Shown: one piece after another, positions 1-51,854 of the stretch | Numbering within the stretch: position 1 is the first letter of the stretch | Layout of the letters: every line of letters starts with the position of its first letter | NCBI GenBank assembly: GCA_951801655.1 | Contig: CATONV010000010.1 | Location: forward strand, 1-51,854 | From: an uncultured Oscillospiraceae bacterium | Lineage (GTDB): Bacteria; Bacillota; Clostridia; Oscillospirales; Oscillospiraceae | Direction: 5' to 3' | Length of the DNA: 51,854 nt | Position numbers and translations under genes: made by a program | The notes under the pieces: generated by a model | Databases searched by the model: none | Told to the model about the DNA's origin: nothing | The model's input: only the letters and a program-made list of their open reading frames with translations

Positions 1-56
1 CATTGGTTATTACATTTGCCGGTGGGTTGACAGACACACGAAAAGACGGTAGGCAT

Positions 57-91
57 AAAAACCCCCGGAGAGGTCGCATCTCTCCGGGGGT
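57..91 (-). terminator. Rho-independent terminator, leftward
   Basis: An 11-bp perfect stem (62-72 with 80-90) and a 7-nt loop are flanked by A's at 57-61, so the U-tract lies on the minus transcript. It could end the leftward XRE gene (stop at 187) or a short RNA starting near 133. Confidence 0.8.
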
Positions 92-139
92 TCACCTGTG
101 AATCCTATGGACGCTTTCATTTTGTCATTGGTTAAGTCC

Positions 140-169
140 ATTATAGCACAGCCGATGAACAATATGCAA
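140..169 (-). promoter_or_regulatory. Leftward sigma-A promoter near the window edge
   Basis: On the minus strand TTGCAT (164-169) is followed after 18 bp by TATAAT (140-145), with an extended -10 TGC. Transcription would start near 133 and meet the hairpin at 57-91 about 45 nt later, so the product would be a very short RNA or an attenuated leader for a gene beyond the left edge. No gene product is visible. Confidence 0.45.
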
Positions 170-186
170 GGGTTCCGGAGAGATTT

Positions 187-432
187 TTATTCAGTTTTTT
201 TCCGTTTGTACGGCTGGGACTCATCGGTGAGTCCCAGCAGGTAGTCGGCGGAGACATTGTAATGCTCGCAGATGAGAGAAAACTTTGGCAGGGTTGTTCC
301 TTTTTTTCCATTTTCCAGATCGCTGACTTGAGGAACTGTAACCCCCAAGACCTCAGCCAGCGCAGGCTGTTTTTCACCAAAGCTTTCCCGCAATTCCCGT
401 AATCTGCGTCCAAAAAGAATTTGGTCAAACAT
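187..432 (-). CDS. XRE-family helix-turn-helix regulator (81 aa)
   Basis: Single-domain Cro/CI-type DNA-binding protein. The HTH covers roughly residues 8-62: the segment around LAEVLGVTVPQVSDLENG is the turn plus recognition helix, and the C-terminal FSLICEHYNVSADYLLGLTD is typical of the XRE fold. It starts at the ATG at 430-432 after an AAGGGG ribosome binding site (439-444 on plus) which overlaps the -35 box of the promoter for the divergent small gene at 507. This arrangement, and an inverted repeat in the shared region, suggest it represses itself and that gene. Base composition is more AT-rich than the neighbours. Targets beyond the intergenic region are unknown. A similar pair occurs at 32573-33135. 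Confidence 0.88.
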   Translation of the reverse strand: MFDQILFGRRLRELRESFGEKQPALAEVLGVTVPQVSDLENGKKGTTLPKFSLICEHYNVSADYLLGLTDESQPYKRKKTE

Positions 433-442
433 AAAAAACCCC

Positions 443-471
443 TTGACATATTAATAAATTGCTAATATAAT
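443..471 (+). promoter_or_regulatory. Consensus promoter with operator-like inverted repeat
   Basis: TTGACA (443-448), a 17-bp spacer and TATAAT (466-471): perfect sigma-A consensus driving the gene at 507. ATATTA (448-453) and TAATAT (463-468) form an inverted repeat covering the spacer and part of the -10, a likely site for the divergent XRE protein. The -35 overlaps the XRE gene's ribosome binding site on the other strand. Confidence 0.8.
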
Positions 472-506
472 AGACTTAACAAAAAGAGAATTTGGAGGGC
501 GTGTGT

Positions 507-764
507 ATGAACAGTCTTCTCTATCAAATATACAGCGGAGAATACGATTTTACTCTGGAGAGAGACAACAAGCAACAAGAACTGGACCGGAAGATATATG
601 CCGAGTGGGACAAGGGAGGGAGAATGTTCGGTGAAAAATTTATGGACCAGCTGTTCCATCTGGAGGGAAAGCGGGAAGAAATGCGGGAATTTCCCTACTT
701 CCGGAAGGGATTTCAATTAGGCGCCCGACTCATGCTGGAGGCCCTCACAGCGGCCACTGGGTGA
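507..764 (+). CDS. Small helical protein, DUF6809-like (85 aa)
   Basis: Function unknown. The protein starts MNSLLYQIYSGEYDF and ends with FRKGFQLGARLMLEAL; an N-terminal LLxxIYxGE-like motif and a C-terminal GFxLGAxLMxE helix recall the small clostridial proteins labelled DUF6809 (from memory, not searched). Charged, mostly helical, no membrane segment, no catalytic motif seen. The ATG at 507 is preferred over an upstream TTG (492) because TTGGAGGG at 491-498 is the ribosome binding site. It is driven by a perfect consensus promoter shared divergently with an XRE repressor. Its 3' end overlaps the convergent gene at 745-1422 by 20 bp. Confidence 0.75.
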   Translation: MNSLLYQIYSGEYDFTLERDNKQQELDRKIYAEWDKGGRMFGEKFMDQLFHLEGKREEMREFPYFRKGFQLGARLMLEALTAATG

Positions 765-1422
765 CCGCGCTGTACGCCGCCCGGCAGAGGTCCAGAAAGC
801 GGTCCATCCGGGGAAAGAACTCCTCTTCCACCCGCCGGGCCTCCTTGGCCTTGTCCTCTTCGCTGCCGTAGATGGTCGTATACTCTCCGCTGGTGCCCAG
901 GTACCAGCCCCCGCCGTCGCCGCCGTCTTGGAGACTGCTCAGGGCGGCGGCCGTTGTAACGGTGATCAGGTGGACTCCCTCCGCCCCGGGGCCGGGCTGA
1001 ATCTTCAGCTTTTCCCCCGGACAGGCCAGCAGGGCGTTCCGAAGCTCCAGGCTGCCCAGCACCAGCTTGGTGAAGGGGACGTTCTCCGTGCGGATAAGCC
1101 GCTTTTTGGTCACCTCCGGATATCCGAAGTCCGCCGAGTAGCCGGCGATATCGGGCACCACCTTTAACAGGTTGTTCACCCCGCCGGACAGAACCTTTTC
1201 CGCCCCGACGGTCAGCTGGTAGGGCTTACTCAAGGTGACGGGCGTCCGGGCCCGGACATGGGGGTAGGGGCCGTACCGCCCGCCGTCTTCCATAGAGATA
1301 TCTACAACCAGAGGCTTCTCCTTCCAGGTGAGAAGCAGCAGCCCATCGTCAGAATCCCGGCCTGCCAGAAACTGTCCTGCGTGCTTCTTGTGGTATTCAT
1401 AAAGACAATCGTTCCAAGACAT
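745..1422 (-). CDS. Hypothetical protein (225 aa)
   Basis: Not recognised. Soluble, mixed alpha/beta by eye, with no signal peptide or membrane segment. Features are an N-terminal MSWNDCLYEYHKKH, a GDGGGWYLG glycine run near residue 170 and an acidic/basic helical stretch (EEDKAKEARRVEEEF) near 190. It has a strong AAGGAGG ribosome binding site just before the ATG at 1420-1422 and neighbour-like codon use, which support a real gene. It follows mutL on the same strand after two hairpins (1445-1518), so co-transcription is uncertain. The 3' end overlaps the convergent small gene by 20 bp. Confidence 0.7.
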   Translation of the reverse strand: MSWNDCLYEYHKKHAGQFLAGRDSDDGLLLLTWKEKPLVVDISMEDGGRYGPYPHVRARTPVTLSKPYQLTVGAEKVLSGGVNNLLKVVPDIAGYSADFGYPEVTKKRLIRTENVPFTKLVLGSLELRNALLACPGEKLKIQPGPGAEGVHLITVTTAAALSSLQDGGDGGGWYLGTSGEYTTIYGSEEDKAKEARRVEEEFFPRMDRFLDLCRAAYSAVTQWPL

Positions 1423-1444
1423 GGAAGACCTCCTTTTCTTGCAT

Positions 1445-1518
1445 GGCGGGCCGAGTCGGCCCGCCTTACGTATGGGACCAGGTGATTGGACGGCAGGGCG
1501 CGTCGACCTCGACGCGCC
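1445..1518. repeat. Two strong hairpins between mutL and the hypothetical gene
   Basis: Two palindromes: 1445-1465 (GGCGGGCC arms) and 1497-1518 (GGCGCGTCGA arms). The second resembles one half of the GTAGGGCGCG...CGCGCC element seen at 5287 and 34729. No classic U-tract follows on the minus strand, so they may weaken rather than end transcription leaving mutL. Confidence 0.6.
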
Positions 1519-1530
1519 GCCGATTTGTTT

Positions 1531-3591
1531 TTACGCCCGCTTGAACTGCTTCTCCAGTTCCCGTTTGGTCAGCTCAATGGCCACCGGCCGGCCGTGAGGG
1601 CAGTATTTCACCTGCCCGGACATGACGACCCCGGCCACCCGTTCCATCTCCTGGGGGCTGGTATGCCACCCCCCCTTGATGGCCGCCTTGCAGGCCATGG
1701 TGTGGAGCAGCTCGTCCCGGGCGGAGGCCGGGTCGGCGGAGCCGGTAGAGAGAAGCTTCTGGGCCAGCTCCTCCAGGGCGGCGGGAATATCGGCGGCGTC
1801 CACATCGAATGGAGACTGACGCACGGCCAGGTCCTTGCCCAGCTCGTCCACCTCAAAGCCGAACTCCTCCAGCAGCTCCCGGTGGTCCAGCAGCGTGTCT
1901 CTCTCCTGGGGGGACAGCCGGCAGACGGCCGGGGTAAGAAGGGTCTGGGCCATGGGGTCGTAGCCCTCGGACTTCATCCGGTCGAAGTTCATCCTCTCGT
2001 GGGCGGCGTGCTTGTCGATGAAGTAGACCGTGTCCCCCTTCTCCACGATAATGTAGGTGTTCAGCACCTCCCCGGCGACGCGCCAGGGGAGGTCGGGAAC
2101 CCCCTCCGTCCCGCCCGAAGGCGGGCAATTCCCTCTGTCAGGGGGAGTTGTCGGCGAAGCCGACACAGGGGGTGAGACAGACTCCTTTTGAGAGGAGCCG
2201 TCAGCAGCGCAGGCGCTGACTGAGGATTGTATTTCGCCGTCAGGCGAAATGTGCGAAGCAGCCAAGTCTGCCTGTTTTACTTTGTATGGTTCTCTCTGTG
2301 AAAGGCAATCCTCCGCCCCGGTGTGCGCACTGGGGCGCCTCCTTTCCAAAGGAGGCTTTTTCCCCTGCGGCGGGACGGGAGACGGCGGCGTATAGGTGCT
2401 GTCGTGTACCCGGACCACGGTGGGGATGATCCCTGTAGAGGCCGACGCCTTCGCCGGCCCGTTTTCCAGAGGCGGACCGCTTACCGGCGGGCGGCCGAGG
2501 GCGGCCGCCCCTACATTGATGCTGAACTGATTGCCTGTCACCGTGTCCTGCTTCCGAACCCCGGCAATCTCGGTGTTTTTCAGCACCGCCCGAGGGTGGG
2601 AGGAGTCCCCCTCCAGGGCGGAGAGGACGGCGTGATACACCGCAGAGAACACGGCCCTCTCTGCGCCGAACTTCACCTCGGTCTTGGCGGGGTGGACGTT
2701 GACATCCACGGCGCTTAATTTGGTCTGCAAATGGAGGACGCAGCCGGGGAATTTGCCCACCATCTTCTGATTTTTGTAGGCCTCCTCCAGGGCGGCAGCC
2801 ATCAGAGGGGATTTCACCTGCCGGCCGTTGACAAAGAAGAACTGCCAGCTCCGGCTGGCCCGACAGCAGGCGGGCATGGAGGCGAAGCCGGTAACGGACA
2901 TATCCTCCCCAGCGGACTTCACCTCCCGAAAGCCCAGGGCCAGCTCCCGACCCAGCACGGCGTAGACGGCGCTTTTCAGCTGGCTGTCCCCCGGGGTGAG
3001 GAGCTCCTGTTTTCCGTCCCGAATAAATTTTACAGAGATTTCCGGATGTGACAGGGCCGTCCGCTGGACCACGGCGAAGACGGCGGCGCCCTCGGCGGCG
3101 TCTTTTTTCATAAACTTGAGTCTTGCGGGGGTGTTGAAGAACAGGTCCCGCACCACCATGGTGGTGCCCAAGGGACAGCCCGCCTCCTCCACCGTCCCGG
3201 GGACGCCCCCTTCCAGGGCCAGGGAGGCCCCCAGATCGGAGTCGGCGGTCCGGGTGAGTACCTCGATGCGGGACACGGCGGCAATGGCGGCCAACGCCTC
3301 GCCCCGAAAGCCCAGGGTGCCGATGGCCTCCAGGTCATACTCGGTGCGCAGCTTGCTGGTGGCGTGGCGGAGGAAGGCGGTCTTTAACTGGTCGGTCGGG
3401 ATACCCTTGCCGTCGTCGGCCACCCGGAGAAAGGTCAGCCCGCCGTGGCTGATTTCCACCGTCAGGTTGGACGCCCCGGCATCGATGGCATTTTCCATCA
3501 GCTCCTTGGCCACAGAGGCGGGCCGTTCCACCACCTCGCCGGCGGCAATCAGATCGGCCACATGGGGGTCTAATACTCGGATGTTTGGCAT
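1531..3591 (-). CDS. mutL: DNA mismatch repair protein MutL
   Basis: MutL links mismatch recognition by MutS to strand nicking and excision. The N-terminal GHKL ATPase is clear: ELMENAIDAG (residues 30-39), DDGKGI (59-64) and GTLGFRGEAL (91-100). The C-terminal dimerisation/endonuclease domain carries DKHAAHERMNFD (a variant of the metal-binding DQHAxxExxxxE motif), ACKAAIKGG and CPHGRP near the end. The start is taken at MPNIRVL (3591), the conserved family start, not the upstream ATG at 3633. At 686 aa it is longer than many MutLs because of a linker of roughly residues 335-505. Much of that linker is translated from dispersed palindromic repeats (DNA 2112-2514). It follows a DUF3592-like gene; mutS lies 20 kb away with miaB. 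Confidence 0.97.
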   Translation of the reverse strand: MPNIRVLDPHVADLIAAGEVVERPASVAKELMENAIDAGASNLTVEISHGGLTFLRVADDGKGIPTDQLKTAFLRHATSKLRTEYDLEAIGTLGFRGEALAAIAAVSRIEVLTRTADSDLGASLALEGGVPGTVEEAGCPLGTTMVVRDLFFNTPARLKFMKKDAAEGAAVFAVVQRTALSHPEISVKFIRDGKQELLTPGDSQLKSAVYAVLGRELALGFREVKSAGEDMSVTGFASMPACCRASRSWQFFFVNGRQVKSPLMAAALEEAYKNQKMVGKFPGCVLHLQTKLSAVDVNVHPAKTEVKFGAERAVFSAVYHAVLSALEGDSSHPRAVLKNTEIAGVRKQDTVTGNQFSINVGAAALGRPPVSGPPLENGPAKASASTGIIPTVVRVHDSTYTPPSPVPPQGKKPPLERRRPSAHTGAEDCLSQREPYKVKQADLAASHISPDGEIQSSVSACAADGSSQKESVSPPVSASPTTPPDRGNCPPSGGTEGVPDLPWRVAGEVLNTYIIVEKGDTVYFIDKHAAHERMNFDRMKSEGYDPMAQTLLTPAVCRLSPQERDTLLDHRELLEEFGFEVDELGKDLAVRQSPFDVDAADIPAALEELAQKLLSTGSADPASARDELLHTMACKAAIKGGWHTSPQEMERVAGVVMSGQVKYCPHGRPVAIELTKRELEKQFKRA
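2112..2175. repeat. Palindromic repeat inside mutL (linker)
   Basis: Contains CCCTCTGTCAGGGGGAG followed by TCGGCGAAGCCGACA and another G-run, i.e. nested hairpins in the style of short dispersed elements in this bacterial group (group recollection is from memory). It is translated in frame as part of the low-complexity PPVSASPTTPPDRGNCPP region of MutL. Confidence 0.5.
2182..2370. repeat. Dispersed palindromic element translated within mutL
   Basis: Shares block structure with the intergenic element at 22098-22283, in the same order: CCTTTTGA(A/G)AGG, GGATTG, ATTTCGC...GCGAAAT, TGCGAAGCA, AATCCTCCGCCCC, GTGCGC(A/G)CTGGGGC, then CCTCCTTT..AAAGGAGGC. Here it is in frame in the linker (MutL residues about 408-470). 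Reading the same frame in the intergenic copy gives a closely similar peptide (RRGPSAHAGAEDC versus RRRPSAHTGAEDC). Confidence 0.85.
2487..2514. repeat. GTAGGGGCGG-family half element within mutL
   Basis: The minus strand reads GTAGGGGCGGCCGCCCTCGG..., the same family as the intergenic copy at 11369-11435. In frame it encodes VGAAALGRPP, MutL residues about 359-369. Confidence 0.7.
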
Positions 3592-3619
3592 AGATGTTCT
3601 CTCTTTCGTGAAACGGGCT

Positions 3620-3646
3620 GTAGGGGCGCACAATGTAAGTCCCTAC
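3620..3646. repeat. Short GTAGGGGCG element overlapping a stop codon
   Basis: Arms GTAGGGGCGCA and its approximate complement ending CCCTAC. On the minus strand the TAG of GTAGGG (3643-3645) is the stop codon of the membrane protein gene ending here. Confidence 0.6.
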
Positions 3647-4158
3647 GCCGAAACTGCATATTCCAGTGATTTCGGGTCCACCCAGGCCTGTCCGGGCCTC
3701 TCCGGATCCAGAAAAATTTTCACTTTCTGCCCCGTCGGCTGGGTCCACAGGAAGGTGCTGCGAACTGTATAGGTCTGTCCCTCGTAGCGGTACTGACACA
3801 GAACGGTCCAGGGGTGGCGCTGGCGAGTGCCAACGCTACCGTAGCTGACGGTGATATGACAGGTGGTTTTAAGAATCTGACCCTGTACCGGAAAACCGCC
3901 GCAGCGCAGCCACTCCCGTCGGCGGCCCTGAAACTGGGCGATCAACATGCAGGGCGCGGCGGCCAACAGCAGCAGCAGTCCCGTCACCCCCAGCATCCAC
4001 GGCTCCCCGCTGCGCATGGGGATGGTGATGATGCATCCCAGCCCAAAAATCAGCAGGAAGACGAAGGACAACCCGGACAGCACAATGGTGACAAGCTCCA
4101 GCCGGCTGGCCGGGCGGCGCAGGTCCATGAAGTAGTGGGTGTGAAAGTACACGGTCAA
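3643..4158 (-). CDS. Membrane protein, DUF3592-like (171 aa)
   Basis: Function unknown. Two hydrophobic segments, around residues 23-46 and 56-74, are followed by a soluble domain with a CGGFPVQGQILKT strand, a CQYRYEGQTYTV strand and a KVKIFLDPERPGQAWVDP ending. This two-helix-plus-beta layout is typical of DUF3592 proteins, in which the beta part reads (y)eY.v.G..y. (family recollection). Its stop codon lies in a dispersed repeat. It precedes mutL by about 50 bp on the same strand and probably shares its transcript. A promoter is visible at 4203-4231. Confidence 0.7.
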   Translation of the reverse strand: MTVYFHTHYFMDLRRPASRLELVTIVLSGLSFVFLLIFGLGCIITIPMRSGEPWMLGVTGLLLLLAAAPCMLIAQFQGRRREWLRCGGFPVQGQILKTTCHITVSYGSVGTRQRHPWTVLCQYRYEGQTYTVRSTFLWTQPTGQKVKIFLDPERPGQAWVDPKSLEYAVSA

Positions 4159-4202
4159 TCCCTCCTGGCCCGCCCGGGTGACGAGATATCATCCTTACTG
4201 TC

Positions 4203-4231
4203 ATTGTAGCAGATTCCAGGTAGGCGGTCAA
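4203..4231 (-). promoter_or_regulatory. Promoter for the membrane protein-mutL unit
   Basis: On the minus strand TTGACC (4226-4231), a 17-bp spacer with TGC before the -10, and TACAAT (4203-4208), 45 bp upstream of the start at 4158. Confidence 0.7.
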
Positions 4232-4300
4232 GCGGACCCGACGCAGGACGCAAGGGTCTTCAGGGCGCCTTTGAGGGGCGGCCTGCGGCGGCGAGGGCCG

Positions 4301-4335
4301 AAAAACCCCGGATACCTGCTCCAAGGTATCCGGGG
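4301..4335 (-). terminator. Rho-independent terminator, leftward
   Basis: A 12-bp perfect stem (4306-4317 with 4324-4335) and a 6-nt loop; A5 at 4301-4305 gives U5 on the minus transcript. It is placed to stop transcription from the tadA side, although it lies 320 bp beyond tadA. Confidence 0.85.
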
Positions 4336-4656
4336 CTCTTCGTTGAAAAAGAGGATTAAAATGAAACGAACTGTCTCTTGCAAAGTCTATAATAACGGAA
4401 AGATATTAACAAATCCAACGCCATTTGTTACAAAAGGATTAAATCGCCTAAAAAATTTCCAGAGAGAAGAGAGACTTTTGGCATTTTTGGACATATTCCC
4501 AAAGACTTGGCAAAAAGGAGGAAAGGCCAACGGAGCGACCCGTCAGCCTTTCAAAAAATGGAGGATAGAATGAAAAGATGTTCTTGCCTTGCGAGTATGA
4601 GTATAGACAAAAGATTTTACAAAAGTTCTTGCAAGATGTTACAAAAGATTTAAATA
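4336..4656. other. AT-rich island with two tiny SD-led reading frames
   Basis: This gap is strikingly AT-rich against its surroundings. On the plus strand a 70-codon frame (4361-4573, MKRTVSCKVYNN start, GAGG upstream) overlaps by ATGA a 27-codon frame (4570-4653, MKRCSCLASM start, GGAGG at 4560-4564). ACAAAAG recurs, with TGTTACAAAAGGATTAAAT near 4427 echoed by TGTTACAAAAGATTTAAAT at 4637-4655, and TCTTGCAAGA (4627-4636) is a perfect palindrome. A hairpin with AAAGGC/GCCTTT arms lies near 4523-4552. Neither peptide is recognised. It may be a mobile-element remnant, a leader RNA or an untranslated tail of tadA. Coding status is unproven. Confidence 0.35.
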
Positions 4657-5100
4657 TTATCGTAAACTTTGAAAAAATGCCTGGAGGACTGCCTCACACG
4701 CCGTTTTCAGCGGCCCCTGATAAATGCGGGGGCGGTGGTTGAAGCTCTCCTCAAATAGGTTGAGAACCGACCCGCAGCACCCGGCCTTGTCGTCCTTCGC
4801 GCCATAGCGGATCTCCTCGATCCGGGCGTTGATGATGGCCCCGGCGCACATGGGACAGGGTTCCAGGGTGACGTAGAGGGTGCAGCCGTGGAGACGCCAG
4901 CTGTCCAGACGGGCGCAGGCCTCCCGGATGGCCTCTACCTCGGCGTGGGCGGTGGCGTCGCTGTCCGCCTCCCGGCGGTTGCGGCCCCGGCCGATGATCT
5001 CCCCGTCCCTGACAATGACGCACCCCACCGGCACGTCGCCGTCGGCCACCGCTTCCCGGGCCAGACGCAGGGCCTCTGCCATGAAATATTCGTGGTTCAT
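4657..5100 (-). CDS. tadA: tRNA-specific adenosine deaminase TadA
   Basis: Converts A34 to inosine in tRNA-Arg(ACG), allowing wobble decoding. The zinc-dependent deaminase signature is complete: HAEVEAI (His ligand and catalytic Glu) and PCPMCAGAI (two Cys ligands), preceded by GDVPVGCVIV. The start is set at MNHEYFMAEAL (5100), giving 147 aa, the normal length; the longer upstream frame is a different gene. Its ATG overlaps the TGA of the DUF4177-like gene (ATGA), so the two are probably translationally coupled. Confidence 0.96.
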   Translation of the reverse strand: MNHEYFMAEALRLAREAVADGDVPVGCVIVRDGEIIGRGRNRREADSDATAHAEVEAIREACARLDSWRLHGCTLYVTLEPCPMCAGAIINARIEEIRYGAKDDKAGCCGSVLNLFEESFNHRPRIYQGPLKTACEAVLQAFFQSLR

Positions 5101-5267
5101 GCTTCGATTTCCCGCATAAAGATGATTACATCGTTGCCCCACGTACAGAACTGCCAGCCCTCCCGGCCCAGCTCGTTCCACCGCTCCTCTGCTTCCCGGA
5201 CCTTTTTCTTCCAGTCAAAGCCAAGCGTCGTTTTAACCTCAATCATTTTGTACTCATATTTTTTCAT
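5097..5267 (-). CDS. DUF4177-like small protein (56 aa)
   Basis: A short gene missed by length cut-offs. The product begins MKKYEYKMIEVKTTLGFDWK and continues with a basic helix and a LGREGWQFCTWGNDVIIFMRE end. The KYEYK start plus LGxEGW motif is the pattern of DUF4177 (family recognised from memory; function unknown). The ATG is at 5265-5267. The stop TGA (5097-5099) overlaps the tadA ATG by the ATGA arrangement, so it is the first gene of a two-gene unit with tadA. No strong ribosome binding site was seen. Confidence 0.75.
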   Translation of the reverse strand: MKKYEYKMIEVKTTLGFDWKKKVREAEERWNELGREGWQFCTWGNDVIIFMREIEA

Positions 5268-5286
5268 CCTGTATACCGTCCTTTCC

Positions 5287-5360
5287 GTAGGGCGTGACGA
5301 CCCGGCACGCCGTAATCAGAACAACTTTGGACGCGGCGCGCCGGGGTCGTCGCGCCCTAC
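5287..5360. repeat. Palindromic GTAGGGCG element
   Basis: Left arm GTAGGGCGTGACGACCCGGC and right arm ending GGGTCGTCGCGCCCTAC are inverted around about 25 nt. Same subfamily as 34729-34808. It lies in the divergent region between the DUF4177/tadA pair and mnmG. Confidence 0.8.
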
Positions 5361-5395
5361 ACAGTATACCGCGGCAGCGGGATTTCCGCAACCCC

Positions 5396-5424
5396 TTGCC
5401 CCGAAGAGCAAACCGTGATACAAT
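5396..5424 (+). promoter_or_regulatory. mnmG promoter
   Basis: TTGCCC (5396-5401), 17-bp spacer, TACAAT (5419-5424); start codon 33 bp downstream with AGGGGAG as ribosome binding site. Confidence 0.65.
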
Positions 5425-5456
5425 ACACGGCGAATCCATCCAGGGGAGAGCCGCCT

Positions 5457-7328
5457 ATGAAGACCTACTACGCCGGACAATTTGATATCGCCGTCATCGG
5501 GGCGGGCCACGCGGGCATCGAGGCCGCCCTGGCCGCCGCCCGGATGGGGATGAAAACCCTGTGCTTTACCGTCAATCTGGACGCGGTGGGCAATATGCCC
5601 TGCAACCCGGCCATCGGGGGCACGGGAAAGGGCCACCTGGTCCGGGAGCTGGACGCCCTGGGGGGCGAGATGGCCAAGGCAGCCGACAAGGTCTGTATCC
5701 AGTACCGGCTGCTCAACCGGAGCAAGGGTCCCGCCGTGTGGTCCCTCCGGGCCCAGGCCGACCGCCGGGAGTATCAAAAGGTGATGAAGCACACCCTGGA
5801 GAAGCAGGAGAACCTGTGGGTAAAGCAGGCGGAAATTGTGGACATCCTCACCGAAGACGGCGCCGTGTCCGGGGTGGTCACCCATACCGGGGCGGTGTAT
5901 CAGGTGAGGGCCGCCGTCGTCGCCACTGGCACCCACCTGGGGGGCCGCATCGTGGTGGGGGAGGTGGTCCGGGACTCCGGCCCCGACGGTCTGTCCGCCG
6001 CCCTGGCCCTGACGGACAGCCTGAAGCGGCTGGGCCTGTCCATCCGCCGGTTTAAGACAGGCACGCCGCCCCGAGTCAACCGCCGGTCGGTGGATTTCTC
6101 CAAGATGGACCTCCAGGAGGGAGATGGGGACGGTCCGGCCTTCTCCTTTCAGACGGAGACGCCCCCGGAGAACCGGGCGGTGTGTTATCTCACCTATACC
6201 AACGAAGAGACACACAAGATTATCCGGGCCAATCTGGACCGCTCTCCCCTCTATGACGGCACCATCGAGGGGATTGGCCCCCGCTACTGCCCCTCCATTG
6301 AGACCAAGGTGGAGAGATTTCCGGATAAGGAGCGCCACCAGCTGTTCGTCGAGCCCATGGGGCTGGACACCGAGGAGCTGTACATCCAGGGGTTCTCCTC
6401 CTCCCTGCCAGAGGAGGTGCAGATCCAGATGCTCCACACCATCCCCGGCCTGGAGAACGCCGAGATGACCCGCTGTGCCTACGCCATCGAGTACGACTGC
6501 GTGGACCCCACCGGGCTGGAGGCCACCCTGGAGACCAAGGCCGTCTCCGGCCTGTACGGGGCGGGGCAGTTTAACGGCTCCTCCGGGTATGAGGAGGCCG
6601 CCGTCCAGGGCTTCGTGGCCGGGGTGAACGCCGCCCTGAAAATATTGGGAAAGCCGCCCCTCATTCTCCGCCGGGATCAGGGGTACATCGGGGTTCTCAT
6701 TGACGATCTGGTTACCAAGGGCACCAACGAGCCCTACCGCATGATGACTTCCCGCACCGAGTACCGCCTGCTCCACCGCCAGGACAACGCCGACCGGCGG
6801 CTGACTGCCATCGGCTATGAATTGGGGCTGGTGTCCCGGGAACAATATGACAGGGTGCAGGAAAAATACGCCGCCGTGGACCGGGAGGTCCGCCGTCTGG
6901 AGCACACCGGCACGCCGCCCACTCCGGAGCTGGCCGCTCTGCTGGAGGCCCGGGGGGAGCCCCCCGTGAAGGACGGGGCCCGGCTGTCCGATCTGCTCCG
7001 CCGGCCACGGCTGTCCTACGACGACCTGGCCCCCTTCGACCCCAACCGGCCCGCCCTGGATCCGGCGGTGGACAGCGAGGTGGAGATTACCATCAAGTAC
7101 GCTGGCTACATCGACCGCCAGCTGCGCCAGGTGGAGCAGGTGTGCCGGTTGGAGGAGAGACACATGCCCGAGGACATTGACTACCTGGCCATTGAGGGCC
7201 TGCGCCTGGAGGCCCGGCAGAAGCTGGCCGCCGTCCGCCCCAAAAATCTGGGCCAGGCCGGGCGGGTGTCCGGAGTGTCCCCGGCGGACGTGGCGGTGCT
7301 GATGGTGTATTTGAAGCAGCGGGAATGA
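5457..7328 (+). CDS. mnmG: tRNA uridine 5-carboxymethylaminomethyl modification enzyme MnmG
   Basis: With MnmE it installs the cmnm5 group at wobble U34 of several tRNAs, using FAD, NADH and methylene-THF. The FAD dinucleotide-binding motif [17 protein letters not shown] is near residue 12. The family motifs [33 protein letters not shown] (both given here in part as recognised in the translation) and the C-terminal [20 protein letters not shown] follow in order. The start is at ATG 5457 (MKTYYAGQF), with AGGGGAG upstream, rather than ATG 5415. Its 623 aa is the usual length. mnmE and rsmG, often its neighbours, are absent here. Confidence 0.97.
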
Positions 7329-7332
7329 CAGA

Positions 7333-7386
7333 TTTACCGTCCCGCCGCAGCGAAAGAGGCCCCCTCCCTTTGCGAAGGGAGGCTTT
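7333..7386. repeat. Short palindromic element (CCCTCCC/GGGAGG hairpin)
   Basis: GTCCCGCCGCAG is followed by the hairpin CCCTCCCTTT GCG AAGGGAGGC. It resembles the element at 33131-33186 and the right end of the larger elements at 2182 and 22098. It lies between mnmG and the MBL gene. Confidence 0.55.
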
Positions 7387-7410
7387 TGACGCTATCCAGG
7401 AGGTATTTGC

Positions 7411-8310
7411 ATGAAATTGACACAAGTGAGGGGAAACACCTGGGTCATCGAGGCCAACCAGCTGATCCCCCTGTACAGGCTGGATGAGAAGCGGTGCGTT
7501 TTGCTGGACACCGGTCTGCCTGGGGAGAGGGAGGAGATGGAAAATACCCTGTCGGAGGCGGGGCTGACACCGGTGGGGGTACTGTGCTCCCACGCCCATG
7601 TGGACCACTGTGCCGGCAACGGCTATTTACAGGAGAAGTACGGCACGAAAATCGCCCTCACCGCCCCGGAGGCGGGGATGTGCGCCTCGCTTCTCACCCT
7701 GAAGTGTTATTTCCTCACCCTCTCTCCCGGGACGGTGGAGAGGGAGTCGGCCTGCATGATCCACACGCCCGACGTGATCATCCCTCCGGCGGACGGCCCC
7801 TTCTCCTTCTGTGGGGCGGAGTTTCGCATTGTCCACACGCCGGGGCACTCCTCGGGACATGTGTGTACCGTCACACCGGACAACGTGTGCTACACCGCCG
7901 ACGCCCTTCTCAGCGCCGAGCTTCTCACCGCCAAGCTGCCCTACAACCTCAGCCAGCGCATGGCCCTGGACAGCCGGGAGAAGCTGCGCCGCCTGGGCTG
8001 CGGCTTCTACATCATGGCCCACCGGGGCATCTGTCCGGGCTCAGAGGTCGGCTCTCTCATCGACGCCAACCAGGAGCTGATCCGCCGCCGTGCGGAAGAA
8101 ATTTTGTCTCTGGTCGACCGACCTATGACCGCCAGCCGGATCGACGAGGCGGCCTGCGTCCGCTATCGGCTTTTCACCCACAAGCCTCCCCGCGCCCTGC
8201 GCTTCGAACGCAACGTCCGCTTTTTTATCGAGTACCTGGTGGATGCCGGGCGGCTGACGGAATGGTGTCAAAACGGGACCGTCTACTACGCCCAAAGGGA
8301 AAATTCCTGA
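7411..8310 (+). CDS. MBL-fold metallo-hydrolase (299 aa)
   Basis: A metallo-beta-lactamase-fold hydrolase of unknown substrate. The zinc motif HAHVDHCAGN (HxHxDH) is near residue 60, HTPGHSSGH supplies the next His near 140, and TADALLS has the bridging Asp. A helical C-terminal part of about 100 residues, with an RFERNVRFFIEYL segment, follows the core; it resembles the winged-helix extension seen in some MBL proteins. It starts at ATG 7411 after AGGAGG. It may be co-transcribed with mnmG through the short hairpin. Confidence 0.88.
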   Translation: MKLTQVRGNTWVIEANQLIPLYRLDEKRCVLLDTGLPGEREEMENTLSEAGLTPVGVLCSHAHVDHCAGNGYLQEKYGTKIALTAPEAGMCASLLTLKCYFLTLSPGTVERESACMIHTPDVIIPPADGPFSFCGAEFRIVHTPGHSSGHVCTVTPDNVCYTADALLSAELLTAKLPYNLSQRMALDSREKLRRLGCGFYIMAHRGICPGSEVGSLIDANQELIRRRAEEILSLVDRPMTASRIDEAACVRYRLFTHKPPRALRFERNVRFFIEYLVDAGRLTEWCQNGTVYYAQRENS

Positions 8311-8327
8311 AAATTGGGGAAAACCAC

Positions 8328-8356
8328 TTGCAATCTGCCCGCAGTTGTGGTATGCT
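8328..8356 (+). promoter_or_regulatory. secG promoter
   Basis: TTGCAA (8328-8333), 17-bp spacer, TATGCT (8351-8356); about 70 nt of leader before secG. Confidence 0.65.
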
Positions 8357-8426
8357 CTTGGGTACTTCCGGATTTTCCAAAGATGTTAATTTGCGGCCTT
8401 CATGGCCTTGAAAGGAACGAGTAACA

Positions 8427-8663
8427 ATGAATGCACTAAATTTAGTCCTCACCATTATCCAGGTCCTGTGCGGTCTTGCGGTGATCGCCGTGGTGATGCT
8501 CCAGTCCGGCAAGAGCGCCGGCCTGTCCGGAGCCATTGCCGGCGGTGCTGACACCTTCCTGTCCAAGAACAAGGCCAAGAGTCTGGACGCCAAGCTGGCC
8601 AAGATGACCAAGTGGGTGGCTATTATGTGGATCGTCATTACCCTGGTCCTCAGCCTGATCTGA
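8427..8663 (+). CDS. secG: Protein translocase subunit SecG
   Basis: Small membrane partner of the SecYE channel that assists protein export. The 78-aa protein has two hydrophobic helices (about residues 4-23 and 57-76) joined by a polar loop with the conserved LQSGKSAGLSGAIAGGADTFL segment near residues 27-45 (quoted as recognised; SAGLSGAIAGG is the key part), followed by a lysine-rich stretch. It has its own promoter and is closed by a symmetrical terminator shared with the convergent spoIIP. Confidence 0.95.
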   Translation: MNALNLVLTIIQVLCGLAVIAVVMLQSGKSAGLSGAIAGGADTFLSKNKAKSLDAKLAKMTKWVAIMWIVITLVLSLI

Positions 8664-8670
8664 TTGTTTC

Positions 8671-8706
8671 AAAAATCCCGGAGAGGCACGCCTCTCCGGG
8701 ATTTTT
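8671..8706. terminator. Bidirectional terminator between secG and spoIIP
   Basis: A perfect 16-bp inverted repeat (8671-8686 with 8691-8706) with a CACG loop. A5/T5 at the ends gives a U-tract on both strands. Confidence 0.93.
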
Positions 8707-9851
8707 CATGTCTTCAGCTCCAGCAGGGTTCTGGCCACGTTGTCCGCCCACAGCCGGCCGCCGGCGATGGCCTCGGTGAGGGAGTTGCCGTGGCCGCCCA
8801 CCTCCACCAGGACGGAGCCGGGGGAGAGCTGCTGATTGTAGCGGCTTTTGCGCAGAACGGTAGGCCGGACCAGGTTGGCATAGCCTTTGACCAGGTTCCG
8901 CTGCAAGCTGAGGGCAAAGGCCATGTTGTCCTTCCAGCGGGGGTGGTCGGCCCCGCCGGCGTCGGTGCCCAGCACCATCATCACCTGGGCCACCTTCTGC
9001 CCCGCCTCAGAGGAAACCATTTTATAGACCTCTCCCTCGCTTCCCACCAGGGCGTCCCGGTGGACGTCGAAGACCACCTGGATGGTGGGATACTTCTCCA
9101 GCCACTGTTCCACCACCGCCTTGGAGCGGTCATAGGCCCCGTTGTAGGAGGGGTAGTCGCACAGGGTGGTGTCGTGGACCACCTGAAAGCCGTAGGCCCG
9201 GAAGACGGTAGCCATCTCCTCTCCCACCCGGACCACGTTGTGGGCGCAGTCGGTGGTGCGGTAGGGGTCGCTCTCCTCGTAGACGTCTCCGTCGGTCATG
9301 GAGTAGGCCTCACTGCCGTGGGTGTGGACGATCAAAATCTGAGGGCCCTCCCCGAGAGAGACGTCCACTGTTCCCTCCCCCAGCAGGGAAGAATACAGCT
9401 CCCGTCCGGTGCGGTTGTATACATACACCCCGCCGTCCCGAAGATATTGGCTGCCCTCCTTGCCCCGGCCGGTCATCTCCACAATGTCCTCGCCCTCCGG
9501 GACGGGACGCAGGTCGGGTTCCTCCAGGTCATCTCCCTCGGAGGAGTCGGGCGCCTTGTCCGGACTTGGCTTCTCCGAGTGCAGGGCCAGCACGGGCCCC
9601 TCTCCCGCCGCCAGCAGCGGGGAACATCGCAGCAGCAGACGTCCCCAGCCTGTCAGCCCTCTCTCCGTGCCGGGGAGTTCCCCCAGCTGGTGGGCCGCCA
9701 GAGACACCGCCAGGGACGGCTGCTCTCCCAGCGCGGCCAGTCCCCTGTGGACGCCGCCCGGATCAGCCGTCAGACTCACGGCCCAGGCCGCTGTCAGCGC
9801 CAGGCCCAGGGCCACGCCCCGGCGCAGGGCCCGTCCCACCCTGTTCTCCAT
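8706..9851 (-). CDS. spoIIP: Stage II sporulation protein P (SpoIIP)
   Basis: Cell-wall amidase/endopeptidase of the DMP complex, which drives septal peptidoglycan thinning and engulfment during sporulation. Residues about 12-32 form the N-terminal membrane anchor. A variable linker with acidic/proline content (KPSPDKAPDSSEGDDLEEP, near residues 95-113) is followed by the catalytic domain with IVHTHGSEAY, a DVHRDAL motif and LVEVGGHGNS near the end. Its 381 aa suits the family. Usual neighbour gpr is not seen. It indicates a sporulating lineage but not by itself a sporulating strain. Confidence 0.93.
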   Translation of the reverse strand: MENRVGRALRRGVALGLALTAAWAVSLTADPGGVHRGLAALGEQPSLAVSLAAHQLGELPGTERGLTGWGRLLLRCSPLLAAGEGPVLALHSEKPSPDKAPDSSEGDDLEEPDLRPVPEGEDIVEMTGRGKEGSQYLRDGGVYVYNRTGRELYSSLLGEGTVDVSLGEGPQILIVHTHGSEAYSMTDGDVYEESDPYRTTDCAHNVVRVGEEMATVFRAYGFQVVHDTTLCDYPSYNGAYDRSKAVVEQWLEKYPTIQVVFDVHRDALVGSEGEVYKMVSSEAGQKVAQVMMVLGTDAGGADHPRWKDNMAFALSLQRNLVKGYANLVRPTVLRKSRYNQQLSPGSVLVEVGGHGNSLTEAIAGGRLWADNVARTLLELKT

Positions 9852-9976
9852 GCTACCACTCCTTATCCTGCGTATGCCCGCTGTTGTATCCAGTCTATGA
9901 GCCCGGGCCCGGAGATATGTCTGCGGGAGAGGAGGGAGATCGGTCTTATACCGCGCCGATCACTTGGTGAGATGGC

Positions 9977-10147
9977 CTACTCAGCCAGCCTCTTTTCGTA
10001 TTTTTTCAGAAGATCTTCTACCGCTTCGTCGATCAAGCGGGATTTCGGCACTCGTGTCTTTTTTGAGAGCTCGTCTAAGGGATTCACTAATTCGTTAGCA
10101 AGAGACGTAACCAGTCTTTTGCGATGAACAAAAACAGAATCTGCCAT
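9977..10147 (-). CDS. Ribbon-helix-helix DNA-binding protein (56 aa)
   Basis: Likely a small transcription factor or antitoxin-type protein. The C-terminal half reads LDELSKKTRVPKSRLIDEAVEDLLKKY in sense, i.e. the RHH pattern with a short basic N-terminal strand (VFVHRKRLVTSL), then two helices joined by TRVPKSR. The start is set at MADSVFVHRKR (10147) with GAGGTGG upstream. It is divergent from another RHH gene (10275). On its own strand an extended -10 (TGCTATACC near 10180) may be its promoter. Region is AT-richer than the flanks. No toxin gene of the classical type II kind adjoins it. Confidence 0.78.
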   Translation of the reverse strand: MADSVFVHRKRLVTSLANELVNPLDELSKKTRVPKSRLIDEAVEDLLKKYEKRLAE

Positions 10148-10229
10148 ACTACACCACCTCGTTACCACATATGCACCATTTGGTATAGCATAACAGAAGG
10201 CAATTCAGAAAACAAGAATGTACCATGTA

Positions 10230-10258
10230 TTGACTTAATGGATAATACATGATATCAT
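10230..10258 (+). promoter_or_regulatory. Promoter for the rightward RHH gene
   Basis: TTGACT (10230-10235), 17-bp spacer, TATCAT (10253-10258). AAGGGG follows at once, so the leader is very short. In the shared divergent region TATGC and GCATA near 10169-10192 are inverted and could be an operator. Confidence 0.6.
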
Positions 10259-10274
10259 TAAAAGGGGTGATAAT

Positions 10275-10421
10275 ATGAAAAAAGCGGACAAAAAAGTAAC
10301 AGTTGGAATGCCTCAAGAACTCTATGATGCGCTGAAACAGATGGCAGAGGAGGATTCCCGATCGATTTCCAACTTTATCCGCCAGGTTTTGTGGGCATAT
10401 TGCAGAGAAAAAGTCCTTTGA
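10275..10421 (+). CDS. Ribbon-helix-helix (CopG/Arc-like) protein (48 aa)
   Basis: A compact RHH protein missed by length cut-offs. KKVTVGMPQELYDALKQMA (residues 6-24) is the beta-strand plus helix A pattern, and EDSRSISNFIRQVLWAYCRE gives the turn and helix B; SRSISNFIRQ is a classic RHH signature. AAGGGG precedes the ATG at 10275. It is divergent from the RHH gene at 9977-10147 and ends 18 bp before the promoter of the putative antisense RNA. Possible roles are autorepressor or antitoxin; target unknown. Confidence 0.8.
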   Translation: MKKADKKVTVGMPQELYDALKQMAEEDSRSISNFIRQVLWAYCREKVL

Positions 10422-10439
10422 AAGGGCAGCGGCAAACCA

Positions 10440-10467
10440 TTGACAATGCGGCGGCGTGTGGTATAAT
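10440..10467 (+). promoter_or_regulatory. Strong promoter of putative antisense RNA
   Basis: TTGACA (10440-10445), a 16-bp spacer and TATAAT (10462-10467): both hexamers are consensus. No plus-strand open frame with a ribosome binding site follows, which points to an RNA product starting near 10474. Confidence 0.85.
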
Positions 10468-10473
10468 AAATTC

Positions 10474-10560
10474 AAAGGGCGCTGTTGCATAGCGGTCAGC
10501 CCTCAGGTTTTGGCTAAATTACGTTAGCCGTCCGGGGTCGAGCCGGGCGGCTAACACGCG
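10474..10560 (+). ncRNA. Putative antisense RNA (type I antitoxin-like)
   Basis: Inferred from the consensus promoter at 10440-10467 and from absence of a plus-strand gene. The transcript contains GGCTAA...TTAGCC (about 10513-10529) and a strong hairpin (10523-10555, GTTAGCCG arms). It overlaps the 3' end of the peptide gene at 10551-10646 on the other strand. Its 5' segment (GGCGCTGTTG, then GCGGTCAGCC) nearly repeats the 5' segment of the opposing transcript (GGCGCTGTTG, then GCGGTTAGCC), so the locus is bounded by an imperfect inverted repeat. The 3' end is not defined because no U-tract is evident; the transcript may run further. Confidence 0.55.
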
Positions 10561-10646
10561 TTTGGGGATGTAATAATCATCAACAGCAAGGTGATGACCA
10601 AACAAATCGCAAAACGCAGGACTTTCGCCCAACGTCCGCTGTCCAA
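10551..10646 (-). CDS. Putative type I toxin-like hydrophobic peptide (31 aa)
   Basis: The frame starts at TTG (10644-10646), 8 nt after AAGGGGGTG, and ends at TAG (10551-10553). Residues 9-26 (VLRFAICLVITLLLMIIT) form a single membrane helix after a short polar start (MDSGRWAK) and before SPNAC. In the mRNA the ribosome binding site pairs with CCCTT just upstream (CCCTT GTG AAAGGG), as in translation-repressed type I toxins. A perfect TTGACA-17-TATAAT promoter lies 63 bp upstream and an opposing promoter fires an overlapping antisense RNA. The size, single helix, hidden SD and antisense RNA together match TxpA/BsrG/Fst-like or Hol-Tox-like modules; family assignment is inference and toxicity is untested. 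Confidence 0.6.
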   Translation of the reverse strand: MDSGRWAKVLRFAICLVITLLLMIITSPNAC

Positions 10647-10708
10647 TCCGCATCACCCCCTTTCACAAGGGAGTGGCTAACCGCCATACTACAACAGCGC
10701 CTGTCCTC

Positions 10709-10737
10709 ATTATAGGAAACAGGCGTTGTTTTGTCAA
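10709..10737 (-). promoter_or_regulatory. Perfect consensus promoter for the peptide gene
   Basis: On the minus strand TTGACA (10732-10737), 17-bp spacer, TATAAT (10709-10714). It begins 3 bp after the pth stop codon, so the peptide gene is independently expressed. Start near 10702. Confidence 0.88.
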
Positions 10738-10740
10738 TTA

Positions 10741-11334
10741 TTACCCATTAAACTTCCCCATGCCCCGGTCGATGCCCTCGGCCAAGATGCACTCAATGGC
10801 GTCGGCGGCCCGTTTAACGGCTTCGTCGATGGTCTTTTTGTCCTCGCCCACGAACCTGCCCAGCACCCAGTCGGCCATATCGTAATCGGGGTGCGGCTTT
10901 TCCCCGACGCCCACCCGCAGGCGGGGGAACTGGTCGGTGCCCAGGTGCTGAATAATATTTTTCAGTCCATTGTGTCCTCCGGCGGAGCCTTTCACCCGGA
11001 TGCGCAGTCTGCCCAAGGCCAGCGCGGTGTCGTCGGACACCACCAGCACGTGGTCAGGGGGAATTTTGTAAAAATCCGCAGCTTGACGCACCGCCTCTCC
11101 GGACAGATTCATGTAAGTGACAGGCTTCATTACCAGCACCCGCTGGCTGGAGATGGTCAGGACATTGGTGAGAGCCTTGAATTTCAGCCGCTGAATGGGC
11201 TTGTTCTGTCTCTGAGCCACCTCGTCGGCCACCATGAAGCCTACGTTGTGGCGGGTGTTCTCGTATTTGTCCCCCGGATTGCCCAGGCAGACCAGCAGCC
11301 AGCTTACGCCGCCGGCGTCCTTTTTGAAAAACAT
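10741..11334 (-). CDS. pth: Peptidyl-tRNA hydrolase
   Basis: Releases tRNA from peptidyl-tRNA dropped by ribosomes. The substrate-binding signature CLGNPGDKYENTRHNVGF holds the conserved Asn and catalytic His near residues 17-30, followed by KPVTYMNLSG, DDTALALGRLRIRVKGSAGGHNGLKN (in part) and FPRLRVGVGE. The start is at MFFKKDAGGVSW (11334), giving 197 aa, the family length; the long upstream frame is an artefact of the repeat element. It is third in the acetyltransferase-prs-pth order. A GTAGGGG repeat separates it from prs. Confidence 0.97.
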   Translation of the reverse strand: MFFKKDAGGVSWLLVCLGNPGDKYENTRHNVGFMVADEVAQRQNKPIQRLKFKALTNVLTISSQRVLVMKPVTYMNLSGEAVRQAADFYKIPPDHVLVVSDDTALALGRLRIRVKGSAGGHNGLKNIIQHLGTDQFPRLRVGVGEKPHPDYDMADWVLGRFVGEDKKTIDEAVKRAADAIECILAEGIDRGMGKFNG

Positions 11335-11368
11335 GTCTGTTTCCTCGCTTCTCTTGGAATAGCCGTCT

Positions 11369-11435
11369 GTAGGGGCCGCCGTCCTCGGCGGCCCGTTTTT
11401 TATTCCCACGGGCGGCCCAGGGGGGGCGCCCCTAC
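11369..11435. repeat. GTAGGGGC palindromic element between prs and pth
   Basis: GTAGGGGCCGCCG...GGCGGCCCG, then GGGCGGCCC...GGCGCCCCTAC: inverted outer ends and internal hairpins. It sits inside a probable operon and so would be transcribed as structured RNA. Confidence 0.75.
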
Positions 11436-11488
11436 AGGCATACGCAAAACAAAGGGGGCAGGCAAACGCCCGCCCCGTTGAATCATAT

Positions 11489-12472
11489 TTACAGGAACAG
11501 GGGAGACACAGAGGTCTCCATGTAGATGTGGCTGATAGCCTCGGCAAAGAGGTGAGCCACAGAGATGTAGCGGATTTTGTCGCACTTCACGTCGGGCTTG
11601 GGGGGGATGGTGTTCAGGAAGACCACCTCATCCAGCACGCTGTCCTGAATACGCTGGACGGCGGGGCCGGACAGGATGCCGTGGGTGGCGCAGGCGGTGA
11701 CATCCTTGGCGCCGCCCAGTTCCACCAGGGCCTTGGCGGCGTGGCACAGGGACCCGCCGGTGTCCACCATATCGTCCAGCAGGATGACCCGCTTACCCCG
11801 CACGTCACCGATGATGTTCATCACCTCGGAGGAGTTGGCCTTCTGGCGGCGTTTGTCCACAATAGCCAGGGGCATGTTCAGCTTCTGGGCGAAGGCCCTG
11901 GCCCGGGCCACGGAGCCCACGTCGGGGGAGACCACCATCGTGTCCTCCCGGTCGTCTTTAAACTTGCGGTTGAAGTAGTCCACAAAAATGGGGGAACCCA
12001 GCATATTGTCCACGGGGATGTCAAAGAAGCCCTGGATCTGGTTGGCGTGGAGGTCCATGGTCAGCACCCGGTCGGCGCCGGCGGTGGTGATCAGGTTGGC
12101 CACCAGCTTGGCGGAGATGGGGTCGCGGGGCTTGGTTTTCCGGTCCTGCCGGGCGTAGCCGAAGTAGGGGATCACAGCGGTGATCCGGCCGGCGGAGGCC
12201 CGTTTCAGGGCATCGATCATAATGAGCAGCTCCATCAGCGCGTCGTTCACGGTGCCCATCTTGCCGTCCTTGACGAAGGAACAGGTGGACTGAACCACGA
12301 ACACGTCCGAGCCCCGGACGGTCTCATAGATGGACACAAAATTCTCTCCGTCGGAGAAAGCGCCTACCTCTGAGTTTCCCAGGGGAATCCCCAGCTCCTT
12401 GCAGATGTCTTTGGCCAGAGAGGGGTTCGAGTTGCCCGTAATGACTTTAATATCCTTCCCATGTGCGATCAT
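11489..12472 (-). CDS. prs: Ribose-phosphate pyrophosphokinase (PRPP synthase)
   Basis: Makes PRPP from ribose-5-phosphate and ATP for purine, pyrimidine, His, Trp and NAD synthesis. The N-terminal GNSNPSLAKDICKELGIPLG and FSDGENFVSIYETVRGSDVFVVQS segments, the catalytic flexible loop YARQDRKTKPRDPISAKLVA (quoted in part), the MDLHANQIQGFFDIPVDN motif and the PRPP-binding loop VILLDDMVDTGGSLCHAA are all present. Its 327 aa is near the standard 315-320. It sits between the truncated glmU-like gene and pth, the usual Firmicute order. Confidence 0.97.
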   Translation of the reverse strand: MIAHGKDIKVITGNSNPSLAKDICKELGIPLGNSEVGAFSDGENFVSIYETVRGSDVFVVQSTCSFVKDGKMGTVNDALMELLIMIDALKRASAGRITAVIPYFGYARQDRKTKPRDPISAKLVANLITTAGADRVLTMDLHANQIQGFFDIPVDNMLGSPIFVDYFNRKFKDDREDTMVVSPDVGSVARARAFAQKLNMPLAIVDKRRQKANSSEVMNIIGDVRGKRVILLDDMVDTGGSLCHAAKALVELGGAKDVTACATHGILSGPAVQRIQDSVLDEVVFLNTIPPKPDVKCDKIRYISVAHLFAEAISHIYMETSVSPLFL

Positions 12473-12533
12473 TTACTACATCCTCCCATTTTTGTCGGCC
12501 CGGGGGCCGTTTTTTCTCTTCCCTGTAAAGGTC

Positions 12534-13217
12534 TCACTGCTTCCCTTTTCGTCTCCGGTTCTCCCCGGCCCAGCCCTCCTTAACCTCCTGACGGACACGG
12601 CCAATGGCCATAGCGTCCTCGGGAATGTCTTCGGTTACGGTGGTGCCGGCGGCGATAAAGGCCCCGTCCCCGATGGCAACCGGGGGGACGAAGTTGGTGT
12701 TGCAGCCAACAAACACATGGCTGCCGATGGTGGTGCGGTGCTTTTGGAAGCCGTCATAATTGCAGGTGACGGTGCCACAGCCGAAGTTGCAGTTCTCTCC
12801 CACGTCGCTGTCCCCCACATAGGTGAGGTGGGCCATCTTGGTCTCCCGGCCCAGGGTGCAGTTTTTCAGCTGGACGAAGGCGCCGATTTTAGAGCCCTCT
12901 CCCACCGTGCAGTGGGGGCGGATATGGGTGTAGGGGCCGATCTGGCAGTCCCTTTTGATCAAACTCTCCTCACACTGGGAGGCGTTGACGGTGCAGCCGT
13001 CCTCCACGGTGGAGTCGGTGATCATGGTCTGGGGGCCGATGCAGCAGTTTTCCCCGATGACGGTCTCTCCCCGGAGGATGGTGCCAGGCAGGAGAAGTGT
13101 GCCCGCCCCCACTGTGACACTCTCCTCCACATAGACGGCGGCGGGATCCATCATGATAACACCGGCCTGAAGCAGCTGTTCCCGCTTTTTTTCCAGCGGG
13201 GCAGAATAATGGTTCAT
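12534..13217 (-). CDS. GlmU-type acetyltransferase domain protein, no uridylyltransferase domain
   Basis: The 227-aa protein matches only the C-terminal half of GlmU, which acetylates glucosamine-1-phosphate with acetyl-CoA. It begins in the linker helix (KREQLLQAGVIMMDPA) and continues as left-handed beta-helix hexapeptide repeats. Landmarks are IRPHCTVGEGSKIGAFVQLK (from residue 99), AHLTYVGDSDVG with the catalytic His at 130, CGTVTCNYDG, HVFVGCNTN, PPVAIGDGAFIAAGTTVTED and the KEGW end. The N-terminal pyrophosphorylase domain (about 230 residues) is missing. There is no remnant upstream: a promoter and the terminator of the HD gene fill the space. The start is at MNHYSAPLEK (13217). The UDP-GlcNAc step must be done by another protein, or this enzyme has another sugar substrate. 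Confidence 0.85.
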   Translation of the reverse strand: MNHYSAPLEKKREQLLQAGVIMMDPAAVYVEESVTVGAGTLLLPGTILRGETVIGENCCIGPQTMITDSTVEDGCTVNASQCEESLIKRDCQIGPYTHIRPHCTVGEGSKIGAFVQLKNCTLGRETKMAHLTYVGDSDVGENCNFGCGTVTCNYDGFQKHRTTIGSHVFVGCNTNFVPPVAIGDGAFIAAGTTVTEDIPEDAMAIGRVRQEVKEGWAGENRRRKGKQ

Positions 13218-13315
13218 TTTCTTCCTCCCATAACGGGCGGCGTGACCTCGGCAAAGGGGCCGGACCAAGAGCCGCAGTTTTAAGCTGTCCATCATGGCAT
13301 ATTCTTCTGGCAGCC

Positions 13316-13344
13316 ATTATAACATAGTTTCCGCATAATTTCCA
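13316..13344 (-). promoter_or_regulatory. Promoter of the acetyltransferase-prs-pth unit
   Basis: On the minus strand TGGAAA (13339-13344), 17-bp spacer, TATAAT (13316-13321), in an AT-rich pocket just downstream of the HD gene's terminator. Confidence 0.65.
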
Positions 13345-13411
13345 CCATTAGGGAATTTTTTTCAAAAAGTTTAAATTGCCGCTTTTTCATCATCATCATT
13401 CCAAATCTGAC

Positions 13412-13443
13412 AAAAACCGCCCTCCGGTTTTCCGGAGGGCGGT
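13412..13443 (-). terminator. Terminator of the HD-domain gene
   Basis: A 12-bp perfect stem (13416-13427 with 13432-13443), a TTTT loop and U5 on the minus strand (13412-13416). Confidence 0.88.
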
Positions 13444-13449
13444 GTCTTT

Positions 13450-13959
13450 TCAACAGACGGGGACCAGCGGACGTACGCCCAGCCTCTCCCGCAGACGGGA
13501 GGGCCGGCAGATGCGGGATACCTCCAGCCCCGCGCAGACGGTATCCACCAGATCCACCATCCACGCCTCCAGAGACCGGGGGAGGGCTCCTCCCAGGGGC
13601 CACATATGGGAGAGGATAATGTTTCTCTCCTTTGGGGTGAGGGGGGTGAGGGCGGCGGCGTTTCGGGCGGCGAACCGGGGGTGGTCGAAGCACTGGTTGC
13701 CCGGATGGGCGGATTTGTCCTTGGAGTCGTAGAGATACAGGTCATGGAGAAGGGCTCCCCGGACGGCGGCGCGCACATCCAGTCGAAGGGCCCGGGCTAC
13801 CCGATAGGTACTGAAGGCCACAAACAGGGAGTGGTCCAGCGTGGTCACCGGGCCATGGTGTCTCCATCGGCCCATCATCCGCACCTGATCGGAGTCCAGC
13901 AGTTCCCTCATCATATCCACAAACTCCCTCTCCCGCTGCTTGCGCGTTTCACGGCTCAT
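13450..13959 (-). CDS. HD-domain phosphohydrolase-like protein (169 aa)
   Basis: A metal-dependent HD-superfamily protein of unknown substrate. The HD ligands are visible as the His in TTLDHSLFVAFSTY (near residue 43), the HD pair in GALLHDLYLYD (near 72) and the Asp in MVDLVDTVCAG (near 138). The segment ARNAAALTPLTPKERNIILSHMWPL supplies a further His, as in small HD hydrolases acting on nucleotides or phosphoesters. The start at 13959 has only a weak ribosome binding site (GGACTG). Single gene closed by its own terminator; proA lies upstream on the same strand after about 100 bp. Confidence 0.82.
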   Translation of the reverse strand: MSRETRKQREREFVDMMRELLDSDQVRMMGRWRHHGPVTTLDHSLFVAFSTYRVARALRLDVRAAVRGALLHDLYLYDSKDKSAHPGNQCFDHPRFAARNAAALTPLTPKERNIILSHMWPLGGALPRSLEAWMVDLVDTVCAGLEVSRICRPSRLRERLGVRPLVPVC

Positions 13960-14060
13960 TGGAATCAGTCCTTTCCCGCCCCTTGCGGGGCAAAATGTTA
14001 GGTTCTGCCCTCATCATACACGATCTTCCGGCCCTTGTCACCAGAAAAAAATTGCCAATT

Positions 14061-15317
14061 TTATCGGATCTGTCCCCCGCCTTTTATCACATATTTGTAG
14101 GAACACAGCTCTCCCAGGCCCAAAGGTCCCCTTGCGTGCAATTTTTGTGTGGAAATTCCCATCTCACAGCCCAAGCCAAATTCCCCGCCGTCGGTAAAGC
14201 GGGTGGAGGCGTTCCAGTATACCGCCGCGCTGTCCACCTGGGCAAGGAACTGGCGGGCCGCCCCCTCATCAGCGGTGACGATGGCCTCGGAGTGGCCAGT
14301 GGAGTGGGCCCCGATGTGGCCCACGGCCTCCTCCAGGCTGTCCACCACCTTGACGGCCAGGATGTAGTCCAAAAACTCGGTATCGAAGTCGCCCGGTTCT
14401 GCGGGAGTACCGTCGATAATCTGGGCGGCCTCGGCGTCCAGCCGCAGCTGGACCGGGTGGCCATACCGGTTATTCTCCAGCCTCTCCTTCAGCCTGGGCA
14501 GAAACTCCCCGGCGACCTCCCGGTGAACCAGGCACACCTCGGCGGCGTTGCACACGCTGGGCCGGGAGCACTTGGCGTTCTCCACAATGTCCAGGGCCAT
14601 GTCCAGGTCCGCCGCCCGGTCCACATAGATGTGGCAGATACCGGTGCCCGTCTCCAGCACGGGGACGGCGGCGTTGTCCACGCAGGCCCGAATCAGCCCC
14701 GCGCCCCCCCGGGGGATGAGCAGATCCACATACCCCCGGGCGGCCATCAGCTCGTTGGCGGAGGCCCGGGAGGTGTCCTCCACCAGCTGGAGGGCGTCCT
14801 GGGGGAGCCCGGCGGCGGCCAGCCCCTCTCTCAGGGCGGCTACGATGGCGGCGGCGGACCGGTGGGCCTCCTTGCCGCAGCGCAGCACGCAGGAGGAGCC
14901 CGCCTTCAGGGCCAGGGCGGCGGCGTCGGAGGTGACATTGGGCCGGGACTCGTAGATGATAGCAATGACCCCCATGGGGACGGCCGTCTTCTCAATGACC
15001 AGCCCGTTGGGCCGTTCCGCCCGGCTGAGGACGGCCCCCGCCGGGTCGGGCAGCTGGGCCGCCTCCCGGATACCCTGTGCCATCCCCGCCACCCGGTCCG
15101 GGCTGAGGGCCAGTCGGTCCAGCATGACGTCGGAGACTGTCCCCCTGGCCGCCTCCATATCCTGAAGGTTGGCCGTCAAAATGTCCGCGCAGTGCGTCTC
15201 CAGGGCGTCGGCCATGGCCAGCAGGGCGCAGTTTTTCGCCTTGGTGTCTGCCAAGGACATGGCGCCCTTGGCGGCCTTGGCCTTTTGCAGCAGCTTTTGT
15301 GTTGTCATAGTTGTCAC
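14061..15317 (-). CDS. proA: Gamma-glutamyl phosphate reductase
   Basis: Second step of proline synthesis: NADPH-dependent reduction of glutamyl-5-phosphate to the semialdehyde. Family markers are [40 protein letters not shown] (in part), [21 protein letters not shown], the catalytic Cys in NAEVCLV-like [34 protein letters not shown] and the HARGPLGL ending. Its 418 aa is standard. It is separated from proB and proC by an intact lysE/lysR pair of divergent genes, so its expression is probably independent of them. Confidence 0.97.
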
Positions 15318-15339
15318 CTCATAAGGTAGAATTTCCCAA

Positions 15340-15400
15340 TTTTCAAAAAAACGCAGTTTTGCGGCAAAGTTCTTTCGGTTCCTTTTTTCAAGAAAGGTAC
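15340..15400. repeat. Short repeat with AAAACGCA and TTTCAAGAAA motifs
   Basis: AAAACGCAGTTTTGCG is followed by TTCTTTCGGTTCC and TTTTTTCAAGAAAGG. A related arrangement (AAAACGCATTTATG, then TTTTCTTTCAAGAAAAAGGAACC) lies at 41881-41943. Both sit directly beside gene ends. Family membership is tentative. Confidence 0.35.
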
Positions 15401-15419
15401 GCCTGCCCGGTGAGGGCCC

Positions 15420-16022
15420 TCAATGGGGCCACACCAGGCTGATTGCGCACAGGGCCAGCGAGAGAGCCATGGCGATGTCCACCTCTCTTCGATAGTTGGC
15501 GAAGAGAGACTGCATCGAGGCCCCAGCGAACAGCCACAACAGATTGCACAGCGGCCCGGTAAGAGGGAGGAAGATGCCCACCGCCAGCAGGGCCCACAGA
15601 GACCGGGAGTAGGGCAGCACGTAGCTGGACAGGGCGGCGAGGCAGAAAATGATAACTTTCACGTTGGTCAGGTTGACCAGCAGTCCTGTCAAAAAGGAGG
15701 GGGCCGCCGGGTCGTGGTCCGGGTCCGCGCCGCCGGGACGGAGGATATGCCAGGCCATCCACAGCAGGTAGGCCGCCCCCACCCAGGAGAGTATCCCCAC
15801 ATACTCGTTCAGCGCCGCTCCCAGCAGCCAGGTGAGGGCCACAGCCCCCATGGCGTCCAGGAAAAAGCCGCAGAACAGCCCCCGCCACTGCCTCAGCGCC
15901 GGCCCCCGGCCGTACCGCAGAGAGGCCCCCAGACAGCAGAGGTTGGCGGGGCCGGGGGTAATGGCCCCCACAAAGCAGTAGATCAAAAAGCTGGGAATCA
16001 AAGAAATCGGCATAACTGCCAC
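15420..16022 (-). CDS. LysE/RhtB-family amino acid exporter
   Basis: Membrane transporter, probably exporting amino acids or related metabolites. About six hydrophobic helices: residues 8-28, 43-66, 72-90, 109-134, 137-165 and 182-198. The family signature GAITPGPANLCCLGASLRYGR lies near residues 19-39 (the PGPANL core is diagnostic). The start is either 16022 or the internal ATG at 16013 (MPISLIPSF). It is divergent from a LysR regulator that probably controls it. An inserted position between proA and proB/proC suggests a link to proline or glutamate metabolites, but this is only context. Confidence 0.88.
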   Translation of the reverse strand: MAVMPISLIPSFLIYCFVGAITPGPANLCCLGASLRYGRGPALRQWRGLFCGFFLDAMGAVALTWLLGAALNEYVGILSWVGAAYLLWMAWHILRPGGADPDHDPAAPSFLTGLLVNLTNVKVIIFCLAALSSYVLPYSRSLWALLAVGIFLPLTGPLCNLLWLFAGASMQSLFANYRREVDIAMALSLALCAISLVWPH

Positions 16023-16065
16023 CGTCCTTTCTATGGTGGCTTTATCCTAGCAGAAAAAATATCAT

Positions 16066-16109
16066 TTGAAAAGCGAATGTTTTTAAAGTATACTATTGAT
16101 AAAATCAAT
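16066..16109 (+). promoter_or_regulatory. lysR promoter and LysR-type operator in the lysE/lysR divergent region
   Basis: TTGAAA (16066-16071), 17-bp spacer, TATACT (16089-16094) drives lysR. Just downstream ATTGAT AAA ATCAAT (16095-16109) is a perfect interrupted palindrome of the T-N11-A form bound by LysR proteins. On the other strand TTTTCA-17-TAGGAT can serve lysE. The layout fits autoregulation plus inducer-dependent activation. Confidence 0.65.
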
Positions 16110-16129
16110 GTGTCGTGGAGGCATTTCAT

Positions 16130-17014
16130 ATGGAACTAAAAAATCTCCGCACCTTTCAGACTGTTGTGGACCAGGGCAGCTACCAAAAGGCGGCGGACTG
16201 TCTGGGCTACACCCAGTCCACGGTTACCGTCCACATCCAGCAGCTGGAGGAGGAGTTGGGCGTTCCCCTCTTTGAGAGGACGGGCCGGCGGATGACCCTC
16301 ACCCAGGTGGGGCGGCAGGCCCTGACTCAGGCCCGGGAGCTGCTGCTGGCGGCGGAGAGGCTGTCTCAACTGGGGCAGGAGGGCCAGGCGCCCTCCGGCA
16401 CTCTGCGGGTGGACATGGCGGAAACCCTGCTGTGCTACAAGACACAGCCGGTGATCCAGAAATTCCGGAAGCTGGCCCCACAGGTGCGGCTCATTATCCG
16501 CAGCCGCAACTGCCTGGACATCGCGGAGAATGTTCGCTCCGGTGCCTGCGATCTGGGAGTGGGATACGATATGGACTGGAGCCGGGATGTACTGGAGGTG
16601 GAGCCCATGGGGGAGTATGAGGTGATCCTGCTGGCCTCTCCGGAGTTCCGCCACTCGGACTTTGTCACCGCTGGTCAGCGCAAGCCGGTATCGCTGGTCA
16701 CCGACGAGCCGGACAGCATCTTCCGCCGCCGCCTGGAGGACTACCTCCGGGAGAGGGACATCGCCCTGGACGCCACCCTGGAGCTGTGGAGTATCGAGAC
16801 CATCAAACGGTGCGTCATGTCCAACCTGGGCTTCACCTATTTGCCCCGGTTCGCTGCCCGGGGGGAGCTGGCGGAGGGCCGGCTGGTGGAGCTGGACGCC
16901 CCCATCTCCGGCGTCCGGTTCCCCACCCTGTGTGCCCGGCACAAAAACCGCTGGGTCACCCCGGCCATGGAGCTGTTCATGGAGCTGCTGCGGGAAAACC
17001 TGCGGGCAGGATAG
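16130..17014 (+). CDS. LysR-family transcriptional regulator
   Basis: Likely activator of the divergent lysE gene. The N-terminal winged HTH is typical (residues 1-60: LRTFQTVVDQGSYQKAADCL, then TQSTVTVHIQQLEEELGVPLFERTGR in sense), joined by a helix to an effector-binding domain (about 90-290) that starts LRVDMAETLLCYK. It starts at ATG 16130, 9 nt after GGAGG; the upstream in-frame codon at 16115 is not needed. 294 aa is normal. It ends 3 bp before the convergent proB stop. The effector is not predictable from sequence. Confidence 0.93.
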   Translation: MELKNLRTFQTVVDQGSYQKAADCLGYTQSTVTVHIQQLEEELGVPLFERTGRRMTLTQVGRQALTQARELLLAAERLSQLGQEGQAPSGTLRVDMAETLLCYKTQPVIQKFRKLAPQVRLIIRSRNCLDIAENVRSGACDLGVGYDMDWSRDVLEVEPMGEYEVILLASPEFRHSDFVTAGQRKPVSLVTDEPDSIFRRRLEDYLRERDIALDATLELWSIETIKRCVMSNLGFTYLPRFAARGELAEGRLVELDAPISGVRFPTLCARHKNRWVTPAMELFMELLRENLRAG

Positions 17015-17017
17015 CCG

Positions 17018-17785
17018 TTACCGTCTGCCCAAAAAGCGGGTGCCCACCGCCTTGCCCAAGGCGATGTCATATAGCCTCTCGGGGTATTCCCCATTGGTGA
17101 TGACCATGTCGCAGCCCCGGGCGGTAACCATCTTGGCGGCCCGGAGTTTGGTCTCCATGCCGCCGGTGGCCAGGTCGCTGCCTTTTCCCCCGGCCAGAGA
17201 CTCGATGTCCGGGGTGACCTCTTCCACGGTGGGGATGAGAACTGCCTCCGGATTTTTCCGGGGGTCGGCGGTGTACAGCCCTTCGATGTCGCTGAGGAGA
17301 ACCAGCAGGTCAGCCCCCACGGAGCAGGCCACGATGGCCCCCAGGGTGTCGTTGTCGCCTACCTTGATTTCAGCGGTGGCTACGGTGTCGTTCTCATTGA
17401 TGACGGGCAAAGCCCCCAGTTCCAGCAGCCGGGCCATGGTGTTCTCAAAATTCTGCCGCCGGTCGTCGTGGTCCACGTCCTCGCTGGTCAGCAGAATTTG
17501 GGCTACCGTGTGGTTATACTGGGAAAAGAGTCTGTCGTAGGTATACATCAGCTCGCACTGGCCCACGGCGGCGGCGGCCTGCTTGGTGGGCATGTCGGAG
17601 GGCTTGCCGGGCAGGTTCAGCTTACCCACCCCCATGCCAATGGCCCCGGAGGACACCAGAATCATCTCGTGCCCCGCGTTTTTCAGATCGGACAGCACCT
17701 TCACCAGCTCCTCTACATGGCGGATGTTCAGCCGCCCGGTGGCGTGGGCCAGGGTGGAGGTGCCTACTTTTACAACGATTCGCAT
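17018..17785 (-). CDS. proB: Glutamate 5-kinase
   Basis: First step of proline synthesis, phosphorylating glutamate with ATP. The amino-acid kinase fold is complete: VVKVGTSTLAH at the N-terminus, ILVSSGAIGMGVGKLNL, KQAAAAVGQCELM, LGALPVINENDTVA, GDNDTLGAIVA, LLSDIEGLYTADPRK and GGMETKLRAAK. At 255 aa it ends after the kinase domain and has no C-terminal PUA domain, a form known in some bacteria. It follows proC by 28 bp on the same strand and probably shares its transcript. Confidence 0.96.
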   Translation of the reverse strand: MRIVVKVGTSTLAHATGRLNIRHVEELVKVLSDLKNAGHEMILVSSGAIGMGVGKLNLPGKPSDMPTKQAAAAVGQCELMYTYDRLFSQYNHTVAQILLTSEDVDHDDRRQNFENTMARLLELGALPVINENDTVATAEIKVGDNDTLGAIVACSVGADLLVLLSDIEGLYTADPRKNPEAVLIPTVEEVTPDIESLAGGKGSDLATGGMETKLRAAKMVTARGCDMVITNGEYPERLYDIALGKAVGTRFLGRR

Positions 17786-17813
17786 AATTTGTGCTCCTTA
17801 TTACAATTTGTAT

Positions 17814-18623
17814 TTATTTCAGCTTCAGCGTCAGCGTCTTCTCATAGGCGGCGATTACTGCGTTCATGGCGGCGGCACGGAAGCCGCCCACTTCCAGGGC
17901 GCGGACGCCCTGAATGGTGGTGCCCCCGGGGGAGCACACAGCGTCCTTCAGAGAGCCGGGGTGCTGACTACTCTCCAGCACCATGCGGGCGGCGCCGGCC
18001 AGCATCTGGGCGGCGTAGGCCACGGCCTTGTCCCGGGGCAGGCCGCAGGCCACCCCGCCGTCGGCCAGAGACTCGATAAACAGGTAGGCGAAGGCGGGCC
18101 CGCAGCCGGACACGGCGCTGGCCGCGTCGATGAGACCCTCGGGGGCGGTGTCCACCAGGCCGGCGGGAGAGATGAGTGCGGCGAAGTCATCCAGCTCCTG
18201 CACGGTCACATCCTTTCCGCAGTACTGCACCACCCCGGCGCCAATGGCGGCGGGGGTATTGGGCATCATGCGGATCACGGGGCAGTCCATGTCTAAAAGG
18301 TCCTGAATGCGGTCACAGGTCAGCCCGGCGGCCATGGTGACCAGAATGAACCGGTCCTCCCGCTTGCGCAGGATGTGTTCCAGGGGGTCCAGCACCAGCT
18401 GCATCATCTGGGGTTTCACGCCCAGAAAGATCAACTGGGCGGTGCGGGCGATCTCCTCGTTGCTGGAGACAACCGCGTCGGGCAGCTCCGCCGCCAGGGC
18501 CGCCGCCTTGGCCGGGGTGCGGTTGGACAGCAGTATGGTCTGCGCCAAAGAACTTTTGGCCGCCGCCTTGGCAATGGCGGAGCCCATATTGCCGGTGCCG
18601 ATAAAACCGATGGTTTGATACAT
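17814..18623 (-). CDS. proC: Pyrroline-5-carboxylate reductase
   Basis: Final step of proline synthesis, NAD(P)H-dependent reduction of P5C. The Rossmann motif GFIGTGNMGSAIAKA opens the protein; FLGVKPQMM, VTMAAGL, RMMPNTPAAIGAG and the C-terminal SGCGPAFAYLFIESLADGGV and SPGGTTIQGVRALE blocks are diagnostic. 269 aa is standard. AGGAGGAACATAACT precedes the ATG at 18623. First gene of the proC-proB unit. Confidence 0.97.
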   Translation of the reverse strand: MYQTIGFIGTGNMGSAIAKAAAKSSLAQTILLSNRTPAKAAALAAELPDAVVSSNEEIARTAQLIFLGVKPQMMQLVLDPLEHILRKREDRFILVTMAAGLTCDRIQDLLDMDCPVIRMMPNTPAAIGAGVVQYCGKDVTVQELDDFAALISPAGLVDTAPEGLIDAASAVSGCGPAFAYLFIESLADGGVACGLPRDKAVAYAAQMLAGAARMVLESSQHPGSLKDAVCSPGGTTIQGVRALEVGGFRAAAMNAVIAAYEKTLTLKLK

Positions 18624-18661
18624 AGTTATGTTCCTCCTTATTTGGAGATTTTTTCTTTCCT

Positions 18662-18670
18662 ATTATAGCA
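18662..18670 (-). promoter_or_regulatory. Extended -10 promoter for proC-proB
   Basis: On the minus strand TGCTATAAT (extended -10, 18662-18670), 39 bp upstream of proC; the -35 region is weak. Confidence 0.5.
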
Positions 18671-18693
18671 TACGCGTCAAGGGGTATCGCCCG

Positions 18694-18772
18694 GTAGGGG
18701 CGGCTATCAGCTGACCGTCCCATAGAAAAAAGAATTTTCTGGAGAAATGGGCGGATCATATCCGCCCCTGCA
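18694..18772. repeat. GTAGGGGCGG palindromic element
   Basis: GTAGGGGCGGCTATCAG at one end and GGCGGATCATATCCGCCCCTGC at the other form long inverted ends (first 20 nt of each match best). Same subfamily as 27932-28006 and 37091-37160. Lies between the divergent proC and gntR promoters. Confidence 0.75.
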
Positions 18773-18813
18773 AAATACCTTTCCTCATTAAACAAATCTT
18801 AAGAAAACCTTAA

Positions 18814-18865
18814 TTGTATTTTTCCCGGCCCTGCGATATACTGACCGTACTAATACACTTAGTAC
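18814..18865 (+). promoter_or_regulatory. GntR/YtrA-type promoter and operator
   Basis: TTGTAT (18814-18819), 17-bp spacer, TATACT (18837-18842). Over the start point lies GTACTAA TACAC TTAGTAC (18847-18865), a perfect 7-bp inverted repeat with 5-bp spacer, like the GTACTA...TAGTAC sites of YtrA-subfamily regulators. It implies autorepression of the gntR-ABC operon. Confidence 0.85.
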
Positions 18866-18889
18866 AGTATCCGGAAAGGAGGAGCTGTG

Positions 18890-19264
18890 ATGTTGAATTT
18901 AGACTACAGAGATGCCCGACCCATCTATGAGCAGGTCAAGGACGGACTGCGGCGGCTGATGGTCACCGGTGTCATCCAGGAGGGGGAGAAGCTGCCCTCT
19001 GTGCGCACCATGGCCGGGACGCTGGCCATCAATCCCAACACCATCCAGCGGGCCTACGAGGCGCTGGAGGCGGAGGGGTATGTCTACTCGGTGCCCGGCA
19101 AGGGCTCCTTCGCCGCCCCCAACACGGGGGTGGACGAGGGGCGAAAACACGAACTGCTCCAGACCTTCGACCAGACGGCGGGGGAGCTGCTGTTCCTTGG
19201 TGTCAGCGGCCAGGAGCTCTGGGCCCGAATTCGGGCCTTGGAAGGGGGAGAGGCAAATGATTAA
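18890..19264 (+). CDS. GntR-family regulator, YtrA subfamily
   Basis: A winged-HTH repressor with a short C-terminal dimerisation helix region rather than an effector domain, typical of YtrA proteins controlling ABC transporters. Residues 8-70 hold the HTH: PIYEQVKDGLRRLMVTG, KLPSVRTMAGTLAINPNTIQRAYEAL (in part) and EGYVYSVPGKGSFA. The ATG at 18890 is preferred over GTG 18887; AAAGGAGGAG lies upstream. Its stop overlaps the ABC gene start by 8 bp, so the three genes form one operon under the palindrome at 18847-18865. Confidence 0.94.
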   Translation: MLNLDYRDARPIYEQVKDGLRRLMVTGVIQEGEKLPSVRTMAGTLAINPNTIQRAYEALEAEGYVYSVPGKGSFAAPNTGVDEGRKHELLQTFDQTAGELLFLGVSGQELWARIRALEGGEAND

Positions 19265-20159
19265 GGTACTCAACGTGGTAAAGACCTTCGACGGCTTTCG
19301 GGCCCTGGACGGCCTGACCATGACGGCGGAGAAGGGCTCCATCTACGGTCTGGTAGGCCCCAACGGGGCGGGCAAGTCCACCATTCTGCGGCATATCATG
19401 GGCATCTACCGCCCGGATTCCGGCTCTGTGCTGGTGGACGGCGACCAGGTCTACGAAAACCCGGCGGTGAAGGCCAAGATTGCCGCCATTCCCGACGAGC
19501 TGTACTACTTCAACTCCGCCTCCACCCGGGACATGATGCGTTTCTACCGGGGGATGTACCCCAACTTCGACGTGAAGCGGTACGAGGCCCTGGCCGAGGC
19601 CTTCCCCGAGGTGGACGAGAAGCAGCCCATCCGGCGGCTGTCCAAGGGGATGCAGAAGCAGTCCGCCTTCCGGCTGGCCCTGTGCTGCAATCCGGAGGTG
19701 CTGGTGCTGGACGAGCCGGTGGACGGCCTGGACCCGGTGATGCGCCGGCAGGTGTGGTCCCTGCTCATGGGGGACGTGGCCCAGCGGGGAACCACCGTGC
19801 TGGTGTCCTCCCACAACCTGCGGGAGCTGGAGGACGTGTGCGATCATGTGGGCATCCTGTCCCACGGCAAGGTGCTGCTGGAACGGTCCCTCACCGATCT
19901 CCAGGACAATGTGGTCAAACTTCAAATCGCCTTTGCCGACGGGGAGCTGCCCCAGCTGCCCAAGGATCTGAACGTTCTCCACACCTCTCAGATCGGCCGG
20001 GTGTTCACCCTCATTGTCCGGGGCAGCCCGGCGGAGATCAAAACCCGCATGGCGGGCTACGCCCCTATCCTCATGGAGGCCCTGCCTCTGACACTGGAGG
20101 AAATCTTTATCTATGAACTGGGAGGTGAGGACTATGCGGTCCGCGACATCGTACTTTAA
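19257..20159 (+). CDS. ABC transporter ATP-binding protein
   Basis: Energises the partner permease. Walker A is GPNGAGKST (near residue 37), the signature region is RRLSKGMQKQ (a non-LSGGQ variant usual in this group), Walker B is VLVLDEPVDGLDP and the switch His is in LVSSHNL. The C-terminal 80 residues are a variable extension after the ATPase core. 300 aa. It starts at ATG 19257, inside the end of gntR, with GGGGGAGAGG upstream. Its 3' end overlaps the permease start by 26 bp. Confidence 0.95.
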   Translation: MIKVLNVVKTFDGFRALDGLTMTAEKGSIYGLVGPNGAGKSTILRHIMGIYRPDSGSVLVDGDQVYENPAVKAKIAAIPDELYYFNSASTRDMMRFYRGMYPNFDVKRYEALAEAFPEVDEKQPIRRLSKGMQKQSAFRLALCCNPEVLVLDEPVDGLDPVMRRQVWSLLMGDVAQRGTTVLVSSHNLRELEDVCDHVGILSHGKVLLERSLTDLQDNVVKLQIAFADGELPQLPKDLNVLHTSQIGRVFTLIVRGSPAEIKTRMAGYAPILMEALPLTLEEIFIYELGGEDYAVRDIVL

Positions 20160-22086
20160 CTCCACCCTCTACCGCAAGACCCTGGCCCGCTTCTGGCCCC
20201 TGTGGGGGCTGTACGGCCTGATCTGGCTGTTTTTCATCCCGCTGAATATGCTCAACATGTATTTCAGCCGCTACATGAGCAGCGAGCCCCAGCGCCGTCT
20301 GCTGATTCGTGCGGTAGATCTTCCTGAAATGGCCACCTTTGGACTGTACCTCGCCGCCTTTTTCGCCATCCTGTGCGCCATGGCGGTGTTCGGCTACCTG
20401 TACAACAGCCGCTCCGCCTGCTGGACCCACGCCCTGCCCATGCGCCGGGAGGCCCTGTTTGCCACCCAGTATCTGGCCGGACTCAGCTTTCTGCTGCTGC
20501 CCCAGCTGGCCGTGGCGGGGCTCACCGCCGCCGTCGAGGTCTCCTTCCTGCCCATGGACAACTGGGGCGCGGCCCTGTCCGCCCTGGGGGTCTGGCTGCT
20601 GGCTCAGAGCGGAATCTGCCTGTTTTTCTTCTCCTTCGCCGCCTTCTGCGCCATGTTCACCGGCCACATTCTGGCCCTGCCCGCCTTTTATGGCATCCTC
20701 AACATTCTGGTGGAAGTCATCTACTCTCTGATTGACGCCCTGATGATGGAATTTTTCTTCGGCTATTCCGGTTCCCCCGGTGCCGGCAGGATCGCGGAGT
20801 ACCTCACCCCGACTTACGCCCTGAAGGACGCGCTGGTGGTGTTTGGCAGCGTCGACGAGGGGACATATTACCTCTCCCCGGGTACTGTGGCCGCCTACGC
20901 CGGAGTGGGCGTCCTGCTGGCCCTGGCTTCCCTGTACGTCTACCGCCGCCGCCACGCGGAGACCGCCGGGGACGTGGTGGCCGTGGCAGTGGTGCGGCCC
21001 CTGTTCAAATACGGCGTGTCCTTCTGCGCCGGGCTGTGCCTGGGCATGTTCACCTCCGCCTTCTTCAGCTGGAACACCATGTCCATCCTGATCCCCTTCG
21101 TTCTGATCTGGTCGGTGGTGGGCTACTTCGCGGCGGAGATGCTGCTGAAAAAATCCTTCCGGGTGTTCAAGGCCTGGAAGGGATCGGCAGTCATGGCTGC
21201 CGTGATGCTGGTGCTGTGCCTGGCCTGTATGGCGGACCTGTTCGGCGTGGCCGTCCGGGTGCCCGATGCGGACCGGGTGGAGAAACTGTCGGTCACCCTG
21301 GATATGGGCTACCCTAACGACAGCGGCAGGGCCTACTCCGCCGTCCTCACCGACCCGGAGAGCATCCAGAAGTTCATCGACCTGCACCAGGCCATCGTAG
21401 ACGACCGGGACCGGCTGAACGGAGAGAGTCGGAATTATAAGGCCGGCAACGACTACACCTGGCTTCATTTGCAGTACACCCTGAAGGGGGGCTCCGCCCT
21501 GAACCGGCAGTACCGCAGTATCCCCCTCTACCGGGAGGACGTCGACAAAGAGGGCACCATGGCCAACCTGGTGAAGGGACTCTATGAGGACCGGGACCTG
21601 GTGGCCGAGGCCTACGGCTTTGACGACTTCCTGAAGGACGGCCGCCTCACCGGGGCCTGGCTGGACCGGCTCAACAACGCCGAGGGCGAGTGGGAGTACA
21701 ACGTCTATGTGGACGACTACGCCCGGGAGCTTTGGGATGCGGTGCAGGCCGACTTTGCCGAGGGGACCATCGGTGTGCGCTACCTGTTCGACATGGACCC
21801 CGAACGCAGGGTCAACACCGGCCCCACCGACCTGACCTTCAGTGTCACAGCCTACCAGCAGCCTGCCTCCGACCAGGAGGGCTATTCCGTCCAGGTCAGC
21901 CCCGGCGGCTACAACATCGACAATTCGCTCACCATCACCCTCACCCCCCAGGCGCGGCACACCCTGGCCGCCCTGGAAAAAACCGGCATCTTTGAGGAGG
22001 GCTACTCCCTGGCAGAGTATGAGACGGACTATACCCCTCAGTACCCCGAGACAGCCACCGGAAACGGGTGGGAGATTGTGTACTGA
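20134..22086 (+). CDS. ABC transporter permease with large C-terminal domain (650 aa)
   Basis: ABC-2-like membrane subunit of the GntR-controlled transporter. Hydrophobic helices occur at about residues 20-42, 63-88, 107-130, 148-172, 175-205, 250-272, 294-318, 320-343 and 355-375. The last is followed by about 270 residues of soluble sequence, likely outside the membrane. This resembles permeases carrying a DUF6449-type C-terminal region in Clostridia (recollection). Start at ATG 20134 (MRSATSYFNS) after GGGAGGTGAGG. Substrate unknown; YtrA-type systems often respond to cell-wall or membrane stress. Confidence 0.85.
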   Translation: MRSATSYFNSTLYRKTLARFWPLWGLYGLIWLFFIPLNMLNMYFSRYMSSEPQRRLLIRAVDLPEMATFGLYLAAFFAILCAMAVFGYLYNSRSACWTHALPMRREALFATQYLAGLSFLLLPQLAVAGLTAAVEVSFLPMDNWGAALSALGVWLLAQSGICLFFFSFAAFCAMFTGHILALPAFYGILNILVEVIYSLIDALMMEFFFGYSGSPGAGRIAEYLTPTYALKDALVVFGSVDEGTYYLSPGTVAAYAGVGVLLALASLYVYRRRHAETAGDVVAVAVVRPLFKYGVSFCAGLCLGMFTSAFFSWNTMSILIPFVLIWSVVGYFAAEMLLKKSFRVFKAWKGSAVMAAVMLVLCLACMADLFGVAVRVPDADRVEKLSVTLDMGYPNDSGRAYSAVLTDPESIQKFIDLHQAIVDDRDRLNGESRNYKAGNDYTWLHLQYTLKGGSALNRQYRSIPLYREDVDKEGTMANLVKGLYEDRDLVAEAYGFDDFLKDGRLTGAWLDRLNNAEGEWEYNVYVDDYARELWDAVQADFAEGTIGVRYLFDMDPERRVNTGPTDLTFSVTAYQQPASDQEGYSVQVSPGGYNIDNSLTITLTPQARHTLAALEKTGIFEEGYSLAEYETDYTPQYPETATGNGWEIVY

Positions 22087-22097
22087 GTGCCCAAAGG

Positions 22098-22283
22098 CCC
22101 CTTTTGAAAGGGACTCCGCCCGGAGGGCGGTGGGGATTGCATTTCGCGCAGCGAAATATGCGAAGCAAACTAAATTTGCAAAACCTTATTTATTTCATCC
22201 ATTTTGCCTTCGGCAAAATACAATCCTCCGCCCCAGCGTGCGCGCTGGGGCCCCTCCTTTTAAAAGGAGGCTGGTCCTGCGGG
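22098..22283. repeat. Dispersed palindromic element, intergenic copy
   Basis: About 185 bp bounded by CCTTTTGAAAGG and CCTCCTTTTAAAAGGAGGC. Inside are ATTTCGC/GCGAAAT, ATTTTGCC/GGCAAAAT and CCCCAGC/GCTGGGG hairpins. The same blocks occur in the same order within mutL (2182-2370). It contains no gene on either strand that can be supported. It fills most of the 337-bp gap between the permease and thiolase genes. Confidence 0.88.
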
Positions 22284-22324
22284 AGACGAGGGCTTCTTTC
22301 ACCCAAAAATGCCAGAAAATCATA

Positions 22325-22353
22325 TTGCTTTTTAAACGGGTCTCCGGTATAAT
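22325..22353 (+). promoter_or_regulatory. Thiolase promoter
   Basis: TTGCTT (22325-22330), 17-bp spacer, TATAAT (22348-22353), 71 bp before the start codon. Confidence 0.78.
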
Positions 22354-22423
22354 GAGGGACAAGAGCGGTTATCCCGGGCGCTGACCCCAGCGTCCTACTA
22401 AATTTTAGGAGGTAACACCCATT

Positions 22424-23680
22424 ATGAGAGAAGTTTATGTCGTCAACTGCTGCCGCACCGCTATTGGCTCCTTCGGCGGGTCCCTGAAGGACACCCCCGC
22501 TGCCGATCTGGGCGCCGTGGTCATCAAGGAGGCCCTGAACCGGGCCAACGTCAAGCCTGAGAACGTGGACGAGGTCATGTTCGGCTGCATCCTCACCGCC
22601 GGCCTGGGCCAGAACGTGGCCCGTCAGGCCAGCCTGAAGGCCGGCGTCCCCACCTCCGTCCCCGCCTACACCGTGGGCATGGTGTGCGGCTCCGGCATGA
22701 AGTCCGTCATCGAGGCCGGCCGGACCATCGCCCTGGGCGACGCTGAGATCATCGTGGCCGGCGGCATCGAGAACATGTCCGCCGCCCCCTACGCCCTCCC
22801 CGCCGCCCGCTGGGGCGCCCGCATGGGCGACAACAAGATGGTGGATACCATGATTAAGGACGGCCTGTGGGACGCCTATAACAACTACCACATGGGCACC
22901 ACCGCCGAGAACATCTGCGACGTGTGGGGCATCACCCGTGAGGAGCTGGACGAGTTCGGCTACAACTCCCAGAAGAAGGCCGCCGACGCCATGGAGGCCG
23001 GCAAGTTTGACGACGAGATCGTCCCCGTGATGATCAAGGTCAAGAAGGAAATGGTGGAGTTCAAGAAGGACGAGTTCCCCCGCCTGTCCCCCCTGGATAA
23101 GCTGGCCAAGCTGCGCGGCGCATTCCCCTGCGGCCCCGAGGGCGTGGAGGACGAGATCGTCCACACCTTTGAGCTCACCGGTGTCCACGAGGCCGACGCC
23201 AAGAAGCACGTCCAGCGTGTGACCGCCGGTCAGGCCTCCGGCATCAACGACGGCGCCGCCGCCATCGTGCTGGCCTCCAAGGAAGCCGTTGAGAAGTACG
23301 GCCTGAAGCCCATGGCCAAGCTGGTCAGCTGGGGCCAGGGCGGCGTGGATCCCAAGATCATGGGCGTGGGCCCTGTGCCCGCCTCCCGTCAGGCCATGGA
23401 GAAGGCCGGCCTGAAGATCGAGGATATGGACCTTGTCGAGGCCAACGAGGCCTTTGCAGCCCAGTCCATCGCCGTAGCCCGCGAGCTGGGCTTTGACATG
23501 AGCAAGGTCAACGTCAACGGCGGCGCCATTGCCCTGGGTCACCCTGTGGGCGCTTCCGGCGCGCGGATCATTGTCACCCTTCTCCACGAGATGCTCAAGC
23601 GGTCTGACGCCAAGAAGGGTCTGGCCACCCTGTGCATCGGCGGCGGCATGGGCGTTGCCACCATCTTTGAGAAGTGCTAA
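22424..23680 (+). CDS. Acetyl-CoA acetyltransferase (thiolase)
   Basis: Condenses two acetyl-CoA to acetoacetyl-CoA, the entry to butyrate formation, or runs in reverse. Catalytic residues are visible: Cys88 in VCGSGMKSV, the EANEAFAAQ block, His373 in [15 protein letters not shown] and Cys404 in CIGGGMG. At 418 aa it is about 25 longer than usual 390-395-aa thiolases. The extra sequence lies at roughly residues 236-265, between LAKLRGAFP and [14 protein letters not shown], where other thiolases have only a few residues. Codon use is strongly biased, suggesting high expression. The ribosome binding site is AGGAGGT; the gene has its own promoter and terminator and no other butyrate genes adjoin it. 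Confidence 0.94.
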
Positions 23681-23699
23681 GTTAATCTGTAAATTGCGG

Positions 23700-23732
23700 C
23701 CGGCCCGGAGCGTTTGCTCCGGGCCGGTTTTT
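23700..23732 (+). terminator. Thiolase terminator
   Basis: A 12-bp perfect stem (23700-23711 with 23716-23727), GTTT loop, then T5. Convergent mutS ends at its T-tract. Confidence 0.93.
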
Positions 23733-26374
23733 CAGCCGTTTAGATCCTGTTTCATCTCAGCCAGAAGGTTCAGCGCCTCAATGGGCGAGAGGATGTTCAC
23801 GTCGGTCATGCGCAGCTTTTTCAAAACGGTCTCGCCGCCCAGGTCCATAAGGGACACCTGACCTGTGGGGGCCAACGGGTTGTCGGCCCGTGGAGAAGCG
23901 GACGGTGCGCCGGAGTCGCCGCACCCTGCGCCCGACTCCAGCTCCTCCAGGATTTCCCGGGCCCGGCGCACCACCCTGTCGGGGACGCCCGCCAGTTTGG
24001 CCACCTCCACGCCGTAGCTCTGGTCGGCCCCGCCCCGGACGATTTTCCGCAGGAAAATTACGTCGCCCCCCCGTTTTTTAGCGGCGATGTTGTAGTTTTT
24101 CACCCCGGGGATCTCCCCCTCCAGGGCGGTAAGTTCGTGGTAGTGGGTGGCGAAGAGGGTTTTGCACCCCAGACGTTTTTTGTCGGCGCAGTGTTCCAGT
24201 ACGGCCCGGGCGATGGCCATACCGTCGTAGGTGGAGGTCCCCCGGCCGATTTCGTCCAGGATGAGCAGCGACTTTTTGGTGGCGTTTTGGAGAAGGGCTG
24301 CCACCTCGGTCATCTCCACCATGAAGGTGGACTGTCCGGAGGAGAGGTCGTCGCTGGCCCCGATGCGGGTGAACACCCGGTCCACCACCCCGATGCGGGC
24401 GGAGAGGGCGGGAACGAAGGAGCCCATCTGGGCCATAAGGGTGATGAGGGCCACCTGGCGCATGTAGGTGGACTTGCCCGCCATGTTGGGGCCGGTGATG
24501 ATGGCGGCCAGGTCATCCCCCCCGTCCATGTGGGTGTCGTTGGGGACAAAGGGGGTGCCTTTCAGCATTTTTTCCACCACCGGGTGGCGCCCCTCCACAA
24601 TGGTGAGAGTGTCAGAATCGTCCACCTGGGGCATGCAGTAGCCCCCCGCAGCGGCCACCGCGGCAAAGGACTGGAGAACATCCACCTGGGCCAGGGCGGC
24701 GGCGGTCTTTTGGATGGACTCCACCTGGTCGCAGACGGTCTGCTTCAGCTGGCAGAACAGCTGATACTCCAGGGCGGTCACCTGATCCTGGGCGGAGAGA
24801 ATGGCGTGCTCCAGTTCCTTGAGCTCGGGGGAGATATACCTCTCGGCGTTAACGGTGGTCTGCTTCCGGGTCCAGTGGTCGGGCACAAGTCCTGTCTGAG
24901 ACTTGGCCACCTCGATGTAGTAGCCGAACACCTTGTTTGAGGAGATTTTCATGTTCTTGATGCCGGTCTGTTCCTTGGTTTTAACCTCCATGTCGATGAT
25001 GTGTCCGTTGGCGTTGGTGAGGAGGGAGTGCAGTTCATCCACCTTGGCGTTGTAGCCGGGGCGGATGAAGCCCCCCTCCCGGACGGAGAAGGGCAAGGGT
25101 TTCTCGTCCTCGTCCCGCAAAGCGCCGTCCAGCGCCCCGCGCAGATGGGGCAGGTCGTCCAGCGCCCCGCGCAGCTCCTGGAGGAGGGGCGAGGGGCAGT
25201 GGGAGAGAAGCTCCCGGATGTGGGGCAGCTTTCCCAGTCCGGCGGACAGGGCGGCTAGGTCCCGGCACCCGGCGGAGCCGTAGACCACCCGTCCGGCCAA
25301 CCTCTCCAGATCGGTGACCTCCCGCAGGGCCAGAGACAGCTCCTCCCGGGTAATGGCGTCCTCCACCAGGTCGGCTACGCCCTGCTGCCGCCGGGCGATC
25401 CGGGCCGGGGAGAGAAGGGGCCTCTCCATCCAGCCCCGGAGAAGTCGGCCGCCCATGGCGGTTTTGGTTTTGTCCAGCACCCACAGCAGGGAGCCCCGCT
25501 TCTCCTTACCCCGCATGGTGGAGGTGAGCTCCAGGGTCTGCCGGGCAGTGAGGTCCAGCTCCATAAACTGCCCGGCGGTGTAGTAGGTGAGGGCGGAGAT
25601 GTGGCTTAAGTCGGTTTTCTGGGTCTCGTAGAGGTAGGCCAGCAGGCCCCCGGCGGCCTGAATGGCGGCCTCATCCTGGAGCGGGACGCCCGCGAGGCCT
25701 GTTTGAAACTGCTTTTCCGCCAGGGGCCGGGCCGCGTCGAGGCGGAAGCGGGCCTCGCCCCCGTTCTCGCACAGGCAGTCCAGCCTCTCCTTCAGGAAGG
25801 GGACCAGCCCCTCCAGACTCCAGGCCTGCGAGGACAGCACCGCCTCGGCGGGGTGAAAGCGGGCCATCTCGTTTTGGAGGTGGCCCAGTCCCTCTTCGTT
25901 GGCGGGAAAGGAGGAGGCGTACACCTCGCCGGTGGAGATATCGCACAGGCACAGGCCATAAGCCGTGGGGCCGCCGTAGATGGCGCAGATGTAGTTATTT
26001 TTGCTGTCCTCCAGCATGGAGGAGGCGATCACCGTACCGGGGGTGATGACCCGGATGATGTCCCGGTCCACCAGTCCCTTGGCCAGCGCCGGGTCCTCCG
26101 TTTGCTCACAGATTGCTACCTTGTAGCCCTTGGCAATCAGCCGGGCGATGTAGCTGTCGCAGGAGTGGTAGGGCACGCCGCACATGGGGGTGCGCTCCTC
26201 CGGCGGCTTGTTGCGGTCCCGGGTGGTAAGGGTCAGGTCCAGTTCCTTGGATACCAGCTTGGCGTCCTCGTTGAACATCTCGTAAAAATCTCCCAGCCGG
26301 AAGAACAGAATGGAGTCCGGGTTCTGGGCCTTAATATCCAGATATTGCTGCATCATGGGGGTGAGGTCCGGCAT
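23732..26374 (-). CDS. mutS: DNA mismatch repair protein MutS
   Basis: Recognises mispairs and small loops and recruits MutL. The N-terminal mismatch-binding motif is in LFFRLGDFYEMF (Phe and Glu of FxE), followed by connector, lever and clamp regions. The ATPase has Walker A TGPNMAGKSTYMRQ, the ST.FMVEM block (SGQSTFMVEMTE), Walker B LLILDEIGRGTST and LFATHYHEL. 880 aa from MPDLTPMMQQY (26374), the conserved start, with AAGGTAT-like weak SD. It ends in a short region near MTDVNILSPIEALNLLAEMK typical of clostridial MutS. It follows miaB by about 80 bp. Confidence 0.98.
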   Translation of the reverse strand: MPDLTPMMQQYLDIKAQNPDSILFFRLGDFYEMFNEDAKLVSKELDLTLTTRDRNKPPEERTPMCGVPYHSCDSYIARLIAKGYKVAICEQTEDPALAKGLVDRDIIRVITPGTVIASSMLEDSKNNYICAIYGGPTAYGLCLCDISTGEVYASSFPANEEGLGHLQNEMARFHPAEAVLSSQAWSLEGLVPFLKERLDCLCENGGEARFRLDAARPLAEKQFQTGLAGVPLQDEAAIQAAGGLLAYLYETQKTDLSHISALTYYTAGQFMELDLTARQTLELTSTMRGKEKRGSLLWVLDKTKTAMGGRLLRGWMERPLLSPARIARRQQGVADLVEDAITREELSLALREVTDLERLAGRVVYGSAGCRDLAALSAGLGKLPHIRELLSHCPSPLLQELRGALDDLPHLRGALDGALRDEDEKPLPFSVREGGFIRPGYNAKVDELHSLLTNANGHIIDMEVKTKEQTGIKNMKISSNKVFGYYIEVAKSQTGLVPDHWTRKQTTVNAERYISPELKELEHAILSAQDQVTALEYQLFCQLKQTVCDQVESIQKTAAALAQVDVLQSFAAVAAAGGYCMPQVDDSDTLTIVEGRHPVVEKMLKGTPFVPNDTHMDGGDDLAAIITGPNMAGKSTYMRQVALITLMAQMGSFVPALSARIGVVDRVFTRIGASDDLSSGQSTFMVEMTEVAALLQNATKKSLLILDEIGRGTSTYDGMAIARAVLEHCADKKRLGCKTLFATHYHELTALEGEIPGVKNYNIAAKKRGGDVIFLRKIVRGGADQSYGVEVAKLAGVPDRVVRRAREILEELESGAGCGDSGAPSASPRADNPLAPTGQVSLMDLGGETVLKKLRMTDVNILSPIEALNLLAEMKQDLNG

Positions 26375-26452
26375 GGGAATACCTTCTTTCTCTCTTTTTC
26401 GGCTTTTCTTACAGGGGCGGTGCAATTTTGGGAATTAGTCCGAGGCGGAAAA

Positions 26453-27862
26453 TTACACTAATTCCCCAAACAGGGACCACTTATTGGCGCCGGTAATTTT
26501 CACATCCCGGAACTGGCCCGGCGCAGCGGCGCCGACAACACGGAGAAGGCGGTTGCCGGGGGTGCGGGCGGTCAAGTCATACCGGCTGTCGTCAGACAGC
26601 CCGTCGATCAGGCAGCGCAGAGTTTTGCCCACGTAAGCGGCGTGCTTTTCCTCGGAAATGGCGTCCTGGAGGGCGGTAAGGCGGTTGAAGTTGGCCAGTT
26701 TCTCCTCCCTGGACATAGGGTCGTCCATCTCCGCAGCGGGAGTGCCCGGTCTGGGGGAGTAGATGAAGGTGAACAGAGCGTCGAAACGCACCTCCTCCAG
26801 CACGCGGAGGGTGTCCTCAAATTCTTCGGTTGTCTCTCCGGGGAAGCCTACAATAATATCGGAGGTCAGGACAATATCAGGAATCAGCGCCTTAAGCCGG
26901 CGGATTTTCTCCAAATATTCTGCCCGGGTATGGCGGCGGTTCATCACCTTCAAAACCCGATCATTCCCGGCCTGGAAGGGCAGGTGGAGGACCGGGGCCA
27001 CCTTTTCGCACCGGGCCATGGTCTCAAAGAGCCGCTGGGTGGCGTCCTTGGGGTGGGAGGTCATGAAGCGGATGAGAAAGTCCCCGGGGATCGCGTTTAC
27101 CGCCTCCAGCAGGTCGGCAAAGTCCGTGGGCTTGTCCAGGTCCTTGCCGTAGGAGTTGACGTTCTGTCCCAGCAAGGTGATGTCCTTGTACCCCTCCTCC
27201 ACCAGCCGGCGGACCTCGGCCAGGATATCCTGGGGTTTACGTGACCTCTCCCGGCCCCGGACGTAGGGGACGACGCAGTAGGAGCAGAAGTTGTTGCACC
27301 CGTACATAATAGACACCCAGGCTTTGATGCTGTCCTGCCGCACCACCGGGATGCCCTCGGCGATGGAGCCGGCCACATCGGGTGTTTGAAACACCCGTCC
27401 CCGCTGGGTGAGAAGGGTGTGAACCATCTCGGGAAATTTCCAAAGGGCGTGGGGACCGAAAACCAGATCCACATGGCGGTAGGACTCCCGCAGCTTTTTT
27501 GCCGCGTGGGGCTGCTGCACCATGCACCCGCACAGGCAGATCAGGGTGTCCGGGTGGCGGCGTTTCACATGGACCAGGGCGCCCACGTTGCCGAACACCC
27601 GCTGTTCCGCGTGTTCCCGGATAGCGCAGGTGTTGATGACGATAATCCTGGCCTGTTCCTCGTCGTGGGTAAAGCCAAAGCCCATTTGTTCCAGGTAACC
27701 CCGGATGCACTCGGAGTCGGCCTCGTTCTGCTGGCAACCGTAGGTGTCCACAAAGGCCAGGAGTTTTTCCTCCGGCCTCCGGGCGTTGCGTTCGGCCACA
27801 GCCTGGCAGTAGGAGAGCTGTTTTTCAATCTCGGCGGGGGAAATAACGGTGGTGTGTTCCAT
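26453..27862 (-). CDS. miaB: tRNA-2-methylthio-N6-dimethylallyladenosine synthase MiaB
   Basis: Radical SAM methylthiotransferase acting on i6A37 of tRNAs. The N-terminal UPF0004 domain has the cluster Cys in VDTYGCQQNEADSE, NTCAIREHAEQ and CGCMVQQ. The radical SAM CxxxCxxC is YGCNNFCSYCVVPYVRG. A TRAM domain closes the protein. The start is at MEHTTVISPAE (27862), 5-6 nt after GGAGG; the upstream TTG codon is part of that site. 469 aa. The order miaB-mutS is common in Firmicutes. Confidence 0.97.
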   Translation of the reverse strand: MEHTTVISPAEIEKQLSYCQAVAERNARRPEEKLLAFVDTYGCQQNEADSECIRGYLEQMGFGFTHDEEQARIIVINTCAIREHAEQRVFGNVGALVHVKRRHPDTLICLCGCMVQQPHAAKKLRESYRHVDLVFGPHALWKFPEMVHTLLTQRGRVFQTPDVAGSIAEGIPVVRQDSIKAWVSIMYGCNNFCSYCVVPYVRGRERSRKPQDILAEVRRLVEEGYKDITLLGQNVNSYGKDLDKPTDFADLLEAVNAIPGDFLIRFMTSHPKDATQRLFETMARCEKVAPVLHLPFQAGNDRVLKVMNRRHTRAEYLEKIRRLKALIPDIVLTSDIIVGFPGETTEEFEDTLRVLEEVRFDALFTFIYSPRPGTPAAEMDDPMSREEKLANFNRLTALQDAISEEKHAAYVGKTLRCLIDGLSDDSRYDLTARTPGNRLLRVVGAAAPGQFRDVKITGANKWSLFGELV

Positions 27863-27931
27863 AAAAACCTCCAAAGGGAGTCAGAGAATATTTGAATAAT
27901 AGTAACATGCAGAAATTGCTGACAGCAATCT

Positions 27932-28006
27932 GTAGGGGCGGCTATTAGCCGCCCGCAAAATACGCGGGCTGTTTCGGAAACGCGGGCGGATAATATCCGC
28001 CCCTAC
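27932..28006. repeat. GTAGGGGCGG palindromic element
   Basis: Outer arms GTAGGGGCGGCTATTAGCCG and its near complement ending in TATCCGCCCCTAC are separated by a spacer holding a second short hairpin (ACGCGGG). It is the most symmetrical copy of its subfamily. Lies upstream of miaB, beside a small ATTGCTG/CAGCAAT palindrome (27915-27929). Confidence 0.85.
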
Positions 28007-28092
28007 AGGTGTTACCATTTAATCCATTATACTATCTTTTCCGGGGAAACACAAGGATTTCCCGGCGAGGAAGGTGCGGCGGACAAAATGCG

Positions 28093-28127
28093 AAAACGGG
28101 CGGTGTCTGGCCGACATCGCCCGTTTT
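28093..28127. terminator. Terminator downstream of the GH13 gene
   Basis: A 15-bp stem (28093-28107 with 28113-28127, one G-U pair) starting AAAACGGGCG and ending CGCCCGTTTTT. T's occur on both strands, but the only gene running into it is the leftward GH13 gene. Confidence 0.82.
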
Positions 28128-28152
28128 TAATCGTTTCCCTTCGGGGCAGACT

Positions 28153-30000
28153 CTATTTCACCGCGAATACTGCCCCGGACCGGGGAGGCAGGACGATGGT
28201 GTACAGCCCGTCTTTTTGAGAGAACTGGGGCCAGCCCATAAGGGGGAACAGTCTACCCTCGTCAAAGGAGAAGGCGTGGTCCTCCTCTCCCGCGTTAAAG
28301 GCGCACAGCAGTCTCTCGTCTCCGGTTTCCCGGAGGAAGGCCAGCAGCGGTCCTCTGCCCAGAACGTACCGGATGGAGCCCCGGCGCAGAGAGGGGTGTC
28401 GGCTACGCAGCCGGCCCAGGGCCCTGTACCACTTCAGCATCTCCCGGTCCTCCTGGCCCCAGGGGTAGGTTTGGCGGTTAAAGGGGTCCTCAAAGCCCTG
28501 CATGCCCGCCTCGTCCCCATAGTACACCGTGGGGGAGCCGGGGAAGCAGAACATCAGCAGGGCGGCGGCCTTGAGCAGTTTCCGGCCCTTTTTAAGCTGC
28601 TTGGGCGACAGGGTGAAGGCGGCCCGCCACTCCTTGGTCTGATCCCGGTACTCCCCTCCGGCGCCCAGCAGGGTAAGCAGGCGGGGGGTGTCGTGGGTGT
28701 CCAGCGAGTTCATGGCGGAGTAGAAGGCGAAGGGGGGATAGTTTTCCCGAATGGTCTCCATCCCTTTGACAAAGGCCTCGCCGCCGCCGCCCTGGAAAAA
28801 GGCGAGGATGGCGGCGCGCAGAGGATAATTCATCAGCCCGTCGCAGTGTCCGCCCAGGATATGCTTTCTGCGCACGCCGTAGGCCACCTTGGTAGACCCG
28901 TCCTCCCACACCTCGCCGATGATAACGGCGTCAGGCTTCTCGGCCCGGGCGGCCTGGTGAATGCCGTGGACAAAGTCGTCGGGCAGCTCGTCGGCCACGT
29001 CCAGCCGCCAGCCGTCCGCCCCAGCCCGCAGCCACCGGCGGACCACGCTGTTCTCGCTGCCGAAGATGAAATCCCGGTAGCCGGCATCGTTCTCGTTGAC
29101 TGCGGGCAGAGAATAAATGCCCCACCAGCTGTCGTACTTGTGGGGCCACTGGGAGAAATGGAACCAGGAGTGGTAGGGGGAGTCCTGACTCTGGCTGGCG
29201 CCCGGGTCGGGGTAGGATCCGTCGCCGTTAAAGTAGCGGCTGACGTAGCCGGTGTGGTTGAACACGCCGTCCAGCATGACCCGCATCCCCAAACTGTGGG
29301 CCGCGTCACACAGCTGAGAAAAGTCCTCGTTGGTGCCCAGCATAGGGTCCACCCGACCGTAGTCGGCGGTGCCGTAGCGGTGATTCTCTGCGGCCTCGAA
29401 GATGGGGTTGAAGTAGAGGGTCTCCACGCCCAGGCTTTTCAGGTAACCCAGCTTGCTGAGTACGCCGCGAAAGTCTCCGCCGAAGAAATCTCGGTTGCGT
29501 ATTTCCCCCTGGGCGTTGGGGCGGAACTCCGGAAATTCGTCCCAGTCCTGATGGACGGTGCGCCCGCCCACCATCCCCTCTGGGTCCGGAATGCGGCTGC
29601 GGCAGAAGCGGTCAGGGAAGATTTGGTAGGTGACTCCCTGGCCGAACCAGTCGGGGACCTCCTCGGTCCCGTCGTAGACGGTGAGCTGATAGGGCCCCAG
29701 GTCCTGCTTCCGGCCGTCCGGCTTATCCAGCCGGAAGGAGTACCAGATCAGCCCCACATAACCGGAGGTGTCCAGCTCCACGCAGAACAGGTCCTGGCCC
29801 AGGTCGTGGCCCTGCCAGGGCATTTTTACCAGAATGATCTCGTCGCCCCGGCTTTCGAAGCGGGCGGTCAGGCTGGCGTGGGAGTAGCACTCCGCCCGGG
29901 GCGGACGGAGGGTAAACTGTACCTGTGTCCCCGAGGCCACCGCCCCATAGGGCGTTTTGTACCGGGGGTCCCGGGAGTCGTAGGTAGGCAAATATGGCAT
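28153..30000 (-). CDS. Glycoside hydrolase family 13 (neopullulanase/alpha-amylase type)
   Basis: Cleaves alpha-glucosidic bonds in starch-type oligosaccharides or cyclodextrins, probably inside the cell since no signal peptide is visible. A beta-sandwich-like N-terminal domain (about 1-118) precedes the catalytic barrel, which begins GVTYQIFPDRF (122-132). Catalytic residues are readable: DGVFNHTG (244-251), nucleophile Asp334 in GWRLDVADEL, acid/base Glu363 in IIGEVWEDGS and Asp437 in NSLDTHDTPR. The C-terminal beta domain starts near 520. 615 aa from MPYLPTYDS (30000), GGAG upstream. The N-terminal domain suggests the neopullulanase/cyclomaltodextrinase subgroup; the exact substrate is open. 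Confidence 0.93.
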   Translation of the reverse strand: MPYLPTYDSRDPRYKTPYGAVASGTQVQFTLRPPRAECYSHASLTARFESRGDEIILVKMPWQGHDLGQDLFCVELDTSGYVGLIWYSFRLDKPDGRKQDLGPYQLTVYDGTEEVPDWFGQGVTYQIFPDRFCRSRIPDPEGMVGGRTVHQDWDEFPEFRPNAQGEIRNRDFFGGDFRGVLSKLGYLKSLGVETLYFNPIFEAAENHRYGTADYGRVDPMLGTNEDFSQLCDAAHSLGMRVMLDGVFNHTGYVSRYFNGDGSYPDPGASQSQDSPYHSWFHFSQWPHKYDSWWGIYSLPAVNENDAGYRDFIFGSENSVVRRWLRAGADGWRLDVADELPDDFVHGIHQAARAEKPDAVIIGEVWEDGSTKVAYGVRRKHILGGHCDGLMNYPLRAAILAFFQGGGGEAFVKGMETIRENYPPFAFYSAMNSLDTHDTPRLLTLLGAGGEYRDQTKEWRAAFTLSPKQLKKGRKLLKAAALLMFCFPGSPTVYYGDEAGMQGFEDPFNRQTYPWGQEDREMLKWYRALGRLRSRHPSLRRGSIRYVLGRGPLLAFLRETGDERLLCAFNAGEEDHAFSFDEGRLFPLMGWPQFSQKDGLYTIVLPPRSGAVFAVK

Positions 30001-30084
30001 TGGTATCACTCCGAACAATGGAATATCAGCAGGGGCCGTTGTGCGGGGCAAAGCCGGGCCGTTGAGGGCGCCGCCCTCTGCGGT

Positions 30085-31023
30085 TTAATGGTATTTATAG
30101 CTTCCTCCGCCGATAAACTCCCGCAGCAGGGAGTCCTTGGCCACCAGAGAGGGGTCAATGGCCTCAAAATTCTCAAAAGCGTGGACCAGGTCCATCATCT
30201 CGTCATGGCGCTCGTTGTCCTCGGGAACACTCTGGAGGATGGGAACGGCGTAGTTCTTCATCACCGAAACCTCGTAGGGCAGGGAGGAGTCGAACACAAT
30301 ATCCGCCTTGTTTTTAAAGGGGGAGATATACAGCTTCTCGCCCCGTCGGACGTTGGCCCACATCTCCAGAGTCTGGGCCACGCCGGTGCCCCGGAAGCTG
30401 TAGTCCCGGACGGCGCGGCGGGTCAGCCGCATCCAAGTGCCCTTGAAGCGCAGGGCGGAGCCCTCGTTCACATTGGACCGGGCGGATATGTACAGCTTGG
30501 TGGCCTCGGGGTGGCGGCCGGCGATGTCGTCGTTCAGGGCATGAATTCCCTCGAAGATGGCGATTTCGTTTTTCTCCAGCTTGAGGGGGGTGCCCATGCT
30601 GTCGTTGCGCATCTGTCTGGCAAACTCAAACTTGGGGACCAGGATCCACTCCCCCTGACTCAGGGCGGTAAAATGTTTGCTGAGAAGGTCCATGTCCATG
30701 CACAGCGGGGACTCGTAGTCAATGGCCCCCTCCGGGGTGCGGGGGGCGGTGCGGGGGTCGATGGTGACAAAGTAGTTGTCCATGGCGATCGCCCGGGAGC
30801 TGACTCCCCGGCGGAGAAGCTCCTCTGCGATCTTCATGGCCGTGGTGGTCTTGCCTGAACCTGAGGGCCCCGACAGCAGCACGATGGGGCTGTTCTCCAG
30901 GTTAGACAGGATTTTGTCCGCCGCCAAAGACACCCGCTGGGCGTAGCTGGCGTCGCACTCGGCCAAAAACTCCACCACGTCGGTCTGGATTCGCCTGTTG
31001 ATCTCCTGCAATTGGTAGGCCAT
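30085..31023 (-). CDS. Uridine kinase-like nucleoside kinase (312 aa)
   Basis: A P-loop kinase of the uridine kinase/phosphoribulokinase family, expected to phosphorylate a nucleoside. Walker A is LLSGPSGSGKTTTAMKIA (near residue 48), followed by AIAMDNYFV (the DxFY-like substrate motif) and AIFEGIHALND (the family EGI motif). Many Clostridia carry this kinase fused after TGS/ThrRS-like domains; here the protein begins with about 40 residues of helix only. The substrate is not certain. It lies 47 bp after hemZ on the same strand, probably in one operon with it and possibly the GH13 gene. Confidence 0.85.
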   Translation of the reverse strand: MAYQLQEINRRIQTDVVEFLAECDASYAQRVSLAADKILSNLENSPIVLLSGPSGSGKTTTAMKIAEELLRRGVSSRAIAMDNYFVTIDPRTAPRTPEGAIDYESPLCMDMDLLSKHFTALSQGEWILVPKFEFARQMRNDSMGTPLKLEKNEIAIFEGIHALNDDIAGRHPEATKLYISARSNVNEGSALRFKGTWMRLTRRAVRDYSFRGTGVAQTLEMWANVRRGEKLYISPFKNKADIVFDSSLPYEVSVMKNYAVPILQSVPEDNERHDEMMDLVHAFENFEAIDPSLVAKDSLLREFIGGGSYKYH

Positions 31024-31053
31024 AGATATTCTCCTCTCTATGATTGGTTTTTT

Positions 31054-31073
31054 CGAGGGCGGTCTCGCCCCTA
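31054..31073. repeat. Short GTAGGGGCG element supplying the hemZ stop
   Basis: On the minus strand GTAGGGGCGAGACCGCCCTC forms a small hairpin. The TAG in its first four bases (31071-31073) is the hemZ stop codon. Confidence 0.55.
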
Positions 31074-32576
31074 CAGCCGGTAAAAGGCCTGGATTTCCTT
31101 TTTCTGTTCCAGCGCCTTATCCAGGTTGGCCAGATACTCCTGGGGATATTTGGGGTTGGTCAGCCGAAGAAGTGTTCCGTTTCCAATCAGCTTGGTAACG
31201 CCTCCCGCGCCCAGGGAGACCACGGTGTGCAGCTCCTCCATCATAACGATGTTGTACAGGCTTTCCGTCCCCGGTTTTGTCCAGCCCACGTTTTCCAGGG
31301 CTCCGGACATATATTTCTGTCGGTATAAATAGTAGGGAATATAACCGTTTGCAGTCAAACGCTCCCGGGAGAGGTTGAGCATCATGGAGGTCTCCTCTCC
31401 GTTCGGCAGCCGGGTCTCCCCCTGCATCAGGGCCGACCCTTTTTTTAGGGCCAGGGTGTGGACGGTAATATTTTCCGGGGCCATGGCCAGCACCTGGTCC
31501 AGAGAGTCGCGAAAGCCCTCGAAGGAATCCTGAGGCAGACCGGCAATCAGGTCCATGTTGACGCTGGAAAACCCAACGTCCCGCGCCAGCTGATAAGCTG
31601 CCGGAACGTCGCCGATGGTGTGCGCGCGGCCAATGGCCTGCAGCACATGGGGCTGAAACGTCTGGGGATTGATGGAGATGCGGCCGATCTGATGGGCCTT
31701 AAGCACTTCCAGCTTTTCCCGGGTGATGGTGTCCGGGCGGCCAGCCTCTACGGTGTACTCAGCGCAGTTCTCCAGGGGAAGACACGCCTCGCACCTGGAC
31801 AGCAGCCGGTCCAACTGGTCCGCGGACAGCGTGGTGGGGGTGCCGCCCCCCATGTAGAAGGAGAGAACGGACAGCCCGGCCTCCCGCAGCACCCGGCCTG
31901 TCTCCTCCACCTCCCGGAGAAGCCCCTCCACATAGGGCTCCACCAGCTTCAGTGTCCTCCCCACGTCGGCGGAGACGAAGGAACAGTAGGCGCACCGGGT
32001 TGGGCAGAAGGGGATGCCGATGTAGAGGGAAACCTCCCGCGGACGCAGCGACCGCTGGACTTCCACGCTGGCGATAGCGCAGTCCACCGCCAATTTGGCC
32101 CGGTCCGGGGTGACAAAATACGCCTTTTCCAGCTCCGCCTGCGCCTGCTTCGGCGTTTTCCCGGCCAGTAGACTGCGGGTGGGCAGCTTTACCGGCCGCA
32201 CTCCGGTCAGGGCCCCCCAGGGGGGCTTCACGCCCAGCAGGGCGGTGCCCGCCTTGTAGAAGGCCAGCTTCAGCGCATGCTGAACGGTGTGATAAACCGC
32301 CTCCGGGGGCCGGTCCAGCTCCTCGCTGGGAAAGCGGCGCACCCCGTCGAAACGCTCCTGATTGCGGAACACCAGGGCGCTGACGCTGGTCTGTTTTTCC
32401 CCCCGGCGGAGGGTGAAGACAACCGCGTTTCCCTCCCCGCTCAGGACTTTGGGCGGGGGCCCCTCCGGGTATTCGGGCCTTTCCCCGGGGAACAGGGTAA
32501 GCATCATCTGTTCGGCGGCGTAGTGATACCGTTCCGGCGACCAGGGGAAGTTGGAGGTCTCAAAGTACAGCTTCAT
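31071..32576 (-). CDS. hemZ: Coproporphyrinogen dehydrogenase HemZ
   Basis: Radical SAM enzyme of the HemN-like family, annotated as oxygen-independent coproporphyrinogen III oxidase HemZ in Firmicutes. An N-terminal domain of about 165 residues includes the GALTGVRPVKLPTRSLLAG signature specific to HemZ. The radical SAM motif CPTRCAYCSF follows near 190, then SFYMGGGTPTTLS, the EYTVEAGRPDTIT block and SINPQTFQP. 501 aa is usual. Its ATG overlaps the upstream XRE stop by ATGA, so the two are translationally coupled. Its stop codon lies in a dispersed repeat. Other heme genes are not nearby. Confidence 0.94.
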   Translation of the reverse strand: MKLYFETSNFPWSPERYHYAAEQMMLTLFPGERPEYPEGPPPKVLSGEGNAVVFTLRRGEKQTSVSALVFRNQERFDGVRRFPSEELDRPPEAVYHTVQHALKLAFYKAGTALLGVKPPWGALTGVRPVKLPTRSLLAGKTPKQAQAELEKAYFVTPDRAKLAVDCAIASVEVQRSLRPREVSLYIGIPFCPTRCAYCSFVSADVGRTLKLVEPYVEGLLREVEETGRVLREAGLSVLSFYMGGGTPTTLSADQLDRLLSRCEACLPLENCAEYTVEAGRPDTITREKLEVLKAHQIGRISINPQTFQPHVLQAIGRAHTIGDVPAAYQLARDVGFSSVNMDLIAGLPQDSFEGFRDSLDQVLAMAPENITVHTLALKKGSALMQGETRLPNGEETSMMLNLSRERLTANGYIPYYLYRQKYMSGALENVGWTKPGTESLYNIVMMEELHTVVSLGAGGVTKLIGNGTLLRLTNPKYPQEYLANLDKALEQKKEIQAFYRL

Positions 32577-32794
32577 GGCTGTCTCTCCCTTGTCTCGCTG
32601 CGGCCTACCAGATAGTCCAGGCTGACATCAAAGAAGTCCGCCAGGGCCAGCAGATGATCGTATTCGGGGTGGCGGGTACCCGCCTCGTAATATTGATATG
32701 CCCGTGGACTCTGGCTGAACTGTTCGGCCATTTCCACCTGTTTCAGGCCCTTCTCTTTTCTCAGGAGTTTCAGCCGTTCTCCTAAATTTGCCAT
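32573..32794 (-). CDS. XRE-family helix-turn-helix regulator (73 aa)
   Basis: Single-domain Cro/CI-type regulator. The HTH spans residues 4-62: LGERLKLLRKEKGLKQVEMA, QSPRAYQYYEAG (recognition helix) and LLALADFFDVSLDYLVGRS. The start is at MANLGERLK (32794) with AAGGGGG upstream, not the farther in-frame codon at 32854. The ribosome binding site overlaps the -35 box of the divergent promoter, as in the pair at 187-764. It overlaps hemZ by 4 bp, an unusual coupling for a repressor of an accessory gene; it may therefore also set hemZ expression. Confidence 0.92.
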   Translation of the reverse strand: MANLGERLKLLRKEKGLKQVEMAEQFSQSPRAYQYYEAGTRHPEYDHLLALADFFDVSLDYLVGRSETRERQP

Positions 32795-32804
32795 AAAATC
32801 CCCC

Positions 32805-32857
32805 TTGACACGAACACAACTTACGAGTATAATGGAGACGAACACAAATTGCAAGTG
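32805..32857 (+). promoter_or_regulatory. Consensus promoter with tandem operator-like repeats
   Basis: TTGACA (32805-32810), 17-bp spacer, TATAAT (32828-32833): perfect sigma-A consensus. Two direct repeats, ACGAACACAACTTACGAGT (32809-32827) and ACGAACACAAATTGCAAGT (32839-32857), cover the spacer and the start region. Likely sites for the divergent XRE protein. Confidence 0.85.
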
Positions 32858-32868
32858 GAGGCAGCCCT

Positions 32869-33135
32869 ATGAACCAAAGTATATTACAAACCTTATTCCT
32901 GGACAACCCGGAAATCCCGGGAGAGATTGCCAGCTTTTGCAGCAGTATTCCAGAATATGTCCAGGCGGAGAGGGAATATAACAAAGTCGCAGCGGAGCTG
33001 ATGGACCTCATCGGCTATGAGAGGTACAGCAAATTTGAATCCGCCCTGACCAGCCACCTGTCCTGTGAGGTCCGGGCCTACTATCTCTTCGGCCTGGGTT
33101 TGCGCCGTGAAATTCTGGAGGGGATCGCGGGGTAA
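32869..33135 (+). CDS. Small helical protein, possibly DUF6809-like (88 aa)
   Basis: Function unknown. MNQSILQTLFLDNPEIPGEI opens the protein; EYVQAEREYNKVAAELMDLIG is an amphipathic helix and YYLFGLGLRREILEGIAG ends it. The layout (N-terminal SILxxLF, mid helix, C-terminal GLGLRREIL helix) parallels the 85-aa protein at 507-764, although identity is low. GGAGG (32857-32861) precedes the ATG. It is divergent from an XRE gene under a perfect promoter with tandem operators. The stop TAA lies in the GTAACCCC end of a short repeat. Confidence 0.75.
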   Translation: MNQSILQTLFLDNPEIPGEIASFCSSIPEYVQAEREYNKVAAELMDLIGYERYSKFESALTSHLSCEVRAYYLFGLGLRREILEGIAG

Positions 33136-33186
33136 CCCCTGTCCCGCCCGCAGGCCGCCAAGACAGCCCCTTTCAAGGGGGATTTA
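33131..33186. repeat. Short element spanning both convergent stop codons
   Basis: GGTAACCCC...GTCCCGCCCGCAGG...CCCCTTT CAA GGGGG ATTTAC. The small protein's TAA (33133-33135) is in one end and the MBL gene's TAA (33184-33186, minus) in the other. Resembles 7333-7386. Confidence 0.5.
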
Positions 33187-33795
33187 CTTCCGTTCCATGC
33201 CCTCCCGCAGATAACGGTTGACCTTCCTCTCGGTGTCCAGGTCGGAGGTATCCATGTGGCCGGGGAGAACGTGGAAGTTGCCCTCTAGCCTGCCCAGGCG
33301 GCCCAGGGAGGCCAGGATTTCCTCCCAGCTGCCCCCACGCAGGTCGGTGCGGCCGCAGTCGCCGGCAAAAAGGGTGTCGCCGGTGAACAGCGCGTCCCCG
33401 ACCATCAGGGTAACAGACCCGGGGGAGTGGCCGGGGGTGTGGAGTACCGTTACTGTGAGAGACCCCAGGGGGAGGGTGTCCCCCTCGTCGTAGTGGTGCA
33501 GATCCTCCACCTGACCGGCCAGGGGGAAGAGGTGGTTGCCCGCCCCGTTGGCGTCGGCCTGATGGATGTAGATTTTGGTCTCAGGCAGGGCCTTGTGCAG
33601 CTCGGGCACGGCGGTGGTGTGGTCGTAGTGGCCGTGGGTGAGGAGGATGTACTCAACGGTGCCCTCCGTCTCCTCCAGGACCTCCAGAATGCGCCCCGCC
33701 TCATCGCCGGGGTCGATGACGGCAATCTTGCCGCCGTCCTCCAGAATATAGCAGTTGGTGCCGATGGGCCCCACCTGCATCATTTTTACCTTCAT
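33184..33795 (-). CDS. MBL-fold hydrolase, glyoxalase II-like
   Basis: Zinc hydrolase with the full binuclear set: THGHYDHTTAV (HxHxDH, near residue 55), HTPGHSPGS (His near 117), FTGDTLFAGDCGRTD (bridging Asp) and VLPGHMDTSD (last His). Starts MKVKMMQVGPIGTNCYIL, a typical opening of the family. 203 aa, the short form found after dtd in many Clostridia; it may act on thioesters such as lactoylglutathione analogues, but the true substrate is unknown. Probably last gene of the recJ-relA-dtd unit. Confidence 0.9.
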   Translation of the reverse strand: MKVKMMQVGPIGTNCYILEDGGKIAVIDPGDEAGRILEVLEETEGTVEYILLTHGHYDHTTAVPELHKALPETKIYIHQADANGAGNHLFPLAGQVEDLHHYDEGDTLPLGSLTVTVLHTPGHSPGSVTLMVGDALFTGDTLFAGDCGRTDLRGGSWEEILASLGRLGRLEGNFHVLPGHMDTSDLDTERKVNRYLREGMERK

Positions 33796-33807
33796 CGCGC
33801 TTCCTCC

Positions 33808-34209
33808 TTAGCTTTCGTCGAAGAAGTTTTCGTATCCGGACAAATCCAGCGGTTTTCGCCGGAACGCCTGCTCAAAGATATCAATGACAGTATTCAGGTC
33901 CTTCCAGTGGTAGCACCGCTCCATCAGCGCCGGGCCCGTTTCCCCTCTCCAGCCCACGCCGACAATGTAATCGTCCTTGTTCGGGCCCTGCAAGGCGATG
34001 GCGCTTTGGATGTACCAGTATTTCTTGTCGTCTTTGGGGTCCTTCTGCTCCAGAATGAGAAAGCTGTCGTTATCCGGGTAAAGCTCCGCTAAATTATGCT
34101 CAATATCTTCCCAGGTAAACTCCCGCAGGATGTTCCCGCCCTCGCTGAGGATCCAGGGCCAGTCCGGGTGGGGTTGGCTGGGGTCGTGCTTCGTTTTGAA
34201 AAACAGCAT
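33808..34209 (-). CDS. Hypothetical protein (133 aa)
   Basis: Not recognised. Soluble, acidic and rich in aromatic residues: HPDWPWILSEGGNILREF at the N-terminus, FLILEQKDPKDDKKYWYIQSA centrally, then VGVGWRGETG and a C-terminal helix with DIFEQAFRRKPLD. The strand pattern suggests a small alpha/beta fold with no metal motif. GGGAGG precedes the ATG at 34209. It lies between dtd and the MBL gene with a 12-bp gap to the latter, so it is probably in the same transcript. Confidence 0.72.
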   Translation of the reverse strand: MLFFKTKHDPSQPHPDWPWILSEGGNILREFTWEDIEHNLAELYPDNDSFLILEQKDPKDDKKYWYIQSAIALQGPNKDDYIVGVGWRGETGPALMERCYHWKDLNTVIDIFEQAFRRKPLDLSGYENFFDES

Positions 34210-34235
34210 GGGAACAACCTCCCTGGTTTATTTTG

Positions 34236-34259
34236 CAGGGCGCGGTAGTCACGCCCTAC
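34236..34259. repeat. Short GTAGGGCG element supplying the dtd stop
   Basis: On the minus strand GTAGGGCGTGACTACCGCGCCCTG is a small hairpin (arms GTAGGGCG and CGCCCTG); its TAG (34256-34258) is the dtd stop codon. Confidence 0.6.
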
Positions 34260-34699
34260 GGCTTATCCGTGTCAAACAGAATGGTCACCGGCCCGTCGTT
34301 GACGGACGCCACCTGCATGTCGGCGCCGAACTGACCGTGGGCTACGGTAAAGCCCCGCTGACGGCACTGGTCCATGAATCGCTCGTAGAGAGGAATGGCC
34401 AGATCAGGCTTGGCGGCGTGGGAGAAGCCGGGGCGGCGGGAGGACGTGTCGGCGTACAGGGTGAACTGAGACACCACCAGCAGCGCGCCCCCCACCTGCT
34501 CCAGGTTCAGGTTCATTTTCTCATTTTCGTCCTCAAATATCCGCAGATTGCAGATTTTTTCCGCCAGCTTGTCGCAGACGGCCTCGTCGTCCTGGGGGCC
34601 CACCCCCAGCAGGACCAGAAAGCCATTTTCAATGGCCCCCTCCACCTTGCCGCCGATGGTGACAGATGCGGAGTTGACCCGGGTAACGACCGCGCGCAT
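34256..34699 (-). CDS. dtd: D-aminoacyl-tRNA deacylase
   Basis: Hydrolyses D-aminoacyl-tRNA (and Gly-tRNA-Ala) for chirality proofreading. MRAVVTRVNSASVTIGG, FLVLLGV, KICNLRIFEDENEKMN, LVVSQFTLYAD (SQFTL active site) and the cross-dimer GxP-type block near the C-terminus (NDGPVTILFDT) are present. 147 aa is the family length. It follows relA on the same strand, the usual Firmicute order. The TAG stop is in a dispersed repeat. Confidence 0.97.
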   Translation of the reverse strand: MRAVVTRVNSASVTIGGKVEGAIENGFLVLLGVGPQDDEAVCDKLAEKICNLRIFEDENEKMNLNLEQVGGALLVVSQFTLYADTSSRRPGFSHAAKPDLAIPLYERFMDQCRQRGFTVAHGQFGADMQVASVNDGPVTILFDTDKP

Positions 34700-34728
34700 G
34701 GAATCACGTCCTTTGCTTTTTATTTGGT

Positions 34729-34808
34729 GTAGGGCGCGACGACCTCGGCGCGCCGCTTGTAATGTTGTTTCAAGCCTGCAAGGCGGGCCGCCGAGGTCGT
34801 CGGCCTAC
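34729..34808. repeat. Palindromic GTAGGGCGCGACGACC element
   Basis: GTAGGGCGCGACGACCTCGG at one end and CCGAGGTCGTCGGCCTAC at the other, with an AT-rich centre. Same subfamily as 5287-5360. It lies between relA and dtd inside a probable operon. Confidence 0.85.
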
Positions 34809-34824
34809 AGGCGTTCCCGTCAAA

Positions 34825-37062
34825 TCATTTCCCCGACGCTCTCGCCACGTGGTACACGCCCTGGATATTGTTCAGCTTGTGGATAACGGCATCCAGCTCG
34901 CCCTTGTCCTTCACCTCCACCACGATGTTGATGATGGCGTGGCCGTCGGGCATGGAGCGGGCGGACAGGGCGGACACCTTCACCTTGGCGGTGGACAGGG
35001 CCATGGCTACGTCCAGGGTGAGATTGTCCCGGTCCTTGGCGGACAGCTCCAGAGAGGTCTTGTAATTGGGCAGTTTGCTGTCCACCCAGGACACTCTGAC
35101 CCACCGGTCGGCCTCGTCGGGCTTGCGCTTGTCGGGCTGAGAGTTGGGGCAGTCGGTCCTGTGGACGGACACCCCGTAGCCCCGGGTAATAAAGCCGATC
35201 ACCGGGTCGCCGGGGACGGGGGTGCAGCACTTGGCGAACTTCACCAGGCAGTTGCCCAGCCCCTCCACGATAATGCCCGAGTCGGAGTGCCGGGGTTTGA
35301 CGGGCCCGTGGATCTCAGAGGCGGCGGCGTTGCCGGGCATGATGACACTCTCCTCCAGGGTACGGGCGGCGGCGGCAGCCTTTTCCGCCTGGAGCCGACC
35401 AAGCCGCTGCATCTCGTCCCGGATGCGGGCCACCGACTTGGCGGCGGTAGTGCCGCCGTAGCCGATGGAGGCATACAGCTCATCCAGGGTGCCGCAGCGC
35501 AGCTTGTGGAGGAGGTGGGGCAGCACCTCCTCGCTGGTGATGGCGGACATGGGCAGCTTATAGTGCTTCAGCTCCGCCTCAAAGGCGGCCCGGCCGGTGG
35601 CGATGTTCTCCTCCCGCCTCTCCTTCTTGAACCACTGACGGATCTTGTTCCTGGCCTCGTTGGACTTGCACAGCTTCAGCCAGTCCCGGCTGGGGCCCTT
35701 GGCGTTTTTGGAGGTGAGTACCTCCACAATGTCGCCGTTGGACAGGGTGTAGTCATAGGGCACCATCCGTCCGTTGACCCGGGCGCCCACCATAGTGTTG
35801 CCCACAGCGGAGTGGATGTTGTAGGCGAAGTCGATGGGGGTGGCTCCGCTGGGCAGGCTTTTCACATCTCCGTTAGGAGTAAAGACGAAGACCTCGTCGG
35901 CGAACAGGTCTACCTTCAGGGTGCTGACAAACTCCTCGGCGTCGGTGTCCTGCTGGCCCTCCAGCAGCTTGCGCACCCACTCAAACTCGTGCTCGGTGCC
36001 CAGCTGTTTGTTGGCCATGCCCTGCTTGTACTTCCAGTGGGCGGCCACGCCGTACTCGGCGGTCTGGTGCATCTCCCAGGTGCGGATCTGCACCTCAAAG
36101 GGGATGCCCTCCCGGCCGATGACGGTGGTGTGGAGGGACTGGTACATGTTGGGCTTTGGGGTGCCGATGTAGTCCTTGAATCGGCCCAGCACCGGCTTGA
36201 ACATGTCGTGAATGCAGCCCAGCACGTTGTAACACTCCGGGATATCGCTGACAATCACCCGGAAGGCGTACAGGTCGAAAATTTCGTCCAGGGTCTTGTT
36301 CTGGGCAAACATCTTGCGGTAAATGGAGTAAATATGCTTCACCCGGCCGTAGATGGTGCAGTGAATGCCCTCCTGGGCCAGCCGCTGTTCGATGCGCTGC
36401 TGGATGCCGGCCAAAAACTCCTCGTGGGCAGAGGAACGCTCCGTAAGCTCCTCTTCAATCTCCTTGTAGCCCACCGGGTCCAGATAGCGCAGGGCCAGGT
36501 CCTCCAGCTCCCACTTGATCTTCTGCATACCTAAGCGGTGGGCGATGGGGGCGTAAATCTCCATGGTCTCCAGGGATTTCTCCCGCTGTTTCCTGGGGGA
36601 CTGGTACTCCATGGTGCGCATGTTGTGCAGTCGGTCGCACACTTTGATGAGGATCACCCGGATATCCCGGCTCATAGCCATGAGCATTTTGCGCAGATTT
36701 TCCATCTGCTCCTCTTCCTTGGTGACAAACTGCATCTTGGTCAGCTTGGTGACCCCCTCCACCAGCTCAGCCACAGCGGGGTTGAATTTTTTGGCGATCT
36801 CCTCATGGGTGGAGGCGGTGTCCTCAATGCAGTCGTGAAGCAAGGCGGCTACCACGGAGTCCATGTCCAGCTCCAGGTCGGCCACAATCTCGGCCACGGC
36901 AATGGGGTGGATGATATAGGGTTCGCCGCTTTTGCGCAGCTGTCCGTGGTGAGCGGTGTCCGCGTAGGTAAAGGCGTCGAACAGCTTCTGGGTATCCAGG
37001 CCGGGCATATAGGCGAGAACCTTTTTTTCCAGCGTGTGATAGCGTTCCAAAATAGGGTCCAT
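34825..37062 (-). CDS. relA: Bifunctional (p)ppGpp synthetase/hydrolase RelA/SpoT
   Basis: Makes and degrades the alarmone (p)ppGpp. Domains in order: HD hydrolase (GQLRKSGEPYIIHP, LLHDCIEDT, CDRLHNMRT; about residues 40-190), synthetase (DLYAFRVIV, GRFKDYIGTPKPNMYQSLHT in part, EVQIRTWEMHQTAEYG, AAHWKYK; about 230-370), TGS (VFTPNGDVKSLPSGATPIDFAY; near 400), zinc/helical region with CCTPVPGD and a C-terminal ACT domain. 745 aa is standard for the long Rel form. The hydrolase HD residues look intact, so both activities are likely. It lies between recJ and dtd; apt, often between recJ and relA, is absent. Confidence 0.97.
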   Translation of the reverse strand: MDPILERYHTLEKKVLAYMPGLDTQKLFDAFTYADTAHHGQLRKSGEPYIIHPIAVAEIVADLELDMDSVVAALLHDCIEDTASTHEEIAKKFNPAVAELVEGVTKLTKMQFVTKEEEQMENLRKMLMAMSRDIRVILIKVCDRLHNMRTMEYQSPRKQREKSLETMEIYAPIAHRLGMQKIKWELEDLALRYLDPVGYKEIEEELTERSSAHEEFLAGIQQRIEQRLAQEGIHCTIYGRVKHIYSIYRKMFAQNKTLDEIFDLYAFRVIVSDIPECYNVLGCIHDMFKPVLGRFKDYIGTPKPNMYQSLHTTVIGREGIPFEVQIRTWEMHQTAEYGVAAHWKYKQGMANKQLGTEHEFEWVRKLLEGQQDTDAEEFVSTLKVDLFADEVFVFTPNGDVKSLPSGATPIDFAYNIHSAVGNTMVGARVNGRMVPYDYTLSNGDIVEVLTSKNAKGPSRDWLKLCKSNEARNKIRQWFKKERREENIATGRAAFEAELKHYKLPMSAITSEEVLPHLLHKLRCGTLDELYASIGYGGTTAAKSVARIRDEMQRLGRLQAEKAAAAARTLEESVIMPGNAAASEIHGPVKPRHSDSGIIVEGLGNCLVKFAKCCTPVPGDPVIGFITRGYGVSVHRTDCPNSQPDKRKPDEADRWVRVSWVDSKLPNYKTSLELSAKDRDNLTLDVAMALSTAKVKVSALSARSMPDGHAIINIVVEVKDKGELDAVIHKLNNIQGVYHVARASGK

Positions 37063-37090
37063 GTTGTCACCTCGGTTTCGGGTTTATTCC

Positions 37091-37160
37091 GTAGGGGCGG
37101 ATATGATCCGCCTGAAAAATGGGGCTGGGCTGTATGCGGGCGGATGATATCCACCCCTGC
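37091..37160. repeat. GTAGGGGCGG palindromic element between recJ and relA
   Basis: GTAGGGGCGGATATGATCCG and its near complement ending GATATCCACCCCTGC. It starts 28 bp upstream of relA and ends 3 bp from the recJ stop. Same subfamily as 18694 and 27932. Confidence 0.8.
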
Positions 37161-37163
37161 AAG

Positions 37164-39227
37164 TCAGCCCTCCAAAATCGCCCGCAGCTTCCGGATGATC
37201 TCCGACGCCTCCAAATCCACCTTCTGCTCCACGCGGCACAGGGTGATCTGGATGCGGTCGGTGCGGCGGTTGAGATTGATGAGGCCCCTCTCTTCCAGCA
37301 CCTCCAGGCAGAGCATGGTGCGTGCGGGCACTTCCCGCTGCCTTGTGGCCCGGGCCACCGAGCGGGCGATGCGGGCGGGCGTATCCTCCACCACGGTGCA
37401 GCCGGTAGACTGCCGTTCCAGCCAGCGATACAGGCCCACAAAGTCTCCTCTGCTGGGGAGGAGGAACCGGGCCTCCTCACAGGTGAGATCCTCTCCCCGG
37501 CTGTATTTGTCATAGATGGCCTGTTCCAGCTGGGCCCTGGAGGGGGCCAGCCGCAGGTCCACCACCTGGAGCTGAACGGTGCGCGTCCCCCGAAAGTCGT
37601 TGATCTGGGGGTAGAACACCACGTCCACCCGACAGCCGGGGTACAGGCCCAGGTCGGCCCCCTGACTGGAGAAGTAAATGGCGTCCAGGGCGACGCCTCT
37701 GCTTTCCAGCCGCAGCTTCAGGTGCCGGCCCCTGCCCACCTGGGACATGGTGTGTACCTGGGCCCCCTGCAGGAGAAAGACCGGCCGGGGATTGCCCGTG
37801 CCGCAGGGCTCCAGCAAGTCCAAAGATTCCACCGCCTCCACCGTCAGGTGCTGTGGGGCGACAGACAGGTCGATATCCAGCACGGAGGGCAGCTCCTGGC
37901 CGTGGCAGCTGTCCGCCACCGCCCGCCGCAGGGTTTGGGCCAGGGCGGGGATGTTCTCCTCCCGCACGGTAAAGCCGGCGGCCAGGGTGTGTCCGCCGAA
38001 GTTCTCCAGCAGCTCCCCGCAGGAGGACAGCAGCTCAAAGAGGTTGATATCCCCCCAGGAGCGGCAGGAGCCCTTGCCCATCCCGCCGTCCAAACAGACC
38101 ATAAAACAGGGGCAGGCGTATTTTTCCGCCAGCCGGGAAGCCACAATGCCCACCACGCCCTGGTGCCACTGGTCTCCGGCCAGTACGATGGCCCCCTGCT
38201 GGGGCTCGGCGTCCAGCTGACGTACGCACTGCTGAAAAATTTCACCTTCGATGCCCTGCCGCTCCCGGTTGAGCTCGCACAGCTCCATGGCCAGCTCCTC
38301 CGCCCGGGCCGGGCTTTGGGTGAGAAACAGCTCTACCGCCACCTCGGCCATTCCCATTCGTCCGGCGGCGTTGATTCTGGGGGCCAGGGTGTAGCCCACA
38401 GAGACGGAGCCCACCGGTTTATCCTCCAGCCCGGCGCACCGGATCAGGGCGGCGAAGCCAAGCCGCCGGGGCGGGTCCAGCCGCTTCAGCCCCTGGCTGA
38501 CAATGGCCCGGTTAGCCCCCGTCATGGGCATCACATCGGCCACCGTGCCCACGGCGGCCAGATCGCAAAACTCGTAAAAGACCGCCGGGCGTTCCGGCCC
38601 TTCGGCCACGGCCAGGGCCAGCATCAGTGCCACACCCACCCCGGCCAGTCCTTTAAAGGGGTAGAGGCAGTCGGGCCGGTGGGGGTCCACCACCGCGGCG
38701 GCGGCCGGCAGGGTTTCTTTGCAGGCGTGGTGGTCGGTGATGACCACGTCAATGCCCAAACTGCCCGCCAGGGCGGTCTCCTCCACGGCGGTTATGCCGC
38801 AGTCTACCGTGATGATAAGGGCGACGCCCTTCTCGGCCAGGGCGTGGACCGCCTCCTGATTCAGACCGTAGCCCTCTCCCAGGCGGCTGGGGATGTAGGG
38901 GATCACATTTCCGCCCCGGGCGGTGAGAAACTGGGTGAGAAGACAGGTGGAGGTAATGCCGTCCACATCGTAGTCGCCGTAGACGGCGATCAGCTCTCCC
39001 CGTTCCAGGGCCAGCCGCACCCGGCGGACGGCCAGGTCCATGTCCCGCAGAAGCGTGGGGTCAGGAATCGGCTCCTGGTCGGGGGCGAGAAGCCGGCGGG
39101 CGTTTTCCGGGCTGACCACACCCCGGGCGGCCAACAGCCCGGCCAGCAGCGCAGGCAGGCCGACCCTCTCCAGGGCCCACTGACCCTCGGGGCAAGGGGC
39201 GGCCACCTGCCAGTGCTTATATTTCAA
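37164..39227 (-). CDS. recJ: Single-stranded-DNA-specific exonuclease RecJ
   Basis: 5'-3' ssDNA exonuclease for recombination and mismatch repair. DHH-family motifs: YGDYDVDGITST (motif I), ITVDCGITA, VVITDHHACKETLP (DHH motif) and VVDPHRPDC. The DHHA1 part has GHTLAAGFTV (GGH-like with Gly-His). 687 aa is longer than 570-aa RecJs, with extra C-terminal sequence after residue 560. The start codon is TTG (39225-39227) with GGGGGAGGTGA eight bases upstream. First gene of recJ-relA-dtd. Confidence 0.95.
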   Translation of the reverse strand: MKYKHWQVAAPCPEGQWALERVGLPALLAGLLAARGVVSPENARRLLAPDQEPIPDPTLLRDMDLAVRRVRLALERGELIAVYGDYDVDGITSTCLLTQFLTARGGNVIPYIPSRLGEGYGLNQEAVHALAEKGVALIITVDCGITAVEETALAGSLGIDVVITDHHACKETLPAAAAVVDPHRPDCLYPFKGLAGVGVALMLALAVAEGPERPAVFYEFCDLAAVGTVADVMPMTGANRAIVSQGLKRLDPPRRLGFAALIRCAGLEDKPVGSVSVGYTLAPRINAAGRMGMAEVAVELFLTQSPARAEELAMELCELNRERQGIEGEIFQQCVRQLDAEPQQGAIVLAGDQWHQGVVGIVASRLAEKYACPCFMVCLDGGMGKGSCRSWGDINLFELLSSCGELLENFGGHTLAAGFTVREENIPALAQTLRRAVADSCHGQELPSVLDIDLSVAPQHLTVEAVESLDLLEPCGTGNPRPVFLLQGAQVHTMSQVGRGRHLKLRLESRGVALDAIYFSSQGADLGLYPGCRVDVVFYPQINDFRGTRTVQLQVVDLRLAPSRAQLEQAIYDKYSRGEDLTCEEARFLLPSRGDFVGLYRWLERQSTGCTVVEDTPARIARSVARATRQREVPARTMLCLEVLEERGLINLNRRTDRIQITLCRVEQKVDLEASEIIRKLRAILEG

Positions 39228-39289
39228 TGGTGGTCACCTCCCCCGGTACTCTGCCGCAGCAGAATACACGATCACATGTTAACTTGCCC

Positions 39290-39319
39290 ATTATAGCATA
39301 GGAACAGGGCCTCTTTCAA
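39290..39319 (-). promoter_or_regulatory. recJ promoter
   Basis: On the minus strand TTGAAA (39314-39319), 18-bp spacer ending TGC (extended -10), TATAAT (39290-39295). Confidence 0.75.
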
Positions 39320-39365
39320 GATAAAATCCTTTCAATGTCAATAAAATCCATTTTTATGAAGAGAA

Positions 39366-39397
39366 CCCCGACCGGTTGACCCGGCCGGGGCGTTTTT
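39366..39397 (+). terminator. Terminator-like hairpin
   Basis: CCCCGACCGG TTGA CCCGGCCGGGG then CGTTTTT. The T-tract is on the plus strand although both adjoining genes (recJ, lepB) are on the minus strand, so its use is unclear; it may still form on the lepB transcript. Confidence 0.5.
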
Positions 39398-39508
39398 CAC
39401 CTGTCTTCAAGAACGGCAGAAGCGTCAGAGAAGATGCTGGGGCGAACAAAGCTGTTCTTGCCGCCGTACCAAATGCTCAGAATGTTCAGAAAATCAGCAA
39501 AGGGGAGT

Positions 39509-40105
39509 CTATACGGGACCGAAGCAGTCGGTGGGCCACAGGGCCAGCACCGCCTTGCCCATAACGTAGCCGGTGTCGATGGGACCGAGCTGAATGTCTC
39601 GGCTGTCGGTGGAGTTATTTCGGTTGTCGCCCATGACGAAAATGGAGCCCTCCGGAATTTCCCAATGAGTTCCCTGCATGGCGGGGCCGGGCGGCAGATA
39701 CATTTCCTCTTTTGTGTAGGGCTCCTCCAAGGGCTGACCGTCCACATAGACCACGCCGGCTGCGTAGTCAATGTCCACCGTCTGGCCGCCGACAGCGATC
39801 ACCCGTTTGACAATGGCCCGGGGCTCGGTCCAGCCGGAGAGAATCACAGAGGTCTTGTTCAGCACCACAATATCCCCCTGGGCCGGGGTGTAGCCCAGGG
39901 ACCAGATGAGCATAATCTCTCCGTCCTGAAGGGTGTTGTCCATGGAGCCGCCGTCCACCCGGGTAAGGCGGGCGACGCAGTTGAACAGCACCACCGCTGC
40001 CACCACGCAGCCCAGAAACAGCTGGAGCCACTCATAGAGCTCTGCGCCCGGTCGGCGGGGCGTCTGCTCTCCCTCCTCCGGAAGCAGATCGTTGTATTCG
40101 TCCAT
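39509..40105 (-). CDS. lepB: Signal peptidase I
   Basis: Membrane serine protease removing signal peptides from exported proteins. A charged cytoplasmic N-terminus (1-26) precedes one membrane helix (about 27-46). The catalytic Ser54 is in GGSMDNTL and Lys100 in IVKRVIAVGG; VMGDNRNNSTDSR and the final GKAVLALWPTD are the other conserved boxes. 198 aa. Ribosome binding site CGAGGT. It has its own promoter at 40139-40167. Confidence 0.96.
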   Translation of the reverse strand: MDEYNDLLPEEGEQTPRRPGAELYEWLQLFLGCVVAAVVLFNCVARLTRVDGGSMDNTLQDGEIMLIWSLGYTPAQGDIVVLNKTSVILSGWTEPRAIVKRVIAVGGQTVDIDYAAGVVYVDGQPLEEPYTKEEMYLPPGPAMQGTHWEIPEGSIFVMGDNRNNSTDSRDIQLGPIDTGYVMGKAVLALWPTDCFGPV

Positions 40106-40138
40106 TGAAATACCTCGTTTCCTTGTGTCGTGACCTGT

Positions 40139-40167
40139 ATTATAACCGGTCTGAAGGAAAATTGCAA
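40139..40167 (-). promoter_or_regulatory. lepB promoter
   Basis: On the minus strand TTGCAA (40162-40167), 17-bp spacer, TATAAT (40139-40144). Confidence 0.78.
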
Positions 40168-40309
40168 CAGGCGTGTGCGGCGGAACGAAACGCCCGTTTT
40201 CGGCAGGAGGGGAGTGTCCTGAGAGAAGAAGTTTTATCCCGGTTTCCGCCTCCGGCGGAAAAAGCGTGAGGAAATCTTCCCTGCGTACGCCCCGAATTTA
40301 ACAGAAGTG

Positions 40310-40338
40310 TTGATTTTGACTCTCATAGGGGCTAAAAT
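40310..40338 (+). promoter_or_regulatory. Acyltransferase promoter
   Basis: TTGATT (40310-40315), 17-bp spacer, TAAAAT (40333-40338); start codon 65 bp downstream. The region 40170-40309 holds a CCGCCTCCGGCGG palindrome and no gene. Confidence 0.6.
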
Positions 40339-40403
40339 GTAGAGTTGACTGGGGGCCGCCTGTTTCGACTGAGCAGCCCGGACCGAAACTGGAGGAAAAC
40401 GCC

Positions 40404-41399
40404 ATGAGCTACAGCGTTTTAAGCAAATACCGCACGGAATTGATGGGGGTGGCGATACTCTGGGTCATGCTGTTTCACTCCTTCGACCTGGACATGGGGC
40501 TGCCCCTTCTGGAGTGGCTCCGGGCCGCCGGCTTCGGCGGGGTGGACATATTCATTTTGCTGTCCACCATGGGGCTGGTCATGTCGCTGGCCCGGAGAGA
40601 ACAGAACTACACAGAATTCATGACTCGGCGGGCGTCCCGGGTGCTGCCGGCCTACTACCTGGTCATGGTGCCGTACACGCTTTTTGTACTGCTTACCAGG
40701 GGCGGGCACTGGAGCGCCCTGCTGTGGAACGCCTCGCTGCTGTACTACTGGGTGCGCCCTCTGGGGGCGTTTAACTGGTACGTGGCCGGATCCATGACCT
40801 TTTACGCCGTCACACCCGCCTGTTTCCGCCGGTATCGGCGCAGCGGACACCGCGAGGCCCTCACCGCCGCCGGCATTCTTCTGGGGCTGCTGGCGGGCCG
40901 GGTGCTGATGATAGACGGGTTTTGGTACTCCATGGACGTCTTTTTCCGGATTCCCATCTACTTTCTCGGGCTGCTCATAGGCTTTTACGTGCTGGAGGAG
41001 AGGAAACTCCGGGGATGGGATGCGCTGTTCTGGTGTCTCTGGCTGGGGCTGGGCGCGGCCTACCTGCTGTACATGGGAAGGGGACCCTATGCGGACTATC
41101 ATCCGCTGTGCTATCTGTTTTTGTTCACCACAGTGCCCATGTGCCTGGCTCTCTGCTGGTGTTTCGACCGCCTGCCTCTGGGGTGGGCCCGGCGGTTTTT
41201 CCGCCTGCTGGGCAGCCACAGCCTGGAGATCTACCTGCTCAATGTCAGTCTGTTCTCTGAAACTGAGACGCTGCGCCGGTTTGTCTCCTTTGGCCCCAGC
41301 AACCGGCTGTACTTTCTGCTGTCCTACGCCGCCAACATTGCACTGGCGCTGGTTCTCCATCGGGCGGTGGAGGGTCTGCGCCGGCGTTGGAGAAGCTGA
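40404..41399 (+). CDS. Acyltransferase family 3 membrane protein
   Basis: A multi-pass membrane O-acyltransferase (Acyl_transf_3 type), likely acetylating a cell-surface polysaccharide or other envelope sugar. The opening helix has RTELMGVAILWVMLFHSF, with the family His in LFHSF, and the RRASRVLPAYYLV segment carries the conserved Arg-rich R..R..P box. About ten hydrophobic helices fill the remaining 331 residues, including SLEIYLLNVSLF near the C-terminus. GGAGG lies upstream. Substrate unknown; single-gene transcript. Confidence 0.87.
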   Translation: MSYSVLSKYRTELMGVAILWVMLFHSFDLDMGLPLLEWLRAAGFGGVDIFILLSTMGLVMSLARREQNYTEFMTRRASRVLPAYYLVMVPYTLFVLLTRGGHWSALLWNASLLYYWVRPLGAFNWYVAGSMTFYAVTPACFRRYRRSGHREALTAAGILLGLLAGRVLMIDGFWYSMDVFFRIPIYFLGLLIGFYVLEERKLRGWDALFWCLWLGLGAAYLLYMGRGPYADYHPLCYLFLFTTVPMCLALCWCFDRLPLGWARRFFRLLGSHSLEIYLLNVSLFSETETLRRFVSFGPSNRLYFLLSYAANIALALVLHRAVEGLRRRWRS

Positions 41400-41507
41400 A
41401 CAAAGTCAGACCGGACGGCCCGCCAGGCTTTCCGGTTGTTGATTGCGGAAAAATTTTTTTCTAAAAAAGGGGCCGGACCGGCCCTGTGGCAGACAAGGAG
41501 ATCGACT

Positions 41508-41879
41508 ATGGTACCTTCCTACGAGCAGATGGGGGACTGGCTGGAGGAGATTGCCGGCCAGTTTCCGGAGGCGTTTTTTGAGGATCTGAACGGAGGTATC
41601 CGCCTGGAGGAACAGGTCCTGCCCGACCCGGACTTCCCTCCCGGCGAGATGTACATTATGGGGGAGTACGTCCATGACCAGCTGGGCCGGCATATTTTGC
41701 TGTATTACGGCTCCTTCGCCGCCCTTCTCAAGGGGGAGAGCGAGGCGGTCTGGCGGGATGAAATTTTTGCCACCGTGGCCCACGAATTTACCCACCATAT
41801 GGAAGAGACCGCCGGCCTGCACGCCCTGGACGACAAGGACCTGGAGTTTTTGCGGGAGGCCATGGCGGAATATGAGTAA
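41508..41879 (+). CDS. Small zincin-type metallopeptidase (123 aa)
   Basis: Predicted metallopeptidase of the short zincin family (PF06262-like). The HEFTHHMEE motif (HExxH, near residue 90) is followed about 25 residues later by REAMAEYE at the C-terminus. The N-terminus MVPSYEQMGDWLEEIAGQFPEAFFEDLNGG is typical: a helix leading to LPPxFxxxxxx-like ligands (recollection). The start is at ATG 41508 after AAGGAG; the longer frame from 41436 crosses a G/C palindrome and has no ribosome binding site. Peptide substrate and role are unknown. Confidence 0.85.
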   Translation: MVPSYEQMGDWLEEIAGQFPEAFFEDLNGGIRLEEQVLPDPDFPPGEMYIMGEYVHDQLGRHILLYYGSFAALLKGESEAVWRDEIFATVAHEFTHHMEETAGLHALDDKDLEFLREAMAEYE

Positions 41880-41880
41880 G

Positions 41881-41943
41881 CAAAACGCATTTATGAGACC
41901 AAGGTCTTGTTCGCTTCCGTTTTCTTTCAAGAAAAAGGAACCA
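41881..41943. repeat. Repeat with AAAACGCA and TTTCAAGAAA motifs
   Basis: AAAACGCATTTATG, a central segment, then TTTTCTTTCAAGAAAAAGG and AACC. Related in layout to 15340-15400. It fills the gap between the metallopeptidase stop and gluQ, whose ribosome binding site (GGGAGG) follows directly. Confidence 0.35.
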
Positions 41944-41957
41944 AGGGAGGTGGGGCG

Positions 41958-42857
41958 ATGACGGGACGTTTTGCCCCCAGTCCCAGCGGGCGGATGCACA
42001 TGGGCAACCTGTGGTCCTGTCTGCTGGCCTGGCTGTCCGCCCGAAGCGCGGGCGGCGGGATGGTCCTGCGCCTGGAGGACCTGGACCCCGACCGGTGCCG
42101 GCAGGAGTACTGTGACCAGGTGATGCGGGACCTGGAGTGGCTGGGCCTGGACTGGGACGGCGGGCCGGTGTATCAGTCCAAGCGGACAGAACAATACAGG
42201 CAGGCATTTCAAAGCCTGGAACAACAGGGCGTGATCTACCCCTGCTTCTGCACCCGGGCGGAGAGACTGGCTGCCTCCGCCCCCCACCGGTCCGACGGAA
42301 CCGCCGTCTACGACGGCCGCTGCCGCCATCTGACCGCGGCGGAGAGGGAGGAGACGATGAAAACCCGCCGCCCCGCCTGGCGGGTCCGAACGCCTGAACA
42401 GGAGATTGCCTTTACAGACCGGCTTCAGGGCGGCTATGCGGAAAATCTGGCCCGGGACTGCGGCGACTTCATCCTCCGGCGCTCCGACGGGGTGTACGCC
42501 TACCAGCTGGCGGTGGTGGTGGACGACGCCGATATGGGCGTCACCCAGGTGGTGCGGGGCAGCGACCTGCTGTCCTCCACGCCCCGGCAGCTCTGGCTGC
42601 AAGAGAGGCTGGGCCTGCCCCATCCGACGTACGGACATCTGCCCCTTCTCCTGGCTCCGGACGGACGCCGGCTTGCCAAGCGGGACCGGGACCTGGAGCT
42701 GGGCTGGCTTCAGACGCGGTTCACCGCCCCGGAGCTGGTGGGCCGGCTGGCCCTGGCCGCCCGCCTCATCGACCGCCCCCAGGCTATCACGCCCAGGGAG
42801 CTGATTCCCCTGTTTTCCTGGGAGAGACTCCCCCGGGGGGATTTTGTGTGGATGTAA
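41958..42857 (+). CDS. gluQ: Glutamyl-Q tRNA(Asp) synthetase
   Basis: GluRS-like enzyme without the anticodon-binding domain; it attaches glutamate to queuosine at position 34 of tRNA-Asp. Class I motifs: RFAPSPSGRMHMGNLW (HIGH-like) at the N-terminus, LRLEDLDPDRC, and RLAKRDRD in place of KMSKS near residue 235. YPCFCTRAE with CRH holds the zinc-site Cys pattern. 299 aa is family length. Starts at ATG 41958, eight bases after GGGAGG. Confidence 0.93.
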   Translation: MTGRFAPSPSGRMHMGNLWSCLLAWLSARSAGGGMVLRLEDLDPDRCRQEYCDQVMRDLEWLGLDWDGGPVYQSKRTEQYRQAFQSLEQQGVIYPCFCTRAERLAASAPHRSDGTAVYDGRCRHLTAAEREETMKTRRPAWRVRTPEQEIAFTDRLQGGYAENLARDCGDFILRRSDGVYAYQLAVVVDDADMGVTQVVRGSDLLSSTPRQLWLQERLGLPHPTYGHLPLLLAPDGRRLAKRDRDLELGWLQTRFTAPELVGRLALAARLIDRPQAITPRELIPLFSWERLPRGDFVWM

Positions 42858-42909
42858 AGAAAACGAGCGAAAGTGAACGGGCAGGTTGGTGGAGAACCCG
42901 GCCCGGGTC

Positions 42910-42918
42910 TGCTATAAT
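42910..42918 (+). promoter_or_regulatory. Extended -10 promoter
   Basis: TGCTATAAT (extended -10); the -35 is weak (TGGAGA-like). Directs the XRE gene at 42950. Confidence 0.6.
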
Positions 42919-42949
42919 GGCCTTATCACTTTCAAGGAGGTAACCGTGT

Positions 42950-43387
42950 ATGAGTTTAGGAAACAGTTTGTTTCAGGCCAGAAAGAAGAACGGTCTGTCC
43001 CAGGAGGAGGCAGCGAAGAAGCTGGGTGTCAGCCGGCAGACCATCTCCAAGTGGGAGACTGACGAGACCCTGCCTGACATCCGCCAGTCCAAGCGGCTGG
43101 CTGTTCTGTACCACCTGTCTCTGGACGAGCTGATCGACTTTGACGTGGACGTGAAGGAGATTGAGGAGGTCATTGAACGGACCAGCGAGGAGACTCAAAA
43201 GAAGATCGACTGGACCAAAATGTGGGCCCAAAAGTATCCGGTGCTGGCCGAGTATCCCGGGCAGGTCCGAGAGGAGGACTACACCCTCCCCCTTCGGGCG
43301 CTGCTGGACCGGCTGAAGGCGGACTACGGCTACAGTGAACTGGACGCCTTTCTGGTGCTGAAGGACATCTTGGCTAAACTGTACTAA
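42950..43387 (+). CDS. XRE-family regulator with C-terminal extension (145 aa)
   Basis: N-terminal HTH (residues 3-58: LFQARKKNGLSQEEAAKKLG, SRQTISKWETDETLPDI, LAVLYHLSLDELIDF) followed by about 80 residues of helical sequence with a VKEIEEVIERTSEETQKKID stretch (in part) and a C-terminal YSELDAFLVLKDILAKLY helix. No known effector or kinase domain is seen in the extension. AAGGAGG precedes the ATG. Single-gene transcript, closed by a strong terminator at 43399-43434. Role unknown. Confidence 0.9.
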   Translation: MSLGNSLFQARKKNGLSQEEAAKKLGVSRQTISKWETDETLPDIRQSKRLAVLYHLSLDELIDFDVDVKEIEEVIERTSEETQKKIDWTKMWAQKYPVLAEYPGQVREEDYTLPLRALLDRLKADYGYSELDAFLVLKDILAKLY

Positions 43388-43398
43388 TAAGAGGACAC

Positions 43399-43434
43399 AC
43401 AGGGCGCGGCGGACGCAGGCCGCGCCCTGTTTTT
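43399..43434 (+). terminator. Terminator of the XRE gene
   Basis: 12-bp perfect stem (43399-43410 with 43419-43430), 8-nt loop, then TTTT. Confidence 0.92.
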
Positions 43435-43455
43435 GTCTGCCCGGACGCGGAAAGA

Positions 43456-43486
43456 CTCTCCCCTCCTCACCGGGGGAGAGTTTTTT
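43456..43486 (+). terminator. Second terminator-like hairpin
   Basis: CTCTCCCC (43456-43463) pairs with GGGGAGAG (43473-43480), followed by T6. Tandem to the previous terminator. Confidence 0.75.
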
Positions 43487-43518
43487 CGGGGGGGGAGCGG
43501 CGCTCCCGCTGGAAACAG

Positions 43519-43547
43519 TTGCACAATTGATAAAAATCCATTATAAT
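43519..43547 (+). promoter_or_regulatory. ymdB-yhaO-yhaN promoter
   Basis: TTGCAC (43519-43524), 17-bp AT-rich spacer, TATAAT (43542-43547); start codon 42 bp on with AAGGAGGAG. Confidence 0.82.
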
Positions 43548-43588
43548 GGGCGGGAAGAAAAAATACCCCCGGTAAGGAGGAGAAATTT

Positions 43589-44365
43589 ATGCTGCTGAAC
43601 GTATTGGCTGTGGGCGATGTGGTGGGCGAGGGCGGACAGGACATTGTGTCCCGCCGCCTGCCGGGACTGCGGGAAGAGACCGGGGCCCACTTCACCGTGG
43701 TCAACGGAGAAAATGCCTCCGGGGTGGGCATCACCCCGGCCCAGGCGCGCCGTCTTCTGGAGGCGGGCGCCGACGTGATTACCTTGGGCAACCACACCTG
43801 GAACCGCATTCAGATCGGGACCTTTCTGGACAAGGAGGAGTGCATTCTGCGCCCCGCCAACTACGCCGGACGGGTGCCCGGGCGAGGGTTTGGGATTTAC
43901 CAGTGCCAGGGGCTGCGGCTGGGGGTGCTGAACATCATGGGGCGAGTGGACCTGAATTCCAATCTGGACAGCCCCTTTAAGGCCGCCAACTACTATTTCA
44001 GCCGCGGAGGCTTCGACCTGCTGCTGGTGGACTTCCACGCCGAAGCCACCAGCGAGAAGGGGGCCATGGGCTGGCATCTGGACGGTCGGGCGGCGGCGGT
44101 GTGGGGAACCCACACCCACGTGCCCACGGCAGACTGCCGGGTTCTCCCCGGCGGCACCGGTTTTGTCACCGATCTGGGGATGACCGGCCCCATCAATTCG
44201 GTGCTGGGCATCAAGCCTGAAAACTCCCTGAACCTCTTTTTGGGCGGCCTCCCCCGGCGGTATGAGGAGGCCGAGGGCAGCTGCAAACTCAACGCTTGTG
44301 TGTTCACCATCGACACGGAGAAGAAAAAATGTGTTTCTGCTCGCCGGGCGGACATTGAGGAGTAA
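43589..44365 (+). CDS. ymdB: YmdB-family metallophosphoesterase (TIGR00282)
   Basis: A dinuclear-metal phosphodiesterase; the Bacillus homologue has cyclic-nucleotide phosphodiesterase activity and affects biofilm and sporulation decisions. Conserved boxes: AVGDVVGEGGQDIV, VVNGENASGVGIT (Asn/Glu ligands), ITLGNHTWNR (NH motif), LVDFHAEATSEK (His) and WGTHTHVPTAD (HTH), with TDLGMTGP near the end. 258 aa is the family size. It heads an operon with yhaO and yhaN homologues, 3 bp apart from the first. Confidence 0.94.
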   Translation: MLLNVLAVGDVVGEGGQDIVSRRLPGLREETGAHFTVVNGENASGVGITPAQARRLLEAGADVITLGNHTWNRIQIGTFLDKEECILRPANYAGRVPGRGFGIYQCQGLRLGVLNIMGRVDLNSNLDSPFKAANYYFSRGGFDLLLVDFHAEATSEKGAMGWHLDGRAAAVWGTHTHVPTADCRVLPGGTGFVTDLGMTGPINSVLGIKPENSLNLFLGGLPRRYEEAEGSCKLNACVFTIDTEKKKCVSARRADIEE

Positions 44366-44368
44366 GCT

Positions 44369-45436
44369 ATGTTAAAGATTATCCACGGAGCCGACTTCCA
44401 CCTGGACAGCCCCTTTGCCGGGCTGACTCCGGAGAGGGCCGTCCAGCGGCGGAGGGAGCAGCGGGAGCTGCTGGACCGTCTGGCCTGTCTGGCCCGGGAG
44501 ACAGACGCCGATCTGGTGCTGTTGTCCGGCGACCTGCTGGACTCAGCCCATGTCTTCCGGGAGACGGCCCAGTCGCTGTACTCCGCGCTGGAGAGTATTC
44601 CGTGTCCGGTGTTCATCTCTCCGGGCAACCACGATTTTTATGCACCCCGGTCGGTGTGGGCCTGTCTGGACTGGCCTGAAAATGTACATATTTTTAACGG
44701 GCTGGAGAAGGTGGAACTGCCCGGCTGCACCCTGTGGGGCCGGGCCTTTACCGATGCCCACCAGACCTCCAGCCCGCTGGAGGGCATCACAGTCCCTGAC
44801 GACGGCAAGCTGCATATCGCCTGTCTCCACGGCTGCGTGGGCCCGATGAGCGGCTACGGACCCATCGCCCCGGCGGATATCGCGGCCAGCGGCCTGGACT
44901 ATCTGGCCCTGGGACACATCCACCAGACCAGCGGTCTGCGCAGGGAGGGAAAGACCTTCTGGGCCTATCCCGGCTGTCCCGAGGGGCGCGGCTTTGATGA
45001 AACGGGAGAGAAGGGGGTACTCTGCGTGGAGGCGGAGCCGGGCCGCGTGACCGCCCGTTTTGTTCCGCTGGCCAAGTACCAGTATGAGATTATCACGGTC
45101 GACGTCACTGGGTCTTTGGGGCCGATGGCCGCCATTTTGGAGGCCCTTCCCGGAAGGACCAGCGATATGATTTGCCGTCTGATTCTCACCGGAGAAGAGG
45201 AAAAAATCGACCTGGACAACCTGCTGCAGACCCTTTCCCCGGAGTTTTACGGCCTGACCATCGTTGACAGCACCCGTATGCCCCGGAATCTGTGGGCCCG
45301 GCGGGAGGAGGACACCCTTGCCGGACTGTTTCTGCGGACCATGTGGGAAAAATGCCAGTTGGAGCCGGACAACAACCTGTATCAGCTGGCCGCCCGGTAC
45401 GGGCTGGCCGCCCTGGAGGGGGGAGAGGAGACATGA
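44369..45436 (+). CDS. yhaO: YhaO-like SbcD-family DNA nuclease subunit
   Basis: Mre11/SbcD-type phosphoesterase, probable nuclease partner of the downstream ATPase. Motifs: IIHGADFHLDSPF (DxH), LLSGDLLDSA (GD), SPGNHDFY (GNHD), IACLHGCV (H) and LALGHIHQTSG (GHxH). The C-terminal third is a cap/ATPase-binding region. 355 aa. Its TGA overlaps the ATG of the next gene (ATGA at 45433), so translation is coupled and the two proteins are probably made in fixed ratio. Confidence 0.9.
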   Translation: MLKIIHGADFHLDSPFAGLTPERAVQRRREQRELLDRLACLARETDADLVLLSGDLLDSAHVFRETAQSLYSALESIPCPVFISPGNHDFYAPRSVWACLDWPENVHIFNGLEKVELPGCTLWGRAFTDAHQTSSPLEGITVPDDGKLHIACLHGCVGPMSGYGPIAPADIAASGLDYLALGHIHQTSGLRREGKTFWAYPGCPEGRGFDETGEKGVLCVEAEPGRVTARFVPLAKYQYEIITVDVTGSLGPMAAILEALPGRTSDMICRLILTGEEEKIDLDNLLQTLSPEFYGLTIVDSTRMPRNLWARREEDTLAGLFLRTMWEKCQLEPDNNLYQLAARYGLAALEGGEET

Positions 45437-47673
45437 AAATCAAATCCATGACCGCCACCTTCGGCCGGCTGGAGAAGGCCCGGCTGGAGCCGGGGCCCGG
45501 TCTCACGCTGATTCACGCCCCCAACGAGGGAGGCAAGTCCACCTGGGCCGCCTTCTGGCGCGCCATGCTCTACGGCATTGACACAGGGGCGCGGGACAAA
45601 AAGGGCTGTCTGGCGGACAAAAACCGCTATCAGCCCTGGTCCGGGGCGCCCATGGAGGGGGAGATCACCCTGGAACTGGAGGGCCGGGAGATCACCATCC
45701 GCCGGGGCCCACGGGGGAATACGCCCTTTGGGAGCTTCTCCGCCGTCTACACCGGCACCCAGGAGCCGGTCCCCGGTCTGACCGCCTCCAACTGCGGCGA
45801 GCTGCTCACTGGGGTGGGGCCGGAGGTCTTTGCACGTTCCGCCTTTCTCGGGGACGGGAACCTGACTCTCACCGCTGCCCCCGAGCTGGAGAGACGCATC
45901 GCGGCCCTGGTTACATCAGGGCAGGAGGAGGTGTCTTTTTCCCAGGCCATGGGGCGGCTGAAGGAATGGAAAAACCGCCGCCGGGTCAACAAAAGCGTGG
46001 GGGAGATCCCCAAATTAGAGGCGGAGCTGACCCAGGTGCGGCAGTCCATGAACGAGATGGAGGAGACCGCCGCCCTGGCTGTTCAGCTGGAGGGGGAGAG
46101 GGCCGCCCTGGTGCGGGCCCGGGTGGAGCTGAAGCGTCAAGCGGAGGTCCACAGGGCCATTGCCCAGCAGCTGGACTGCCGCTACACCCAGGCGGAGGAG
46201 GAGTACCTCTCCGCCCGGCGGCAGCTGGACACGCTGGAAGCTGAGCTGTCCGCCCGGCCCATCCCCGACCGGGAGGAGCTGAAACGGGCCCAGGGGGAGC
46301 TGCAATACATCAAAGCCTTGGAGGAGGAGCTCAAACAAGGGGAGCCCGCCCTGAAGGAGGCGGAGGAGGCCTCCGCCAAGGCTAAAGAGGAAGCCAAGGA
46401 CGAGCACTTCCCCGATCTGACCGGTGACGAGGCGGTGGCAAAGGCCGCCGCCGAATGCGCCAAGTATCAGGCCGCCCAAGAAAAAGGCCGGCGATATCTG
46501 AGGACTTGTCCTTGGTTGATTATCTTCGGCTTGACCTGGCTGCTTGTGTTCTCTCTTCCTCTCTTCCTGAAAAATGGAGTGAACTTTTTCAGCGGCCTAG
46601 GCGTGTTTCTCTGTGCTTTTCTGTTTCTTTTGGCTTGGCTGCAAAAAGTCCGGGTCAATAAGATTCGGAGAGAAGCTTCCGAAATGTTGACTCAATACGG
46701 CGTCCAGACCCCGGAGGAGCTCACCGCCCTGGCCCAGGAGTACAAGGACCGCTGTCAGGCGGCGGACAAGGCCGCCCACGAGGCGGAGGTCATCCAGAGC
46801 GCCGTCATCGAGAGGCAGGAAAAGCGGGACGCCACAAAATCGGCGCTGCTGGACTTCGTCCACAGCTTCGCCCCGGAGGTGAGCGACCTGTTTGGCGGCT
46901 CGGCGGCCCTCAGCCGCGCCCTGGGCATGGACCACGACCTGACTCTGGCCCGGGAGCGTGTCCAGGAGAGACAGCGCCGTCTGGACGACCTGGCCGCCCA
47001 GGGCGGCGGCCTCGAGGCGGACCAGGTTCCGGAGCTGCCCGTGCCAGACATGGACTCCCAGGAGACAGACCTGGCCCTGGCCCGGACGGCGGAGAGGCTG
47101 GACCAGGTGAGCGCCCGCCTCAACCAGACCCAAGGCACACTGACCGCCATGGGGGATCCCTCCCTTCTGGCCGCCCGGGCGGAGGAGCTGGAGAGGCGGC
47201 TGACCCGGAGCAGGCTGGAGTTTGGCGCCCTGACACTGGCCATGGAAACTCTCACACAGGCCAACGCCCTTCTTCAGGAGAGGTTCTCTCCGGAGCTGAA
47301 CCGGCTGACCGGGCAGTACATGGCCCGCCTCACGGGGGATAAATATGCCGCGGTCTCTCTTACCCGAGAGCTGGAGGGCTTTGTCCGGACAGGGGACGAC
47401 GTGCTGCCCCGTTCGGCGCTGTATCTGTCCCGGGGGACGGCGGACCAGCTCTATCTGGCCCTGCGGCTGGCGGTGTGCCGGCTGTGCCTGCCGGAAAAGC
47501 CGCCCATCCTGCTGGACGATGCCCTGGTCTCCTTTGACGATGCGCGTATGGAGATGGCGCTGGGGCTGCTGTGGGAGCTGTCCGGGGAGCAGCAGATGCT
47601 TCTCTTCACCTGCCAGCGGCGGGAGGGAGAGGTGCTGTCCGGCACGCCGGGCGTCAAGAGGGTCGAGCTGTAG
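45433..47673 (+). CDS. yhaN: YhaN-like SMC/Rad50-type ATPase with membrane hairpin
   Basis: AAA/ABC-type ATPase of the Rad50/SbcC group. Walker A APNEGGKST is near residue 36 and the C-terminal lobe has the LYLSRGTADQLYLALRLAV signature (quoted in part; SRGTADQ is the signature core) and Walker B PILLDDALVSFDD. Between them are coiled coils (about 180-340 and 440-640). Two adjacent hydrophobic helices near residues 360-378 and 385-402 split the coil, which would anchor the complex in the membrane, as proposed for B. subtilis YhaN. The DNA for that segment (46490-46690) is visibly less GC-rich than the rest. Start at ATG 45433, coupled to yhaO; 746 aa. Confidence 0.88.
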   Translation: MKIKSMTATFGRLEKARLEPGPGLTLIHAPNEGGKSTWAAFWRAMLYGIDTGARDKKGCLADKNRYQPWSGAPMEGEITLELEGREITIRRGPRGNTPFGSFSAVYTGTQEPVPGLTASNCGELLTGVGPEVFARSAFLGDGNLTLTAAPELERRIAALVTSGQEEVSFSQAMGRLKEWKNRRRVNKSVGEIPKLEAELTQVRQSMNEMEETAALAVQLEGERAALVRARVELKRQAEVHRAIAQQLDCRYTQAEEEYLSARRQLDTLEAELSARPIPDREELKRAQGELQYIKALEEELKQGEPALKEAEEASAKAKEEAKDEHFPDLTGDEAVAKAAAECAKYQAAQEKGRRYLRTCPWLIIFGLTWLLVFSLPLFLKNGVNFFSGLGVFLCAFLFLLAWLQKVRVNKIRREASEMLTQYGVQTPEELTALAQEYKDRCQAADKAAHEAEVIQSAVIERQEKRDATKSALLDFVHSFAPEVSDLFGGSAALSRALGMDHDLTLARERVQERQRRLDDLAAQGGGLEADQVPELPVPDMDSQETDLALARTAERLDQVSARLNQTQGTLTAMGDPSLLAARAEELERRLTRSRLEFGALTLAMETLTQANALLQERFSPELNRLTGQYMARLTGDKYAAVSLTRELEGFVRTGDDVLPRSALYLSRGTADQLYLALRLAVCRLCLPEKPPILLDDALVSFDDARMEMALGLLWELSGEQQMLLFTCQRREGEVLSGTPGVKRVEL

Positions 47674-47720
47674 AGGACCTTTTTTCCAGGGAAACGGGGG
47701 CTTTTTTTGCACCTCACCTC

Positions 47721-47749
47721 TTGACAACCCTGCAAAAACCGGATAAGAT
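47721..47749 (+). promoter_or_regulatory. T-box/ileS promoter
   Basis: TTGACA (47721-47726), 17-bp spacer, TAAGAT (47744-47749). Confidence 0.8.
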
Positions 47750-47755
47750 ATGAAG

Positions 47756-48012
47756 AACACATGGAAAATGCGCAGAAAAGGACGAGTACCCGCCCCCGAT
47801 ACGCACAGAGAGCCGCCGTGTGGTGAAAGGCGGACGGGAGGGAGCAGGGAAAATCACCTTGGAGCTGAGGGCTGAACAACAGTAGGCCCCTCCGGACGGC
47901 CCCCGTTAGCGGGCTGACTTGAGTGGTCAAAGCGTTGCGCTTTGGCAAGAAGAGTGGTACCGCAGAGGTTTTGCGCCTTTGTCTCTTTACGGGGACAGAG
48001 GCGTTTTATTTT
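47756..48012 (+). promoter_or_regulatory. T-box riboswitch with isoleucine specifier
   Basis: Senses uncharged tRNA-Ile to permit read-through. Stem I has the AGAGAG K-turn element (near 47810) and a GGTGAAAGGC loop; the specifier codon ATC (47853-47855) sits in GGGAAAATCACCTTGGAGC. The T-box core AAGAGTGGTACCGC (47949-47962) pairs with the tRNA 3' end (TGGT matches discriminator A). The competing terminator is 47973-48003 (arms GCGCCTTTGTC and GACAGAGGCG) followed by TTTTATTTT. It lies before a small zinc-ribbon gene and ileS, so both are Ile-tRNA controlled. Confidence 0.93.
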
Positions 48013-48041
48013 ACGGCCCTATGGATGAGGAGGAGACGAGA

Positions 48042-48296
48042 ATGAACTGTCCAAACTGTGGCAAGGAAATGGAGCCGGGAGCCGTGTATTCCCCACGCAG
48101 CTATTTGTGGTGGACATCCGAACAGGAGAAATTGAAACATTTCCAACGGCCAAAGGATGCCGTGCGTCTGCGTCCCGTCGGAGACCACACCAAGTCCGCT
48201 TTTTCGCCCCAAGCCCTCTCCGCGCTTCCCCAGTACTCCGGTACGATTTGCCGGAGCTGTGGCGCCATACTATTTTCCTTTGAAAACAAAGAATGA
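48042..48296 (+). CDS. Zinc-ribbon protein, DUF6487-like (84 aa)
   Basis: Small protein with two Cys pairs: MNCPNCGKEMEPGAVYS at the N-terminus and TICRSCGAILFSFENKE at the C-terminus, suited to one zinc site. The central part has YLWWTSEQEKLKHF. The CPNCGKEMxxGxxxS...WxxxxE pattern resembles DUF6487 (from memory). Starts at ATG 48042 after GAGGAGGAGA; the longer frame from 47919 overlaps the T-box and is not credible. It lies between the T-box terminator and ileS and so is under isoleucine control. Function unknown. Confidence 0.8.
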   Translation: MNCPNCGKEMEPGAVYSPRSYLWWTSEQEKLKHFQRPKDAVRLRPVGDHTKSAFSPQALSALPQYSGTICRSCGAILFSFENKE

Positions 48297-48323
48297 CCAC
48301 TTACTATAAAGGAGGAACACAAA

Positions 48324-51113
48324 ATGGACTACAACAAGACCATCAATCTGCCCAAGACCGACTTCCCCATGCGGGGCGGCCTGCCCAAGCGGGAGCCCGA
48401 CATGCTGAAACGCTGGGAGGACATGGACCTCTACCACGAGCTGCTGAAAAAGAATGAGGGAAAACCCCTTTACAGCCTCCACGACGGCCCTCCCTTCTCC
48501 AACGGCGCGCTGCACATGGGCCACGCCCTGAACAAGTCCATCAAGGACTTCATGACCCGCGCCGCCGCCATGCGGGGCTACCTCACCCCCTATATCCCCG
48601 GCTGGGACAACCACGGCATGCCCATCGAGTCCGCCATCATCAAGCAGAACAAACTCAACCGCAAGGCCATGTCGGTGGCCGAGTTCCGCACCGCCTGCCA
48701 CGAGTTTGCCCAGCACTATGTGGACGTGCAGCGGGAGGGCTTTAAGCGCATGGGCGTTATCGGCGACTGGGAGAACCCCTACCTCACCATGAACCCCGGC
48801 TTTGAGGCCGAGGAGGTGAAAATTTTCGGGGCCATGTACAAGAACGGCTATATCTACAAGGGCCTCAAGCCGGTGTACTGGTGCCCCCACGACGAGACCG
48901 CCCTGGCCGAGGCGGAGATCGAGTACCAGGACGACCCGGTCACCACCGTCTATGTGAAATTCCAGGTGAAGGACGACCAGGGCAAGCTGGGGCAGTATGG
49001 CGATGTGTCCAAGATGTACTTCCTCATCTGGACCACCACCATCTGGACTCTGCCCGGCAACCTGGCCATCGCCCTCCACCCCCGGGACAGCTATGTGCTG
49101 GTGAAGGCGGACAACGGCGAACAGTACATTCTGGCCGAGGCGATGCGGGACAAGGTCATGAAAATCGGCGGCGTGGAGAACTACGAGACCGTCGCCACCT
49201 TCCAGGGCCAGGACTTTGAATATATGCTGGCCCAGCACCCCTTCCTGGACAAGACTTCCCAGCTGTGTACCGCCGAGTACGTCACCATGGACAGCGGCAC
49301 AGGCTGCGTCCACACCGCCCCCGGCTTCGGCGCGGACGACTACGAGACCTGCAAGCGGTACAAAATTGACATGGTGGTGCCCGTGGACGACCGGGGCCGC
49401 CACACCGACTACGCCGGCAAGTACGCCGGCATGAAGACCGACGAGAGCAACCCCGTCATCCTGGCCGATATGAAGGAAAACGGGGCCCTGTTCGCCAGCG
49501 AGGACATCGTCCACTCCTACCCCCACTGCTGGCGGTGCAAGCACCCCATCATCTTCCGGGCCACCCCCCAGTGGTTCTGCTCCGTGGACTCCTTCAAGAA
49601 CGCCGCCATGGCCGCCTGCGAGGACGTGCGCTGGATTCCCGGCTGGGGCATCGACCGGATGAAGTCCATGATTCAGGAGAGGGCCGACTGGTGCATCAGC
49701 CGTCAGCGCCGGTGGGGCCTGCCCATTCCTGTGTTCTACTGCAACCACTGCGGCAAGCCCATCTGCACCGATGAGACCATCGCCGCCGTGTCTGCCCTGT
49801 TCGGCGAGAAGGGCTCCAACGCCTGGTATGAGATGGAGGCGGCGGACATCCTGCCCAAGGACTTCGCCTGCCCCCATTGCGGCAAGTCCGCCGGCTTCAC
49901 CAAGGAGGAGGACACCCTGGACGGCTGGTTCGACTCCGGCTCCACCCACTTCGCCTCCATGAAGAAGGACCAGGGCTTCTGGCCCGCCACCGTCTACATG
50001 GAGGGCCTGGACCAGTACCGCGGCTGGTTCCAGTCCTCTCTGCTCACTGCCGTGGGCGCGCTGGGCAAAGGCGCCCCCTTCAAGGAGTGCGTCACCCACG
50101 GCTGGACCGTGGACACCCAGGGCCGGGCCATGCACAAGTCTCTGGGCAACGGCGTGGACCCCGCCGACATTTTTAACAAGTACGGTGCCGACCTCATCCG
50201 CCTGTGGGCCGGTTCCGCCAACTACCACGTGGACGTGTGCGGCTCCGAGGTGATTTTCAAACAGCTCTCTCAGAACTACCTGAAGTTCCGCAACACCGCC
50301 CGGTACTGCCTGGGCAACCTGGACGGCTTCGACCCCAACAATCTGGTCAAGCCCGAGGAGATGGTGGAACTGGACCGGTGGGCCGTCACCAAGCTGAATG
50401 GCCTCATTGAGAAGTGCTTCGCCGCCTATGACAACTACGAGTACCATGTTGTCAGCCACACCATCAACGACTTCTGCGTGGTGGAGCTGTCCAGCTTCTA
50501 TCTGGACATCATCAAGGACCGGCTGTACTGCGAGGAGAAGGACGGCCTCCTCCGCCGCTCCGCCCAGACCGCCCTGTTCCTGATCCTGGACACTATCACC
50601 AGACTCTTCGCCCCCATCCTGGCCTTCACCTGCGACGAGATCTGGCTGGCTATGCCCCACCGGGAGGGGGACGACGGCCGGAATGTCCTCCTCAACGAGA
50701 TGAACAAGCCCTTTACCGAGTACGCTCTGGACCAGTCCTCTATGGAGTGCTGGGACCAGCTGATCTACCTGCGCGACAACGTCAACGCGGTGCTGGAGGG
50801 AGCCAGAAACCAAAAGCAGATCGGCAAGAGCCTGGAGGCCGCCGTCTCCATCGAGCTGCCCAAGGATTTCTCCTGGGTGGACCGCCTGGACAAGGAGATG
50901 CTGGCCGACCTGCTCATCGTCTCCCAGGTAGAGACCTCCCTGACCCAGGAGGGCCCTATGGATGGACAGACGCTGAGCTTCCGTGTACGCCCTGCCCAGG
51001 GCCAGAAGTGCGAGAGGTGCTGGAAGGTGCTGCCCACTGTGGGTCAGGACAGCAGGCACCCCACCCTCTGTCCCAGGTGCGCGAAGGTGGTCCCCGCCAT
51101 CGAAGTCGAATAA
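48324..51113 (+). CDS. ileS: Isoleucyl-tRNA synthetase
   Basis: Charges tRNA-Ile with isoleucine and edits valine. Class I motif GALHMGHALNK (HIGH) near residue 65, editing-domain blocks (WTTTIWTLPGN, TGCVHTAPGFGADDY), and the KMSKS position as GRAMHKSLGNGVDP near 600: the second lysine is kept but the first is Ala. The zinc knuckle is present at the C-terminus (CERCWKVL...LCPRCAKV). The overall length of 929 aa fits the bacterial type. AAAGGAGG precedes the ATG. Controlled by the T-box; closed by a strong terminator. Confidence 0.98.
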   Translation: MDYNKTINLPKTDFPMRGGLPKREPDMLKRWEDMDLYHELLKKNEGKPLYSLHDGPPFSNGALHMGHALNKSIKDFMTRAAAMRGYLTPYIPGWDNHGMPIESAIIKQNKLNRKAMSVAEFRTACHEFAQHYVDVQREGFKRMGVIGDWENPYLTMNPGFEAEEVKIFGAMYKNGYIYKGLKPVYWCPHDETALAEAEIEYQDDPVTTVYVKFQVKDDQGKLGQYGDVSKMYFLIWTTTIWTLPGNLAIALHPRDSYVLVKADNGEQYILAEAMRDKVMKIGGVENYETVATFQGQDFEYMLAQHPFLDKTSQLCTAEYVTMDSGTGCVHTAPGFGADDYETCKRYKIDMVVPVDDRGRHTDYAGKYAGMKTDESNPVILADMKENGALFASEDIVHSYPHCWRCKHPIIFRATPQWFCSVDSFKNAAMAACEDVRWIPGWGIDRMKSMIQERADWCISRQRRWGLPIPVFYCNHCGKPICTDETIAAVSALFGEKGSNAWYEMEAADILPKDFACPHCGKSAGFTKEEDTLDGWFDSGSTHFASMKKDQGFWPATVYMEGLDQYRGWFQSSLLTAVGALGKGAPFKECVTHGWTVDTQGRAMHKSLGNGVDPADIFNKYGADLIRLWAGSANYHVDVCGSEVIFKQLSQNYLKFRNTARYCLGNLDGFDPNNLVKPEEMVELDRWAVTKLNGLIEKCFAAYDNYEYHVVSHTINDFCVVELSSFYLDIIKDRLYCEEKDGLLRRSAQTALFLILDTITRLFAPILAFTCDEIWLAMPHREGDDGRNVLLNEMNKPFTEYALDQSSMECWDQLIYLRDNVNAVLEGARNQKQIGKSLEAAVSIELPKDFSWVDRLDKEMLADLLIVSQVETSLTQEGPMDGQTLSFRVRPAQGQKCERCWKVLPTVGQDSRHPTLCPRCAKVVPAIEVE

Positions 51114-51120
51114 AAAATGT

Positions 51121-51154
51121 CCGCCCGGCGCAAAACTGCGCCGGGCGGGTTTTT
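51121..51154 (+). terminator. ileS terminator
   Basis: 12-bp perfect stem (51121-51132 with 51137-51148), AAAC loop, then G and T5. The convergent RHH gene ends at its T-tract. Confidence 0.93.
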
Positions 51155-51305
51155 ACTTCTGATTTGCCTTGGACTTCAGATATGCCTCCATTACCTCAAC
51201 GACAAGGGCGGAGACGCTTTTCATCTCGCATTTGGCCTGAGCCGTCAGCCGGTCTTTCAGGTCCTTGGTCACACGGATGCCCAACTGGGCGTCAATTTTG
51301 GGCAT
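51153..51305 (-). CDS. Ribbon-helix-helix protein (50 aa)
   Basis: Small RHH DNA-binding protein. Residues 3-14 (KIDAQLGIRVTK) give the beta-strand, DLKDRLTAQAKCEMKS the first helix and turn, and VSALVVEVMEAYLKSKA the second helix. The start is at MPKIDAQLG (51305) with AAAGGAGTG upstream; the long frame to 51464 runs into tRNA-Lys. A promoter (TTGGAC-18-TATAAT, 51327-51356 on minus) is present. It stands alone, without a toxin-like neighbour, between ileS and the tRNA cluster. Confidence 0.82.
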   Translation of the reverse strand: MPKIDAQLGIRVTKDLKDRLTAQAKCEMKSVSALVVEVMEAYLKSKANQK

Positions 51306-51326
51306 AACAATCACTCCTTTGAGACC

Positions 51327-51356
51327 ATTATACCTCCGGGACCGCTGTCTGTCCAA
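51327..51356 (-). promoter_or_regulatory. Promoter of the 50-aa RHH gene
   Basis: On the minus strand TTGGAC (51351-51356), 18-bp spacer, TATAAT (51327-51332). Confidence 0.65.
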
Positions 51357-51429
51357 CAAATAGTGACGCTGTCCGCAGGCAGTTATTGAAAAAAAGCCGG
51401 AGCAAGCGATATGGTGCTTGCTCCGGCGG

Positions 51430-51505
51430 TGGTGACCCGTCGGGGATTCGAACCCCGGACCCACGGCTTAAAAGGCAGTTGCTCTACCGGCTGAGCTAAC
51501 GGGTC
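51430..51505 (-). tRNA. tRNA-Lys (anticodon TTT), CCA encoded
   Basis: 76 nt. Acceptor GACCCGT pairs with ACGGGTC; D arm GCTCAGCCGGTAGAGC, T arm CCGGGGTTCGAATCCCCG (in part) and CCA at 51430-51432 are clear. The anticodon loop is CTTTTAA. The anticodon stem ACTGC/GCCGT contains one mismatch (T opposite C at the 29-41 position). Confidence 0.93.
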
Positions 51506-51668
51506 GCATTTCTTATCATCTTATCAGGAGGACACGATTCCGGGCCGCCTGCGGCGGCCCCAAACGTGAGCCCAGCCAGCGGGTCGCGTTTGGAGAGGAG
51601 GGGCAAGGGAGAGGAGTGAGGAATACCCGCAGGGTGTTCCGAGCCCAGCGGACTTTGCCCCGACGACG
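51506..51668. other. tRNA-Lys/tRNA-Gln spacer with palindromes
   Basis: No gene. GGGCCGCC..GGCGGCCC and CCAAACG...CGTTTGG (about 51559-51592) are inverted repeats. AGCGGGTCGCGTTT (51578-51591) resembles the 5' flank and first bases of tRNA-Lys (AACGGGTCGCATTT, 51498-51511 as read on plus), a possible duplicated fragment. Confidence 0.4.
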
Positions 51669-51743
51669 TGGCAGGGATGGCTGGACTCGAACCAGCGGAT
51701 GAGGGAGTCAAAGTCCCTTGCCTTACCACTTGGCTACACCCCT
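51669..51743 (-). tRNA. tRNA-Gln (anticodon TTG), CCA encoded
   Basis: 75 nt. Acceptor AGGGGTG with CATCCCT, D arm TAGCCAAGTGGTAAGGC, anticodon stem GGGA/TCCC around CTTTGAC, T arm GCTGGTTCGAGTCCAGC, discriminator G and CCA. The hairpin at 51764-51787 (GGGCCGGAGC arms) precedes it on the transcript, without a U-tract. Confidence 0.96.
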
Positions 51744-51800
51744 GTATAGCGAGGAAAGACATTGGGCCGGAGCAGAAGCTCCGGCCCTGCCGCCTCAATG

Positions 51801-51854
51801 TGGGGTGGGTAAAGGGACTCGAACCCTCGACACCCGGAACCACAATCCGGTGCT
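51801..51854 (-). tRNA. tRNA-His (anticodon GTG), partial at window edge
   Basis: The 3' 54 nt are present: anticodon loop ATTGTGG with stem CCGG/CCGG, T arm GAGGGTTCGAGTCCC and an acceptor 3' strand ending CCACCCCA, where the extra C before CCA suits the G(-1) pairing of tRNA-His. The 5' part lies beyond the window. Confidence 0.93.

Follow-up and report, generated by a model that had tools for sequence, protein, structure and literature searches.

A short module at positions 10438-10740, about 300 bases, of the window (the whole stretch of 51,854 nt that was analysed, from an uncultured Oscillospiraceae bacterium; GCA_951801655.1, contig CATONV010000010.1, forward strand) is one copy of a repeat family. 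An earlier, sequence-only reading of this DNA had placed two convergent near-consensus promoters here, and both match the consensus at 12 of 12 positions. From the minus-strand promoter (TTGACA-17-TATAAT, 10709-10737) the sense RNA, the putative toxin mRNA, is predicted to start near 10702; the plus-strand promoter (TTGACA-16-TATAAT, 10440-10467, with a TG before the -10 element) would start an antisense RNA near 10474. Five promoter-like sites lie within 1.5 kb, as against 0.9 ± 0.9 in shuffled sequence. The predicted full-length mRNA is ~230 nt long (10473-10702, minus strand, both ends placed by prediction) and closed by pairing of its ends. The predicted antisense RNA (10474-10565, plus strand, its 3' end likewise placed) would be ~90 nt long if it ended after a hairpin, T1, that is common to both RNAs.

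Promoters were scored in 54 modules of the family. The antisense promoter averages 11.8 of 12 consensus positions (shuffled sequence, 5.6) and the sense promoter 10.5 (shuffled sequence, 5.8), with 53 and 47 modules, respectively, scoring at least 10. It is from the antisense promoter, thus kept in 53 of 54 modules, that an antisense RNA gene overlapping the toxin mRNA is predicted; because the promoters converge, the overlap would fall at the 3' end of the mRNA, provided that the mRNA passes T1 and that both RNA ends are rightly placed. The same reading took the plus-strand RNA to have its own promoter, as it does, and no coding frame; short, mechanically called open reading frames are present on that strand. 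It also held the first ~25 nt of the two RNAs to be near-identical, and ~26 nt are indeed alike, with an exact core inverted repeat (10 of 10) and a likeness that continues beyond it. On the antisense side, the repeat starts 10-15 nt past the -10 element in 52 of 54 modules. On the sense side, the distance from promoter to element ranges over 4-55 nt (7-10 nt in 21 of 54), and many relatives' mRNAs would start before the shared element because the sense promoter lies further upstream there.

Two short genes nearby (10275-10421, plus strand; 9977-10168, minus strand) are by their look presumably regulators of the ribbon-helix-helix (Arc) type. They were considered as parts of the module and dropped: related DNA is found near pth in several relatives that lack the module. 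The module itself was not found beside pth in any of the 19 same-genus loci examined (of 29 relatives with a pth match), ~1.5 kb being covered on each side and less at contig ends. Elsewhere in the window, a T-box leader (47764-47989, plus strand) stands upstream of a 929-codon frame (48324-51113) that we take to encode isoleucyl-tRNA synthetase.

The peptide frame

The 31-codon, TTG-initiated frame that had been proposed is present on the minus strand (10551-10646) and would encode the candidate toxin peptide. It has a single hydrophobic helix: residues 9-26 had been named as one membrane helix, and the hydropathy maximum is the 17-residue stretch 9-25. Its stop codon, TAG, lies inside T1. 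The TTG start is peculiar to this copy, which has ATT at the position homologous to the ATG of its relatives and a 1-nt insertion that brings TTG into frame; among 57 modules, all with the frame, there are 52 ATG starts, four GTG starts and this one TTG. Family peptides are 24-31 residues long with one helix (a typical one is like MGNGRWAKALRFLVCFIIILAVMIYISPKAC) and mostly end in motifs such as (S/A)PKAC, SIKAC or SPKAM, with one basic residue.

Loss of the frame from homologous loci had been named in advance as one refuting condition, and the frame is kept in relatives. In 35 frames of 31 codons the mean BLOSUM62 score is 2.91, against 1.63 ± 0.28 and a maximum of 2.39 in 200 column shuffles, and there are no in-frame stops where the shuffles average 46 (35 sequences). 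Diversity by codon position is 0.34/0.18/0.35. The pN/pS ratio is a modest 0.69 in frame 0, nearly equalled by one antisense frame (0.68), and another antisense frame has a BLOSUM62 score of 2.45, which exceeds all shuffles, but contains six stops. These coding measures are mixed; taken together, they argue that the frame does encode a short hydrophobic membrane peptide.

Family, copies and distribution

Element matches (112) and loci added later yielded 64 peptide-bearing candidates, from which seven spurious ones were dropped by eye to leave the 57 modules. The alignment used for structure holds 45 of them, the other 12, whose leaders are unusual or whose 3' elements are unclear, having been excluded; tail structure was followed in 53 modules, single-sequence folds in 53 and a direct-repeat test in 52, and peptide libraries were searched with 49 of 55 distinct peptides, six near-duplicates being set aside.

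A second copy, 80% identical, lies on another contig of the same genome (contig 17, L068). About 180 bases from it (L068, about 4200-4600) there is a remnant, a promoter and the start of the element, upstream of a short regulator-like frame; it looks as if that frame had taken over a strong promoter. Among 400 genomes of the bacterial family, 46 match at E <= 1e-5, the genome of the window included. A profile of the peptide matches 19 of 394 genomes of the order at E <= 0.001, again including this one, and, in samples of the class (391) and phylum (398), only the window's own genome at E <= 1e-4; these counts are lower bounds, a 31-residue profile missing divergent members. Peptide-profile matches are confined to one order among the sampled genomes. 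An exact-pattern scan of named genomes returned 12 stretches, including Evtepia gabavorous (two, in the cultured strain KLE1738), Colidextribacter, a Butyricicoccus MAG and Oscillospiraceae MAGs. Five IMG/VR viral contigs also match. Ten proteins encoded on viral contigs were tested: two contigs (L072, L073) have tail proteins, L069 an integrase, L070 a head-decoration protein and a weak tape-measure match, and L071 only a family of unknown function. Searched with one module, plasmid records gave no match and phage records a single one, unannotated.

Structure of the predicted mRNA

Both RNAs share an element near their starts, and the ends of the toxin mRNA can therefore pair with one another. 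The conserved 5' element of the mRNA (10675-10701, minus strand) would form a local hairpin with G-U pairs and, alternatively, the 5' half of the end-pairing. Its partner at 10478-10501, in a predicted fold that shows covariation, is at once the 3' element of the mRNA and, on the plus strand, the 5' element of the antisense RNA. The ribosome-binding site had been proposed to be sequestered, and in the predicted fold it pairs with an upstream CUCCCUU in a covarying hairpin (ACUCCCUU/GUGA/AAGGGGGU; 10655-10674, minus strand). T1 (10523-10555) also covaries. The fold predicted for the 230-nt mRNA has a free energy of -108.7 kcal/mol, against -75.4 ± 4.6 in shuffled sequence (z = -7.2).

RNAalifold, applied to the 45 aligned modules, finds the ribosome-binding-site hairpin, T1, a short in-frame stem and the long-range pairing of the first and last ~26 nt, a covarying pairing of 21 bp. 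Over the 38 pairs counted, 97.6% of cells are paired and 129 are changed on both sides, as against 41 ± 11 in shuffles (none of 500 as high) and at most 17 in slid controls, with the qualification that the structure was derived from the same alignment and that kinship of sequences inflates such counts. For the end-pairing taken alone, the both-side changes number 33 against 8.7 ± 2.4 (again none of 500 as high); the number of pair types, 37 against 36.4, shows no excess. Individual columns make the alternation plain: in the ribosome-binding-site hairpin, columns 35-50 are CG in 23 and UA in 20 modules, and columns 38-47 CG in 20 and UA in 16; in T1, columns 177-205 are GC in 23 and AU in 22, and columns 178-204 AU in 25 and GC in 20. 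The stop codon within T1 alternates between TAG, TGA and TAA, and the opposite arm changes to compensate. L024, which lies outside the count, has a deviant 5' element matched by an equally deviant 3' element. In single-sequence folds the end-pairing appears in 53 of 53 modules, a figure that is favoured by the collection of modules with patterns for both elements, and the ribosome-binding site is paired in 52 of 53 and was not located in the remaining one. What the sequence-only reading took as the anatomy of the locus (a short membrane peptide, a convergent antisense RNA and a hidden Shine-Dalgarno sequence) is thus conserved and covarying across the aligned modules.

The two copies of the shared element are not equivalent. 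The local hairpin has 94.5% of its cells paired at the mRNA 5' end, by way of G-U pairs, and 70% at the 3' end; on the 3' strand two of its pairs are mismatched in 44 and 38 of 45 modules, and the matching 5' positions are G-U pairs. Strand-polar G-U pairing of this kind argues that the element is built for RNA 5' ends, that is, that selection acts on RNA and not on DNA. The local 3' hairpin was also considered as a strong terminator of the mRNA, a role that its mismatches weaken. The T-rich stretch at the predicted mRNA 3' end (49% T against 28-29%) overlaps the start region of the antisense promoter as well. T1 is a possible terminator of the antisense RNA and might, being common to both RNAs, be a bidirectional intrinsic terminator like that of Fst/par; the U-runs that follow it are short or weak, and it is absent from the output of a terminator scan. 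Three observations lead us to place the mRNA 3' end beyond T1, at the 3' element: the tail described below is hypervariable, yet only the antisense RNA and an mRNA extending past T1 would have it in common; the 5' and 3' elements covary and can pair; and the T-rich stretch lies there.

More distant members vary in their leaders and elements. Five loci (L049, L052, L055, L060, L063) have long non-standard leaders whose predicted fold still hides the ribosome-binding site, 4-5 of its 5 core bases being paired. In copies at L061 a small hairpin is inserted between the frame and T1, shifting the stop codon out of T1; on the antisense strand the insertion also creates a stretch of 4-5 consecutive T close to T1. 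Among 26 loci scanned in the order, ~13 have an element-like inverted repeat of at least 9 nt; none was found in seven peptide-bearing loci (L092, L100, L102, L104, L106, L107, L112), and the rest are ambiguous. Despite that scan, L092, the one of the seven that was inspected, keeps the end-pairing.

The hypervariable tail

T1 and the 3' element are separated by a tail (10502-10522; 16-32 nt across the family) that is complementary between the two RNAs and is a candidate for the stretch by which they recognise one another. This stretch, the part that would match the antidote RNA, diverges much more quickly than the remainder of the module. In the alignment, mean identity over all pairs of modules is 0.30 in the tail, 0.57 in the frame and 0.66 in the T1 loop, and it is 0.77-0.81 for both elements, the ribosome-binding-site hairpin and the T1 stem.

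Closely related copies make the point more sharply. With the body taken from the element to the end of the frame, tandem copies agree at 143 of 146 body and 16 of 27 tail positions in L009, and at 143 of 145 and 15 of 24 in L061; two copies in the same genome (L012/L039) agree at 144 of 146 and 18 of 27. The corresponding figures are 143 of 146 and 14 of 25 for L017/L032, 136 of 137 and 16 of 29 for L051/L071, and 142 of 147 and 14 of 25 for L070/L073, in which the sense promoter region is also divergent (48 of 62). T1 in these near-identical pairs is more divergent than the body (24 of 32 to 44 of 49). The remaining pairs compared have more divergent bodies (81-94%), and L057/L065 was left out of the comparison. 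With the same aligner, tails of all modules agree at 0.52 ± 0.07 (95% below 0.64; 52 tails) and shuffled tails at 0.48 ± 0.06, so that the tails of bodies 97-99% identical, at 0.55-0.67, are near random, L012/L039 being slightly above.

Flanking DNA shows what happens at a single site. L070 and L073 are homologous across the module (local alignments of 4.5 kb at 97% and 3.3 kb at 95%) and L051 and L071 on both sides of it (237 bases at 98% and 623 at 94%); in these pairs, therefore, the tail has been replaced at the same site. The tails of L018 and L022 are identical (23 of 23), these two loci being collinear for 2.5 kb at 93%. Same-site tails being thus either identical or replaced, the tail does not simply drift. 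Just upstream of the module there are insertions of ~200 nt in L051 (about 238-439) relative to L071 and of ~75 nt in L073 (about 4655-4730) relative to L070. The tails of L012 and L013 are also identical (27 of 27); those of same-genome pairs differ in all eight that were examined. L092, from another bacterial family, has three tandem modules (about 1040-2090). The two outer ones, first and third, have the same peptide frame and leaders with a single difference; what sets them apart is the T1 loop, the tail and a few positions in the 3' element. In the middle module the peptide is another one and the leader is long.

On the antisense strand the tails are poor in G (12%) and mostly unstructured (53 modules), as expected of a stretch at which pairing starts. 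A small conserved hairpin in the tail, which visual inspection suggests in some copies, was rejected as a general feature (mean p 0.54; p < 0.1 in 7 of 53). TAAAC is enriched in antisense-strand tails (12 of 53 against 3.3 expected). The tail of the window's own module has no other site in its genome at up to three mismatches.

A candidate type I toxin-antitoxin module

The observation itself is confirmed. We read the locus, with a probability of roughly three in four, as a candidate member of an undescribed family of type I toxin-antitoxin modules, one that would combine a 3'-overlapping antisense RNA with a Hok-like pairing of the mRNA ends and a hypervariable recognition tail. By sequence the family is new, by architecture it is a variant of type I, and its function is predicted; that it works as a toxin-antitoxin pair, with a toxic peptide neutralised by the antisense RNA, we infer from this architecture.

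A working scheme can be proposed. The mRNA would be made in an inactive form, its ends paired and its ribosome-binding site hidden, and the antisense RNA, from the stronger-looking promoter, would be in excess. The antisense RNA would dock on the 3' region of the mRNA by way of its single-stranded, G-poor tail and the T1 loop, and would vie with the 5' end of that mRNA for pairing to the 3' element; the resulting duplex would then be destroyed by decay of the RNase III type. Were the antisense RNA depleted, or the mRNA 3' end trimmed, the end-pairing would open, the peptide would be made and the membrane would be damaged. Once tails had diverged, the antisense RNA of one module would not silence another. 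We favour an end-paired inactive mRNA and a 3'-docking antisense RNA because the antisense promoter is the nearer to consensus (11.8 against 10.5) and because a search for cognate pairing with the leader gave no clear instance.

Other readings have to be weighed. The peptide might be a small regulatory membrane protein (stress-responsive, for example) that an antisense RNA keeps at a low level, which would suit a peptide conserved as coding and the few weak, scattered matches to small membrane proteins. We consider it distinctly unlikely: the patchy occurrence of the module, in 46 of 400 genomes of the family and beside pth in none of the 19 relatives' loci, counts against it, and tandem and multiple copies, phage-like settings and diversification of the tail are a better fit to addiction. 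That toxin-like control serves a phage-exclusion or lysis function borne by prophages is improbable. The viral contigs that carry the motif also have tail, head-decoration or integrase genes, an association based on five viral contigs and one phage record, but the copies in the window and on contig 17 adjoin what, by eye, are ordinary chromosomal genes. Lastly, the inverted repeat at both ends, the many scattered copies and the tandem ones could be those of a small non-autonomous mobile element with the promoters and the peptide as passengers. This we regard as most improbable, since both promoters lie outside the inverted repeat and yet are conserved, the spacing of repeat to promoter is held at 10-15 nt on the antisense side (52 of 54) and varies (4-55 nt) on the sense side, and the strand-polar G-U pairs suggest that RNA, not DNA, is the selected form.

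What the tail is for is a separate matter from the toxin-antitoxin reading of the module. It could be a free spacer, the rest of the module being homogenised by gene conversion with no selection for novelty: the tail is mostly unstructured, and conversion could homogenise copies within one genome. We think this unlikely, given the skewed composition of the tail (G, 12%) and the finding of same-site tails that are identical (L018/L022, 23 of 23) or replaced (L070/L073, 14 of 25; L051/L071, 16 of 29) between flanks that are, in the last of these pairs, 94-98% identical. A tentative idea, possible if still doubtful, is that the tail is an actively rewritten specificity barcode: it would be replaced wholesale, with module and surroundings otherwise almost unchanged, and selfish modules, whether on chromosomes or on phage-like elements, would thereby evade one another's RNA antidotes. 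If this were true, RNA-coded immunity groups would be engaged in an arms race, supplied by a local diversifying process not known so far.

The candidate module, if borne out, would represent a conserved type I toxin-antitoxin family in gut bacteria for which the literature searched has no such system. Among the literature matches listed, which include a riboswitch review and unrelated microbiome papers, there was none on type I systems in these bacteria (most subscription journals lay outside the search, and a description elsewhere is possible) and none, by title, on hypervariable type I antisense RNAs. The family would also unite mRNA end-pairing with 3'-overlapping antisense control, so far known from separate systems. 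Natural tail variants on near-identical modules make antisense specificity directly testable, and could show the minimum number of matching bases and how new specificities originate and persist.

Comparison with known type I systems

That the family might be undescribed had been suggested, and searches of Pfam, NCBIfam, Rfam and the PDB bear this out in giving no convincing match: Rfam covariance models, at gathering and at permissive thresholds, did not match the module, and Pfam and NCBIfam (with six peptides and then 49) and a PDB profile search yielded no convincing family. A relation to Hol-Tox, a family we take to be PF16935, had also been suggested and finds no support, none of 49 member peptides matching a toxin family in Pfam at E <= 1, a threshold at which HMMER filters limit weak matches. 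Nor did any of the 49 match a Pfam or NCBIfam model of Fst/Ldr-family peptides at E <= 1.

The likeness to Fst/par is one of layout: convergent promoters, a ~230-nt toxin mRNA, a toxin of ~30 residues, a hairpin over the ribosome-binding site and a hairpin common to both RNAs (RNA I-RNA II; available text of PMC7472228). In Fst/par it is by means of direct repeats that the antisense RNA covers the region of the start codon, and two systems of this type in one cell do not interfere with one another, as far as that text goes (PMC7472228). Here there is instead an inverted repeat, without clear cognate pairing to the leader. An 8-nt direct repeat of tail and leader occurs in one of 52 modules, which speaks against the Fst-type mechanism that had been drawn upon, and the initiation region shows hardly any preference, if any, for its cognate (mean rank 0.46 with the tail and 0.42 with the whole antisense stretch, a rank of 0.5 standing for no preference).

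BsrG/SR4, TxpA/RatA and YonT/SR6 have, as is predicted for this module, a short membrane toxin, an antisense RNA at the mRNA 3' end and a hidden ribosome-binding site; type I antitoxins of B. subtilis bind the 3' end of the toxin mRNA and promote its decay, and the ribosome-binding sites of some of the toxins are held in 4-5 GC pairs (PMC6562991, part of the text). The peptide searches, giving no family match, show no toxin homology with the BsrG/TxpA class, and the overlap, ~80-90 nt here on the assumption that T1 ends the antisense RNA, would be shorter than the 100-140 nt of that class. Shared 5' elements, mRNA end-pairing and a hypervariable tail are features of the family described here; in the available portion of PMC6562991 none of them is described for the BsrG/TxpA class. 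In the class of C. difficile CD2517.1-RCd8, toxin and antisense genes likewise converge and overlap, both in Clostridia and in prophages of these bacteria; its toxin C-termini are lysine-rich (PMC6563280, in the text available), whereas the end motifs of most peptides here have one basic residue. That review of Clostridia, in the same portion, names the C. difficile modules, and no word in it starts with Ruminococc, Faecalibacterium or Oscillospir (PMC6563280).

Sok pairs in the 5' leader of its target and acts on an upstream frame (mok), whereas the antisense RNA predicted here overlaps the 3' end. Hok mRNA has a metastable 5' hairpin. Hok/Sok resembles the scheme proposed here in that the ends of the toxin mRNA pair and the mRNA starts out inactive; 3' processing is required before translation (PMC4147584, in part); pairing of the ends is here predicted, with covariation. 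Ibs/Sib offers a further likeness, in its several copies per genome and in recognition by way of limited domains (PMC4147584, in part). Sib extends over the entire coding region together with the ribosome-binding site; in the family described here, the variable part lies outside the frame, in the 3' tail.
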